Positions 1-54,141 of a stretch of DNA of 54,141 nt are shown piece by piece. The stretch spans positions 1 through 54,141 of the forward strand of contig CANRNG010000004.1 in the NCBI GenBank assembly GCA_947631935.1, read 5' to 3'. Source of the DNA: an uncultured Erysipelothrix sp. (GTDB lineage Bacteria > Bacillota_I > Bacilli_A > Erysipelotrichales > Erysipelotrichaceae). The notes beneath the pieces were generated by a model that was given only the letters and a program-made list of their open reading frames with translations, had not been told where the DNA came from and did no database searches. Each line of letters begins with the position of its first letter. Position 1 is the stretch's first letter. The position numbers were made by a program, and so were the translations under genes.

Positions 1-28
1 AGTCATAGAGTATGTCTTCCAAATATAA
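1..28 (+). CDS. possible C-terminal tail of an upstream gene
   Basis: In the second frame the window opens with eight sense codons (VIEYVFQI) and a TAA stop at 26-28, directly before an intrinsic terminator. The terminator position makes a gene end here plausible, but eight residues cannot identify a product. The first frame is open longer, across the terminator, which is less likely to be real. Confidence 0.25.
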
Positions 29-37
29 CATACGTAG

Positions 38-66
38 AAAAAGAAGCTGTCGCCGCTTCTTTTTTT
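38..66 (+). terminator. intrinsic terminator
   Basis: A 7-bp stem, AAGAAGC (41-47) with GCTTCTT (55-61), is followed by a T run. It closes whatever lies upstream of the window and isolates the beta-glucoside operon. Confidence 0.85.
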
Positions 67-75
67 ATGTTTGCG

Positions 76-104
76 TTTACATTCACTTTCTTTTGTGTTA
101 AGAT
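76..104 (+). promoter_or_regulatory. promoter of the beta-glucoside operon
   Basis: TTTACA (76-81) and TAAGAT (99-104) are separated by 17 bp. The expected transcript start near 111 places the antiterminator RNA site at 117 at the very 5' end of the mRNA, as in other bgl/lic operons. TGAAATCG at 110-117 looks like one half of a CcpA cre site, but the second half is poor. Confidence 0.55.
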
Positions 105-116
105 TCAAGTGAAATC

Positions 117-200
117 GGATAGTGATTGTTAAATATACAAGCTAAACCTACATATCAAAAAAACCTTTTTGTTTTTTTTGTTACGTGGGTTTTATTTTAT
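117..200 (+). promoter_or_regulatory. RAT antiterminator site overlapping a terminator hairpin (RAT1)
   Basis: The segment 117-148 begins GGATAGTGATTGTTA and ends GCTAAACC, the layout of the ribonucleic antiterminator bound by BglG/LicT CAT domains. The 3' arm AAACCTAC (144-151) can instead pair with GTGGGTTT (185-192, one G-U pair), which is followed by a T-rich tail, so the two structures exclude each other. A second weak hairpin (156-171) with a T8 tail lies in the loop. This fits autoregulated antitermination upstream of the regulator gene. Confidence 0.75.
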
Positions 201-215
201 TTAAGGGGTGAATAC

Positions 216-1064
216 ATGATTATTCAAAAAATTCTCAATAACAATGTTATCGTTTCAACAGATGAAAACAACCATGAGATTATTGTAATGGGGCGGGGTC
301 TGGCATTTGGGAAAAAAGTTGGAATGGAAGTGGATGTTGATAAGGTCAACAAAACATTTCATCTAACCAGTGACTCAGATGCGAAACATGCAATAGATAT
401 TCTCTCCATTATTCCAGAAGAAATACTGGCGTTATCAGATGAAGTTGTCCATTATGGTAAGACGGTTGTGGGTAAACCTTTGAATGATATTGTATATATT
501 GCGATTTCGGATCATATTTATTCGACGATAGAAAGATACAAGGAGGGTGTTAAGTTGAAGAATGCCTTACTTTGGGACATTCGTCAGTTTTATAAAGATG
601 AGTATCGTATTGGTGTGTTTGCAAGGGATTTAATTGAAGAACGTTTGGGTGTTGATTTGTTGGAAGATGAGGCTGGCTTTATTGCCCTTCACTTTGTGAA
701 TGCACAAATGGATGAAGCGGTTGATTCTGCGATGCAGTTAACGGAAATCATGCAAGAAGTAACCAATATTGTGAAGTATTATTTCCAAGTGGATTTGGAT
801 GAGGAGTCGTTTCATTTTTATCGATATATTAACCATCTTAAATCCTTTGGTCAAAGACTTCTGAATCGTACTATCTTTGAAAGTGATGAGGATCCTGAGT
901 TATTGGCATTGATTCAAAGGAAATACCAAAATGCCTATAATTGTGCATTGGATGTTGCGGAGTTTATTCGCAATAAGTATACCTATGTTGTGTCTAATGA
1001 AGAAATCATTTATTTGACGATTCATATTCATCGGTTGATCTATGTTAAAGAAGGAGGAAGATAA
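216..1064 (+). CDS. BglG/LicT family transcriptional antiterminator
   Basis: A cytoplasmic RNA-binding antiterminator of 282 residues, the usual family length. Residues 1-55 form the CAT RNA-binding domain (MIIQKILNNNVIV, GRGLAFGKK) and two PRD domains follow (about 65-170 and 171-282) with conserved His motifs such as SDHIYSTIE, LHFVN and IHIHRL. In the family, PTS phosphorylation of PRD histidines by HPr and EIIBgl switches activity with sugar supply. I chose ATG 216, preceded by AAGGGGTG; a longer frame from 126 would start inside the RAT hairpin. It heads an operon with EIIBCA and 6-phospho-beta-glucosidase, and RAT sites lie before both this gene and the next, so it probably controls its own operon. 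Confidence 0.93.
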   Translation: MIIQKILNNNVIVSTDENNHEIIVMGRGLAFGKKVGMEVDVDKVNKTFHLTSDSDAKHAIDILSIIPEEILALSDEVVHYGKTVVGKPLNDIVYIAISDHIYSTIERYKEGVKLKNALLWDIRQFYKDEYRIGVFARDLIEERLGVDLLEDEAGFIALHFVNAQMDEAVDSAMQLTEIMQEVTNIVKYYFQVDLDEESFHFYRYINHLKSFGQRLLNRTIFESDEDPELLALIQRKYQNAYNCALDVAEFIRNKYTYVVSNEEIIYLTIHIHRLIYVKEGGR

Positions 1065-1089
1065 TCTTTAATTTAAAAATTGAATACAT

Positions 1090-1150
1090 GGATAGTGACA
1101 TTAAGTTGGCTAAACCTTCGCCCATTTAAAACATAAAAGAAAACGGAGGT
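1090..1150 (+). promoter_or_regulatory. second RAT site with complementarity to the downstream Shine-Dalgarno
   Basis: Positions 1090-1117 read GGATAGTGACATTAAG, then TTGGCTAAACCT, a second RAT closely matching the one at 117. No T-run terminator follows. Instead ACCTTCG (1114-1120) is complementary over 7 bp (one G-U) to CGGAGGT (1144-1150), the ribosome-binding site of the EIIBCA gene. When BglG holds the RAT hairpin closed the binding site would be free. The RAT assignment is by pattern; translational control is inference. Confidence 0.6.
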
Positions 1151-1156
1151 ATAATA

Positions 1157-2980
1157 ATGGGAAAATATGATCATTTAGTGCGTCAAATCGTTGATAATAT
1201 CGGCGGTAAGGACAATGTGGATAATGTGAGACACTGTGTAACGAGGTTACGTTTTACATTGAAAGATGAAGGTGTTGCGAACACCGAAGTAATTAAGGAA
1301 TTGGATGGTGTTGTGACTGTCATTCAAAGTGCAGGACAATACCAAGTTGTAATTGGGAACCATGTTCCAGATGTATATAAAGAAGTGTTAACTCAAATTG
1401 GATTTGAGGTCCAAACTGATGGTACTGCTAAGAAAATGAATCTTAAAGATAAAATCTTTGATTTGGTTTCAGGTATCATGATGCCTTCAATCTTTGTATT
1501 GAGTGCATCGGGGATTATTCAAGGAATTAATGCAATCTTGTTGGCAACAGGTGCCGTAGCGCCTGGGTCTTCAGTATCTGTTTTACTTGAAGCAATTGGA
1601 AAAGCCATGATGTATTACTTCCCAATCTTTATTGGGTTGAATGCTGCACGTAAATTGGGTATGAATGAGTACTTGGGTATGGCCTTGGGTGCGATACTGG
1701 TTATGCCTTCTATTACAGGGGTAGACCTTACTTTCTTTGGGACAACCTTTAATGCATCTTATACTGAAACTGTATTGCCAGCTATCTTAGTTGTAGCCTT
1801 GGCTGCGCCTTTAGAGAAATGGTTGAATCGTGTAATTCCTGATGTGGTTAAATCATTTGTAACACCGGTTATTGTTTTATTGGTGATTGCACCCATCGGA
1901 TTCTTATTGATTGGTCCATTCGCAAACTGGATTGGGGCACAATTGAGTGTCATGATTCAAACATTAATTGGATTTAGTCCAATGATTGCTGGTATGGTTT
2001 CTGGTGCATTGTGGCAAGTGTTCGTTATGTTTGGAGTTCATATTATGGTGCTTTTACCATCAATCATGAACTTAATGACAGGTGTTCCTGATCAATTTAT
2101 CGCCTTTATTACCGTTGTATCTTTTGCACAAACAGCTGTTGTTTTGGCAATTTGGTTAAAAACAAAGAATAAAAAACTAAGAGCCATCTCATTCCCTGCT
2201 TGGGTATCTGGTATCTTTGGTGTTACAGAGCCCGCAATCTATGGTGTTACTTTGCCAAGAGTTAAATACTTTGTTATCTCTTGTATTGGTGGCGCTATTG
2301 GTGGTGGACTTGTAGGTCTATTGGGAATTCAAGCTTATACCATGAGTGGTATGGGAGTCTTCGCACTTGCTGGTTTTGTAGGTGGAGAAAGCGCAGCCAA
2401 TATTGTTGGAATGTTAGCAGCCGTTGCGGTATCTTTCGTAGTTGGATTTGTAATGACATACGCAATCTATAAAGATGACTCGGACAATAAAGAAGTTGAC
2501 GTCACTCAAGAACCTAAAGTAGGTAAAGATAAAGTTTTAAGTCCTTTAACAGGTGATGTTATTGAATTATCAAAAGTTCAAGACGATGCCTTTGCACAAG
2601 GTGCGATGGGTGAAGGGGTTGCGATTTTACCAACCGATGGAAAAGTATACGCTCCTTTTGACGGAACTTTAACCATGATTTTCCCAACCAAGCATGCTTG
2701 TGGTGTGTTATCAGATAACGGAACTGAGCTTTTAATTCATATTGGGTTGGATACAGTTCAATTGAATGGTCAACACTTTACAGCGCATAAAGCACAAGGT
2801 GAACGGGTTAAAGCGGGAGATCTTCTAATTGAGTTTGATATTGACGCAATTAAAGAAGCGGGTTACTTACTTGAAACACCTGTGATTATTACCAACAGAG
2901 ATGATTATTTAGATATTATTACAACAGATTCAAAAGCAATTTCAGCTGGAGAACTGTTACTATCCGCAATTTTTAAATAG
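1157..2980 (+). CDS. PTS beta-glucoside transporter subunit IIBCA
   Basis: A membrane permease of 607 residues that imports and phosphorylates aryl-beta-glucosides or beta-linked disaccharides. Domain order is B-C-A. EIIB comes first, with phospho-Cys27 in RHCVTRLRF. EIIC (about 105-445) is strongly hydrophobic with many membrane spans and includes GVTEPAIYGVTLP. EIIA (about 470-607) carries the active His528 in HIGLDTVQLNG and the partner His in KHACGVLSDNG. The length is normal for fused BglF/BglP-type permeases. It lies 92 bp after the antiterminator and 10 bp before the GH1 gene. EIIB normally also phosphorylates the PRD antiterminator. Exact sugar specificity cannot be read from sequence. 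Confidence 0.95.
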   Translation: MGKYDHLVRQIVDNIGGKDNVDNVRHCVTRLRFTLKDEGVANTEVIKELDGVVTVIQSAGQYQVVIGNHVPDVYKEVLTQIGFEVQTDGTAKKMNLKDKIFDLVSGIMMPSIFVLSASGIIQGINAILLATGAVAPGSSVSVLLEAIGKAMMYYFPIFIGLNAARKLGMNEYLGMALGAILVMPSITGVDLTFFGTTFNASYTETVLPAILVVALAAPLEKWLNRVIPDVVKSFVTPVIVLLVIAPIGFLLIGPFANWIGAQLSVMIQTLIGFSPMIAGMVSGALWQVFVMFGVHIMVLLPSIMNLMTGVPDQFIAFITVVSFAQTAVVLAIWLKTKNKKLRAISFPAWVSGIFGVTEPAIYGVTLPRVKYFVISCIGGAIGGGLVGLLGIQAYTMSGMGVFALAGFVGGESAANIVGMLAAVAVSFVVGFVMTYAIYKDDSDNKEVDVTQEPKVGKDKVLSPLTGDVIELSKVQDDAFAQGAMGEGVAILPTDGKVYAPFDGTLTMIFPTKHACGVLSDNGTELLIHIGLDTVQLNGQHFTAHKAQGERVKAGDLLIEFDIDAIKEAGYLLETPVIITNRDDYLDIITTDSKAISAGELLLSAIFK

Positions 2981-2990
2981 GAGGTTATGA

Positions 2991-4412
<1,422 letters not shown>

Positions 4413-4424
4413 TGAATCGTGGAA

Positions 4425-4448
4425 AGAAGCGGGAAACCGCTTTTTTCT
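4425..4448 (+). terminator. intrinsic terminator of the bgl operon
   Basis: AAGCGG (4427-4432), loop GAAA, CCGCTT (4437-4442), then a T-rich tail. It ends the antiterminator-permease-glucosidase operon. Confidence 0.9.
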
Positions 4449-4493
4449 TTTGTGCACTAGCTGAAAGGGCTTAACTTTAACTTTGTTTTCAGG

Positions 4494-4526
4494 TATACTA
4501 AATGTAACAGGATTAACAAGGAGGGG
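4494..4526 (+). promoter_or_regulatory. promoter -10 and strong ribosome-binding site for a very short reading frame
   Basis: TATACT (4494-4499), with only a weak -35 (CTTAAC about 18 bp upstream), precedes AAGGAGGGG at 4518-4526. These expression signals point at a TTG at 4533 but the frame closes after 18 codons. Confidence 0.4.
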
Positions 4527-4532
4527 ATCACC

Positions 4533-4609
4533 TTGGTTTTATCGTTGAGGATAGGTATTTGGCGCAATATATCAAGCATTATATTGTGAAGAAGTCGAGA
4601 TTAAATTAA
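4533..4609 (+). pseudogene. short decayed reading frame of unknown origin
   Basis: TTG 4533, eight bases after GGAGG, opens only 18 codons (stop TGA 4587-4589). The alternative frame starting near 4535 reads GFIVEDRYLAQYIKHYIVKK and ends at TAA 4607-4609; it looks more protein-like but has no start codon. A single-base indel would join the signals to the second frame, so this is probably the truncated head of a lost gene. I do not recognise it. Confidence 0.25.
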
Positions 4610-4708
4610 TTTTGTATAGGTATTGCAGTTTGAGAGTAATGTAATTTTGTATAGGTATCTCTGTTTGAGAGTAATGTAATTATGTGTAGATATCTGTCTT
4701 TAGTGGTG
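4607..4708 (+). repeat. 35-bp tandem repeats, CRISPR-repeat-like but without spacers
   Basis: Three head-to-tail units: 4607-4641, 4642-4676 and a diverged 4677-4708. The shared core is GTTTGAGAGTAATG followed by TAATTTTGTATAGGTAT; a fourth fragment, GGTTTGAGAGTATTT, lies at 4732-4746. Units abut directly with no spacers. The core has the GTTTNAGA...TGTAATTTT..AGGTA layout of some type II CRISPR repeats. No cas gene is in the window. The remaining gap to 4852 shows no convincing gene. Confidence 0.7.
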
Positions 4709-4852
4709 TTTTCCAAAATGGAAACAACCATGGTTTGAGAGTATTTCGATTTGTAGATCGAGTCCGCAAAATAGTGAATATTAACCTTATGAAGAAGCAG
4801 TGATGCTTCTTTATTTTGTACGTACAACTAGCAAATTCAAAGCGGGCTCCCA

Positions 4853-4881
4853 TTGTAATCGCATTAAGTTTAGGGTATATT
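4853..4881 (+). promoter_or_regulatory. promoter of transketolase
   Basis: TTGTAA (4853-4858), 17 bp, TATATT (4876-4881), about 27 bp before the tkt start codon. Confidence 0.6.
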
Positions 4882-4907
4882 ATAAGATAGAGAAAAGAGG
4901 GAATCAA

Positions 4908-6887
4908 ATGAGTAAAAATATTGATCAATTGACTGTTAATACCATTCGTGCTTTGTCGGCCGATATGGTTCAAAAAGCGAATTCAGGTCACCCTGGTAAG
5001 CCTCTGGGATCAGCACCAATGGCTTATACATTGTGGTCAAATCATTTAAATATTGATCCAAAAAATCCGAAGTGGATTAATCGTGATCGTTTCATTCTAT
5101 CAGCAGGACATGCTTCACCTTTAATATATTCACTATTGCACCTATTTGGGTATGATGTGAATATGGACGATATTAAGGGGTTCCGTCAGTTTAATACAAG
5201 AACACCGGGTCACCCTGAGTTTGGGTATACGGATGGTGTTGAGGCTACAACTGGTCCTTTAGGTGCTGGTTTATCAACGGCTGTGGGGATGGCAATGGCA
5301 CAAGCGCATTTGGCTGCAAAGTATAATGAACCAGATTTTCCTGTGTTTGATAACTATACTTTTGTGTTGAGTGGTGATGGCTGTATGATGGAGGGGATTA
5401 CTTCTGAGGCTTCCTCTTTAGCGGGTACATTGGGTTTGGGTCGTTTCATTGTTTTATATGACTCCAATAGTATTACCATTGAGGGAAGTACAGATTTGGC
5501 CTTTCATGAGAATGTGCGTGCACGTTATGAAGCCTATGGATTTGAGACTTTCTTAGTTGAAGATGGAAACGATATGGAAGCCATTGATGCTGCAATCACA
5601 AAAGCAAAAGCGAATTTAAATAAACCCTCATTTATTGAAGTGCGTACTAAAATTGGTGCATTGAGTCCTTTAGAAGGATCCGCCAAAACACATGGTGCAC
5701 CTTTGGGTGATGACAATATTGTGGCATTGAAAGAAAACATGGAGTATCCAAGTATGGATCCGTTCTATGTTGATGATTCAGTATATGCTCATATGGAAGC
5801 TTTATTGGGTGAAAAACATGATGCCTATCTTGAGTGGGAAAAAATGTTTGATGGATATAAGACAGCTTATCCTGAGAAATATGCACAATGGGTTGAAGAT
5901 AATCGTGAAATTACCATGGATGAATTGTTTGAGGATGCTTCACTTTGGGAATTTGAAAATAAACCCGTTGCTACCCGTAGTTTATCTGGGTTCGTGATTA
6001 ATAGATTGAATAAAAAATATAACAATTTGTTTGGTGGGGCTGCTGACTTAGCAGGATCAACCATGACCTTAATGGATGGAGAAACTTCTTTCTCTAAAGA
6101 TAACTATGCGGGTAAGAACTTGCACTTTGGGGTAAGAGAACATGCGATGGCTGCGATGGGTAATGGGATTACTTTGTATGGTGGTTTGAAAGCATATGTT
6201 GCGACTTTCTTTGTGTTTGCGGATTTCTTAAAACCAATGGCACGTCTTTCATCCTTAATGGGTACACCTTTAACTTATGTGTTAACCCATGATAGTATTG
6301 GGGTGGGTGAAGATGGTCCAACTCATGAACCGATTGAGCAATTGACCATGCTTCGTGCACAACCTAACTTTGTGACTTTCAGACCTGCAGACGCAACTGA
6401 AACCATGGCAGGTTGGGCAGTGGCGATGACAGCTAAGAGTTATCCTGTTGGATTGATTCTGACACGTCAAAACTTACCACAACTTGAAAACAGTTCTAAA
6501 GATGCAATCAAAGGTGGTTATATCATTTCTGATTCAGATAAAGTGGATGTCATCTTAACTGCAAGTGGATCAGAAGTTTCCTTGGCATTGGATGCTAAAG
6601 TCGAACTTGAAAAAGAAGGTGTGGGAGTGCGTGTTGTGAGCATGCCTTCAATGGAACTCTTCGAAATGCAATCTGATGAATATAAAGAGTCTGTATTACC
6701 TAAGGCTGTAAGAAAACGTGTCGCAATTGAAGCGGCTTCTGGATTGAGTTGGGGTAAATACGTTGGCTTGGAGGGTGCATACCTAACCATCGATACCTTT
6801 GGGGCATCGGGTAAAGGCGATGTACTGTTTAAAGAATTTGGATTTACTGTTGAAAATCTTGTGAATAAAGTAAAAGGTATTTTATAA
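4908..6887 (+). CDS. tkt: transketolase
   Basis: A thiamine-diphosphate enzyme of 659 residues, full family length, moving two-carbon units in the pentose phosphate pathway. N-terminal SADMVQKANSGHPGKPLG, the diphosphate-binding motif GDGCMMEG, central GGAADLAGS and FGVREHAM, and the C-terminal domain (about 530-659) are all present. I chose ATG 4908, eight bases after AGAGGG; upstream in-frame codons lack signals. It is monocistronic, between its own promoter and a terminator. Confidence 0.96.
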   Translation: MSKNIDQLTVNTIRALSADMVQKANSGHPGKPLGSAPMAYTLWSNHLNIDPKNPKWINRDRFILSAGHASPLIYSLLHLFGYDVNMDDIKGFRQFNTRTPGHPEFGYTDGVEATTGPLGAGLSTAVGMAMAQAHLAAKYNEPDFPVFDNYTFVLSGDGCMMEGITSEASSLAGTLGLGRFIVLYDSNSITIEGSTDLAFHENVRARYEAYGFETFLVEDGNDMEAIDAAITKAKANLNKPSFIEVRTKIGALSPLEGSAKTHGAPLGDDNIVALKENMEYPSMDPFYVDDSVYAHMEALLGEKHDAYLEWEKMFDGYKTAYPEKYAQWVEDNREITMDELFEDASLWEFENKPVATRSLSGFVINRLNKKYNNLFGGAADLAGSTMTLMDGETSFSKDNYAGKNLHFGVREHAMAAMGNGITLYGGLKAYVATFFVFADFLKPMARLSSLMGTPLTYVLTHDSIGVGEDGPTHEPIEQLTMLRAQPNFVTFRPADATETMAGWAVAMTAKSYPVGLILTRQNLPQLENSSKDAIKGGYIISDSDKVDVILTASGSEVSLALDAKVELEKEGVGVRVVSMPSMELFEMQSDEYKESVLPKAVRKRVAIEAASGLSWGKYVGLEGAYLTIDTFGASGKGDVLFKEFGFTVENLVNKVKGIL

Positions 6888-6894
6888 TAACAGA

Positions 6895-6925
6895 TAAAGG
6901 GCGAACATATTCGCCTTTTATTTTT
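6895..6925 (+). terminator. intrinsic terminator after tkt
   Basis: GGGCGA and TCGCC(T) arms around ACATAT, followed by TTTTATTTTT. Confidence 0.85.
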
Positions 6926-6954
6926 ACTTTGGTATACTATGTAAGGTGATAAAA

Positions 6955-7704
6955 TTGAAGAAGGTAGTAATTAGTGATTATGATGGAACACTCTTTCAAA
7001 ATGAAACGGTGTCACAAGAAGATTTGGATGCCATTCATAGATTGAGAGCATCAGGTGGTTTATTTGGAATTGCGACGGGTAGAATTGTGGGATCTATCAA
7101 AGCTGAAATTGATAAATACAATATTCCAGTGGATTTCTTGGTGGGTGTGAATGGTGCTTTGGTTTTGAATAAAGATTATGAAGTAAAGCACAGTACGGCA
7201 ATTGATAAGATAATCGCAAAAGATGTCTTATCGTATTTAACCAGCAATGATACTTTGTTTCATGGAATTAGTGATGGCTTTGGTATTTTTATAGAAGGTC
7301 CGGATTCATACTTGTTTGAAAAACAATACAAACCCTATGATGAGATTTTAAAAAATGATATTCATGGTATCTATGCGAAGGTACATTCTCGTGATGATTC
7401 TTTTCGGATGAGTCACTACATTAATCAAAATTTTGGGGACCATGTTAAGGCGATGCCCAATTTCTCTAATTTAGATGTGGTGAGTGTTAAAACAGATAAA
7501 CTCGATGCGATTTTAAAAGTCATTGATAGTTTAGGGGATGTGGAAGTAACAACAACGGGTGATGCGCATAATGACTATAAAATGTTGAAGCATTTTAATG
7601 GTTATGTGATGCGTCATGGTGACCCTGAAATTGTAAGTAAAATTGATCGAAAAACGAGCTCTGTGAGCGCCGTAATTAACGTGGTTTTGGGGTTTGACAA
7701 TTAG
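6955..7704 (+). CDS. HAD superfamily (Cof-type) phosphatase
   Basis: A probable cytoplasmic sugar-phosphate or flavin phosphatase of 249 residues. Motif I DYDGT lies at the extreme N terminus, a cap domain occupies the middle, and a late TTTGDAHNDYKML motif matches the Cof-type GDxxND loop. I prefer TTG 6955 because AAGGTGAT sits at normal spacing before it; the alternative GTG 6946 lies inside that ribosome-binding site. The substrate is not predictable. The last codons overlap the -35 of the ribosomal protein promoter. Confidence 0.88.
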   Translation: MKKVVISDYDGTLFQNETVSQEDLDAIHRLRASGGLFGIATGRIVGSIKAEIDKYNIPVDFLVGVNGALVLNKDYEVKHSTAIDKIIAKDVLSYLTSNDTLFHGISDGFGIFIEGPDSYLFEKQYKPYDEILKNDIHGIYAKVHSRDDSFRMSHYINQNFGDHVKAMPNFSNLDVVSVKTDKLDAILKVIDSLGDVEVTTTGDAHNDYKMLKHFNGYVMRHGDPEIVSKIDRKTSSVSAVINVVLGFDN

Positions 7705-7722
7705 TGGAAAACGCTCTATAAT
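7694..7722 (+). promoter_or_regulatory. consensus promoter of rplK-rplA
   Basis: Perfect TTGACA (7694-7699), 17-bp spacer and perfect TATAAT (7717-7722). The -35 lies inside the last codons of the HAD phosphatase gene. Such strength fits ribosomal protein expression. Confidence 0.9.
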
Positions 7723-7726
7723 GTAG

Positions 7727-7750
7727 AAGCCTTTTAATTCAAGGCTTTTT
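7727..7750 (+). terminator. terminator hairpin straddling the rplK transcript start
   Basis: AAGCCTT (7727-7733), loop, AAGGCTT (7741-7747), T run. It most simply ends the HAD transcript. Because initiation from TATAAT at 7717 would begin near 7729, rplK transcripts would lack an intact 5' arm and escape it. Confidence 0.65.
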
Positions 7751-7752
7751 GT

Positions 7753-7783
7753 GTGGGAGAACGTGCAACCGTTCGTTTACCAC
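7753..7783 (+). promoter_or_regulatory. rplK leader hairpin, possible ribosomal protein autoregulatory site
   Basis: GTGG (7753-7756) pairs with CCAC (7780-7783) and GAACG (7759-7763) with CGTTC (7770-7774), an interrupted hairpin just upstream of the L11 gene. Bacterial L11-L1 operons are commonly autoregulated by L1 binding in the leader; assignment of this hairpin to that role is inference. Confidence 0.4.
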
Positions 7784-7817
7784 AACACGAATTTTTAAAA
7801 AAAAGGAGGAATGTCGT

Positions 7818-8240
7818 GTGAGTAAAAGAGTTGCTAGAGTTGTAAAATTACAATTCCCTGCAGGTGGCGCTAAGCCAGGACCCGCTTTGGCTGGTGTTGG
7901 AATTAACATGCCTCAGTTCTGTACATCATTTAATGATGCAACAAGAGAACGTGGTAATGATGTCGTGCCTGTTGAAATTACCGTATATGAAGATAAATCA
8001 TTTACGTTTGTTACCAAAACTACACCCGCAGCTGTAATGCTAAAGCGTTATGCAGGTGTACAATCCGGTTCAGGAACACCTAACAAAACAGTTGCAGGTA
8101 CTGTAACCGTGGACCAATTGCGTGAAATTGCAGAATACAAGTTGAAAGACTTGAATGCAAATGATGTGGATGCAGCAATGCGTATTGTTGCTGGAACAGC
8201 ACGTAATATGGGTATTAAAATAGAAGGATACGAGGGATAA
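7818..8240 (+). CDS. rplK: 50S ribosomal protein L11
   Basis: Ribosomal stalk-base protein of 140 residues that binds 23S rRNA in the GTPase-associated centre. The N-terminal [16 protein letters not shown] and C-terminal [19 protein letters not shown] segments are diagnostic. GTG 7818 is the start, after AAAGGAGG; this gives the standard length, whereas the upstream extension to 7749 is leader RNA. rplA starts 1 bp after the stop. Confidence 0.97.
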
Positions 8241-8241
8241 T

Positions 8242-8931
8242 ATGGCGAAAAGAATTAGTAATAAGCGCAGAAAAGTATTAGAACTCGTTGAAAAAGAAAG
8301 ATTCTATACTTTAGAAGAAGCTGTGAAGCTTGTTCGTGAAACAAGTTATGTAAATTTTGATGCATCTGTTGAAATGTCATTGTTATTAAACATTGACACA
8401 CGTCATGCAGATCAACAAATCCGTGGAGCGATGGTGTTACCTAATGGTACAGGTCGTACACAAAAAGTTCTTGTTGTTACACAAGGTGCTAAAGAACAAG
8501 AAGCGAAAGATGCAGGCGCAGATTTCGTGGGTGGCAAAGAAATTCTTGAAGATATCAAGGGTGGATGGATGGATTTTGACATCATCGTTGCAACACCAGA
8601 TATGATGGGTGAACTTGGTAAATTGGGACGTGTATTGGGACCTAAAGGTTTAATGCCAAATCCAAAAACAGGAACAGTAACGACTGATATCGCAAAAGCG
8701 GTAGAAGAAATTAAAAAAGGTAAGATTGAATACCGTGTTGATAAAGACGGTAACCTAAACGTGTTGGTTGGTAAATTATCATTTACTGATGAGGCATTGG
8801 TACAAAATATTCGTGCAGTCTACGATACCATTGCTAAATCTCGTCCAGCAGCAGTTAAAGGTCATTTCATGAAGAACTTTGCAGTTACTTCGACCATGGG
8901 ACCTGGAATTAAAGTCGAAATTATTCGATAA
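8242..8931 (+). CDS. rplA: 50S ribosomal protein L1
   Basis: Ribosomal protein of 229 residues forming the L1 stalk at the E site, and in many bacteria the repressor of its own L11-L1 operon. Diagnostic features include [37 protein letters not shown] and C-terminal [11 protein letters not shown]. Length is normal. Followed by a strong terminator. Confidence 0.97.
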
Positions 8932-8946
8932 TAAAATAAATATATT

Positions 8947-8981
8947 AAAAGGATTATCCGATTGTGGATAATCCTTTTTTT
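8947..8981 (+). terminator. terminator after rplA, shared with the convergent regulator gene
   Basis: An 11-bp stem, AAGGATTATCC (8949-8959) with GGATAATCCTT (8966-8976), then seven Ts. The complementary strand has a shorter T run, so it may also serve the convergent response-regulator operon. Confidence 0.9.
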
Positions 8982-8982
8982 G

Positions 8983-10056
8983 TTATTCATAAATTGAAAT
9001 ACTGGGTAGGTTGATCCCCAAATCATCCTTAAGTCGATCTCTAAAACTGAGATATAAATCTTGATACATATCCAATTGATTGGAAGTCTTATAATAAGAC
9101 ATGGCTTTGGCGAAGGATGCTTCAGAGTAAGGATCAATACTAAAGAGAATATCGATTACTTGCTTCATATTCGGGATGATGGTTGTATTGTTTTTGTGGA
9201 TTTCCAAATACGCATCCAATATTTCTTGTACCATCGCATCATTTTGAGTTTGATAATTGTGAATCCACGGATAGGATTCTTCTTCCAAAAAGCCCCCAGT
9301 ATAGATTTCAATAATTTCGTCGACAACAGGTTCGGTGTAATTTTTTTCAAGATATATTTCATGAAGCCTTTTCAAATCACTCTTGAACTCGTAATTCAAC
9401 TTATAGTTTCCATTTTGAAGGAGTACTGGATTTTCAATCCCTTGTTCAGACAACAATTTTCTGAGTTGATATACCAAGGTATAAAACAAAGTAAGTGCAC
9501 GGTCATAGTATTTATCCGGATATAGTACTTCAACCAAAGTGTCTTTTGAAATAAAATCATTGTGATTGATCCAAAGATAAATAAAGAGTTCCTTTACTTT
9601 AGCGGTACGCCATCTAACCGGCGTATCGTTTTCATCATACAAAAAGAAATGCCTGAAACTTTTAATGTGAATCGATCTTGTGGTTGGTTTGGGCTTGGCC
9701 AAAACGTCTTCAAGACGGGTCATTGTTTTTTGAAGACGACGCTTGGTAACGGGTTTTAATAAATAGTCAATGGCATTGATATCAAAGGCCCCTAACGCAT
9801 ATTCAGCATAAGCAGTCACAAAAACAATTTCTAAACATGGATTGATGTCCAAGTAGAGATTTCCCATTTCCAATCCATTATGTGGATTCATTTCAACATC
9901 CAAGAAGATAATATCGGGATTTAAATTTTTGATGTCATTTAAAGCAACATATGGATCAGTATATGTTCCAATCACTTCAATGTTTGGATAGTCATTCAAT
10001 AAATTATTGAGTGCTGTGATGGCATTAATTTCGTCATCGACTATAAATGCTTTCAT
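8983..10056 (-). CDS. response regulator with winged-helix and SARP/BTAD-like output
   Basis: A cytoplasmic transcription regulator of 357 residues. The receiver (about 1-120) has the acidic pocket VDDE, phospho-acceptor Asp53 in FLDVEM and Lys in LLKPV. A winged helix resembling trans_reg_C (about 130-220; WRTAKVKELFIYLWINH) and a helical bacterial transcriptional activation domain (about 225-350) follow. It overlaps the kinase gene by 4 bp, so the two are co-translated. The neighbouring divergent adhesin gene is a plausible target, by position only. Similar regulators in Bacillota (SapR-like) support the call. Confidence 0.85.
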   Translation of the reverse strand: MKAFIVDDEINAITALNNLLNDYPNIEVIGTYTDPYVALNDIKNLNPDIIFLDVEMNPHNGLEMGNLYLDINPCLEIVFVTAYAEYALGAFDINAIDYLLKPVTKRRLQKTMTRLEDVLAKPKPTTRSIHIKSFRHFFLYDENDTPVRWRTAKVKELFIYLWINHNDFISKDTLVEVLYPDKYYDRALTLFYTLVYQLRKLLSEQGIENPVLLQNGNYKLNYEFKSDLKRLHEIYLEKNYTEPVVDEIIEIYTGGFLEEESYPWIHNYQTQNDAMVQEILDAYLEIHKNNTTIIPNMKQVIDILFSIDPYSEASFAKAMSYYKTSNQLDMYQDLYLSFRDRLKDDLGINLPSISIYE

Positions 10057-13055
10057 GTTTGTGCCCCCTTTTTAAGTCTAATGGTTGTTTTAGTTCCTTT
10101 GTTGATTTCACTTTGAATGTCAATTTCAGCATGGGGTACCTCTTTTATTGCCTGCAAGACGGTAGCCAATCCCACGCGATCGGTTTTTAAATTCATGATT
10201 TCTTCGAGTTTTGATTTTTCAATACCAACCCCATCATCTTCGACCACAATCTTAACTTTATCCCCTTCATCAATGACTGAGAGATAAACATTTAAGGATT
10301 GACTATTTTCTCTAAAAGAATGCTTCATGGAGTTTTCGACAATGGTTTGAATGGTTAGTGGCGGAATTAATGCCTCTACGTCTTCATTAATATCTAAGTG
10401 AATATTCAAACGTTGTTTATATCTAAAGTTTTCAATTTCTAAGTAAGAAATCACCAATTCAATTTCATCAAATAAATCCACCAATGCTTTATCTTGGTAT
10501 ACATCCAGTTTAGCACGAAGATACACAGAAAGGTTAACGAGGGTTTGTTTGGAAAGGTCGTTATCGTATCCAATTTCCCCAATGACGTTATTGATGGTGT
10601 TATAGAGGAAATGAGGTGATATTCTAGAGTGAAGTAGGCTTAAGGTTTCACTTCTACTCTTCTTAATCGCTGATTTTGATTGTAATAGAAAGTCAACTTT
10701 TGCAATTAATTCATCGGCTTTAAAGGGTCTGTGTATATAACCATTAATACCGACATCTTGCATCGTTTGTAAGTTTTCTGAAGTAGTGGGTGTTCCCAAT
10801 AATAAGATTGGCATTTCATACATCTCGTAACGTTTTCGAATTGCTTCAGCAAAAGTCATAAAAGACACCAAATCGGTTGACCAGTCTAGAATAATCATTT
10901 CGTATTGCGTTTCGTTGAACTTCATTTGAAGGTTGCTGATATCCTTAAGCACATCAACATTAAAATTATTTTGTTCAAGGATTGAAATGACTTTATAAGT
11001 CTCAAAGTTATAGCTTTTGATCAGTAAAACATTCTTAAAATTCGGATTGCGAACATAGCGTCTGGGTGTGATCCCTGTTTTCATTTCTGAATGTGTTTTG
11101 GTGATGGGGAACGTGAGGGTAAAGGTTGTCCCAACGTTTAAGGTTGATTCGACACTTAAGACACCCTCTTCGAGTTCAGTAAACTGCTTTGTAACAGAAA
11201 GCCCCAAACCGTATTTAGTAGCATCCGGATGGATTTGATAGAGTGGTTGGAAAATTTTGGTTAGATGTGATGCACCAATGCCAACACCGGTATCTGAAAT
11301 TGATAAAGTAATTTTATTGAAAGCAACATGGCCCGTGATCTTGATGACACCCTTGTCAGTGTTTTCGATGGCATTTTCTATTAAGTTATTGAAAATATAA
11401 TAGAAATGATAATAGGCCCCTTGAAGCGGCGGGAAGTGATCGCCAACCATGTTTTTAATTTCGACATTGGGTTTTAATTTGATTTCAAAAGATAGGTCTT
11501 TTAAGACTTCGTGTACTACTTCATAAATCAAAAGTAATGAGGCCTCTTTGGTTTCAAAGTTTCCAGCAGCACCAGTAGAGTATCTTAACTGATCCAATAG
11601 ATTCATGGTTCGGGTTGTTTCATCATGGATGAAAGCCATGGTTCTTTGTTCTTCAACCTTGAGTACGGATGACGGATTTTGAATCAATGAGACATTTAAG
11701 TCGTGAATTTTCTGGATAGAAGGTGCTACTTTAGCTGTTAATTTATCAACAAACCGACTTCTTTGATTATAGGAATCAATCAAATCTTTACCCAGTTCTA
11801 CAATCTTGATATTCTTACTTCGATTAAGTGATAAAAGATACATTGAACCAGAAGCAATAGAAACAGAAGCAGCGATAAGGGGTAGTTTATGCAGGTCAAT
11901 GGGTGTAAATATTCTTAGAATGTTAAAAGTGAAGTAAATCGATAAATTTACCGCGAAGAAAACAATAGAAAGCCATTGATATTTACTATTAATCTTGGAA
12001 TTTACCATTATAAGGAAGCTATATAAAATTGATGATAAGAAGGCAAGCAAATAAAATGGTGCCAGTAAAAGATATACAACAGGTAGTTTTATAAATATTA
12101 ATATAAAGAAAAGACTGATGAATAAGGTGCCCAATATATATTTTATCTTTTTACTCTTGAATATATATCCGATTGCTTGTGCGGTAAAGAGTAGTAGAAA
12201 TGCAGCGGTTAGTGTAAGGGAGAGTCCTTGGATTATGGACCTTTGCGTAAAGGTGTAATCCCATAGATATGCCAATACTTGTTCGTCAACGGTGGATATA
12301 TATATTACGAAAGATAAGCTAAGTATACCGAAATAAAGGGATGCTTTATCTTTTCTATCAATGATAAATAACAAAATAAAATAAAGTGAAAGAATGAGTA
12401 AGAATGACAAAGCGAACACAGAAATAGCCATGCTGAGAAGATGGCTTCGGATCATCGTATCAGCATATCCTACCTCTATCGCAGTTACAATTCCTTGCAA
12501 CCCTTGGGATGTTTCGGCGGCAGGAATTTGAATCACCAATTCAATGCGATTATTTTTAGCTTCAAAAGGGATGAGTGCATAGCGACTGCCCGTAATTACT
12601 TGCGAAGCATCTTCAGATACTTTTCCTTCTTCATGTAATAATTGACCATTCACAAACAACTTAAAAGCAGGGCGAATTGTTTTGGTTTTGATGGCGTAGG
12701 TATTGCTGTTGGGGAAATCAATAATTAAGCGATAGGTTCCCTGAGTATGTGACATTTGATTGGATGTGAAAATCATTGAGGGTAAATGCACATAGGTCTT
12801 AGAAGCGGCATAGTCATCAAAAGAAGATACACTGGGGTCAATGAGCGCATCTGGATAAAACTCCCATTTCCCATTGAGCCTTGTGATTTCATCATTTTCC
12901 AATGTACTGAGATTAAGGATACCTTGAGTTGCTAAGGTATCTGTTTTATTATGTCGGTTATTGAAAAAATACAAGTAATAGGTAGCACCTGCATACATCG
13001 AAATCAATACAAAGATAACAATTATCTTTTCTTTTTTCATTTTTCTAAATTTCAT
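10053..13055 (-). CDS. 7TMR-DISM hybrid sensor histidine kinase
   Basis: A membrane sensor of 1000 residues. It has an N-terminal membrane segment, a beta-rich extracellular jelly-roll-like domain (about 45-195; 7TMR-DISM extracellular type), and a seven-helix membrane block (about 205-410). Next come a coiled region, a first HATPase (SDTGVGIG, YGLGLSV), and a receiver (MIILDWST, PILLLGTP). A LytS-type kinase (SPHFLYNTINNV) and a second HATPase (VENSMKHSF, EDDGVGI) end the protein. The region where a HisKA box should precede the first HATPase reads TAKVAPSIQKI and lacks the usual His, so phosphorylation probably uses the second module. The ligand is unknown; such exodomains often bind carbohydrates. 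Confidence 0.88.
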   Translation of the reverse strand: MKFRKMKKEKIIVIFVLISMYAGATYYLYFFNNRHNKTDTLATQGILNLSTLENDEITRLNGKWEFYPDALIDPSVSSFDDYAASKTYVHLPSMIFTSNQMSHTQGTYRLIIDFPNSNTYAIKTKTIRPAFKLFVNGQLLHEEGKVSEDASQVITGSRYALIPFEAKNNRIELVIQIPAAETSQGLQGIVTAIEVGYADTMIRSHLLSMAISVFALSFLLILSLYFILLFIIDRKDKASLYFGILSLSFVIYISTVDEQVLAYLWDYTFTQRSIIQGLSLTLTAAFLLLFTAQAIGYIFKSKKIKYILGTLFISLFFILIFIKLPVVYLLLAPFYLLAFLSSILYSFLIMVNSKINSKYQWLSIVFFAVNLSIYFTFNILRIFTPIDLHKLPLIAASVSIASGSMYLLSLNRSKNIKIVELGKDLIDSYNQRSRFVDKLTAKVAPSIQKIHDLNVSLIQNPSSVLKVEEQRTMAFIHDETTRTMNLLDQLRYSTGAAGNFETKEASLLLIYEVVHEVLKDLSFEIKLKPNVEIKNMVGDHFPPLQGAYYHFYYIFNNLIENAIENTDKGVIKITGHVAFNKITLSISDTGVGIGASHLTKIFQPLYQIHPDATKYGLGLSVTKQFTELEEGVLSVESTLNVGTTFTLTFPITKTHSEMKTGITPRRYVRNPNFKNVLLIKSYNFETYKVISILEQNNFNVDVLKDISNLQMKFNETQYEMIILDWSTDLVSFMTFAEAIRKRYEMYEMPILLLGTPTTSENLQTMQDVGINGYIHRPFKADELIAKVDFLLQSKSAIKKSRSETLSLLHSRISPHFLYNTINNVIGEIGYDNDLSKQTLVNLSVYLRAKLDVYQDKALVDLFDEIELVISYLEIENFRYKQRLNIHLDINEDVEALIPPLTIQTIVENSMKHSFRENSQSLNVYLSVIDEGDKVKIVVEDDGVGIEKSKLEEIMNLKTDRVGLATVLQAIKEVPHAEIDIQSEINKGTKTTIRLKKGAQT

Positions 13056-13078
13056 AAATTACCCCTGATATTATGCCA

Positions 13079-13107
13079 ATTTTACCAGTTTTAGCACGAT
13101 GTTACAA
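13079..13107 (-). promoter_or_regulatory. promoter of the kinase-regulator operon
   Basis: Reading the minus strand: TTGTAA (complement of 13102-13107), 17 bp, TAAAAT (complement of 13079-13084), followed by AGGGG and the kinase start codon. Confidence 0.55.
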
Positions 13108-13255
13108 GTGATGGCGCAACTGTTCAGATTTTGTTCAACAGCATATGGAAAACTATGATTGGACTCATAATGCTTTCTTTTAAAGATTGTTTAAATAAAA
13201 ATCTGAGAAAGTAGTAAGCAAACGAATCAAAAATGAAAGAAAAGGGGACATGTAT

Positions 13256-16200
13256 ATGTTTAGAAAAACAAACAAACCTTTGAGCATTTTAGTGGCATTG
13301 TTATTGGTGATTCAAGTATTGGTCGTCGATCTACCTGTTACTACGAATGCGCAAAGTACGTTGGGAAACATTTTTACCTTCGACTCCATGAAAATTGGGG
13401 GACAAGATGTTAATGAAGGTGACATTATTGAAGTTATGGCAGGCACACAAGCCAGCCTTGCTTTTAAATGGGATACACATGGTATTGATGTTAAAGCAGG
13501 TGATACCGCCCATATGGTATTACCAGAAGCATTTAACACGATGGTTCCAGAAACCCGACAAAGTGTTATCGTCGATGGCGATAATGTCGGTGAGTTTTGG
13601 ATAGAAGACGGTGTTTTGTGGATTGAGTTCAATGAAAAAGCAGCAGAAGATAACATTGAAAACGGAACAGTTAATATGGATTTCGAATTTAACATGGAAA
13701 AATTTACTACCAATGTTAAACAAGAAATTGTTTTCAATGACAAAGATAACAACACCCTTGAAGTAATCGCAAAACCAATCGTCAATACTGAAGATATTAC
13801 CAAAATTGGAACTGCCATTCTAAAAGATGGTGAGACAGTTGGTAAACATGACTCACAATATATTGATTGGGTCATTGATGTTGTAAACAACGCTGATCAA
13901 GTCATTACGGATGGTAAAATCAAAGATAACCTTCCTGAAGGCTTAGAGTTGGATTTGGAAAGCTTCAAATTAGAAAAATTAGCAGTTGGATATAATGGAT
14001 TGAAAACTGTTCAAGGTACAGTGGATACAGTCAATGTTGATTATGATGATACAACTGTAGATTTTACTGTTTCTTTGGATGCCATGGAACCCTATGAAGG
14101 ATACAGATTGACATATCGTACAAAAATTACGGATATCTCAAAAGAAACCTTCACCAATGATGTGAATTTTACGTATGATGACAAATCACTTCCAGCAGAT
14201 AGTACCGTCTCAGGATTGACACGGAGTAGTTCAATCGAAAAAACGGGTTATCAAACTGGATATAATCAAGGTGAACAAGAAGTGAGATGGCAAATCGATG
14301 TGAATAAGAGTGGCAACACCTTTGATGAGGCCATTGTTAAGGATACACTGCCAGCAGGACACAGTATTGTTGTTGGATCTATAAAAGTTGTAAAGATTAC
14401 ACGTAGTGGCTCAAATTGGAATGAAGGCGCAGCACATCCTGGAACATTTACAGGATTCCCAATGAACTTAGGTGCCTTGGATGAAGATGATGCGTATCGT
14501 ATTTACTTTGATACAGAGGTAGATTGGTCTTTGGTCAATGAAGGTATCTACGAAGTAAGCAATGGATTTGTAAATACAACAGAACTTTTTGATGGTGAAA
14601 ATAAAGTCGATGAAGATTCGGCAACCGTCACAATCTATAGATCAAATATCATCAGTAAAGGTGGTACAGCCTCAGTTGGTTATGATGGCAAAACATTGAA
14701 TTGGACCATTACCCTTAATCAAGCAAAACATGATTTGGGTAGTATTGTGGTTACAGATATACTCCCTAAAGGTGTTACCTTAGTTGAATCAAGTATTCAA
14801 GTTAAAAATCAAAATAATGTTGTTGTAACACCCGATTCAAAAACAGTTACGGCTTTAACCGGCGATGATGCGGGTAAAACGGAATTAAAACTGGGTTTTA
14901 ACAATGTTACAAAAGATGATATATTAACCATTACCTATCAGACGACTTTAAATGAAGCCGAAAACGCGAACTTTAATCAAGGTTCATTTAAAAACGGTGT
15001 GGGTGTCACTGGAGATGGTATCGGACCTGATGGGGAAAATTCATCCCATACACAATACCCAGCTGGCAACACGTACAATAAAACATCCCCCGCGGTTGAT
15101 TATGGTAATAAGACCGTGTCATTTACACTTTCAGTGCAACCCAAACGTGAAGCGTTGAAATCACTTGAAATTAAAGATATCTTCCCATCTAAAGGACTGA
15201 TTTTATTACCTGATACGATGGAAGTTAAAGTGGGAACTACTGTATTGGAAAAGGGAGTCGATTATATTCTTGCTCCCAATACAGAGGATGACGTAACTGG
15301 ATACCAAAAAGGGTTCATCCTTACCTTCCCATCCATTACTGAAGAAAATCCTTTAAATGCTGATTTAACCATTACCTATAAAACATCCTTTGATCCACAA
15401 ATGGTTGTGGAAGGTAAAGTGCCAGATCTACATGTTCCAGTACCTAATCAAGATGTGAGACGCTACTTTAACAGGGCAGTCTTTACATCTACAACGATTC
15501 ATAACAATACGGTTACGGAAACAAGAGATGCAGGTTTGAACTTAAGAGAAGATGCTTATAACAGGGGATATAAAGATGGTCGTTTGGTTCACCTCAACGA
15601 TGCTAATGAAGTTTTGAGTGGCTGGGTTAGTGGACGCGAAAGACTTATTGAGTGGGGCGTTTTCATCAACTATCTACAACAAGACCTTGGAACAAATGTG
15701 GTATTAACTGATACCCTTAGCTATCCAGGAGAAGTTGATGTTAACAGTGTTGTAATATACAAATATACAGTCAATGCAGCAGGTGTCGCAACCATTACCA
15801 ATGAAGTTTTAGATGCTTCTAAGTATGTTGCATCTGTGGACCCTGACAATCCGACAGTTTTAACTGTGAGCTTTAATGAAGCGGTGAAAGAAAGATATGT
15901 CATTCGTTTCCTTTCCAAAGTTCCTGAACTGTCATTAAATCAATATGTCAACAACGCCAGCTTAAAAGTAGGCGAAAAAACATACCCTTATACAAAATCA
16001 ATTAACTATACTGAATATGATTCATATGTGGCCAAGAAAGCTACAAATGTCACAGGTACACAAGTATATACAGGTGATGTGATTGACTGGGAAGTTAAAT
16101 TGAATACAAGTCTTTCAATTGTTAATAATCCAGTTATTACCGATACCATCTCTGATGGTCACGTTTATATTAATAATGGATTTAAAGTGTACAAAGTTGT

Positions 16201-18523
16201 GGATGGCGTTGATGTTGAACTTGAAGAAGGGGAAGACAAGGACTATACCTTGATTATTACCCCAAGAAGTACAGAAGGCGTTGATTCTAATTTTGAAATC
16301 AGATTGAAGGGTATCTTAACTACGATTGTAAAAGTGAAATACCAAACAGTGGTTACTGAAACCAACGGTACGATATCCAACACAGTATTATTAAATGGTA
16401 CAGGCGTTCAGGAAGAATTAAAAGAAGAATCCAGAATGACAGCACGCCAATTCTCAAGCGTAAGTGGAGAATGGTCAAGAGCAACGCGTGGTATTCTTGA
16501 GTTAAGCAAAATGGATTTGGACACAGATACATTAATAACCAATAATCCAGCTGAATTTACACTATGGTATAAACTCAATGATTCCTTAGTTCAATTTGGC
16601 AACGTTGTTTACAAAACAAACAGTCAAGGGATCTTAACCATTGAAGGACTTCCAATTAGAACTTATTACTTATTAGAAGTAACAGCCCCTGAGGGTTATA
16701 AGGCAGTGGATTCAGAAGCCATAGAAGCCAATATGACAGCAGTTAATGTTGTCGCGGCTACAAGCACAACAAATCCAATCAAGTCAACTGTAACCATCAC
16801 CAATGAAAGAGAAAGAATTGATATTACTGGAACCAAAACTTGGGTTAATGGACCTACAGTTAAACCAGATATTCAATTACAATTACATAAAGATGGTGTT
16901 GCTGAAGGCTTGCCAGTCACACTCTCAAATGGTAAAACAACGTATACATGGACTGATTTATTCAAAACAAATATTGAAGGTGTCGACCATGTCTATACTG
17001 TAAAAGAAGTGGGAACACCCGATAACTACAGTAAACAAGAGTCAGGATTGACAGCAACCAATACGTATGTCATTCCTAAGATTGAATTAACTGCAACCAA
17101 ACAATGGGTCAATGGTCCAAGTGTGAAACCAACAATTGAGTTACAACTTTATCGTAACTTAACAGGTTCAACGACCAAACAAACAGTGGGTACGGCTGTA
17201 ACACTCACAAATGGAACAACATCCCATACTTGGACAAACTTGGATAAGACTGATATTAATGGTGTAGTCTATCAATATTCAGTGGACGAAGTCAACGTTC
17301 CAGATAACTACGATAAAACAGTCGTAGATCTTACAATCACCAATACCTACGTTATTCCTAAAACAACATTTACAGGAACTAAAGTATGGAATGGTGGATT
17401 GAAACCAGAAATTGAACTCCAACTCTTACAAGATGGTGTCGCTCATGGAACTCCAGTTATCTTAGAAGAAGGTGTCTTATCCTACACATGGACAGACCTA
17501 GACGCAACTGATTTTGATGGTCATGTTTATACTTATACATTTGAAGAAGTAGACGTACCTGATAACTATGAAATGACAGTCTCCGATGATGGTCTCACCA
17601 TCACCAATACTTATGTGATACCTAAAGTTGATGTGGTCGCACGCAAAGTATGGGTTGGTGGTATTCCTGTCGATATTGAACTTCAATTATTTAGAGATGG
17701 TCAACCCATGGGTGAAGTGGTGATCTTGAGTAAAGACGAGACTTCATATTCATGGACAGATCTAGATGCGACTGATTTTGATGGTAACCCCTATGTCTAC
17801 TCTGTAGATGAAGTGAATGTGCCTGATAACTTTGATAAAACGCATGAAGATGACTATACAATCATTAATACTTATGTTATTCCTCAGATTGATGTGACTG
17901 GAACCAAGGTATGGGTCGGTGGACTTAAACCAACCATTGAACTTCAACTGTTTAGAGATGGTGAAGTTTATGGTGCTCCTGTGGTCTTAGAACAAGGTGA
18001 GCTATCCTATACTTGGACTGGTTTAGATGCAACTGATTTTGATGGAAATGTTTATACATATACCATTGATGAAGTGGCAGTCCCTGAATATTATGAAAAA
18101 ACAATTTCAGAGGACGGACTCACAATCACCAATACTTACGTTATTCCGCTCATTGATATTACGGGATCTAAGCTTTGGATTGGTGGACCTAAAGCAGACA
18201 TTCAATTACAACTCTATAGAAATGGACTACCATTCGAATCCGCAATAACCCTCAAAAAAGGCACGAATTCCTATACTTGGGAAGGTTTAGATGCGACTGA
18301 TGAAGATGGCGTATCCTATGTTTATACAGTAGATGAAGTTACTGTTCCTGAAGGATATGAGAAGTCAATTTCAGAAGATGGTTTAACCATTACCAATATG
18401 TATACACGTGAAATACTTCCTTCTACCGGAATGGGTAATGAAGTAAAATACGCTGGCTATGGCATGGTGATGCTTGGGTTGGCATTTACATTACTCAAGA
18501 AAAGAAGAAAAGAAGAAGAATAA
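13256..18523 (+). CDS. LPxTG-anchored Cna-type surface adhesin
   Basis: A cell-wall protein of 1755 residues. A signal peptide (about 1-34, ending near TTNAQS) leads an Ig-like adhesive region starting GNIFTFDSMKIGG and resembling collagen-binding or SdrC-type folds. Several stalk domains repeat a WxIDV / IxDxLPxG / LTYxT pattern (about 190-1070). A SpaA-like prealbumin domain (about 1080-1180; LEVTAPEGYKAV) is followed by six Cna_B domains (about 1187-1719). The tail has LPSTG at 1721-1725, a hydrophobic span and KKRRKEEE, the sortase signal. Each Cna_B copy keeps the Lys of TxKxW, the Glu of DEV/EEV and the Asn of TNTY, so intramolecular isopeptide bonds are expected. ATG 13256 is preferred over ATG 13250 for spacing from AAAGGGG. 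Ligand unknown. Confidence 0.93.
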   Translation: MFRKTNKPLSILVALLLVIQVLVVDLPVTTNAQSTLGNIFTFDSMKIGGQDVNEGDIIEVMAGTQASLAFKWDTHGIDVKAGDTAHMVLPEAFNTMVPETRQSVIVDGDNVGEFWIEDGVLWIEFNEKAAEDNIENGTVNMDFEFNMEKFTTNVKQEIVFNDKDNNTLEVIAKPIVNTEDITKIGTAILKDGETVGKHDSQYIDWVIDVVNNADQVITDGKIKDNLPEGLELDLESFKLEKLAVGYNGLKTVQGTVDTVNVDYDDTTVDFTVSLDAMEPYEGYRLTYRTKITDISKETFTNDVNFTYDDKSLPADSTVSGLTRSSSIEKTGYQTGYNQGEQEVRWQIDVNKSGNTFDEAIVKDTLPAGHSIVVGSIKVVKITRSGSNWNEGAAHPGTFTGFPMNLGALDEDDAYRIYFDTEVDWSLVNEGIYEVSNGFVNTTELFDGENKVDEDSATVTIYRSNIISKGGTASVGYDGKTLNWTITLNQAKHDLGSIVVTDILPKGVTLVESSIQVKNQNNVVVTPDSKTVTALTGDDAGKTELKLGFNNVTKDDILTITYQTTLNEAENANFNQGSFKNGVGVTGDGIGPDGENSSHTQYPAGNTYNKTSPAVDYGNKTVSFTLSVQPKREALKSLEIKDIFPSKGLILLPDTMEVKVGTTVLEKGVDYILAPNTEDDVTGYQKGFILTFPSITEENPLNADLTITYKTSFDPQMVVEGKVPDLHVPVPNQDVRRYFNRAVFTSTTIHNNTVTETRDAGLNLREDAYNRGYKDGRLVHLNDANEVLSGWVSGRERLIEWGVFINYLQQDLGTNVVLTDTLSYPGEVDVNSVVIYKYTVNAAGVATITNEVLDASKYVASVDPDNPTVLTVSFNEAVKERYVIRFLSKVPELSLNQYVNNASLKVGEKTYPYTKSINYTEYDSYVAKKATNVTGTQVYTGDVIDWEVKLNTSLSIVNNPVITDTISDGHVYINNGFKVYKVVDGVDVELEEGEDKDYTLIITPRSTEGVDSNFEIRLKGILTTIVKVKYQTVVTETNGTISNTVLLNGTGVQEELKEESRMTARQFSSVSGEWSRATRGILELSKMDLDTDTLITNNPAEFTLWYKLNDSLVQFGNVVYKTNSQGILTIEGLPIRTYYLLEVTAPEGYKAVDSEAIEANMTAVNVVAATSTTNPIKSTVTITNERERIDITGTKTWVNGPTVKPDIQLQLHKDGVAEGLPVTLSNGKTTYTWTDLFKTNIEGVDHVYTVKEVGTPDNYSKQESGLTATNTYVIPKIELTATKQWVNGPSVKPTIELQLYRNLTGSTTKQTVGTAVTLTNGTTSHTWTNLDKTDINGVVYQYSVDEVNVPDNYDKTVVDLTITNTYVIPKTTFTGTKVWNGGLKPEIELQLLQDGVAHGTPVILEEGVLSYTWTDLDATDFDGHVYTYTFEEVDVPDNYEMTVSDDGLTITNTYVIPKVDVVARKVWVGGIPVDIELQLFRDGQPMGEVVILSKDETSYSWTDLDATDFDGNPYVYSVDEVNVPDNFDKTHEDDYTIINTYVIPQIDVTGTKVWVGGLKPTIELQLFRDGEVYGAPVVLEQGELSYTWTGLDATDFDGNVYTYTIDEVAVPEYYEKTISEDGLTITNTYVIPLIDITGSKLWIGGPKADIQLQLYRNGLPFESAITLKKGTNSYTWEGLDATDEDGVSYVYTVDEVTVPEGYEKSISEDGLTITNMYTREILPSTGMGNEVKYAGYGMVMLGLAFTLLKKRRKEEE
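16816..18412 (+). repeat. six tandem Cna_B coding repeats
   Basis: Copies begin near 16816, 17081, 17362, 17627, 17888 and 18152, about 260-282 bp each. Protein boundaries are marked by TNTYVIP(K/Q/L). Recurring DNA blocks such as GATGCGACTGATTTTGATGG and AATACTTATGT are nearly identical between copies, so slippage or recombination could change copy number. Confidence 0.85.
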
Positions 18524-18529
18524 TAGTTG

Positions 18530-18556
18530 AAAAGGACACCCTGAGGTGTCCTTTTT
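18530..18556 (+). terminator. intrinsic terminator after the adhesin
   Basis: AAAAGGACACC, loop CTGA, GGTGTCCTTTTT. Confidence 0.92.
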
Positions 18557-18569
18557 GATAAAATATCTC

Positions 18570-19268
18570 CTAATCGATTGTATTTTTGATAAAAATATAG
18601 GTGTTATCTAATTGATGAGAGAAATGATAATCCTCAATCGAAATTTCTTTTAGGTTAAAGTGTTTCGATTGAAGCAAGGCGCGTGCATAGGCACCCCTTG
18701 CTTTTTTAGCTTGAGCTGAAATTACTTTATGGTCTTTGTTTAGAAATTGAACATGATAGATGGGAACTTGAAGGGTATCAAAATCAATGAGATTAGTGAA
18801 CTCTTGGGAAGCCAGATTAACCAGGGGTTGATTTAATGTATTGAAGTATTGGGTGATGATGGGTTTCCAAATTTTAAATAAATTGAGCTCAAGTTTTGTG
18901 AGTAAATCAAGTCGATACAAAGAGATGGCATGAAATGGTTTGAGTAGGCCATACAGTGCAGAAAAGATATACAGGTGTTCTTGAGCATAGTTTAAGTCAT
19001 CTTTGGTGAGTGTTTGAGGGTCTAAAGATTTAAAGGCTTCCCCTTGATAGGTATAAATTGCGGGTGAATCTTCTCGGTAATTTAATAACTGTTCATGGGT
19101 TTGGTGGGTCAGTGCATCAGAAATTTTATAGGCTTGTTTAATTTGTATTGGATTGAGTGTTTGAAGGTGATCCAGGATTTGTTGTTTTTCTTTTTCAAAA
19201 AGTAAGGCATGCTCAGATGTTTGAGGATGCCTTTTTTGCTTTTTGGTAGGGGATAATAAGATAATCAT
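18570..19268 (-). CDS. yaaA: YaaA family peroxide-stress protein
   Basis: A protein of 232 residues matching the YaaA/DUF328 family in length and in motifs near the N terminus (MIILLSPTKK) and centrally (YIFSALYGLLKPFHAISLYR, LDLLTKL). In Escherichia coli YaaA limits free iron under peroxide stress; the biochemical function is DNA-binding-like and not settled. Here it overlaps the preceding Spx/ArsC-like gene by 4 bp, consistent with a redox-linked operon. Confidence 0.88.
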   Translation of the reverse strand: MIILLSPTKKQKRHPQTSEHALLFEKEKQQILDHLQTLNPIQIKQAYKISDALTHQTHEQLLNYREDSPAIYTYQGEAFKSLDPQTLTKDDLNYAQEHLYIFSALYGLLKPFHAISLYRLDLLTKLELNLFKIWKPIITQYFNTLNQPLVNLASQEFTNLIDFDTLQVPIYHVQFLNKDHKVISAQAKKARGAYARALLQSKHFNLKEISIEDYHFSHQLDNTYIFIKNTID

Positions 19269-19621
19269 ACCAATGTTTCGTAAAGATCTAAGTGGAAGCC
19301 CACAAAAATACCATGTTCTCCAATTAGTAGGGGTCTTTTAATCAATCGCCCATTGGATGCAAGCAATTCAATTTGTGCTTCATCTGACATTGTGGATAAC
19401 TTATCCTTCAATCCCATTGCACGATAAACAAATCCAGAAGTATTAAAGAATCTTTTAATAGGAAGTCCTGAATCTTTAATCCACTCAGTCAATTCTGCTG
19501 CAGTTGGAGTTTGGGTCATGACATCTCTTTTTGTGTATTCAATATTGTTTTCATTTAGAAATTTCTGGGCTTTTCTGCAGGTACCGCATTTGTCCCATCC
19601 GATAAATATGGTTTCTTTCAT
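19265..19621 (-). CDS. Spx/ArsC family thioredoxin-fold protein
   Basis: A small cytoplasmic protein of 118 residues with the ArsC-like fold: N-terminal IFIGWDKCGTCRKAQKFL with a CxxC motif, YTKRDV, and KRPLLIGEHGIFVGF near the C terminus. The length suits Spx or YusI/YffB-like members. Residues needed to bind the RNA polymerase alpha subunit were not checked, so I do not call it Spx. It lies 11 bp after the UPF0173 hydrolase gene and overlaps yaaA. Confidence 0.85.
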   Translation of the reverse strand: MKETIFIGWDKCGTCRKAQKFLNENNIEYTKRDVMTQTPTAAELTEWIKDSGLPIKRFFNTSGFVYRAMGLKDKLSTMSDEAQIELLASNGRLIKRPLLIGEHGIFVGFHLDLYETLV

Positions 19622-19632
19622 TTTTTTGTCTC

Positions 19633-20307
19633 CTAATTAATATTGTACTGTTTATCAAAATCTGGAACAATACCATTACCATCGTCCAGTCTATTCACAA
19701 AATCATAAGGATTTTGTTTGATAATTGGGAATGTATTGTAGTGAACAGGAACGGCCCATTTACAAGCGACGAGTTCTACGGCTTTCAGGGCGTCATCAAT
19801 GCCCATGGTGTAGTTATCGCCAATGGGTAAGAATGCAAGGTCAACAGGCCCAATCAGCTTCATATCAGAGAATAGTGCTGTGTCACCTGCGTGGTATACT
19901 TTATGAACACCATCATCGATAATAACGCCACTGGCCAGTCCCATCGGTAAAGTTTCACCTTGATAATTATAGGTGGAACTGTGTAATGCAGGGACCATTT
20001 TTATACTTCCAAAAGGGAAATGAACCTTCCCACCCAAATTCATGGGATGCGTTTTAAGACCTTGGTTTTCAAAAAAATCAGCCAGTTCAACCATCGCGAT
20101 AATGGTTGCATCACATTTTGAAGCAATATCAAAGGTGTCACCCACATGGTCATTATGCCCATGGGTTAATATAATGTAGTCCACATTGATGTCTTCTACC
20201 TTTAAGGTTGTGTTAGGATTGCCGGTAATAAAGGGATCAATAATTATTTTATGCCCGCTGAGTGTTTCAAGTTGAACCACTGAATGTCCGTGCCATGAAT
20301 ATTTCAT
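19633..20307 (-). CDS. UPF0173-family metal-dependent hydrolase
   Basis: A metallo-beta-lactamase fold protein of 224 residues. It has GHSVVQLE, IDPFITGNP, the metal-binding LTHGHNDHVGD, VYHAGDTALFSDM and late PVHYNTFP, all in the order of YtkL-like proteins. The physiological substrate is unknown. It is the first gene of a three-gene minus-strand operon with the Spx/ArsC-like gene and yaaA; AGGAGG precedes the start. Confidence 0.92.
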   Translation of the reverse strand: MKYSWHGHSVVQLETLSGHKIIIDPFITGNPNTTLKVEDINVDYIILTHGHNDHVGDTFDIASKCDATIIAMVELADFFENQGLKTHPMNLGGKVHFPFGSIKMVPALHSSTYNYQGETLPMGLASGVIIDDGVHKVYHAGDTALFSDMKLIGPVDLAFLPIGDNYTMGIDDALKAVELVACKWAVPVHYNTFPIIKQNPYDFVNRLDDGNGIVPDFDKQYNIN

Positions 20308-20377
20308 AAAAATACCTCCTGTTTTAATTATACATTAAATTATTTGTGATACAATAAGTAACAAGGTGGTGATGTCT

Positions 20378-20905
20378 ATGGAACTGGCGATATTGGATTG
20401 GATTCAAACCCTAAGAACGGGTTGGTTGGATGCATTCTTTACTTTTTATACTACCATTGGGAATCATGGTGAGATTTGGATTGCGATGATTGTTATCATG
20501 TTGACTCAAAAGAAAACACGAAAGTTGGCTTTATTTGCGATTATGGCGTTATTGTTGGAGTTGGTGTTGGTTGAAGAAGTAATCAAGCCCCTTGTGGTAA
20601 GAGAACGTCCCTTTATCGCAAACCCAAGTTTTGAGCTCTTTATAAAGACCCCATCAGGTTATTCTTTCCCATCAGGTCATACCGCAAGTTCATTTGCTTT
20701 TGCGACCTTAATATATTTGGCGAATCTGAAGTATAAAAATATTATTTTATTTTTAGCCGCATTGATGGCTTTCTCAAGACTCTATGTCTATGTCCACTAT
20801 CCTACAGATATTTTAGGGGGGATTTTATTGGGAGTTGCAATTGGCTGGATTATGTACTACTTTTACAATAGAACTGAAAATATGAAACAGGAGGAATTAC
20901 GATGA
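20378..20905 (+). CDS. PAP2 family membrane phosphatase
   Basis: A membrane enzyme of 175 residues with about five hydrophobic spans. The phosphatase signature is intact: [10 protein letters not shown], then [13 protein letters not shown], then [16 protein letters not shown] with the catalytic His. Family members hydrolyse phosphatidic acid, undecaprenyl diphosphate or related lipids; recycling of the cell-wall lipid carrier is a reasonable guess. ATG 20378 lies eight bases from AAGGTGG; earlier GTG/ATG codons overlap that site. Its stop overlaps the galE start by 4 bp. Confidence 0.9.
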
Positions 20906-21921
20906 AAATACTTGTGAGTGGGGGTGCAGGATATATTGGAAGTCACACCTGCGTCGAACTTTTGAACTCAGGCCATGATGTGGTTGTGGTGGATAATTTG
21001 GTGAATGCTTCAGTGGAATCTTTGAAGCGTGTTGAAAAAATAACAAATAAAAAACTGGCTTTCTATGAAGTAGATATTTTGGATAAAGCTGCTTTGGACG
21101 TTGTTTTTAAAAAGGAATCTATTGATGCGGTTATTCACTTTGCGGCACTGAAAGCAGTGGGAGAATCAGTCGCAAAACCTTTGATGTACTACCATAATAA
21201 TATTTCTGGTACGTTGGCATTGTGTGAGGTCATGGAGGCCAATGATGTTCGCAATATTGTATTCAGCTCTTCAGCAACCGTATATGGTGATCCGGAAATT
21301 GTTCCAATTAAAGAAGATGCGCCTTTGAGTACAACCAATCCTTATGGTTCAACCAAATTGATGATGGAACAAATTCTCCAGGATTTATATGTTTCCAATC
21401 ATAATTGGAATGTGGTTATTTTGAGATACTTTAATCCCATTGGTGCCCATGAATCAGGCTTAATTGGTGAAGATCCAGCGGGTATTCCCAATAACTTGGT
21501 GCCTTATATTACACAAGTTGCCGTGGGTAAGTTAAAAGAATTGTCCGTCTTTGGGGATGATTATGATACACCTGATGGATCGGGTGTGCGGGATTATATC
21601 CATGTTGTAGATTTGGCCAAGGGCCATGTGGATGCATTAAAAAAATTAAACCCAAATGATGGTGTTTCTATTTATAATTTGGGTACAGGTAATGGGTATT
21701 CTGTACTTGAGATGGTTGAAGCTTTTTCACAGGTTGTGGGTAAACCCATTCCTTATGTGATTAAAGAAAGACGTCCTGGTGATATTGCGACCTGTTATGC
21801 AGATGCTTCTAAAGCAGAAAAAGAATTGGGTTGGACTGCTAAATTTGATCTCAAGAAGATGTGTGAAGATTCTTGGCGTTGGCAGACCCATAATCCAAAG
21901 GGATATGAAAAAGGGGAATAA
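20902..21921 (+). CDS. galE: UDP-glucose 4-epimerase
   Basis: A cytoplasmic short-chain dehydrogenase-type enzyme of 339 residues interconverting UDP-glucose and UDP-galactose. It has NAD-binding [19 protein letters not shown], the catalytic [17 protein letters not shown] and [12 protein letters not shown]. Full family length. It is co-transcribed with the PAP2 gene and has AGGAGG before its ATG. Confidence 0.96.
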
Positions 21922-21933
21922 TTCCCTTTTTTT
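21908..21933 (+). terminator. intrinsic terminator at the galE stop
   Basis: AAGGGGAATAATTCCCTT followed by Ts; the galE TAA lies in the hairpin loop. Confidence 0.85.
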
Positions 21934-22027
21934 CGTGTTTGATAGGTGCCACAGATTTCCTGAGGTCTTTTTTTAAAGTGATTGTTTTGGTACAATGGAT
22001 TTAGCGAAAAGAAGGAGAACTTTGAAA

Positions 22028-22666
22028 ATGAAAAAATTATTATTTTTTGGAGACTCAATTACAGCATGCGGGCGTGATTTGGATGCGCCAGTTTACACAA
22101 AAGAAAATGTGGGTGAAGGTTTCGTACGATATATTGATACGCGCTTATTTGTGGAACATCCCTATAAGTTTTCGGTAAATAATCAAGGCATTGGGGGCCA
22201 TCGTGTCACTGACCTTGAAGCCAGAATCCAAAAAGATGTTTTGGATGTCAATCCCGATGTTGTATTTATGATGATTGGTATCAATGACGTTTGGAGAAAT
22301 TTTGATGGCTTGGCTGACCCAGATGATCAAGTTGATCTTGATACCTATAAAACGATATATGAAAAGCTCATCAAACAAATGGTCGATGCGGGTATTAAAG
22401 TCTTATTGGGGACACCTTATTTTCTAGAGAAGGATTTGGAAGATCCTATGCGCCAAATGATGGATCAGTATCGTGAAGCAGCGAAGGAAGTTGCCAATAA
22501 TTTACATGTTCCGATTGTGGATACTCAAATTGCTTTTGATGGACTCATGAATGAATATCCTTCCACTACCATATCGGATGATCGTGTTCATATGAACTAT
22601 AAAGGCAATACATTTTTGGGCATGACAATTTACCGTAGTATCATCAATGAACTCTTAAATATATAA
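22028..22666 (+). CDS. SGNH/GDSL hydrolase
   Basis: A protein of 212 residues with the SGNH blocks: FFGDSITACGR (block I Ser), NQGIGGHRV (Gly block), MIGINDVWRN (Asn block) and a late DDRVHMNYKGN (Asp-His block). Such enzymes are esterases, often acting on acetylated glycans or lipids. No signal peptide is visible, so it is probably cytoplasmic. ATG 22028 is preferred; TTG 22022 is an alternative six bases upstream of it, both after AAGGAG. Confidence 0.92.
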   Translation: MKKLLFFGDSITACGRDLDAPVYTKENVGEGFVRYIDTRLFVEHPYKFSVNNQGIGGHRVTDLEARIQKDVLDVNPDVVFMMIGINDVWRNFDGLADPDDQVDLDTYKTIYEKLIKQMVDAGIKVLLGTPYFLEKDLEDPMRQMMDQYREAAKEVANNLHVPIVDTQIAFDGLMNEYPSTTISDDRVHMNYKGNTFLGMTIYRSIINELLNI

Positions 22667-22667
22667 A

Positions 22668-22693
22668 AAAATAGAGCCACTTGGCTCTATTTG
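22668..22693. terminator. terminator between convergent SGNH and helicase genes
   Basis: ATAGAGCC, loop, GGCTCTAT (22671-22690). The T run is stronger on the minus strand, so it mainly serves the helicase, whose stop codon lies in the stem. Confidence 0.85.
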
Positions 22694-24249
22694 TCACTAA
22701 AGGTTTTGACTTGAACATTTAAATTGTTGAAGTTGAAATCTTTTTTCGTATTCTTAATTTGATCCATATCTTTCATTGGTACTTCAAATGTGGAGTATTG
22801 TTTAAAGATTGAGATATTGTTGATGGTTTTAAGTTTATATTGTCTTTGAAGTGCACTTGCTAAGTCCTTAGGACGAATCTTGTGTTTTTTACCCAAAGGA
22901 ATGGTAAGTTTTGCGAACTTATCTTTTTTCTTATTCTTGGGTTGTCCCAAATCTTCATACGTTTCAAGACCGTGTGCCCACTCATTGGCCATGACCAACA
23001 GCAAGGCATCTTCATTGAGATGGGTCAATGATTTTAATTGTTTGACCAATTTCTCTGCAGATGGATGCAGTGGTTTTTGAAGACTTCCAGCAATATCCTG
23101 CGCCTTATTATAAATAATACGATCATTCATTTCATTTGCGGAAGGCAATTCTTGTTTAACGATATCTTGTTTGGTGTGACGGATGATATCTTTGAGTTTG
23201 AAGAATTGTTGTTTTCCTGCAATTAAGGTAAGGGAAACACCATTCTTACCTGCACGTCCAGTTCTACCAATTCTATGAGTATAGTATTCAATGGTTTGTG
23301 GAATGTCAAAGTTGACAACCAAATCAACATTATCAACATCAATACCACGGGCTGCAACGTCAGTTGCGACCAACACATTGAGTTGGGATTTCTTAAATTC
23401 ATTTAGAACTTGAATACGAACACTTTGGGGCATATCTCCATGGAGTGCACCGGCTTTCACATCAAATCCTTTTAAAAATCCTGACAAGTCATCGACCATT
23501 GATTTTGTATTACAGAAAATAATGGCTTTTTGAGCTTGGTGATAATTTAGTAAAGTAGCAGTTGCTTGTTTCTTTTGTCTTCCGATTACTTCATAGTAAT
23601 ACTGTTCAATACTTCCTGGTACTGATGTATCTTTAACTGTAATCTTTTGGGGGTCGACCAAAAATTCTTTACTTAAGTTAATGATTGACTTTGGCATGGT
23701 TGCTGAGAAAAGTTGTGTTTGTTTTTCAACGGGTGTTTTTTTAAGAATCTCTTGGATGTCTTCTAAGAATCCCATACTCAACATTTCATCGGCTTCATCT
23801 AGGATTGCGACTTTTAAATGTTTTAGATTTAAGGTTTTTCGCTTAATATGATCAAGCAAACGTCCTGGTGTACCAATAATGACTTGTGCTTTCTTAAGGT
23901 CTTTAAATTGACGGGCAATGGGCTCTCCACCATAGAGTGTTGCGTAAAAAACGCCATCCATGAATTTTGAGATGCGCTTCATCTCATCCGTAATTTGAAG
24001 GGCTAACTCTCTTGTGGGTGCCACAATCAAAACTTGGGGTTGATTTAATTCGGGTTTAACTTGCATTAAACTGGGTATCGCAAAAGCAGCAGTTTTTCCT
24101 GAACCTGTTTTGGATTGACCTAATATATCAATGCCCTGTAGTGAAAGTGGAATCGCTTCTTCTTGTATCGTAGTAGGTTGGGCATAACCCATTGTTTCTA
24201 GACCTTTTAATATGTCACTTGATAATTCTAATTCTTTAAATGTACGCAT
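22687..24249 (-). CDS. DEAD-box RNA helicase with DbpA-type RNA-binding tail
   Basis: An ATP-dependent RNA helicase of 520 residues. It has the Q motif ending PTTIQEEAIP, motif I SKTGSGKTAA, motif II DEAD, motif III SAT, and C-terminal RecA motifs DVAARGIDVDNVD and HRIGRTGRAGK. The C-terminal stretch (about 450-515; FAKLTIPLGKKHKIRPKD) resembles the DbpA RNA-recognition domain, which in DbpA/YxiN targets 23S rRNA, so a ribosome assembly role is likely. It is preceded by a structured leader and its own promoter. Confidence 0.93.
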   Translation of the reverse strand: MRTFKELELSSDILKGLETMGYAQPTTIQEEAIPLSLQGIDILGQSKTGSGKTAAFAIPSLMQVKPELNQPQVLIVAPTRELALQITDEMKRISKFMDGVFYATLYGGEPIARQFKDLKKAQVIIGTPGRLLDHIKRKTLNLKHLKVAILDEADEMLSMGFLEDIQEILKKTPVEKQTQLFSATMPKSIINLSKEFLVDPQKITVKDTSVPGSIEQYYYEVIGRQKKQATATLLNYHQAQKAIIFCNTKSMVDDLSGFLKGFDVKAGALHGDMPQSVRIQVLNEFKKSQLNVLVATDVAARGIDVDNVDLVVNFDIPQTIEYYTHRIGRTGRAGKNGVSLTLIAGKQQFFKLKDIIRHTKQDIVKQELPSANEMNDRIIYNKAQDIAGSLQKPLHPSAEKLVKQLKSLTHLNEDALLLVMANEWAHGLETYEDLGQPKNKKKDKFAKLTIPLGKKHKIRPKDLASALQRQYKLKTINNISIFKQYSTFEVPMKDMDQIKNTKKDFNFNNLNVQVKTFSDK

Positions 24250-24273
24250 GTATTCTCCTTCTTAACACAATAA

Positions 24274-24296
24274 AAGCCACCCAAAACGGATGACTT
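24274..24296 (-). promoter_or_regulatory. hairpin in the helicase leader, possible attenuator
   Basis: On the minus strand AAGTCATCC (complement of 24288-24296) pairs with GGGTGGCTT (complement of 24274-24282), nine pairs with two G-U, followed by TTATTG. It ends about 20 bases before the start codon and looks like a weak terminator or cold-responsive hairpin. Confidence 0.45.
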
Positions 24297-24311
24297 CCAT
24301 CGATTTTCTAA

Positions 24312-24340
24312 ATAATAGCACAATCACACCCAACTTACAA
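24312..24340 (-). promoter_or_regulatory. promoter of the DEAD-box helicase gene
   Basis: Minus strand TTGTAA (complement of 24335-24340), 17 bp, TATTAT (complement of 24312-24317). Confidence 0.65.
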
Positions 24341-24365
24341 ACAATTGCACTTATTTAATCAATCG

Positions 24366-24397
24366 TGTGATAAATAATGTAATATAATAAAAAAAGA
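24366..24397 (+). repeat. left copy of a 31-bp direct repeat (partner at 26207)
   Basis: It begins TGTGATAAATAATG and matches 26207-26237 at 28 of 31 positions with one extra A in the A run. Each copy is followed by a hairpin that terminates a minus-strand RNA. The pair suggests duplication of the ssrA downstream region or a mobile-element boundary. Confidence 0.7.
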
Positions 24398-24445
24398 CCT
24401 ATATCACTATAGGTCCAAGCGGCGCTAAGGACGACCCGGATCTCA
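24387..24445 (-). ncRNA. candidate small RNA (about 59 nt) with its own promoter and terminator
   Basis: A minus-strand promoter at 24452-24479 points into a short GC-rich segment (GGACTGAGATCCGGGTCGTC then CTTAGCGCCGCTTGG) in otherwise AT-rich DNA. It ends in a perfect terminator, GACCTATA-GTGA-TATAGGTC plus T7 (complement of 24387-24415). GGAC and GTCC in the body can pair. No reading frame or ribosome-binding site is present. I do not recognise the family. Confidence 0.55.
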
Positions 24446-24447
24446 GT

Positions 24448-24479
24448 CCAGTTTATATTCATATTAAACTGGTTGTCAA
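24448..24479 (-). promoter_or_regulatory. promoter with embedded palindrome
   Basis: Minus strand TTGACA (complement of 24474-24479), 16 bp, TATAAA (complement of 24452-24457). An inverted repeat, CCAGTTTA (24448-24455) with TAAACTGG (24465-24472), fills the spacer and covers the -10, as an operator would. Confidence 0.6.
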
Positions 24480-24544
24480 CTATATGATATACCGCTTTAT
24501 TATGTCTCTATCTAAATATTAATTAGGAAGAATGGCTTTACCAA

Positions 24545-24569
24545 TTATCTCTTATGATTTTGGTGACGG
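24545..24569 (+). repeat. left att-like copy of the ssrA 3' end region
   Basis: TTATCTCTTATG, seven bases, TGACGG. The same two blocks at the same spacing occur at 26264-26288 across the 3' end of ssrA. The separation is 1719 bp. A short match in AT-rich DNA, so a remnant attachment site is inference. Confidence 0.4.
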
Positions 24570-24575
24570 AAGCAA

Positions 24576-24603
24576 TTGACTCTATTATCTACCATGGTAT
24601 AAT
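24576..24603 (+). promoter_or_regulatory. promoter of the plus-strand candidate RNA
   Basis: TTGACT (24576-24581), 16 bp, TATAAT (24598-24603). The palindrome ACCATGGT (24591-24598) abuts the -10 and recurs as CCATGGT at 25061-25067, immediately upstream of the GNAT module -10. Confidence 0.65.
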
Positions 24604-24610
24604 TTAATCA

Positions 24611-24697
24611 AAAATAACTTGAGAAGGATTCAGCTGGGCTGGCAGTGCCAGTAAGACGCAAGTCGAGATGCCTTTGCTCCTGGGGTTATCTTTTTTT
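24611..24697 (+). ncRNA. candidate structured small RNA (about 87 nt)
   Basis: A promoter at 24576-24603 drives a compact segment ending in TTATC plus T7. Its ends pair: ATAACTT (24614-24620) with GGGTTAT (24683-24689). Inside lie CTGGC-AGT-GCCAG (24639-24651) and GAC-GCAA-GTC (24655-24664, a GNRA-type loop), and GGA (24626-24628) can pair with TCC (24678-24680). It is GC-rich against AT-rich flanks and lacks a reading frame. It does not fit SRP RNA, tmRNA or the riboswitch classes I know. Confidence 0.5.
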
Positions 24698-24951
24698 ATT
24701 TATCTTTATCGCGATATCTTTATCTTCTGAAATTATTTTTGGGTAATCTTCGTAAGCAATACTTTCTCCATTTTTGAAACCGCAGCAGTATTCAGGATCA
24801 TTTTTTAAGTCGTATTCTTTTAGAATTAAGCCCAAAGCGTGAGTGGAAAATAAGACCGCTTTAATTGTTCAACTTCTTCTTCAGTGATTTCTTTAAACGA
24901 CACACGTTTCAGGCGAAGAGGGTATAATTCAAAAATATCTAAACAGAGTAT
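24686..24951 (-). pseudogene. decayed gene fragment of unknown function
   Basis: On the minus strand one frame reads LYPLRLKRVSFKEITEEEVE then QLKRSYF and stops. Shifting by one base inside the TTAAAG continues it as AVLFSTHALGLILKEYDLKN, DPEYCCGFKNGESIAYEDYP and KIISEDKDIAIKI to TAA at 24686-24688. This is protein-like sequence broken by a frameshift and lacking a start (an in-frame stop lies at 24952-24954). I do not recognise the family. Its 3' end overlaps the terminator of the opposite-strand RNA. Confidence 0.6.
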
Positions 24952-25010
24952 TTAAGAAGAATTAAAAGCGTTGTCTAACGAATTAAAAACGTTAAAAAGA
25001 CTCGAAATTG

Positions 25011-25043
25011 TGTGAAATACTCCTATTTTATGATTATTTCACA
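25011..25043 (+). promoter_or_regulatory. inverted repeat upstream of the GNAT module, possible operator
   Basis: TGTGAAATA (25011-25019) and TATTTCACA (25035-25043) are perfect 9-bp arms 15 bp apart, just upstream of a TAAAAT -10 (25067-25072). Toxin-antitoxin operons usually autoregulate through such palindromes. Confidence 0.5.
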
Positions 25044-25098
25044 TATTTAATTATAGATAACCATGGTAAAATGTGTATACAAAGAGAGGAAGATGTAT

Positions 25099-25257
25099 AT
25101 GGCAACAAGTAGTTTTACATCATCAGTAACAGTAAATCGAAAATCTGCGGATTCACTTTCTCAAATATTGAGAAAGAGTTCAAAACCAAACACTGAGGGT
25201 GTTAAGAAGGTCGAACCACTCGAGAAGGAAGATATTAAGAATTTTAAGTTTAAATAG
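25099..25257 (+). CDS. small basic protein, putative antitoxin of the GNAT module
   Basis: A protein of 52 residues starting MATSSFTSSVTVNRKSA, with a short beta-strand-like N terminus, a predicted helix (ADSLSQILRKSS) and a charged tail (EPLEKEDIKNFKFK). ATG 25099 is eight bases from AGAGGA; ATG 25093 is too close. It lies 14 bp before a GNAT acetyltransferase gene. Small partner proteins with a similar FxxxxxVNRKSA-type opening next to GNAT genes are, to my recollection, common in Bacillota. It is not a classic ribbon-helix-helix DUF1778 antitoxin. The antitoxin role is inferred from context. Confidence 0.6.
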   Translation: MATSSFTSSVTVNRKSADSLSQILRKSSKPNTEGVKKVEPLEKEDIKNFKFK

Positions 25258-25271
25258 ATTTATGTGATTAG

Positions 25272-25901
25272 ATGATTAGATACAAAGAAATAGCATTAAA
25301 TGATTTGTTATCAGAAGTCGGAGAGGAAAAATTCCATCAAATTGTCTCCGACTTTTCTTGTAGTAAAAATGGTAACAACTTGAATAATGACGTAGAGTAT
25401 TTTCTTAAAGAGAAATCAATAATTTTTGAAAAGAATTATATTTCGAGAACAAGTTTAATTTTTGCTCACGGGGACGATAATGCTCTAATTTTAGTTGGAT
25501 ATTATTCTATTGCGCAAAAACCTTTTAATTTTACTGAAGGTGTTAGTCGCAAGAAGAGAAAAGAAATTTCTGGACATCAGTTTTTTGTTAACCAACCACT
25601 GCCTGCTTTATTATTAGGTCAATTAGGAAAGAACTACTCTGAAAAAGCACATGGGGGTGCTCTAATTTCAGGGAAAGATATCTTGCACTACGCTTTTCGT
25701 AGAATGAAAGCAGCTTATATTGCAATTCCATTTAAATTAATCTACTTAGAATGTAAAGACGATCCTAAATTAAGAATTTTTTACGAAAAACATGGATTTA
25801 CTTTGCATGCTGATAGCAAGGGTATTCCATATAAGAATGATAGCAAACACGATTTGTTAATTTATCTTTCGCCTGCAACCATATTAGAAAAAATAAAGTA
25901 A
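25272..25901 (+). CDS. GNAT family acetyltransferase, putative toxin
   Basis: A protein of 209 residues. The acetyl-CoA-binding core is recognisable: a beta-strand ending LPALLLGQLGKNYS, a loop GGALISGKDILHYAFRR in place of the Q/RxxGxG/A motif, then LIYLECKDDPKLRIFYEKHGF and a short C-terminal strand DLLIYLSP. This order (PaLLLGrL, GkdLL, FYEkhGF) resembles TacT/AtaT-like tRNA-acetylating toxins more than metabolic GNATs. The N-terminal 50 residues are an extension. It is paired with a 52-residue upstream gene behind a palindrome, and a terminator follows. Acetyltransferase fold confident; toxin role inferred. Confidence 0.75.
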   Translation: MIRYKEIALNDLLSEVGEEKFHQIVSDFSCSKNGNNLNNDVEYFLKEKSIIFEKNYISRTSLIFAHGDDNALILVGYYSIAQKPFNFTEGVSRKKRKEISGHQFFVNQPLPALLLGQLGKNYSEKAHGGALISGKDILHYAFRRMKAAYIAIPFKLIYLECKDDPKLRIFYEKHGFTLHADSKGIPYKNDSKHDLLIYLSPATILEKIK

Positions 25902-25909
25902 TTTCATTT

Positions 25910-25929
25910 AGACCCAATCGGGTCTTTTT
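25910..25929 (+). terminator. intrinsic terminator of the GNAT module
   Basis: AGACCC (25910-25915), AATC, GGGTCT (25920-25925), then Ts. Confidence 0.85.
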
Positions 25930-25952
25930 AATACAATCAAAGGAGGGCAGAC

Positions 25953-26211
25953 GTGGCTGAGAAAAAAGCGATTTCAAAAAGTACTCCAGCTACGTAATCT
26001 CTTGCTTCATGAAAGTTGGACAAGTAAGCTTACTAATGGTCAAATTGCAGAGAACATAGGTATCAACCCTAAAATCCTTTATGATTGGCTGAGGAAGTAC
26101 TTAGAGATTGGCTAAACTTTAAGAAAAGGTAAGCATGTTGTCGAATCTCGAGTTGAGAATGCATTAATCAAACGTGATTTGGGTACCAACAAAATAAAAA
26201 AACACTTGTAA
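25953..26211 (+). pseudogene. IS3-family OrfA remnant
   Basis: GTG 25953 after AGGAGGG opens AEKKAISKSTPAT and stops; the next frame reads KKRFQKVLQLRNLLLHESWT, SKLTNGQIAENIGINPKILY and DWLRKYLEIG, then a stop at 26113-26115. In the same frame GKHVVESRVENALIKRDLG follows and ends at TAA 26209-26211. The NGQIAENIGINPKILYDWLR segment is a transposase helix-turn-helix of IS3/IS150 OrfA type. One frameshift and one nonsense codon make it inactive; no OrfB or terminal repeats are seen. Confidence 0.75.
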
Positions 26212-26237
26212 TAAATAACGTAATACAATAAAAAAGA
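26207..26237 (+). repeat. right copy of the 31-bp direct repeat
   Basis: It begins TGTAATAAATAACG, matches 24366-24397, overlaps the stop of the OrfA remnant and runs into the ssrA terminator. Confidence 0.7.
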
Positions 26238-26260
26238 TTCAATCCAAGAAGGATTGAATC
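26227..26260 (-). terminator. terminator of ssrA
   Basis: Minus strand GATTCAATCC, loop, GGATTGAATC (complement of 26236-26260), then a T run, 14 bases after the tmRNA 3' end. Confidence 0.9.
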
Positions 26261-26263
26261 CAT

Positions 26264-26288
26264 TTATCTCTTATGGTGGAGCTGACGG
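26264..26288 (+). repeat. right att-like copy overlapping the ssrA 3' end
   Basis: TTATCTCTTATG (26264-26275), seven bases, TGACGG (26283-26288). It spans the tmRNA CCA end and acceptor/T arm, the usual position of ssrA-targeting integrases. Confidence 0.4.
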
Positions 26289-26633
26289 GATTTGAACCCG
26301 CGTCCAAGCAATGTCCCACAAATAGACGTCTACAGTTTATTTTATTTCTAGATTACATCAAACACTTTGAAACAAACAAAGATCATGCATGATATCCTTC
26401 TATAGATTTTCGTCCGTACTGCGAAGTCAAGTACAGCTTATTCCTTCTTTGGTTATCCCAATCTATAAAGCCACAAGGAAAGGCGTCTTAATAGATGGCG
26501 CTGCAAGCTTAGTTAAGCGTTAATTAAGCAGCGAATGCGTAATTACTGTTTCCAGATATTTTTGTTGGTGATAAGGTCACCACACCACTGCAGTCTATTT
26601 CAAACGATCACCTGTCGAAACCATGACAGCCCC
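26274..26633 (-). ncRNA. ssrA: transfer-messenger RNA (tmRNA)
   Basis: A 360-nt RNA that rescues stalled ribosomes with SmpB. The 5' end reads GGGGCTGTCATGGTTTCGAC and the 3' end GGGTTCAAATCCCGTCAGCT followed by CCACCA; the acceptor arms GGGGCUG and CAGCUCC pair and CCA is encoded. The tag frame ends GNSNYAFAA then TAA (complement near 26525-26555), giving a typical hydrophobic AFAA degron; the resume codon is uncertain, perhaps the Gly codon. A TATAAT box lies 9 bases upstream and a terminator follows. Confidence 0.96.
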
Positions 26634-26641
26634 GCGTGAAT

Positions 26642-26647
26642 ATTATA
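26642..26647 (-). promoter_or_regulatory. -10 element of ssrA
   Basis: Minus strand TATAAT (complement of 26642-26647), correctly placed for a 5' end at 26633. The -35 region (TCCACA about 17 bp upstream) is weak. Confidence 0.6.
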
Positions 26648-26654
26648 ACATAAC

Positions 26655-26683
26655 TTGACAAAAATGTGGATTATACATACCAT
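26655..26683 (+). promoter_or_regulatory. promoter of azlCD
   Basis: TTGACA (26655-26660), 17 bp, TACCAT (26678-26683). Divergent from and closely packed against the ssrA promoter. Confidence 0.5.
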
Positions 26684-26710
26684 AATATAAATAATTGGGA
26701 GATAAACGAT

Positions 26711-27349
26711 GTGAGAGAAAGTATTGTAAAAACGGTATCTGTGATGGCAGGATATATATTTTTGGGAAGTGCTTTTGGGATTTTAGTTGAATCCAACGGC
26801 TTTTCAATTTGGGTTGCGCTTTTTATGAGCATTTTTATTTATGCGGGCTCCATGCAATTTGCGACCATTGGGGTCTTGGTGAATCCAATTTCTTTAATTC
26901 AAGTTTTCATTTTGACCTTGTCTATCAATGCCCGTCATTTATTTTACGGCATCTCGATGTTGAAGCCTTTTAAAAAAATGGGTTTAAAGAAACTCTATAT
27001 GATTTTTGCGCTGACAGATGAAACCTACTCACTGATTATCAATGAAAAACCAGGGGATACCATATTTCATATAATGTGGCTCAATCAATGTTATTGGATC
27101 ATTGGGACTGTCTTTGGGTATTTCTTTGGGAAGATGATTCCCTTCTCAACTGCAGGGATAGAATTCTCAATGACGGCTTTATTCTTGGTTATATTTATGG
27201 ATAAACTCAAGGATAAACAATACCTTCCCATGTTTATGGGTTTGTTGATAAGTGCGATATGTTTGCTGATATTCAGTCCACAATATTTCATCATTCCTTC
27301 CATGATTGGTATTGTGATTGCACTGGGACTAAGAGGTGAAGTGAAATGA
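26711..27349 (+). CDS. azlC: AzlC family branched-chain amino acid exporter subunit
   Basis: An integral membrane protein of 212 residues with about six to seven hydrophobic spans. The family motif region YAGSMQFATIGVLV and LTLSINARHLFYG is clear. AzlC and AzlD together export branched-chain amino acids and analogues. GTG 26711, nine bases after GGGAG, is preferred to the in-frame upstream codons near 26666. The stop overlaps azlD by 4 bp. Confidence 0.93.
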   Translation: MRESIVKTVSVMAGYIFLGSAFGILVESNGFSIWVALFMSIFIYAGSMQFATIGVLVNPISLIQVFILTLSINARHLFYGISMLKPFKKMGLKKLYMIFALTDETYSLIINEKPGDTIFHIMWLNQCYWIIGTVFGYFFGKMIPFSTAGIEFSMTALFLVIFMDKLKDKQYLPMFMGLLISAICLLIFSPQYFIIPSMIGIVIALGLRGEVK

Positions 27350-27636
27350 TGTATCTAACCTTAATGGTGATTGCGTTGGGTACCTTATTAACCCGTGCCA
27401 TTCCTTTTATCTTTTTTAAAAATAGAGAAATGCCTGAACGCTTGGGTATATTAATCGATATGTTACCCTACGCAACCATTTCACTTTTGGTTGTCTATAG
27501 TTTTAAGGATGTGGGTGTTCATAATCTATGGGCCACAATCATTGCATCCCTTGTTTGTGTGGGGACTTATTATTGGAAAGAAAATACTGTCTTAAGTATT
27601 GCGATTTCAACACTTTTATATATGTTATTAATTTAA
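27346..27636 (+). CDS. azlD: AzlD family branched-chain amino acid transport subunit
   Basis: A small membrane protein of 96 residues with three to four spans. LGTLLTRAIPFIFF and MLPYATISLLVVYSF are typical of AzlD. Translationally coupled to azlC. Confidence 0.92.
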   Translation: MMYLTLMVIALGTLLTRAIPFIFFKNREMPERLGILIDMLPYATISLLVVYSFKDVGVHNLWATIIASLVCVGTYYWKENTVLSIAISTLLYMLLI

Positions 27637-27660
27637 AAAAGGGCAATTGCCCTTTTTTTG
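27634..27660. terminator. bidirectional terminator
   Basis: The self-complementary AAAAAAGGGCAATTGCCCTT plus Ts has A and T runs on both sides. It can end azlD from one side and the small membrane protein gene from the other. Confidence 0.9.
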
Positions 27661-27667
27661 TTGAAAG

Positions 27668-27838
27668 TTATTTCGAATTTTTCCAAACCAGCCATGCTTT
27701 ATATGCCATAACTAGGAAGAAACAGGTTCCCAAAACATAGATGAAATTGCGATCAAGATTGAAGACAACAATCAAAACCATGAAGATGGCAATGATATAC
27801 ATCAAAATATCGAGTCTTTTTAAACGGTTATTTTTCAT
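27668..27838 (-). CDS. 56-residue membrane protein overlapping the peptidase stop
   Basis: Minus-strand ATG (complement of 27836-27838) starts MKNNRLKRLDILMYIIAIFM, a positively charged head followed by two hydrophobic stretches separated by NLDRNF, ending VWKNSK at TAA (complement of 27668-27670). The start overlaps the last 11 bases of the S9 peptidase gene, so translation is probably coupled; there is no good independent ribosome-binding site. Function unknown. A real small gene is likely because the frame is open, strongly membrane-like and ends exactly before the terminator. Confidence 0.65.
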   Translation of the reverse strand: MKNNRLKRLDILMYIIAIFMVLIVVFNLDRNFIYVLGTCFFLVMAYKAWLVWKNSK

Positions 27839-29792
27839 TTAAATATAGATCCATCCATTGGGTAATTTCTTCCAAACGTTTGATTCTTGATTTGGGTTTA
27901 CCCCCTCTTGATAGATTATGGTTTTCATTTTTAAACCAAACAAAACGTGTATCCACTCCTTGTTTTTTGACGACCGTATAAAGTTGCATCGCTTGTTCAA
28001 TAGGACAACGATAATCTTGGTCGGAATGAATAAATAAGAGGGGTGTTTTTATATTGCGAGCATGTTTGAGTGGAGAATGTTCCCAAGCTTTTTCGAAATC
28101 ATCAAGAGGGTCTGCATCTGTTTGGTCAGGCCCAAAGTAATATCCAATATCAGAAGTTCCATAGAATGAAATCCAATTGGAAATGGAACGTTGGGTCGCG
28201 GCTGCTTTAAAGCGATCGGTATGTGAAACAATCCAATTGGTCATGAAACCACCATAAGAACCGCCTGTTACACCCATACGATTTTCATCAATTGCGTAGT
28301 TTTTAAGCACAAAGTCAGTAAAGTCCATGATGTCTTGGTAGTCAATAGAGCCATATAAGCCACGAATATCCGCAAAATCATCACCATAGCCATCGCCACC
28401 CCGTGGGTTACAAAAGAATACGATATATCCAGCATTGGCCCACACTTGCATCTCATGGAAGAAGTTTTCGTTATAGATAGTTTTAGGACCCCCATGGATA
28501 TCCAAAATTGCAGGATATTTCTTTTCTTGATCATAGTTTTCAGGGAGTAAAACCCAACCATCCATTTGGTCTTCACCATCCACAATGTTGTGATAGATGG
28601 GCTTTGCGACATACTTGTCTTTGAGTGCGTCGGTATTGTGGTTCGTGATTTGTGTATAACTGTCATCCTCTAAATTAAAGTGATAGAGTTCTTGTAGTTT
28701 ATTATCAAATAAGCCTACACCCAATACGGTATCTTCTAAGAATAAGATGCCATCAATAGATCCTTTGGGTGCATAGATTTCGGTGAGTGTACCATCAAAT
28801 TGATAAAGAACTGTGCGGTCTTGATACGTTCCCACAAAGTAGTATTTATCTGCAATAATATGGGTTGATACATTGCCACCCAATCTAACATCAGAACCCG
28901 TTGAATTATAGGATGAACGTCCAAAATCCGTATGACGGGTTGCGACACCTTCTTTTAAAAGATAAAAGTCACTGTTTTGGTTGATACCATATTTCTTATT
29001 GTCACTCGCAAAGAGGTAGGTTGTTTCATTCAATTCGAAGAAATCACCAATCGCAAGTGCGTTGTCATTTTCATATACTTTTTTGAGTTCTTGGGTTTCT
29101 ACATGATAGGTATATGCATCACTATAGAAGTCCAATACTTGCGTAAATTCTTTTGCGAGGATGTAAAGTTTTTTTGTATGTTTGTTGTAAGATAAAACCC
29201 TTGCGGAGATATCTTTATCAAAAAGGTTTGTATAGACTTTGGTTTTTGGGTTATAGCTTAAGATTTGTCCTTTTTGGCTTCTGGTAAAAGTGCCACCATC
29301 TGAATAAAAAGGAATGGTCTCAATGATTTCATAAAGATCCTGGTCTTTGACTTGCTTTAAATAATCATCACGATTGGCAGGATCCTCATACAGTACATGT
29401 TCTTTTTCAGATAGACTGGTTTGAATAATCCAAGTCTCTTCATTCACCACAATCAAGTTGTAAACTGGGACATAAAGGGTTGTTAGATATTCAAATGATT
29501 TCAAGTTAAGATCATAGCGATACAAAATGGTTTTCATTTCCTTTTGAGCTTGTTTCTCGTCTTCATTTTTCGCAAAAGGAATCAAAAGAGAGGTGTCTGT
29601 TTCCCAAAAGTATGATTTGGATGTTTCTAAGTCCAAGGCTTTATGTGTTCCCACATAAAGGGTGGATTGGTAGTTGTTTTCGCCTATATTGGGTTTAGAT
29701 AGGACGTAGGCATGGTTTGTCTTTGAGGGGTTGGCTGATAGTAGTGAGATAAATTGATAATCTATGAGATCGTTAATTTTTATTTTTTGCAT
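27828..29792 (-). CDS. S9 family (prolyl oligopeptidase-type) peptidase
   Basis: A serine peptidase of 654 residues, no signal peptide. An N-terminal beta-propeller-like part (about 1-390) precedes an alpha/beta hydrolase (about 400-654). The latter has DIHGGPKTIY, nucleophile Ser in GVTGGSYGGFMTN, Asp in IHSDQDYRCP and His in NENHNLSRGG. This is the acylaminoacyl-peptidase/YuxL-like architecture, likely acting on cytoplasmic peptides. The upstream hesB-like gene ends in a terminator, so it may have its own promoter (TATAAT in the intergenic stretch). Confidence 0.94.
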   Translation of the reverse strand: MQKIKINDLIDYQFISLLSANPSKTNHAYVLSKPNIGENNYQSTLYVGTHKALDLETSKSYFWETDTSLLIPFAKNEDEKQAQKEMKTILYRYDLNLKSFEYLTTLYVPVYNLIVVNEETWIIQTSLSEKEHVLYEDPANRDDYLKQVKDQDLYEIIETIPFYSDGGTFTRSQKGQILSYNPKTKVYTNLFDKDISARVLSYNKHTKKLYILAKEFTQVLDFYSDAYTYHVETQELKKVYENDNALAIGDFFELNETTYLFASDNKKYGINQNSDFYLLKEGVATRHTDFGRSSYNSTGSDVRLGGNVSTHIIADKYYFVGTYQDRTVLYQFDGTLTEIYAPKGSIDGILFLEDTVLGVGLFDNKLQELYHFNLEDDSYTQITNHNTDALKDKYVAKPIYHNIVDGEDQMDGWVLLPENYDQEKKYPAILDIHGGPKTIYNENFFHEMQVWANAGYIVFFCNPRGGDGYGDDFADIRGLYGSIDYQDIMDFTDFVLKNYAIDENRMGVTGGSYGGFMTNWIVSHTDRFKAAATQRSISNWISFYGTSDIGYYFGPDQTDADPLDDFEKAWEHSPLKHARNIKTPLLFIHSDQDYRCPIEQAMQLYTVVKKQGVDTRFVWFKNENHNLSRGGKPKSRIKRLEEITQWMDLYLNEK

Positions 29793-29827
29793 GGGGATGC
29801 TCCTTCTATTTTTATATATTATACATT

Positions 29828-29853
29828 AAAAAAAGTAATCGGTGTGATTACTT
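29828..29853 (-). terminator. terminator after the HesB-like gene
   Basis: Minus strand AAGTAATC, ACACC, GATTACTT (complement of 29833-29853), then Ts; overlaps the gene's stop codon. Confidence 0.8.
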
Positions 29854-30123
29854 TCTCAATAATGTAGGTTCATTTCTTTCTGTGTCTAAGGTAATGTCCA
29901 AATCCTGTTCACTGAAGAACCAAGCATCGGCGCGCTCTACGTAGAAACGCACGTCATCAATGATGACTTCTACTTCTGGGCGAGAAGGTTCCATTTTTGC
30001 TAAAGCAAAAGAGAATCCATCTTTACCATAGACCTTTCCAAAAAATTTAATACTATCTCCAGCTTGGAGTTCCATTTCCTGGATATACCACGCTGCAGCT
30101 TCTTTACTGATTGTTAGTTTCAT
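29848..30123 (-). CDS. HesB/YneR-like protein of the iron-sulfur biogenesis superfamily
   Basis: A cytoplasmic protein of 91 residues with the HesB-like fold signature: MKLTISKEAAAWYIQEM, SIKFFGKVYGKDGFSFALA and AWFFSEQDLDITLD. The Cys residues that hold iron or clusters in IscA/SufA are absent, as in YneR-type members, so it is unlikely to be an ordinary A-type carrier. It lies 42 bp after the TIM-barrel gene. Confidence 0.85.
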   Translation of the reverse strand: MKLTISKEAAAWYIQEMELQAGDSIKFFGKVYGKDGFSFALAKMEPSRPEVEVIIDDVRFYVERADAWFFSEQDLDITLDTERNEPTLLRK

Positions 30124-30165
30124 GTTTCATTCACCTCTTCTATTTAGTGTATCATATTTTTAAAA

Positions 30166-30822
30166 TTATAACGCGCGGTAGCGCTCCATCATCTCTTTAA
30201 ATAGTTCAGATGTGGAAGGGGGTGTGTAGGTAATCGCATTCGCCCCAGCTTCAATGGTTTCGGTAATTGATGCTCCGGTGGGTCCACCGGTAGCGATAAT
30301 TGGAATTTCAGGATAGGCATCGCGAATCTTTTTGACCACGGCTGCAGTTTTGGCACCGCATGAAATGTTGAAGATGGAAGTACCACTATCAAGACGCCCT
30401 TGAATATCAGCATGTTCAGATGTGACGGTAATGATGATTGGAATTTCCAAACGTTGTTTGAGTGATGCGATCAGTTCATTACGAGTAGGTGAGTTTAAGA
30501 CAACACCCATGGCCCCTTGTTGTTCCGCATCCACAGCCAGTGATAAGACACGTGAACCCCGGGTTGTGCCCCCGCCAACACCCGCAAATACAGGTAAGTC
30601 AGATCCCATTATAATGGAATGGGTAATGATGGGTTGTGGGGTAAAGGGGTAAATGGCAATTACAGCGTCAGCATTACAATTACGAATAATCGCGACATCG
30701 GTTGTAAAGATAATCGATTTAATCAAACGACCAAAGATACGAATACCATTGGCTTTTTCAATTTCTTTGGGAACGTGAATAAAATTAGAGCGTAAATTAC
30801 CGCTATACTCAGGAACTCTCAT
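30166..30822 (-). CDS. TIM-barrel protein, putative hydrolase or aldolase-like
   Basis: A protein of 218 residues with alternating strands and helices ending in phosphate-binding-like loops (PVFAGVGGGTTRG, IFNISCGAKTAA, PIIATGGPTGASI, ANAITYTPPS). The pattern suits the ribulose-phosphate-binding barrel group (KDPG aldolase or NanE-like), but I cannot name a substrate. A long conserved N terminus (VPEYSGNLRSNFIHVPKEIE) suggests a uniform family in Bacillota. It sits 16 bp after yitT, probably co-transcribed. Confidence 0.75.
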   Translation of the reverse strand: MRVPEYSGNLRSNFIHVPKEIEKANGIRIFGRLIKSIIFTTDVAIIRNCNADAVIAIYPFTPQPIITHSIIMGSDLPVFAGVGGGTTRGSRVLSLAVDAEQQGAMGVVLNSPTRNELIASLKQRLEIPIIITVTSEHADIQGRLDSGTSIFNISCGAKTAAVVKKIRDAYPEIPIIATGGPTGASITETIEAGANAITYTPPSTSELFKEMMERYRAL

Positions 30823-30838
30823 GTTTTTTCCTCCTCAA

Positions 30839-31693
30839 TTAGATCAGACGTTTCTCAAAACCACCCACAATTTTTAAGTTTTCAGTGATAATGATAAACG
30901 CTTTTGGATCATGTTTATGTACGATTTTTTTAATGGTAGGAACTTCTTCCTGACTGACAATGGAAACAAAAACTTCCATTGGATGTTTGGTGAATGAACC
31001 ATATCCCTGCCAATACGTTGCGCCCCGAACCATTTCTTGATTGATAATATGTTTGATTTCACTGTTTTGGGTAAAGACCATAACCGAAACTTCAATGTTG
31101 GAGTGGTGGAATTTATCCAAGGTAAACGAGAAAATAAGGGAATAAATTAGCGAATAAATGGCCGTTTCAAAATCAAATAAGATAAAACAAACCAAATAAA
31201 TCATGGAGTTCATCACAAGATAAACTTTACCCACACTGCCTTTTTTATTTTGAGACATATATAGACCAATGATATCCATACCGCCTCCAGAGCCACGCCC
31301 CTTAAAAGCCAACGAAACACCATAACCACCGACTAAAGCGGCCAATAAGATTCCAACAAAGGTATCGCCCACAAATGGCGCACTTGGAATAGGAATGAAT
31401 GACATGGAAAGTGTTTGGGTTACAATCATAACCAAAGACAAGGTCACAAAGCTTTTTGACATGCGTTTATAAGCAAAAATGAAGACCGGTAAGTTAATTA
31501 AAAAGGTTAAGAAACCGGTTAGATTTATATTGGGGTTTTTTAAAAGATCAACGAAAACTCCATTTAGAAGTTGTGCGATACCCGTAAATCCTCCGTTATA
31601 GAGTCCCAGTGGCATCAACAATAGGTTGATCGAAAGTCCGAATATTAATCCACTTAATATGTTGTAGATATAGTTTTTGAGTTTTTGATTCAT
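30839..31693 (-). CDS. YitT family membrane protein
   Basis: A protein of 284 residues with five to six hydrophobic spans in the first 200 residues (GLSINLLLMPLGLYNGGFTG; GVSLAFKGRGSGGGMDIIG) and a cytoplasmic C-terminal DUF2179-like domain (about 205-284; SVMVFTQNSEIKHIINQEM). Transport of an unknown solute is the usual assumption. It is probably the first gene of the minus-strand group. Confidence 0.92.
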   Translation of the reverse strand: MNQKLKNYIYNILSGLIFGLSINLLLMPLGLYNGGFTGIAQLLNGVFVDLLKNPNINLTGFLTFLINLPVFIFAYKRMSKSFVTLSLVMIVTQTLSMSFIPIPSAPFVGDTFVGILLAALVGGYGVSLAFKGRGSGGGMDIIGLYMSQNKKGSVGKVYLVMNSMIYLVCFILFDFETAIYSLIYSLIFSFTLDKFHHSNIEVSVMVFTQNSEIKHIINQEMVRGATYWQGYGSFTKHPMEVFVSIVSQEEVPTIKKIVHKHDPKAFIIITENLKIVGGFEKRLI

Positions 31694-31770
31694 GTTTAGA
31701 TTATAACACCTAAATATGTTTTTGTGATGGTTTTCATTAAAATATGATAAACTAATATGGAGGTGGAAAC

Positions 31771-32199
31771 ATGGAAGTATTTAACACACGAAGATTAACA
31801 CAGAGACAACGTTTTGGATTGGCGGTTGCGGTAGGTATTATAGCTGCAATTGTATTGGGAATTCTATCAGGAAAAATAAGTCTATGGATTGGCCAATCAA
31901 CCGGTTTGGGATTTGCGATTATTAATATTGGTGCAGGGTATCTTTTGGGAATGACCATTCAAAAAATTGGACGGGGTGTTCAAACCAAGTTCAGTATTCT
32001 GGGCGGTGTTTTGGGAGTTTTTATGGTTCTTATTTCTGAAGTGATTGCGCTGGGTTTCCCAATTTACGCATTGTTTATGCCAGAAGTCTACAGATCAACT
32101 TTAAATATCCTTCTTGGCGGGGGTGTCAATAGTATTATCACGCTTATCTATAATGCAATCGCAGTTTATACTGCCTATGGTTATTCTCGGTTTTTATAA
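31771..32199 (+). CDS. small polytopic membrane protein of unknown function
   Basis: A protein of 142 residues with a basic N terminus (NTRRLTQRQR) and about four hydrophobic segments rich in Gly (GIIAAIVLGILSGKISLW, INIGAGYLLGMTI, VLGVFMVLISEVIALGFPIY, and a C-terminal span). It has a good GGAGGTGG site, and its stop overlaps the alr start by 1 base, so the two are co-expressed. I do not recognise a named family. Confidence 0.75.
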   Translation: MEVFNTRRLTQRQRFGLAVAVGIIAAIVLGILSGKISLWIGQSTGLGFAIINIGAGYLLGMTIQKIGRGVQTKFSILGGVLGVFMVLISEVIALGFPIYALFMPEVYRSTLNILLGGGVNSIITLIYNAIAVYTAYGYSRFL

Positions 32200-33227
32200 T
32201 GAAGAATTTCGCGAAAATTAATTTGAATCATTTGAGTCACAATCTGCAAACTTTTAGAAACAAAAGTAAGACAGAAATTTTCGCAGTGGTGAAAGCCAAT
32301 GCTTATGGCCATGGCGATATTGAAGTCTCAAAACATCTTGAAAATGAAGGGGTTAAAGTGTTTTGTGTTTCGTCTATTTATGAAGCCAAACACATTGTGG
32401 ATCATATTAAAGCTGATATTTTAATATTTGGGGTCGGTGAAGTTGATGAAATTGAAAAATATCATCATCCGCAGTTCATTTATACTTTGGGTTCTTTAGC
32501 CCAACTCAATGATTTTGAATCACTCCCTTTTAAAGTCAGGGTTCATATAGAAGTGAATACGGGAATGAATCGCTTTGGATTTAAAACAATCGAAAGCTTG
32601 AAACAAGCCCTACACACCAAACATGATATCGAAGGCATCTATACCCATTTCACAAGTAGTGAAGAAAACAAACAGAAGACTTTGGACCAACTCTTTTTAT
32701 TTAAAGAATGGGTTGTTGCGAGTGAATATGATTATAAATATATCCATGCCAGCAATTCGCATGGTGCATTGTCTGTTTCAGACCCAATCTTAAACGCAAG
32801 TCGTGTTGGGATTGGTCTATATGGATACAGTGATTTTGGAGATGGCTTAAAAGAGGTTTTAAGTTTGTTTACGAAAGTCATGCATATGGATACCTTAAAT
32901 CAAGGGGAGTCCGTTGGATATAATGGTGTCTATACTGCAAAAACAAACACATGCTATGGCATGTGTCCCATCGGATATGCGGATGGATTTGATATTAGAA
33001 ACAGCGGGTTGGATGTTTATATCAAAGGTAAACCCTATCCCATCTTGGGTAAAATATGTATGGACCAAATGATGATTGAAGTGGATGAACAGGTTTCAAT
33101 TGGGGATGAAGTGGAATTGATTGGTCCCAATCGTACCCTGGCCACAGTCTCTAAAAAATTGGGTGTCATTCCTTATATTCTGTTGACGAATTTGGGAATG
33201 CGCATTGAAAGAATTTATGAAAAGTAA
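32199..33227 (+). CDS. alr: alanine racemase
   Basis: A PLP enzyme of 342 residues converting L- to D-alanine for peptidoglycan. Lys32 in FAVVKANAYGHG binds PLP, and the catalytic Tyr lies in MCPIGYADGFD. YDYKYIHASNSHGAL and SRVGIGLYGY are also typical. It is somewhat shorter than many Alr proteins (about 360-390) but has both barrel and C-terminal beta domain. Confidence 0.95.
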   Translation: MKNFAKINLNHLSHNLQTFRNKSKTEIFAVVKANAYGHGDIEVSKHLENEGVKVFCVSSIYEAKHIVDHIKADILIFGVGEVDEIEKYHHPQFIYTLGSLAQLNDFESLPFKVRVHIEVNTGMNRFGFKTIESLKQALHTKHDIEGIYTHFTSSEENKQKTLDQLFLFKEWVVASEYDYKYIHASNSHGALSVSDPILNASRVGIGLYGYSDFGDGLKEVLSLFTKVMHMDTLNQGESVGYNGVYTAKTNTCYGMCPIGYADGFDIRNSGLDVYIKGKPYPILGKICMDQMMIEVDEQVSIGDEVELIGPNRTLATVSKKLGVIPYILLTNLGMRIERIYEK

Positions 33228-33251
33228 AAGCTGCACGAATGCAGCTTTTTT
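33226..33251. terminator. terminator between alr and the convergent gene
   Basis: AAAAGCTGC, ACGAAT, GCAGCTTTTTT. Confidence 0.9.
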
Positions 33252-33999
33252 AGTGATGATGTGCTTTCTTAGATGAAAGCGGACTGGTTTTATTATAGTC
33301 ATTTAAATACGGATAAATAAAGGTATCGTTTAATAATATCGCTTGGTAATAGTAGCGATGGAATGGGTTCGTTAAAGAACGAATGATACGATCAATGCGG
33401 TGGTTACATTCATCTAAGATCGCATAATGAATGTCTTTGTTTTCAAAATCAAAGGTTAATTGCGAATAGAGGTGTAAGAATGTTTGGATAGCAACCAACT
33501 GAGGTCTTTCTTCATGAATGGCATCAAAATATTCAAATAAGTTATCGATGCTTTGACTGAAGACAGGAAGCCTGTTTTCTGTGTTATAGTTCTGAATACG
33601 CAAGATGTGTCGGGTTAAATCATTGAGTATCGTGTGATAACAAATGATTTGGTCCAAATTCGATGCGAAATAGCTATTATCTTGGTCGAGTTCGCATTGG
33701 ATATTGAAATCAAGACTACAGGTAAGTTCATACTTATCTTCAAGGGCCATACTCAACATGAGTGCAGCTGCATAGGGGCATTTGAATGGGTCATACTCTG
33801 AAATGCCATCTTTGGTGATGGAGAGATAGACAACACTGTGGTCAACATTGAATCTAAGTTGAACTAAGAAATAGTAGTGATCATAGACCAAAGCTTTAAC
33901 GCTATAACAAGATTCATCTAAAACTTTGATGCGATTTTCGTTGAGTATTTGAACTGCGTTTTCTAAAACTTCTGGTTCAAACAAATATTTTAAATCCAT
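33250..33999 (-). CDS. uncharacterised protein
   Basis: A soluble protein of 249 residues, not recognised. It has an N-terminal beta-rich part (YSVKALVYDHYYFLVQLRF) followed by KCPYAAALMLSMALED, which faintly recalls the CxH-A-A-L end of a SWIM zinc finger but lacks the other ligands. The rest is helical and acidic, ending in a KKAHHH tail. AGGAGG precedes the start. It stands alone, convergent with alr and divergent from the RAYT-like gene. Confidence 0.7.
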   Translation of the reverse strand: MDLKYLFEPEVLENAVQILNENRIKVLDESCYSVKALVYDHYYFLVQLRFNVDHSVVYLSITKDGISEYDPFKCPYAAALMLSMALEDKYELTCSLDFNIQCELDQDNSYFASNLDQIICYHTILNDLTRHILRIQNYNTENRLPVFSQSIDNLFEYFDAIHEERPQLVAIQTFLHLYSQLTFDFENKDIHYAILDECNHRIDRIIRSLTNPFHRYYYQAILLNDTFIYPYLNDYNKTSPLSSKKAHHH

Positions 34000-34116
34000 G
34001 TCGTTGACCTCCTTTGCATCTAAATAATATTCTAAGGTCTTGGCTTTTTCAATGAAAGTGCATATTGCTTTGGGGACAGATATTGCCCATGTTAAGATAA
34101 TTTTAAGGTGATAAGG

Positions 34117-34788
34117 ATGGCAAGACAGCCCAGAAAATTACAGAAGACCTCTGTTTTCTCAATTAAACAGAAAACAGAAGTCCCAATCTTTAGAAATCAA
34201 GCAGATCGTAAATTCTTTATGGAACTTTTAGAAAAGAATAAAGATAAGTTTGGTTATGACATTTATGGCTATTGTTTATTGGATCCAGATGCTTTTTGGA
34301 TTGTTTTAAATTGCAACAATCGAAGTATTGCTTCAATCATGCAAGCCATTTCTATTTCGTATGCTTTATATCGTGATGATGTTGATAATTTATTTTCCAG
34401 ACGCTATATCAGTGAACCCATTTATGACTTAAAAACACTTGAAAAAACGATGGAAGCCATGATTTCAGATCCACGCTATGAAACCTGTCACTATTGTTTC
34501 TATGATCCAACAATGAATCTTCCTTTACCTTTTATTTCTAAGGTGAATGAAGGTATAGATATTCAAACCAAGTATTTAAAGAAAACCACCACTTCAGAAA
34601 TGGAAGCCTATATTAAGGACTATGTATTAGAGACTTATGAAACGTTACATATGTTGGAGGATTTAAACGTGCGCAATGCAGTCATCCGCCATGTGTATGC
34701 GAATCTTAATGTAACGCAGAAACAGTTATCTCAGTATTTTGAGATTGGAAATTCAGCCATTTCTAAAATTGTCAGTAATTTGATTTGA
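34117..34788 (+). CDS. REP-associated (IS200-like) transposase relative lacking the HUH motif
   Basis: A protein of 223 residues aligning by eye with RAYT/TnpA_REP proteins: VPIFRNQADRKFFMELLEKN, GYDIYGYCLL, NRSIASIMQAISISYALY, LFSRRYISEPI. In RAYTs the YCLM segment is followed by PNHVHLL (HUH metal ligands); here it reads DPDAFWIVL, so the ligands are gone and the enzyme should be inactive. The C terminus (VTQKQLSQYFEIGNSAISKI) is a helix-turn-helix. ATG 34117 has AAGGTG at good spacing. The frame is intact, suggesting a co-opted DNA- or RNA-binding role. Confidence 0.75.
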   Translation: MARQPRKLQKTSVFSIKQKTEVPIFRNQADRKFFMELLEKNKDKFGYDIYGYCLLDPDAFWIVLNCNNRSIASIMQAISISYALYRDDVDNLFSRRYISEPIYDLKTLEKTMEAMISDPRYETCHYCFYDPTMNLPLPFISKVNEGIDIQTKYLKKTTTSEMEAYIKDYVLETYETLHMLEDLNVRNAVIRHVYANLNVTQKQLSQYFEIGNSAISKIVSNLI

Positions 34789-36734
<1,946 letters not shown>

Positions 36735-36740
36735 TATCAA

Positions 36741-36768
36741 GGCTCACCTAACGCGTGAGCTTTTTTTA
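36741..36768 (+). terminator. intrinsic terminator
   Basis: GCTCAC, CTAACGC, GTGAGC followed by T7. Confidence 0.88.
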
Positions 36769-36833
36769 TTTGTGAGCATTCTAATGGCATTCAACATCTG
36801 TCCCCTTTATAATGGATTTAAGAGGTGACAAAT

Positions 36834-37799
36834 GTGGAATTAAATATTATGGCAACCCAACAATCTATTACTTTAGATCCAAATGTGATATGGGATAGTG
36901 TCATTGTGGGTGGGGGACCTGCTGGATACAATGCGGCCCTTTATATGTACCGCAAAGGTTTAAGACCCTTACTCATTATGAAAGATCGCGGCGGTCAAGT
37001 GGCCATCACCAATGCGGTTGAGAATTACTTGGGCTTTGAATCGATACATGGGACAGACATGACTGAGAAGTTTCATGCGCATGTCTCAGGATTTGAGATT
37101 GATATTCTAGAAAATCGTAAAGTAGAAAACATTGAGAAAAAGGATGGATACTTTCAGCTAACCCTGGATATGAAGGAAATCTTAAAATCCAAAACAATCA
37201 TTATCGCAACCGGTGGGACCCATCGTAAATTGGGTATTCCAGGTGAACTTGAATTTGAGGGCAAGGGTAATTCATACTGTGCCATATGTGATGCAGCCTT
37301 CTTTAAAGATAAAGATGTTGTGGTTGTGGGTGGGGGTGATGCTGCTGTTGAAGCTGCTCTTGACTTATCCAATTGGGCAACCCATGTACACTTAGTCCAT
37401 CGCTCAACCTTTAGAGCAGAAAAGATCTTGTTGGACCGGATGATGGATAGACCCAATATAACCTATGAACTGGGCTCAACACTCCAAGAAATAAAAGGAT
37501 CTGATAAGGTAACATCGGTCTTAATCAAACACGACGATACGATTGTTGAACGGGAAGTTCAAGGGGTATTTATTGAAATTGGGCAAGATCCAAATAGTGA
37601 TTTGGTCAAGGATTTGGTTGTGCTGGATGACAATCGATACATCAAAGTCGATAAATATGGATCAACCAGTTTGGAAGGCTTATATGCAGCAGGAGATGTC
37701 ACAGACAACCCCTATAAACAAATTATTACGGCAACAGCCGAAGGTGCGATTGCGGCCTTAAGTGCGTCAAACTATATTATGAAGATGGAGGAAAAATAA
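36834..37799 (+). CDS. thioredoxin reductase-like flavoprotein (AhpF C-terminal type)
   Basis: A FAD/NAD(P)H disulfide reductase of 321 residues. FAD-binding VIVGGGPAGYNAALYM, redox pair Cys149-Cys152 in YCAICDAAFF, nucleotide-binding VVVGGGDAAVEAALDL and GLYAAGDVTDNPYKQI are all present. GTG 36834, six bases after AGAGGTG, is chosen. The gene is followed 1 bp later by a double-thioredoxin-fold protein, so the pair together equals the two halves of AhpF. It may reduce that partner rather than thioredoxin. Confidence 0.92.
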   Translation: MELNIMATQQSITLDPNVIWDSVIVGGGPAGYNAALYMYRKGLRPLLIMKDRGGQVAITNAVENYLGFESIHGTDMTEKFHAHVSGFEIDILENRKVENIEKKDGYFQLTLDMKEILKSKTIIIATGGTHRKLGIPGELEFEGKGNSYCAICDAAFFKDKDVVVVGGGDAAVEAALDLSNWATHVHLVHRSTFRAEKILLDRMMDRPNITYELGSTLQEIKGSDKVTSVLIKHDDTIVEREVQGVFIEIGQDPNSDLVKDLVVLDDNRYIKVDKYGSTSLEGLYAAGDVTDNPYKQIITATAEGAIAALSASNYIMKMEEK

Positions 37800-37800
37800 T

Positions 37801-38439
37801 ATGAGTCAATTTTTAAATGAAGATGTTAGAAAAATGTTGGGGGATATTCTAAAAGATATGGTGGATGATGTCTATGTGAAACTGTTTGTGGCATCTTTGA
37901 CATGCGATACCTGTCAAGAAACACACCAACTCTTAAGTGAAATGTCTACACTCAACGATAAGATTCATTATGAACTAATTGAAGATATCGAAAAAGGAGC
38001 CCAATATGGTGTGCGTTTATCTCCTACAATCGTTGTCTTAGATAAGAATCAAGAAGATAAAGGGGTTAGATTCAACGGTATCCCAGCGGGACATGAAATC
38101 AATTCTTTACTCGCAGCCTTGGTGGATATGTCAGGAAAACCCTTAGACTTAGATGAAGAAACAGTGGCAACAATTAAAGCCATTGATACTGAAACCAATA
38201 TTAAAGTGTTTGTGACATTATCTTGTCCACACTGCCCAGGTGCAGTGACTAAGGCCCATCGTATTGCGATGTTGAACCCCTATGTTAAAGCAGAAATGAT
38301 TGAAGCCCAAACATTCCATAAGGAATCAGCCAAATACAATGTTTCATCGGTTCCAAAGATTGTGATCAATGAAACCCATGATTTTGTGGGTAACCAACCC
38401 ATGTCTGTCTTCTTGGAAACCATTCAAAAAGCAGCATAA
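37801..38439 (+). CDS. double-thioredoxin-fold protein (AhpF N-terminal / glutaredoxin-like PDO type)
   Basis: A protein of 212 residues with two thioredoxin folds. Fold one has Cys35 and Cys38 (TCDTCQET); fold two has Cys142 and Cys145 (SCPHCPGAV) and cis-Pro in VSSVPKIVIN. In AhpF the N-terminal domain keeps a CxxC only in the second fold; here both folds keep one, as in archaeal PDO proteins. It is coupled to the reductase gene and probably carries electrons to a peroxidase encoded elsewhere. Confidence 0.88.
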   Translation: MSQFLNEDVRKMLGDILKDMVDDVYVKLFVASLTCDTCQETHQLLSEMSTLNDKIHYELIEDIEKGAQYGVRLSPTIVVLDKNQEDKGVRFNGIPAGHEINSLLAALVDMSGKPLDLDEETVATIKAIDTETNIKVFVTLSCPHCPGAVTKAHRIAMLNPYVKAEMIEAQTFHKESAKYNVSSVPKIVINETHDFVGNQPMSVFLETIQKAA

Positions 38440-38462
38440 AAGACGCCGAGGCGTCTTTTTTG
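38437..38462. terminator. terminator between the redox pair and rmuC
   Basis: AAAAGACGCCGAGGCGTCTT plus Ts, overlapping the TAA stop. Confidence 0.9.
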
Positions 38463-38467
38463 TGCTA

Positions 38468-39652
38468 TTATTCTGATTCAATCTCTTCAATACCTTTATA
38501 TTCCACATTGGAAATGGCATCGAAGCGGTTTGTGATTTTTTGAGTTGTAACATTAATGTCTTTGATTTCTTTGCTGACGCGGTCAATACTGCCACTCAGT
38601 TTATCCCAACGGTCTCGATAGCGATCAAATTCAAGCTTGAGTTTGATCAACTCATTTTGAATTTCCTTAGCATATTTATCTCGCTCCATGTTGGTCATAA
38701 TGGTTTGAATGGTTGTGAGTGTTGACATTAAGGTTGTTGGGGATGTGATCCATACCCTTTTCTTTTGACTGTAAGCAATTAAATCAGGATGATATGCGTT
38801 GATATAGGCGAAGATGGCTTCTGCCGGTAAAAACATTAAAGCTTGATCGGATGTTTCTTCATGGATGATATATTTATTAGAGATATCATCAATGTGCTTT
38901 CTAACATCGGCCTTAAAGATTTTTTCGTAGTTTGAAGATTCAAGAGAATTTAGGGGAAAACTGACCATTTTTTGGTAGTTCTCCAAAGGAAATTTTGCGT
39001 CAATGGCGATGGTTCCCAAAGGTTCAGGTGTAAATAACACCGCATCAGCGCGTACACCAGTAGAGAATTGGTGTTGAATTCTAAAGATGCGATCATTTTT
39101 ATCCCCAAAAACCGCCTTCAGTATTTGGTTGAGATTGACTTCCCCAAAAGCACCGCGTGCGCTTTTATCGGTTAATACAGATTGGAGGTCTCCAATATCA
39201 GTTGAGAGTGCTTCAATTTTCTTTTGGGCTTCATCAATCTTACTGAGACGTTCTACAATATTGGTAAAAGTCTTTTGTGTTTTCTCAAATCCTTCCTCCA
39301 AACTTTCATTAACTTTGGTGTCAATTTTGTTTAAGCGCGTTTCAAGGACTTGGTGTTGTTTATCAAATGATTCACCCAAGGAACGGGTTAGATTTTGATA
39401 AAAATCCTGGAAATTTTTGGTGGTTTCTCTTTCAAAACTGAGATTACGTTCAATCATTTCATGTACCTTTTTGTCAAAGCCTTCTAACATTTCTATATTT
39501 TGTTTGTAAGTTAGGATTTTGTTTTCTTGATTATCTTGATCCAGTTTGGTTTGAATGGCTTGGGTTAAATTTTTCTTTTGACTTAAAATTAAAACCATCA
39601 AAACAACTAAAATTAGGATAATTAAGAGTAGTATTATATAAATTTCTGTCAT
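38468..39652 (-). CDS. rmuC: RmuC family protein
   Basis: A protein of 394 residues with an N-terminal membrane anchor (IILLLIILILVVLMVLIL) and a long coiled coil (about 30-155). The RmuC core follows, with SARGAFGEVNLNQILKAVFG, RADAVLF, IAIDAKFPLENY and ALMFLPAEAIFAYI. RmuC proteins carry a nuclease-like fold and limit certain recombination events. Length typical. Confidence 0.93.
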   Translation of the reverse strand: MTEIYIILLLIILILVVLMVLILSQKKNLTQAIQTKLDQDNQENKILTYKQNIEMLEGFDKKVHEMIERNLSFERETTKNFQDFYQNLTRSLGESFDKQHQVLETRLNKIDTKVNESLEEGFEKTQKTFTNIVERLSKIDEAQKKIEALSTDIGDLQSVLTDKSARGAFGEVNLNQILKAVFGDKNDRIFRIQHQFSTGVRADAVLFTPEPLGTIAIDAKFPLENYQKMVSFPLNSLESSNYEKIFKADVRKHIDDISNKYIIHEETSDQALMFLPAEAIFAYINAYHPDLIAYSQKKRVWITSPTTLMSTLTTIQTIMTNMERDKYAKEIQNELIKLKLEFDRYRDRWDKLSGSIDRVSKEIKDINVTTQKITNRFDAISNVEYKGIEEIESE

Positions 39653-39718
39653 CGTATCACTCCTGGGTTCATTGTATCATGTTATAATAAGTAAAACTAA
39701 TTAAAGTGAGGTAAAAAT

Positions 39719-40603
39719 ATGGAAAAAAAGGGGATTGCACTTTCGGGTGGGGGCATTAAATCTTTCGCACAATTGCCTATATTAAAGGCTTTTTCAGATG
39801 CGGATGTGACTTTTGAGGCTGTATCTGGAACATCGATGGGATCGGCTATTGCGGCATTATTATCTTTGGGTATGGATGCGGATGAAATGACAGAACTTGC
39901 CATTCGGATTGAAACAGAATTGGTGAAATCGCGTTTATTTGTGTTACCCAGTTATAAGTTGTTGCCCTTTTCAAAAGAAAAGATTCATGGTGGCTATGTG
40001 GATGGGGAAGTGATTGAAAATATTATAATCAAAGAAGTCGGGGACTTTCATATCTCTGATGTCAAGATTCCTTTGGCCATTCCTTCAGTGGATATCATCA
40101 CCGGTAAAATTGTGGTGTTTGTTTCACATCCAAATCAGTTTAAAGCAAAACCCGAATGGGATGTGGTTACGGATATTTCGTTAGCAAAAGCAGTGCGTGC
40201 TTCTTGTTCGTTCCCTTTGGTTATTGCAGGTTGTCCTTTTAATGATTATCTATTGACGGATGGGGGTATTAAAATGAACCTGCCATCTGAGTTATTAGAT
40301 GCCTATGGCATAGACAAGATTGCGGCAGTCACGATGACTTCGGAAACAAAGTTTGAACAATATGACTCCTTTACGGCCTTGAGCAATCGTATTTATGATT
40401 TAATGGTGGATAGTTTTAACAATCTATTGGCACCTCAAGTTGATTTGATGTTGAATGTGGATATCGGAGAAATTTGGGTATTTGAGTTTGGGAAAAGTGA
40501 TGTGGTACTGCAAAAGGGACGTGAGGTTTCGCTTCAAAGAATGCGTGATATTCGTGAGTTTGGGAAGCGTAAGCGTTCTCTTTTGGGCATTTTCAACAAA
40601 TAA
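39719..40603 (+). CDS. patatin-like phospholipase
   Basis: A protein of 294 residues. The oxyanion segment SGGGIKSFAQLPILKAF is followed by nucleophile Ser39 in GTSMG, and Asp181 lies in LLTDGGIKMN, the Ser-Asp dyad of patatins. Lipid acyl hydrolase activity is expected; no signal peptide is visible. A single gene between divergent rmuC and the purine riboswitch. Confidence 0.92.
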   Translation: MEKKGIALSGGGIKSFAQLPILKAFSDADVTFEAVSGTSMGSAIAALLSLGMDADEMTELAIRIETELVKSRLFVLPSYKLLPFSKEKIHGGYVDGEVIENIIIKEVGDFHISDVKIPLAIPSVDIITGKIVVFVSHPNQFKAKPEWDVVTDISLAKAVRASCSFPLVIAGCPFNDYLLTDGGIKMNLPSELLDAYGIDKIAAVTMTSETKFEQYDSFTALSNRIYDLMVDSFNNLLAPQVDLMLNVDIGEIWVFEFGKSDVVLQKGREVSLQRMRDIREFGKRKRSLLGIFNK

Positions 40604-40624
40604 TGATTATTTACCCCAAATCGT

Positions 40625-40653
40625 TTGACAGCTTCACATAAATTTCATATACT
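40625..40653 (+). promoter_or_regulatory. promoter of the riboswitch-permease unit
   Basis: TTGACA (40625-40630), 17 bp, TATACT (40648-40653). Confidence 0.85.
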
Positions 40654-40669
40654 TGTTTTGTATTTACAT

Positions 40670-40741
40670 ACCAAATTTAATACTTGTAATATGGTCAAGT
40701 AGTATCTACCAGGACACCGTAAATGTCCTGACAATCGTGGT
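40670..40741 (+). promoter_or_regulatory. purine riboswitch aptamer, guanine/hypoxanthine type
   Basis: P2 CTTG...CAAG encloses TAATATGG, J2/3 reads AGTATCTACC, P3 AGGACACCGTAAATGTCCT has the loop that kisses L2, and J3/1 begins GAC. The C after GA in J3/1 is the specificity base for guanine or hypoxanthine (adenine aptamers have U). P1 is formed by ACCA...ATT with AAT...TGGT and is somewhat irregular. Confidence 0.92.
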
Positions 40742-40753
40742 GGAAACATTTTC

Positions 40754-40778
40754 AGATCGTTTTCCCCGATCTTTTTTA
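40754..40778 (+). terminator. riboswitch expression-platform terminator
   Basis: AGATCG (40754-40759) pairs with CGATCT (40767-40772) followed by Ts, 12 bases after the aptamer. Ligand binding should favour this terminator and switch the permease off. Confidence 0.8.
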
Positions 40779-40815
40779 TTTGGTTTGATGTGAATCAGAG
40801 GAGGAAAACGAAAGT

Positions 40816-42180
40816 ATGGAGAAATTCTTCAAACTGAAGGAAAACGGTACCACCGTTTCCACAGAAGTGATGGCAGGTTTTACAACCTTCTTCACAATGG
40901 CTTACATCTTGTTTGTGAACCCAGCAATGCTGGCAGAAACAGGACTACCACAAAATGGAGTCTATATTGCGACCATCTTGGCTGCAATTGTGGGTACCAT
41001 GATTATGGGTTTATTCGCAAATCTACCTTACGCACAAGCATCAGGAATGGGTTTGAACGCATTCTTTACGTATACAGTTGTATTTAAGCTTGGTTATACC
41101 CCTTATGAAGCCCTTGCAATGGTGTTTCTATGTGGTGTATTCAATATCTTAATTACAGTGACTCGAATTCGTGTGCATTTAATTGCTGCAATTCCAGAAA
41201 CACTCAAACAAGCCATCGGTGCTGGTATTGGATTGTTTATCGCTTATATTGGTTTGCTCAATGTGGGCATTCTTAGCTTTGGAGCAGGTGTTCCTGAGTT
41301 GGCTGAAAACTTCATTAAAAACCCAGGCATCCTTTTATTCCTAATTGGTTTGGTTGTTACTTTGGTTCTCATGATTCGCGGTGTTAAAGGTGCAATCCTC
41401 ATCGGTATTTTGGTTACAACACTTGTGGGTATCCCTATGAATATTGTTGACCTTGGCGGTCTCAGTGACTTGGGTAACGTAAGCTATGGTGCAATCTTCA
41501 ATGACTTCTTCTCAACATTTGGTAAGGCATTGTCCAAAGATGGTATTGTAAGCTTATTTAAGAATCATTCATTATTCCAATCCCTATCCATTGTATTTGC
41601 ATTCAGTATGGCTGATACATTTGATACCATTGGAACCTTCATTGGTACCGGTCGACGTTCTGGAATCTTCACGAAAGAAGATGAAGAAAAAATGATCCAT
41701 GGTACTGGAATTTCAACACGACTTGACAAAGGTTTGTTTGCGGACTCAGTTGCATCTTCAATTGGTGCCATCTTGGGAACCTCAAACGTAACGACCTATG
41801 TCGAAAGTTCTGCGGGTATTGAAGCAGGAGGTCGTACAGGATTAACAGCTGTGACTGTGTCGGGACTTTTCTTCTTAAGTATCTTTGCGGCTCCTGTTGT
41901 TGGACTTGTGCCTTCACAAGCAACAGCGCCAGCGCTTGTAATTGTGGGTATTCTCATGGCAGGATCCTTTGCAGAAATTGAATGGACAAGCCTAAGACAT
42001 GCCATTCCTGCATTCTTTACAGTCTTGATGACAGTACTTTCATACAGCATCTCAAATGGTTTGGCATTTGGATTCTTCTCATTTATTGTTGTTGAAATTG
42101 CTTTGGGAAATGCTAAGAAAATTCACCCAATTATGTATGTTTCAACACTGCTCTTTACTTTGAGTTATGTGTTAAGCTAA
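40816..42180 (+). CDS. NCS2 family guanine/hypoxanthine permease
   Basis: A polytopic membrane transporter of 454 residues of the AzgA/PbuG branch. It has VMAGFTTFFTMAYILFVNPA, ASGMGLNAFFTYTV, FSMADTFDTIGTFIG and TSNVTTYVESSAGIEAGGRT. The upstream guanine-type purine riboswitch supports guanine/hypoxanthine uptake. AGAGGAGG precedes the start. Confidence 0.95.
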   Translation: MEKFFKLKENGTTVSTEVMAGFTTFFTMAYILFVNPAMLAETGLPQNGVYIATILAAIVGTMIMGLFANLPYAQASGMGLNAFFTYTVVFKLGYTPYEALAMVFLCGVFNILITVTRIRVHLIAAIPETLKQAIGAGIGLFIAYIGLLNVGILSFGAGVPELAENFIKNPGILLFLIGLVVTLVLMIRGVKGAILIGILVTTLVGIPMNIVDLGGLSDLGNVSYGAIFNDFFSTFGKALSKDGIVSLFKNHSLFQSLSIVFAFSMADTFDTIGTFIGTGRRSGIFTKEDEEKMIHGTGISTRLDKGLFADSVASSIGAILGTSNVTTYVESSAGIEAGGRTGLTAVTVSGLFFLSIFAAPVVGLVPSQATAPALVIVGILMAGSFAEIEWTSLRHAIPAFFTVLMTVLSYSISNGLAFGFFSFIVVEIALGNAKKIHPIMYVSTLLFTLSYVLS

Positions 42181-42202
42181 TTTAAATTAAACAATGTTAT
42201 TC

Positions 42203-42233
42203 AAAGGACCGGTTATAAAATCGGTCCTTTTTC
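42203..42233 (+). terminator. intrinsic terminator after the permease
   Basis: AAAGGACCG and CGGTCCTTT arms (42203-42211, 42222-42230) followed by Ts. Confidence 0.9.
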
Positions 42234-42290
42234 ATTAAAGTTATGTAAGTCCAACTCAAATTTTGGTATGATGTATGCGTGGTGATAAAA

Positions 42291-43631
42291 TTGAAAAAAA
42301 TATTAAAGTGGACGATTTTAATTGGAGTACTGGTTGTTGCATCAACAACTTTTTATTATTATAAAATACGGTGTAATATTGAGAATGGAGAAATCTGTTA
42401 TATTGGGAGTGAAGATGTCTTTCAGATTGAAGAAAATGTATCTTTAGTGGTGCAAGTTGAGTCAGAATCCATGGGTGAATATCTTGTGGATACATGGAAC
42501 AATCTTCACACTACCCAACAAGGTGCCATTACCTATGAGGTTATGCGTCCTTTGGGATTAAAGGATCTTTTGGAGAATGAATCAAAAGATATCGTTTTAA
42601 CCTCCATTTATAATGGGGCCTATGCCATTAATCAAAGTAAGGATATGGGTCAAAATGTTAGAAAACATATCTTGAATACTGTTCCTACGCGTCAAGAAGA
42701 TGCGATGAATTTATTGGGGACCTATTTTATTCCCAATAGCATCAATGGATGGACCTTTGTTTATAATCAAACGTTGGCAGAATCCTTAGGTATTGATTTA
42801 ACCGATGAAAATAAAGATGGGATTCCCGATAGTTTTGATAGCTTTGAAAAAATTGCGCAAATGTCAGATACCTTATTGGCTGATTTGAGTGTATCTTTTC
42901 CCCTAACTTTTTCAGACCAATATTCATTCTATCCGTTTCTAACTTCAGGTAAGTGGTCCTTAAACTTTACGTATAAGGGAATGGAATCTGGTTTTGATAC
43001 CCCTGAATTTTTAAGGGGCTTAGAGTTGATTGAATTCTTTTCAGAAATGAACTTAAGAAAAGGAGAAGATCTCAATGCCCAAGACTTAGATTGGATCTAT
43101 GATACAGCCTTTATTGAAAAAGACACGCTTTTTACCATTGCTGAAGATTGGATGCGTCTTGATTATCACAGTGAATTCACTGGCGATACCTATGTAAAAA
43201 CAATCTTCCCAACCTTTAATGGGAACCACCTTTCTCCCATGGCTGAAGTCTATGGTTATATGGTAGATAAAGATGTCGCATATCCATCAGCTGCGGCTGA
43301 AGTTTTAAGAATACTACGGGCACCTGAAGCCATTTCACATCACGAATCGGATGACACCTTTATTTATATCATGGATGATATCGAAGATATGGAGTATGAT
43401 AGCGATATTTTAGCGTATCGTTATAGCAAACCTCAACCTGTAATTGCGCTGGATGACAATCCACGTATATTGGCACGTAATTTATATTATGATGTGGACT
43501 TTATGGATGTATTGAAAGATTTATATGATGGAAAAATAACAAAAGAAACGGCCCAAGAGCGGATCGTTTCATTGAGTGATGCTTGGCTTCAAGAAAAAGG
43601 AAGTGACTCAAATGTGGAAGACCTTGATTGA
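42291..43631 (+). CDS. membrane-anchored extracellular solute-binding-like protein
   Basis: A protein of 446 residues. One N-terminal hydrophobic helix (WTILIGVLVVASTTFYYY) is followed by an exported domain that resembles maltose-type periplasmic binding proteins: IPNSINGWTFVYNQTLAESL, DENKDGIPDSFDSFEKIAQM and AEVYGYMVDKD. There is no lipobox Cys, so it is probably an uncleaved anchor. No sugar ABC permease genes adjoin it; the next gene, udg, overlaps its end by 20 bp. TTG 42291 is favoured because GGTGAT lies at spacing as in the gene at 6955; GTG 42279 is an alternative. Confidence 0.7.
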   Translation: MKKILKWTILIGVLVVASTTFYYYKIRCNIENGEICYIGSEDVFQIEENVSLVVQVESESMGEYLVDTWNNLHTTQQGAITYEVMRPLGLKDLLENESKDIVLTSIYNGAYAINQSKDMGQNVRKHILNTVPTRQEDAMNLLGTYFIPNSINGWTFVYNQTLAESLGIDLTDENKDGIPDSFDSFEKIAQMSDTLLADLSVSFPLTFSDQYSFYPFLTSGKWSLNFTYKGMESGFDTPEFLRGLELIEFFSEMNLRKGEDLNAQDLDWIYDTAFIEKDTLFTIAEDWMRLDYHSEFTGDTYVKTIFPTFNGNHLSPMAEVYGYMVDKDVAYPSAAAEVLRILRAPEAISHHESDDTFIYIMDDIEDMEYDSDILAYRYSKPQPVIALDDNPRILARNLYYDVDFMDVLKDLYDGKITKETAQERIVSLSDAWLQEKGSDSNVEDLD

Positions 43632-44244
43632 AACTGAATCTCAGAAACCATATTATAAAGCGTTGCAAGATTTTTTAGAATCGTGTGACCATGTTTATCC
43701 CCCTGAAAATGAACGCTTTAAAGCATTCGAATTAACACCCTATGACGATGTCAAAGTGGTGATTTTGGGTCAAGATCCCTATCATCAATTGGGTCAAGCC
43801 ATGGGCTTATCCTTTTCTGTCTATGAAGGCACCCCCCATCCCAAAAGCTTGATTAATATTTTCAAAGAATTGAGTGATGATTTGGGTGTCTATAAACTCA
43901 CAGGTGATTTATCAGGATGGGCAAAACAAGGTGTCTTTCTTTTAAATACAATTTTAACGGTTGAAGACTCAAATCCGCTCTCACACCAAAATAAGGGGTG
44001 GGAGATATTTACGGATAAAGTAATTGAAGTTTTAAGTGCGCGTGAAAAACCCATGATTTTTGTGTTGTGGGGTAAAGAAGCTCAAAAGAAAAAGGCCATG
44101 ATCCAAAGCCATCATTTGGTTTTAGAATCATCGCATCCATCTCCTTTGAGTTCCTATCGAGGGTTCTTTGGATCCAAACCATTTTCAACGATTAATGCAC
44201 AATTACAGTATTGGGGAGAGACCCCCATTGATTGGAGTTTATGA
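43612..44244 (+). CDS. udg: uracil-DNA glycosylase, family 1
   Basis: A base-excision repair enzyme of 210 residues that removes uracil from DNA. Catalytic Asp55 lies in GQDPYHQLGQAMGLSFSV, FLLNTILTVE is the uracil-pocket region, and the leucine loop HPSPLSSYRGFFGSKPFS has the catalytic His. ATG 43612, about nine bases after AAAAGGAAG, gives a normal length; the longer frame extends into the upstream gene. Overlaps folC at ATGATG. Confidence 0.96.
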   Translation: MWKTLIETESQKPYYKALQDFLESCDHVYPPENERFKAFELTPYDDVKVVILGQDPYHQLGQAMGLSFSVYEGTPHPKSLINIFKELSDDLGVYKLTGDLSGWAKQGVFLLNTILTVEDSNPLSHQNKGWEIFTDKVIEVLSAREKPMIFVLWGKEAQKKKAMIQSHHLVLESSHPSPLSSYRGFFGSKPFSTINAQLQYWGETPIDWSL

Positions 44245-45455
44245 TGTATCTAAATATTGAAGAAGCATTGGCTGTTTTACAGTCGAGAAGAAATATGGTT
44301 TTGGGAATTGATCATTTTAAAGCTTTGCTGGAAACAATAAATAATCCCCAAAACAAATTAAAATGTATTCATATTGGCGGAACAAATGGTAAAGGATCCA
44401 CTACCAATTACGTTCGGGCAATTTTAGAATCTGGGGGTTATAAGGTAGGCACCTTTACTTCACCGCATTTAATCGCACATAACGATCGCATTCGCATCAA
44501 CAATATACCGATTTCAGATGATAAATTACTACATTATATTAATGAAAGCTTTGGGCTATGGGACAAACACAATCTCTCCATGTTTGAGATTGATATGTTG
44601 ATATCCATTCAATACTTTATTGATGAAGCGGTTGACTACGTTGTTTACGAGGTAGGATTGGGAGGCAGATTGGACGCCACCAATGTGATTATGCCAATTG
44701 TGAGTGCCATTACCAATGTGGATTATGACCATATGAATATTTTGGGTAATACATTGGAAAAGATTGCGTTTGAGAAAGCGGGAATCATTAAAGAAGGTGT
44801 GCCTTTACTCACCACTGAAGTCAAGGATGCCGTTCGTTTTGTTTTTGAGGATATTTGTGAAAAAAGAAAAGCGCCTTATATCCAAGTTAAGGTACCTCAA
44901 TATACAGGTTATTATCACTTCATACATGAAGGGGTTGAAGTTGACCTTGTAGACCAAGGCATTTATCAAGTAGAAAATGCCAGTTTGGCGATTTCGATTG
45001 TTAAGTGGCTTAATTTAGATATTGATAATTTAAAAATTAAAGAAGCGATTGAAAAGACGCATTGGCAAGGGCGTTTTGAAAAAGTGGCCCCATCCATCTA
45101 TATTGATGGTGCCCACAATATTAAAGGTGTACAAAAATTGGTGCAGTCCTTAGCGTCACTACCCAAACCTTGGATCATCGTGTTCAGTGCACTGGGCGAT
45201 AAAGACCACGATGAAATGGTCCATATTTTAAACGAAAATGCGGATACCTTGATTGTGAGTGAGTTTGATTTTTATCGCGCTGAATCAGCCGAAATCTTGG
45301 CTCATGATACAGGGGCCATGGTCATCAAAGATTATAAAGAAGCCATTCAAAAGGGAATTTCACTGAAAGAAAACGGCAGTCTCATTGTGACAGGTTCGCT
45401 CTATTTTATTTCAGATGCCCGGGCTTATTTATTACAACTTAAAGGAATTTCCTGA
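44244..45455 (+). CDS. folC: folylpolyglutamate synthase / dihydrofolate synthase
   Basis: A Mur-ligase-type ATP-dependent enzyme of 403 residues adding glutamate to folates. P-loop IGGTNGKGSTTNYV, FTSPHLIAHNDRIRIN, VYEVGLGGRLDATN, IVSAITNVDYDHMNILG and IYIDGAHNIKGVQKL are characteristic. ATG 44244 is six bases from TGGAG; ATG 44241 is equally in frame. The start overlaps the udg stop. Confidence 0.95.
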   Translation: MYLNIEEALAVLQSRRNMVLGIDHFKALLETINNPQNKLKCIHIGGTNGKGSTTNYVRAILESGGYKVGTFTSPHLIAHNDRIRINNIPISDDKLLHYINESFGLWDKHNLSMFEIDMLISIQYFIDEAVDYVVYEVGLGGRLDATNVIMPIVSAITNVDYDHMNILGNTLEKIAFEKAGIIKEGVPLLTTEVKDAVRFVFEDICEKRKAPYIQVKVPQYTGYYHFIHEGVEVDLVDQGIYQVENASLAISIVKWLNLDIDNLKIKEAIEKTHWQGRFEKVAPSIYIDGAHNIKGVQKLVQSLASLPKPWIIVFSALGDKDHDEMVHILNENADTLIVSEFDFYRAESAEILAHDTGAMVIKDYKEAIQKGISLKENGSLIVTGSLYFISDARAYLLQLKGIS

Positions 45456-45528
45456 CCACTTACCCATATTTACTGGATATATTTCAGGCTTTGTTTATGA
45501 TGGAAACATCAAAGAAAGGCGGCGTATT

Positions 45529-47130
45529 ATGTCTTTAAAAAAACTGCTTTTTAAAAACAAGAAATCGTTATTTAAATATATGTTTGGAGCCATTATGACT
45601 TCTGGATCCAACGTCATTTTTACCATTGCGCTCTCACAAGCGTTCAATATTTTCTCAATTGATTCGACCAAGGAATTGATTGTGTTGGCTTTACAAACCT
45701 TGGTGTTGGTTTTATTACCGGTCTTACTTCAAATTATATCCCGTTTCTTAAGAATTGGTTTTATGACCGATATATTAAAAGAAGTGAGAATCATGACTTA
45801 CCATCGTATTATGAATTTGGATACGGAGGGTTTTAAAGAGAAATCTAAGGAAGATTATCAATCACAACTCATTTCAGATATTAATTTATTTGAAAAGGAC
45901 TTCTTTTTATCGGTATTAAATATCGTGTTTGCGATATTCAGTACCCTAATCTCTTTGATTGTTTTAACGTATATCTCTTGGCGAATTGCATTAATATCTG
46001 TGGTTACTTCTATTGTTTTATTCGTGGTAACTAAAATTTTTGAGAAGGGTGTCAGACAAAAAAGAAAACAATCTCAAAATCAAAATAAAGTATTAAATGA
46101 AGGCGTTAATAACTTAGTGAAAGGTGCTAAAACACTGAAACACTATTCTGTGGGGATGCGGTTTTTAAACCTATTTCATGATGATGTAGAAAAATTGGAA
46201 GTTATTAAATCTGATTATTTCTTCTTAAATAAAACCCAGGAAAGTATTTCTGAGTGGATTGCGATGCTGGCTCAAATGGTTTCATTTGTGTATGCAACGT
46301 ATCTATTGGCGCAAGGTCGCATTGATATTCCTGCTGTAATCATCGTTTTGAATATGATGGGCCAAGTGGTCTGGGTGATGATTTCAGCCTTTGGTTTTAT
46401 GAATAGACTGCGTTCTTCTGTGGATATTTATAATTCATTGGTAGACTATGACATCCCCGAAACAAGCGCGCATGAAGTGATGGATCATTATGATTTTAAT
46501 ATTAAAGATCTAAGCTATGCGTATGATAAAGAAGTGGTCATCCATGATTTAAATCTTGAAATCAAAGAAAATGAAAAAGTATTAATCTATGGTCCCACGG
46601 GAAGTGGTAAGACTACCTTCTTGAATTGTTTGTCGCAAAACTTAAAGGGATATCAAGGTTCAATTTTGGTTGGAAATAAGCAATTAAAAGAAGTTAACCA
46701 TAAAGATTTTTTGAATCATACAGCCTACGTACGTCAAAACCATTTTATGTTTGAAGATACTCTTAAAAATAACATTATTTTAAATTGTGAATACGATGAA
46801 GCTAAATTTAGACAAGTCTTAAAAGATGCAGCATTGGAAGATTGGATTGAAAGTTTGGACGATAAAGAAGACCATCGATTAATTCAAAATGGTTCCAATA
46901 TATCTGGGGGCCAACGACAACGTGTCTCAATCGCACGGGAGTTGTATTCAAATTTTGATATTATTTTTGTGGACGAACCGTCTGCCAGTTTAGATGATGA
47001 TAATGCGGAAATAATTTATGATACCCTGTTGAAATTAAATAAAACAGTGATTTGTGTGACACATCGTCATATTGAATACCTAAAAGATAAATTTGATAAA
47101 GTCATATCATTTGAAGGGGGTACCTTATGA
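45529..47130 (+). CDS. ABC exporter, half-transporter A
   Basis: A fused membrane and ATPase protein of 533 residues. Six membrane helices (about 15-310) are followed by the nucleotide-binding domain: Walker A GPTGSGKTTF, signature ISGGQRQRVS, Walker B IIFVDEPSAS and H-loop CVTHRH. It overlaps a second half-transporter gene by 4 bp, indicating a heterodimer. Start ATG 45529 follows AAAGGCGG. Substrate unknown. Confidence 0.93.
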   Translation: MSLKKLLFKNKKSLFKYMFGAIMTSGSNVIFTIALSQAFNIFSIDSTKELIVLALQTLVLVLLPVLLQIISRFLRIGFMTDILKEVRIMTYHRIMNLDTEGFKEKSKEDYQSQLISDINLFEKDFFLSVLNIVFAIFSTLISLIVLTYISWRIALISVVTSIVLFVVTKIFEKGVRQKRKQSQNQNKVLNEGVNNLVKGAKTLKHYSVGMRFLNLFHDDVEKLEVIKSDYFFLNKTQESISEWIAMLAQMVSFVYATYLLAQGRIDIPAVIIVLNMMGQVVWVMISAFGFMNRLRSSVDIYNSLVDYDIPETSAHEVMDHYDFNIKDLSYAYDKEVVIHDLNLEIKENEKVLIYGPTGSGKTTFLNCLSQNLKGYQGSILVGNKQLKEVNHKDFLNHTAYVRQNHFMFEDTLKNNIILNCEYDEAKFRQVLKDAALEDWIESLDDKEDHRLIQNGSNISGGQRQRVSIARELYSNFDIIFVDEPSASLDDDNAEIIYDTLLKLNKTVICVTHRHIEYLKDKFDKVISFEGGTL

Positions 47131-48761
47131 GAATTCAAAAAATAGGACATAAGAAAACCTTTCTAATTACACTTTTTGTGATTTTTATTATGGCTGCCAT
47201 CAGTGGTTATACAAATATATTGCTGGGAGATGTGACCGACTTGGCAACCGCAGGTGATGTTGATGGTGTAATCGAAGTTGCGAAAATCGCATTTGTTGTA
47301 ACATTCTTTGCGATTTTTGTAAAAATCACTTCCAACTATTTCCAAAAACTGTATATAAAAAAGACGTTGGTTGATATTAAAGTGTCTTTTATGGATGCCA
47401 TGTTGTCTTTAAATCCAGTTAAACTTTATACCATGAAACATGCTAAATATGTTTCCCATCTAACCCATGACATGGATCGATTGGAACATCAGTACTATTT
47501 GAATGTTTTAAATGTGATGAATATTGTTGTGAATTTAATTGTTTCTATTATCATCTTGGTAAGAATATGGTGGGGTTTCTTAATTGTTGCGACGGTCTTG
47601 ATGGTTGTCTTTATGATGATTGCCAGAAACACCTCTAAACCTGTTAGAAAACATGAAGAAAAGAAATCCAAGTCTTTAGAAGCATATACAAATTATGTTG
47701 AAGAGTCTTTGGAAGGATTTGAGGTTATTGCCCAACATCAACTTGAAGATACGCGTAATCTAAATTTTGAAAAACATGCGGAAACACTCAAACAAAACCA
47801 GTACACGGTTGAGAAAAAAATGACCTTAGTGGATGGTTTGAATGGCGCCCTTCAAATGGTGATTTTGGTTGTATTGATTGTGATGGGATTGAGTGTAAGT
47901 CATCAAATGGGGATGTCTTTAGGGGAAACGATTGTGATTATGATTCTATTCTCAAATCTTATTTTCCCGATTCAAACTTTAACACCGATAATTACCCAAA
48001 TGAATGCCATCGCAACTGTATTTAGTGAATTTAATGAAAGCTTGAAAGATGATGCTGAGAAAAGTGATGCCTTGGTGTCTTCCTTTAATCAATTTATTTT
48101 TGAAGATGCATCACTTGGTTATGATGAACCTGTTTTATCAAAAGTTAACTTTGAAATAAATAGAGGTGAAAAGGTCTTGATTGTTGGACCCTCGGGTGCA
48201 GGTAAGTCAACCATTCTTAAAACTTTACTCAGACAGATTGAACCCCTGAGTGGTGGGGTGCGCTTAAATCAGTTACCACTTGCCAGCTATAATCTTGAGT
48301 CATACTATGGCTTGATATCCATGGTAGACCAAATTGGATTTATATTCTCAGGAACACTCAATGACAATGTCACCCTTTTAAAGGGTGGTGATGTAAAAAG
48401 CATTTTAAGTGATATTGGGTTGTCTTACCTTGATGATTCGATGAAACTTAAAAATGATGGTTCTAATTTATCTGGTGGGGAGCGTGCGCGTATTCTTTTG
48501 GGAAGGGCGAAATTTTTTGATAAAGAAATTATTCTCTGTGATGAGATTTATGCAGCTTTAGATGAAGCCGTGGGAAGACAAATCGAATCCGATATTTTGG
48601 ATACTGATAAAACCGTCATTACCATCTCGCATATCGTGTTTGAAGAAAATTTGGATTCTTATGATCGTTATCTAATTGTTGATAACCAAAGTGTTAAGGT
48701 TTCAACTGACAAACAAGAGGTATTAATAAGAATGTTAGAGTACGAACTCGAGATGCATTGA
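47127..48761 (+). CDS. ABC exporter, half-transporter B
   Basis: The 544-residue partner of the preceding exporter: six membrane helices then Walker A GPSGAGKST, signature LSGGERARILLGRA and Walker B IILCDEIYAALDEA. H-loop reads ITISHIV. After Walker B it departs from the usual EPTSALD, as seen in heterodimeric exporters with divergent sites, though the catalytic Glu is kept. Substrate unknown. Confidence 0.93.
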   Translation: MRIQKIGHKKTFLITLFVIFIMAAISGYTNILLGDVTDLATAGDVDGVIEVAKIAFVVTFFAIFVKITSNYFQKLYIKKTLVDIKVSFMDAMLSLNPVKLYTMKHAKYVSHLTHDMDRLEHQYYLNVLNVMNIVVNLIVSIIILVRIWWGFLIVATVLMVVFMMIARNTSKPVRKHEEKKSKSLEAYTNYVEESLEGFEVIAQHQLEDTRNLNFEKHAETLKQNQYTVEKKMTLVDGLNGALQMVILVVLIVMGLSVSHQMGMSLGETIVIMILFSNLIFPIQTLTPIITQMNAIATVFSEFNESLKDDAEKSDALVSSFNQFIFEDASLGYDEPVLSKVNFEINRGEKVLIVGPSGAGKSTILKTLLRQIEPLSGGVRLNQLPLASYNLESYYGLISMVDQIGFIFSGTLNDNVTLLKGGDVKSILSDIGLSYLDDSMKLKNDGSNLSGGERARILLGRAKFFDKEIILCDEIYAALDEAVGRQIESDILDTDKTVITISHIVFEENLDSYDRYLIVDNQSVKVSTDKQEVLIRMLEYELEMH

Positions 48762-48802
48762 TGATTTGTGGTATAATTTTAAAAACTTAGCAGGAGGCGC
48801 GT

Positions 48803-49945
48803 ATGCTTAACGATAAATCCTATAAAAAAATATTATCTTTGATTTTGGTGGGTGTGTTCTTCCATTGGGCTCTTGAACATGTTGGAGACTTGAGCAACAC
48901 ATTCAAATTCATAATAAAAACATTGCTTCCCTTTATTTTTGGTGCCAGTTTTGCTTTTGTTTTAAATATTCCAGTTGAAAAATTGGAACAATTCTTTTTA
49001 AAAAAGACAAAGATGCAGCTTAAAGTAGCCCGTGGTTGGGCATTGTTAATTACGATACTGCTTTTAATTGTGATCATCATTCTTTTAATGATTATCATCA
49101 TTCCAGAATTGGTAAATACCTTTGATTCATTGATTAAACAAGTTCCTGGATCGGTTTCATTCTTCCAAGAAAAAATCACAGAACTTGCGGCCAACAATGA
49201 AAATTTGGCTGAGATTATTGAGACTTTGGACATTAATTACCAATCTATCTTTGAAAGCCTTCAAAGTTCGCTTGAGTCCATCTTGAAAGGCATATCCGCA
49301 AGTCTCTTATCATTTTTTGGCGGGATTGTGAATACTGTGATCTCAGTGGTTTTGGGTGTTACGTTCTCAATTTATGTTGTCCTGGCCAAAGATAGTTTAT
49401 CCCTTCAATCCAAACAAATACTTTATGCATTCTTACCTGTCAATGCGGCAGACGAAATTCTACGCATTGGTAAATTGGCTTACGAGAGTTTTTCAAATTT
49501 CTTGACAGGTCAAGGAATAGAAGCAGCCATCTTGGGTTCCATCTTCTTTGTGTGTATGACGCTATTTAAAATGCCCTATGCCATGCTGATATCAGTTATC
49601 ATTATGGTTTCTGCTATCATTCCTATTTTTGGAGCCATCTTTGCCTCGTTGGTGGGTGTCTTCCTCATTGTCTTAGTAGATCCATGGATGGCATTTTGGT
49701 TTTACGTTATGTTTACCATCATCCAACAACTTGAAAACAATCTCATCTATCCCCATGTTGTGGGTAAATCTGTCGGGGTGCCGTCAGTTTGGGTCCTTTT
49801 CTCCATTACCATTGGGGGCAGTTTGTTGGGGCTTGTGGGTATGATTATTTCAATTCCCGTCTTCTCTATTATCTATGTCCTATTGAAAGAAAAAGTGCAT
49901 CATAATTTGAGAAAGAAAAACATATCGGTTGCATCGTTAGAGTAA
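48803..49945 (+). CDS. AI-2E family transporter
   Basis: A membrane protein of 380 residues with about eight helices in the family layout: an N-terminal pair, a hydrophilic coiled middle (about 100-165), then VLGVTFSIYVVLAKD, a FLTGQGIEAAILGSIFF segment and VVGKSVGVPSVWVLFSI near the end. The family includes TqsA and sodium/proton antiporters, so the substrate is open. AGGAGG precedes the start; a TATAAT 40 bp upstream suggests separate transcription is possible. Confidence 0.92.
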   Translation: MLNDKSYKKILSLILVGVFFHWALEHVGDLSNTFKFIIKTLLPFIFGASFAFVLNIPVEKLEQFFLKKTKMQLKVARGWALLITILLLIVIIILLMIIIIPELVNTFDSLIKQVPGSVSFFQEKITELAANNENLAEIIETLDINYQSIFESLQSSLESILKGISASLLSFFGGIVNTVISVVLGVTFSIYVVLAKDSLSLQSKQILYAFLPVNAADEILRIGKLAYESFSNFLTGQGIEAAILGSIFFVCMTLFKMPYAMLISVIIMVSAIIPIFGAIFASLVGVFLIVLVDPWMAFWFYVMFTIIQQLENNLIYPHVVGKSVGVPSVWVLFSITIGGSLLGLVGMIISIPVFSIIYVLLKEKVHHNLRKKNISVASLE

Positions 49946-49949
49946 AAAA

Positions 49950-49974
49950 AGAGTCGAAGCAGTGCTTCGGCTCT
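49950..49974. terminator. bidirectional terminator
   Basis: AGAGTCGAAGC and GCTTCGGCTCT arms; stronger T run on the minus strand, serving the P-type ATPase gene. Confidence 0.88.
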
Positions 49975-51856
49975 ATTTTGTTTGTTTTAGGAGTCTAAGT
50001 CCGTTCAGGATAACCATGATGGTAGATCCTTCATGGAATATCACACCCAAGGGTAAGTTCATTTGACCCAAGATATTTAGAATGACTAAGAAAACAACCA
50101 CTCCCAATGAGAATAAGATGTTTTGCCAGACGACTTTTTTAAGCTTTAATGAAGTCTTATGGGCATAGATCAGTTGATTTAAATCATTTTTCATCAAGGC
50201 AACATCGGCGACATCGATGGCAATATCGGTTCCATCTCCCATCGCAATCCCAATATCAGCGATGCTGAGTGCGGGTGCATCATTGATGCCATCTCCCACC
50301 ATCGCAACCATGTTAAATTTATTCTTAAGGGTCGTTATGATATTGGCTTTGTCTTCGGGATGAATTTCAGCGTTGATAGTTTTGAGGTTTAGCTTGTTTG
50401 CGACAGCTTGTGCTGTTAATTTGGCATCCCCTGTAATCATGAGGGTTTCTATCTCTTGGTTGTTGAAATAGTCAATTAAGTTTTTGGCAGAGGGTTGGGG
50501 TGTATCCATCATGGCGATAATCGCAAGGACTTCACTTTGGGTTCCAAAATAAACAACCGTTTTACCTTCTTGTGTATATTGTGAGGTTAATTGATTGTCT
50601 TGGTGTGTGAATGCAGAAGGTTTACCAAGTGTATATTCAATGCCTTCATAAGATGCTACAAGACCTGTTCCAATGATGTTATTCACTTCTAGAGGAATTG
50701 ATTCAATGTCTTCAAAATGACGCATGATGGCCATCGCAAGGGGATGGTTGGATTGTCTTTCCATTGAAACAATCAGTTGTTTATAGCGCGATTCTTGATT
50801 CGATGATGTGAAGTGAACATCCGTTACTTCAGGTTTACCTTTGGTGAGTGTTCCTGTTTTATCAAAGGCAACCGCATCAATTTCAGCCAGGTTGGATAAA
50901 TAGGAACCGCCTTTAAATAAGAGCCCTCTTTTGGCTAAGTTGGAAATGGCCGACAAAGTAGCGGGGACATCACTGGCTGCTAAGGCACAGGGTGAAGTAA
51001 CTGTTAGAAAAACCATACCGCGATAAAGGGCTTCATTCCAACCCCAGTTCATGACATAATTCCCAAAGAGTATGAATAAGGGGAATAGGATGAGAATGGT
51101 GGTTACATAGATGGGTTCAAATTTTTTGATTTTGGTGGCTGTTTGGGAAATGTTGGATTGAGAATCATTCACCAGTTGAATGATTTTTGAAATAACTGTA
51201 TCTTCTGGATCTTTGGTGACACTCATAATGAAAGTCCCATTTTCATTTAAAGTTGCACCAAAAACTGTGTCATTGACCGTTTTGGTTACAGGGATACTTT
51301 CTCCTGTAATACTGGATTCATCAATGGCCCCACTTCCTTCAATGATGACACCATCGGTAGGAACTTGGTCTCCCATTAATACCTGAAGTTGATCACCAAT
51401 TTTTAGGTCATGGGTATGTACTTTTTTGGTAGTGCCATCTGCTAAGATTAAACGGGCATCATGGGGATTAAGGTTGAGTAAGTTGGTGATTTCTCTTTTA
51501 CTTTTTCCTTCCACATAGTGCTCAAGGAAATGCGCACCTGCAAAAATCACAATCAGTAATGCAGCTTCTTGAAAGTCGCCAATGATCATGGCCCCCATCG
51601 CTGCCAAACCCATCAATAGATGGATGTTGGGGGTGAATTTCTTATGTTTTATCGTGTTGGTGTAAGTTGACTTAAAACCCGATCCAATTACATGATAGCC
51701 AGCAGTGAGGACAGTAAGAAAGAAAAGTATGTTTTCAAAAGGTTGGATAAAAAATGCCAGTATAAATAATATGAGGCCTATAATATAGAGATAGGTACTC
51801 GTGTTGTTGTTGTTGTTGTTGTGTGAATGTCCACAATCATTATGTGTATGGTTCAT
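49973..51856 (-). CDS. P1B-type heavy-metal ATPase (ZosA/PfeT-like)
   Basis: A metal-translocating ATPase of 627 residues. The N terminus is a His/Asn-rich tail (HTHNDCGHSHNNNNNN) rather than a ferredoxin-like metal domain. Membrane helices follow, with the ion motif TSPCALAASDVPATLSA (SPC rather than CPC), phosphorylation motif DKTGTLTKG and hinge MVGDGINDAPALS. SPC is found in the ZosA/PfeT branch, linked to iron or zinc. ATG 51856 follows GGAGG; the 51868 TTG overlaps that site. The Asn run is encoded by a GTT-type microsatellite (51801-51823). An ArsR-like operator covers its transcript start. Confidence 0.92.
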   Translation of the reverse strand: MNHTHNDCGHSHNNNNNNTSTYLYIIGLILFILAFFIQPFENILFFLTVLTAGYHVIGSGFKSTYTNTIKHKKFTPNIHLLMGLAAMGAMIIGDFQEAALLIVIFAGAHFLEHYVEGKSKREITNLLNLNPHDARLILADGTTKKVHTHDLKIGDQLQVLMGDQVPTDGVIIEGSGAIDESSITGESIPVTKTVNDTVFGATLNENGTFIMSVTKDPEDTVISKIIQLVNDSQSNISQTATKIKKFEPIYVTTILILFPLFILFGNYVMNWGWNEALYRGMVFLTVTSPCALAASDVPATLSAISNLAKRGLLFKGGSYLSNLAEIDAVAFDKTGTLTKGKPEVTDVHFTSSNQESRYKQLIVSMERQSNHPLAMAIMRHFEDIESIPLEVNNIIGTGLVASYEGIEYTLGKPSAFTHQDNQLTSQYTQEGKTVVYFGTQSEVLAIIAMMDTPQPSAKNLIDYFNNQEIETLMITGDAKLTAQAVANKLNLKTINAEIHPEDKANIITTLKNKFNMVAMVGDGINDAPALSIADIGIAMGDGTDIAIDVADVALMKNDLNQLIYAHKTSLKLKKVVWQNILFSLGVVVFLVILNILGQMNLPLGVIFHEGSTIMVILNGLRLLKQTK

Positions 51857-51870
51857 AATGTCCTCCAAAC

Positions 51871-51923
51871 TATATTAGCAATTGCTTATATAGTTATTAT
51901 ACATCTTGTATATCTCAAATCAA
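51871..51923 (-). promoter_or_regulatory. promoter and 22-bp palindromic operator of the metal ATPase
   Basis: Minus strand TTGATT (complement of 51918-51923), 16 bp, TATAAT (complement of 51896-51901). Just downstream, 51871-51892 reads TATATTAGCAA-TTGCTTATATA, palindromic at 10 of 11 positions per arm, in the style of ArsR/SmtB (CzrA-type) operators. Metal derepression is inferred. Confidence 0.75.
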
Positions 51924-51954
51924 GCTTTTTTCATAGATTTATTAAGATATATGC

Positions 51955-51979
51955 TATAATATTGAGGAAAACGATTTCT
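51955..51979 (+). promoter_or_regulatory. amylase promoter -10 and cre site
   Basis: TATAAT (51955-51960) is followed by GGAAAACGATTTCT (51966-51979), matching 12 of 14 positions of the cre consensus TGWAANCGNTNWCA. Its location over the transcript start predicts CcpA repression by preferred sugars. Confidence 0.7.
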
Positions 51980-51991
51980 AGGAGCATTAAT

Positions 51992-53446
51992 ATGACTAAA
52001 AAAACGATGATTCAAGCTTTTGAGTGGTATCTTAATTATGAAGATAAACACTGGAAAACTTTAAAAGATAAAATTAAATATATCAAAGCATTGGGAATTG
52101 ATCAAGTTTGGTTACCCCCGGCCAATAAGGGTCAAAAGGGTGTATCTGATTCCGGATATGGTGTCTATGATCTTTTTGATCTGGGTGAATTTAATCAAAA
52201 GGGGACCGTTGATACAAAGTATGGTCATAAAGACGACTACATGGCTTTAATTAAGGAAATTAAGGACCAAGGCTTGGAGTTAATTGTAGATATTGTGTTA
52301 AACCATAGATTGGGTGCCGATGCAACGGAATTGGTTGATGCAAAAGAAGTGGATATGGATAATCGATACCATGTGCGTGATACGAAGCAAATTGAAGGAT
52401 GGACGCAGTTTAACTTTGAAGGGCGTAACAATACATATTCAAACTTCAAATGGCGTAAGGAACATTTTAAAGCCGTTGATTTTGATGTTAAAACGCAAAC
52501 CAACGCTATCTATTTGTTTGAAGATAAATCATGGGACTTAAAAGTGGATTCTGAAAACTTTAATTACGACTATTTAATGGGGGCTGATGTCGACTTCTAT
52601 AATAAGGAAGTGCAAGCTGAACTTTTAAATTGGTTGGCTTGGTATTATGAATTAACAAAATTCGATGGGGTTCGGTTGGATGCGATCAAACACATTGATG
52701 CGAGTTTCTTAAAAATGGCTTTGCGTAAGCTGCGTGAATTTACGCAAGATAGCTTTGCGGTGGGTGAGTATTGGTCGGGTGATTTAAAAGCGCTACATGA
52801 CCATTTAATGGATGTGGATTTTTCTATGCAATTATTTGATGTGCCGCTTCACTATAATTTGGTAGCTGCTTCAGAAAATAATGACTATGACTTAAGAACC
52901 CTGTATAATGGTACTTTGGTCTCGAATAATCCCAATTATGCTGTGACATTTGTGGATAACCATGATACTCAGATTGGACAATCTTTAGAATCTTGGGTAA
53001 AACCATGGTTTAAACGCCATGCTTATGCTTTTATATTATTGCGAGATAAAGGATTGCCTTCTGTTTTCTATTCTGATTTATTTGGTTCAAACCATCCAGA
53101 AATGGAAAAAGTTGACAGTCTTGATAAATTACTATATCTTAGAAAAGACCACTTGAAGGGAAGTTTCTTTGATTATATGGACGATCCTCATACCATTGGT
53201 TGGGCTTATACAGGAAACAAAGAAGCGGATGGTTTGGTCGTAGTTTTAAATACGAATGATAGAACAATGAAAAGAATGTTTGTGGGCATGCATAATGCCA
53301 ACACATATTTTGTGGATTGCATGACTTCAGAGAATCCAAAAGAAGTGCGTGTAGATGCTTCTGGGATTGGATATTTCCCTGTTGAAGCGAAGGCGTGTTC
53401 TGTCTACATAAGAAAAGAGGGAAGGTATAGTGCGAGTATTTTATGA
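51992..53446 (+). CDS. cytoplasmic alpha-amylase (GH13_5)
   Basis: An endo-acting alpha-1,4-glucanase of 484 residues without a signal peptide, so it acts on imported or stored glucans. MIQAFEWYLNYEDKHWKTL is typical of the AmyS/GH13_5 subfamily. Conserved regions: DIVLNHR, GVRLDAIKHID (nucleophile Asp), VGEYWSG (acid/base Glu) and FVDNHDTQ. ATG 51992 follows TAGGAGC. The stop overlaps the pullulanase start by 17 bp. A cre site lies at its promoter. Confidence 0.95.
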   Translation: MTKKTMIQAFEWYLNYEDKHWKTLKDKIKYIKALGIDQVWLPPANKGQKGVSDSGYGVYDLFDLGEFNQKGTVDTKYGHKDDYMALIKEIKDQGLELIVDIVLNHRLGADATELVDAKEVDMDNRYHVRDTKQIEGWTQFNFEGRNNTYSNFKWRKEHFKAVDFDVKTQTNAIYLFEDKSWDLKVDSENFNYDYLMGADVDFYNKEVQAELLNWLAWYYELTKFDGVRLDAIKHIDASFLKMALRKLREFTQDSFAVGEYWSGDLKALHDHLMDVDFSMQLFDVPLHYNLVAASENNDYDLRTLYNGTLVSNNPNYAVTFVDNHDTQIGQSLESWVKPWFKRHAYAFILLRDKGLPSVFYSDLFGSNHPEMEKVDSLDKLLYLRKDHLKGSFFDYMDDPHTIGWAYTGNKEADGLVVVLNTNDRTMKRMFVGMHNANTYFVDCMTSENPKEVRVDASGIGYFPVEAKACSVYIRKEGRYSASIL

Positions 53447-54141
53447 TCACTTAAACCTTGTTAGAATTGAAACGGATGAAGAACCGACATCGATTCGCTA
53501 TAATGGATCGGAAAGTACCATTGTCGAAAAGGTATATGACATTGATAAAGTCATAATTTCTGTGAAGGTACCGACCTTGCGAATTGGTGAAAGAGAGACT
53601 TTGCGCATTGACAATGTGCCTTATGAAATCAAACCCAGGGGCATTGTTAAAACGAAATGGTTTGAAGAAACCTTTGATGCCACCAAAGAAGTCTTGGGTG
53701 CAACTGTAGTGGATGGACAAACCACTTTTTCAGTTTATGCGCCAACACATTATAGTATGCAATTGAAACTTGAAAATGATATTTATGACATGATACGTAA
53801 GGATAATGGAACGTATACCGTGACTTTAGATAAGAATTGTCATGGTATGACATACTTGTTTTTAATCAATGGTCTATTGGGGACAACAGACCCCTATGCG
53901 AAAGCATCACTGCCCAATAGAGCGGGTTCAGTGGTGGTTGACTTTAATCAGGTTAATTTGAATATTGCGCCCTTAAGTCATAAAGTTACGCATCCGATTA
54001 TTTTAGAAGCTTCTGTACGTGATTTTTCAATGGATCCAAAGGTTCCATTTAAACACCGTGGACAATTCTTGGGGATGCTTGAAAGTTATGGTGAATATGG
54101 CATGGCTTATGTTCAAGATTTGGGTATTACCCATCTTCAAT
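53430..54141 (+). CDS. pullulanase type I, N-terminal part (cut by the window end)
   Basis: The frame from GTG 53430 is open to the end of the window (237 codons). It begins VRVFYDHLNLVRIETDE, has a beta-sandwich region (FSVYAPTHYSMQLKL, GTYTVTLDKNCHGMTYLFLI) typical of CBM48 modules, then NGLLGTTDPYAKAS and LEASVRDFSMDP, a type I pullulanase hallmark. The enzyme would remove alpha-1,6 branches, complementing the adjacent amylase. GAAGG precedes the start. No signal peptide, so probably cytoplasmic. Confidence 0.88.
   Translation, partial: MRVFYDHLNLVRIETDEEPTSIRYNGSESTIVEKVYDIDKVIISVKVPTLRIGERETLRIDNVPYEIKPRGIVKTKWFEETFDATKEVLGATVVDGQTTFSVYAPTHYSMQLKLENDIYDMIRKDNGTYTVTLDKNCHGMTYLFLINGLLGTTDPYAKASLPNRAGSVVVDFNQVNLNIAPLSHKVTHPIILEASVRDFSMDPKVPFKHRGQFLGMLESYGEYGMAYVQDLGITHLQ

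Follow-up and report, generated by a model that had tools for sequence, protein, structure and literature searches.

The locus

The window, by which we mean the whole 54,141-nucleotide stretch analysed, carries a small transposase-derived gene followed on the same strand by a glucosidase gene and by an operon of thioredoxin-reductase-like (TrxR) and protein disulfide oxidoreductase (PDO) genes. Its features are as follows.

34072-34087, forward strand: left repeat GGGGACAGATATTGCC, a degenerate TIR-like operator candidate (3 mismatches to GGGGACANNNCTTGAA, p 0.013)
34117-34788, forward strand: gene for an HUH-less RAYT/TIRYT-derived protein of 223 aa, an intact 223-codon frame
34288-34296, forward strand: codons of D58-A59-F60, at the HUH motif position (register with intact enzymes)
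34456-34458, forward strand: codon of A114, at the catalytic Tyr position (register with intact enzymes)
34495-34497, forward strand: codon of Cys127, a candidate sensing thiol, judged from residue counts in dead versus intact proteins
34705-34782, forward strand: C-terminal helix-turn-helix (HTH), approximate limits (sub-threshold Pfam, residues 189-222; alignment with intact HTH ends)
35307-36734, forward strand: GH1 6-phospho-beta-glucosidase gene, between the candidate regulator and the redox operon
36739-36763, forward strand: terminator-like hairpin after the GH1 gene
36784-36813, forward strand: promoter-like ATGGCA-18-TATAAT before the TrxR-like gene
36790-36805, reverse strand: right repeat GGGGACAGATGTTGAA, in the promoter spacer (1 mismatch)
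36834-37799, forward strand: TrxR-like gene (TrxR/AhpF C-terminal type), likely start GTG 36834, longest frame from 36825
37801-38439, forward strand: PDO gene (TIGR02187, 233.3 bits, cut-off 185)

An in-frame GTG upstream would extend the 34117-34788 frame to 34108. A sequence-only reading of this DNA had proposed that the frame encodes a RAYT-like protein which has lost its HUH motif yet stays open, and is a candidate for domestication. The frame is indeed uninterrupted, and the domestication guess is now well supported by HUH-less orthologues, purifying selection and synteny in three families; the redox operon downstream had not been seen. A divergent gene of 249 aa at 33250-33999 (reverse strand), with no significant match in Pfam or NCBIfam, adjoins the dead transposase gene elsewhere in L045 (G009) only.

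Descent from Y1 transposases

The window protein is a homologue of TIR-associated Y1 (RAYT-type) transposases whose catalytic residues are intact. An HMM built from 8 intact Clostridia enzymes only matches it at E 4.9e-16 (58.7 bits). Its predicted structure is closest by Z to TnpA_REP 4er8 (Z 12.7, rmsd 3.6, 125 residues), with IS200 transposases heading the Foldseek list; the model is of moderate quality (mean pLDDT 77, pTM 0.54), and residues 127-153, which score below 50, are unreliable. Both results bear out the RAYT likeness that had been suggested from sequence. Pfam did not call Y1_Tnp in the window protein, and gave sub-threshold Y1_Tnp matches in three of the first five relatives examined; a PDB search by sequence led nowhere, and a single-sequence scan of genome contigs confirmed nothing. 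The C-terminal HTH, also part of the original proposal, is supported by sub-threshold Pfam matches and by its alignment with the HTH in which intact enzymes end. By the published classification, most TIRYT proteins, which have HTH ends, fall in subclass 2.1 (Quentin 2018, PMC6006769), and the features of the RAYT/TIRYT lineage are all present here: homology, the Y1 fold, a subclass 2.1 HTH and flanking inverted repeats with a GGGGWSAS core.

In a gap-free register running from the conserved YC, DPDAFWI begins at residue 56, at the HUH position of the intact enzymes, and both His are replaced, the first by D58 and the second by F60, just as had been claimed. The catalytic Tyr is replaced by A114 and the Asn ligand by D118, two further losses on which the sequence-only reading was silent. 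Thus both features of an active RAYT/TIRYT, the HUH motif and a Tyr with its Asn/NP context, are missing from the window protein.

The window's genome gave zero Y1_Tnp matches at E up to 10, and a search there for an active paralogue found none. Intact relatives of the subgroup were also sought in the host family: the intact-enzyme HMM matched 18 of 272 genomes (E up to 1e-10), all of them dead-gene genomes, at a threshold that misses three of the 21 dead-gene genomes (G291, G295 and G296).

Dead relatives in three families

A search of the 272 family genomes with profile A1 gave matches in 30, of which 21 are full-length and nine weak and partial. Each genome has one match, save that G239 has two, which overlap within a single frame, and G234 has a second, weak one. 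A class-wide sample of 395 genomes added full-length relatives in two further families, f9 and f15, three in each, and searches within these families (positive in 3/8 f9 genomes and 6/13 f15 genomes) added three more, from f15. Full-length HUH-less relatives therefore number 30, mostly from draft assemblies, in three families of the class (21 in the host family, 3 in f9, 6 in f15). Loci L045-L054 overlap the G genomes, their contigs being partly or wholly identical and seven of them matching in length, and counts are taken from the G set only.

The second His and the Tyr are absent from all 30 full-length relatives, the Asn from 29 and the first His from 21. No orthologue with HUH was found, the second His being gone in 21/21 proteins of the host family and in 9/9 of the other two. 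All four catalytic residues are kept in 11/11 scored intact enzymes. These belong to a set of 12 drawn from the 16 non-family loci L055-L070 (L059, L065, L066 and L068 omitted); L067 was skipped in the residue scoring, and L056 and L060 are without the C-terminal part. The omitted locus L068 encodes, at 10001-10471, a Bacillota RAYT that keeps an HxH motif and has, by eye, a Ser at the Tyr position, which is perhaps a half-dead intermediate or a partly dead enzyme.

In an unrooted tree, in which long branches are flagged, the 30 dead proteins make up one side of a branch with support 100/99, apart from the 12 intact enzymes and two f19 rows. The f19 genomes G456 and G587 carry a different HUH-less RAYT relative (YTLLDSAFSFVIH; L192:4330-5055 and, on the reverse strand, L193), which adjoins a lipoprotein-like gene, not TrxR, and has GGGACA repeats upstream. 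It is perhaps the product of a second, separate domestication.

Substitution rates were compared between pairs of relatives. In the four pairs with dS < 1.4, dN/dS ranges from 0.04 to 0.14 (G293/G297, 0.07 at dS 0.36; G046/G234, 0.14 at dS 0.76; G048/G305, 0.08 at dS 1.18; G291/G295, 0.04 at dS 1.36), dS being more saturated in the remaining pairs. These values indicate purifying selection on the gene in the pairs measured.

A conserved redox operon downstream

All 30 relatives have a TrxR-like gene, a PDO gene or both downstream on the same strand, a synteny kept across the three families. Among the 11 loci first compared, the TrxR-like gene lies downstream on the same strand in 11/11, followed by PDO in ten according to an ORF script; in L047 PDO is masked by an opposite-strand ORF and was found by HMM in G046, whose contig is the same one judging by its length. 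TrxR is directly next to the dead transposase gene in 18/21 host-family loci and follows it in 3/3 f9 and 6/6 f15 loci. In G293 and G297 TrxR is absent and PDO directly follows. Of the nine f9/f15 loci, the five tested for PDO all exceed its cut-off, a sixth (G318) seems from its sequence to have the gene, and in the remaining three the retrieved flank is too short to reach it.

The window is the one locus in which the GH1 gene intervenes between candidate regulator and redox operon; it is absent there in the other 29 genomes, and it came in without parting the right repeat from the TrxR promoter. The right copy comes after the terminator-like hairpin at the end of the GH1 gene, which makes TrxR-PDO look like a separate transcription unit.

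Open frames, low dN/dS and synteny across three families contradict any degradation of the locus in relatives, and selection and synteny together lead us to reject a non-functional relic. That we are dealing with a decaying transposase remnant, open by chance, is barely credible, given a full-length gene in 30 genomes of three families with its synteny kept, and the low dN/dS of the least saturated pairs. What speaks for decay is that the copies of the host genus, in G000 and G009, have diverged more rapidly than any others (identity 53%; dN/dS 0.17, with dS saturated), and that G159 has a partial match ridden with stops.

PDO exceeds the TIGR02187 cut-off in 23 of the 272 family genomes, and 21 of the 23 are exactly the 21 dead-gene genomes. 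The remaining two, G021 and G241, have a CsoR-type repressor gene (PF02583) in the same operon.

L102:4804-5058, reverse strand: CsoR-type repressor gene, 69.3 bits
L101:1951-2229, forward strand: CsoR-type repressor gene, 65.1 bits

This looks like one regulator standing in place of another.

Inverted repeats and promoters

The sequence-only reading noticed no REP-like palindromes near the gene. This does not hold: comparison of flanks reveals an inverted repeat pair, GGGGACANNNCTTGAA, around the dead transposase gene, with window copies at 34072-34087 (forward) and 36790-36805 (reverse). The left window copy overlaps a weak promoter-like match, GGGACA-17-GATAAT, before the gene. Both window copies have GGGGACAGAT[A/G]TTG in common, as if the two had changed together. 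In 20/21 family loci both copies are present with <=3 mismatches, each with p <= 0.023, where p derives from 300 resamples of the flank that preserve first-order transitions, not exact dinucleotide counts. The exception is G239, which together with G000 and G009 has weak or missing repeat copies.

In 18/21 family loci the right copy fills the exact 17 bp between a -35 TTGNNA and a TATAAT or TATACT; the other three are the window (ATGGCA, 18 bp, TATAAT), G009 (weak -35) and G239 (neither box). In f15 the right copy is an exact match to the promoter pattern in 6/6 loci, the pattern having been drawn up after three of these, and no left copy was seen at the f15 loci; G457, of the same genus as f15 members and without the dead gene, lacks the site. 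All 3 f9 loci have a left copy with <=2 mismatches, and the right copy comes after the TATAAT in G360 and G368 and was not seen in G318. Between dead transposase and TrxR, G368 has four operator-like repeats in a row (L188:6247-6802), which suggests an amplified end or a stronger operator.

Several intact Clostridia elements are flanked by repeats that combine a GGGGAC block with a short hairpin and, further in, a block resembling GGGACACATCTT; the intact element of L063 has the inner block GGGGACACTTCTTGAGTT ~135 bp before its gene. Ends of the GGGGAC type were not seen at some intact loci. The published TIRYT consensus of terminal repeats is GGGGWSAS (Di Nocera 2013, PMC3733652). The putative operators are most simply read as old transposon ends.

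If the protein regulates this operon, repression is the probable direction of control. An unlikely alternative keeps the same genes and the same sites and has the protein act as an activator, or in both directions, recruiting RNA polymerase in its oxidised or persulfidated state. Activators that bind the promoter spacer do exist, those of the MerR type, and offer a precedent, and the position of our repeat relative to the promoter varies between families, which would also suit an activator. However, MerR-type spacers are longer than normal, and the repeat here fills a normal 17-bp spacer in 18/21 loci, which favours blocking.

We see hardly any prospect that the protein still handles hairpins of single-stranded DNA or RNA and acts post-transcriptionally instead of at promoters. 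Intact relatives do act on hairpin single strands, as described in PMC6006769, and read-through might transcribe the left copy. Against this, the right copy precedes the presumed transcription start in 18/21 loci and so would be outside the TrxR mRNA, and the catalytic residues have been lost to the extent counted above.

Sites elsewhere in the genomes

Searching the 272 family genomes for TTCAAGNNNTGTCCCNNTATAAT yielded 20 sites with <=1 mismatch. All lie in dead-gene genomes, of which 18 out of 21 have at least one, and the 251 family genomes without the dead gene have none. As 18 of the 20 sites are the loci that supplied the pattern, the informative results are the zero elsewhere and two extra exact sites. 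Both are promoter-embedded: one, in G294, stands before an operon of thioredoxin, rhodanese and CoA-disulfide-reductase-rhodanese genes, the other, in G296, before a rhodanese gene. In the main cluster, G037 has rhodanese after PDO, and G293 and G297 have thioredoxin and rhodanese. Thus the same kinds of thiol gene lie under the site whether contiguous with the cluster or not.

Among the 52 listed TTCAAGNNNTGTCCCNNTATAAT matches, the 32 with 2 mismatches, which include some in dead-gene genomes, are treated here as mostly chance; a reversed-pattern control gave 9 matches at up to 2 mismatches. Off-locus one-mismatch matches of a shorter pattern look mostly like chance as well, those read in context (G021 C46, G019 C10, G306 C4/C26, G293 C32 and G046 C21) lying in or across coding frames. 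Four g37 genomes share TGGGACATTTCTTGAA (L115-L118, near 3900-4100) before NUDIX and CoA-disulfide-reductase genes, a doubtful further target because it overlaps the end of another ORF. A similar site with 2 mismatches and a -10-like box, TACAAGATATGTCCC, occurs in a pair of genus g43 genomes that lack the dead gene, at L147 (G054 C38:26222-26244) and L148 (G229 C5:27486-27508).

These searches bear on two further explanations. According to the first, some other transcription factor of the host uses the repeats as its operators, with the dead transposase carried along as a passenger. Binding of the repeats by the dead transposase is our own deduction from sequence, and f15 has the right site without the left, both of which leave room for such a factor. 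Yet the repeats look like the ends that intact elements carry, sites with <=1 mismatch are absent from all 251 family genomes without the gene, and the gene is under purifying selection; we rate the explanation as very improbable.

According to the second, the protein is a non-regulatory member of the thiol pathway, such as a scaffold or a redox partner, and is inherited along with TrxR/PDO. Tight gene linkage alone cannot separate a regulator from a pathway protein, and the conserved Cys described below is also compatible with either. Retention of the HTH, the confinement of sites with <=1 mismatch to genomes with the gene, and the CsoR-type repressor in the two operons without the dead gene all argue against it, and make it improbable.

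A proposed mechanism

Cys127 is a Cys in 29/30 dead proteins and in 1/12 intact enzymes. Cys53, by contrast, is ancestral, being present in 12/12 intact enzymes, and is absent from 7/30 dead proteins, so a Cys53-Cys127 disulfide cannot be a general switch.

We consider it likely that the dead Y1 transposase (TIRYT) is a regulator, most likely a repressor, and that its former ends serve as operators of the TrxR/PDO operon. On this proposal, an element of the form TIR - transposase - TIR would have become fixed upstream of the operon, and would then have lost catalysis while retaining fold, HTH and ends. The protein would bind the repeats through its HTH or its Y1 domain. As the left copy overlaps the promoter region of the gene itself, binding there could bring about autoregulation, while at the right copy, which fills the -35/-10 spacer of the TrxR/PDO promoter, it could repress by steric hindrance; the protein might also bridge both ends in the manner of a transposase. 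Additional operators may, in some genomes, control thioredoxin, rhodanese and CoA-disulfide-reductase genes. Release would probably come about by oxidation or persulfidation of Cys127.

The fuller version of this proposal, in which the dead transposase acts as a repressor that senses persulfide or disulfide via the gained Cys127, its two ends are operators, and a thiol/persulfide regulon grew from additional copies of the end lying in other promoters, seems to us as apt to prove right as wrong. Its weakest step is the relief of repression by a thiol signal, which we put forward tentatively and regard as a possibility somewhat short of an even chance. A thiol or persulfide signal is favoured because the targets handle sulfur and because a CsoR-type repressor is the stand-in.

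Comparison with known systems

The closest comparison is with TIRYT/TnpA_REP subclass 2.1 as described in PMC3733652 and PMC6006769, which is like the window system in its Y1 fold, C-terminal HTH and TIRs with a GGGGWSAS-like core. Those accounts have published TIRYTs retaining HUH and Tyr, whereas the window protein lacks HUH, catalytic Tyr and Asn ligand, is fixed beside a redox operon and has, mostly, one match per family genome. The RAYT/TnpA_REP proteins of REPtrons (PMC8266576; structure 4er8) have a fold related to that of the window protein (Z 12.7). They are termed domesticated transposases there in the sense of active enzymes that move REPs, that is, single-strand endonucleases tied to REP repeats, in contrast to a protein without the catalytic residues.

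The kind of fate that we propose has a parallel in TldR, as here catalytic residues are lost, the frame is under selection and the gene is tied to non-transposon genes. TldR proteins are nuclease-dead TnpB repressors, reportedly described by Wiegand in 2024. By the account in PMC13418256, TnpB gave rise to these repressors, and the likeness lies in an IS200/IS605-related enzyme that has lost catalysis, kept nucleic-acid binding and become tied to host genes. The window protein is not TldR proper, its fold being that of a Y1 transposase and not of TnpB. TldR is an RNA-guided TnpB protein, whereas here it is the HUH transposase itself that is reused, together with ends that presumably act as operators, and it is not known to have a guide RNA. 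The CsoR/CstR repressors probably do a similar job, repression of sulfur and thiol genes, and CstR, of the CsoR-type family, is described as sensing reactive sulfur species (PMC10318464); that protein family is unrelated, and Pfam gave no match to PF02583, the CsoR/CstR domain, in the window protein.

Transposon-derived regulators are thus known, and an HUH transposase as the source, with its ends as operators, is something we have not seen in print. We found no report of an HUH transposase turned transcription factor in the literature searched, most subscription papers lying outside its scope, and by term count the main text of a review of recruited mobile elements (PMC8987985) makes no mention of RAYT. 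By its authors' account, the 2018 census started from 924 Y1 sequences and retained 722, excluding those that lacked the motifs as probably non-functional (PMC6006769), so that a class of regulators among HUH-less relatives may have been overlooked.

Operator, promoter layout, targets and candidate sensing cysteine can all be named, which makes the idea directly testable. If it is true, one small locus, repeated across genomes, would display the route from mobile element to regulator with its stages visible: catalysis lost, ends turned into operators, and further copies into a regulon. It would also mean that a family of transcription factors arose from the HUH transposase itself and takes the place of CsoR-type regulators in at least three bacterial families.
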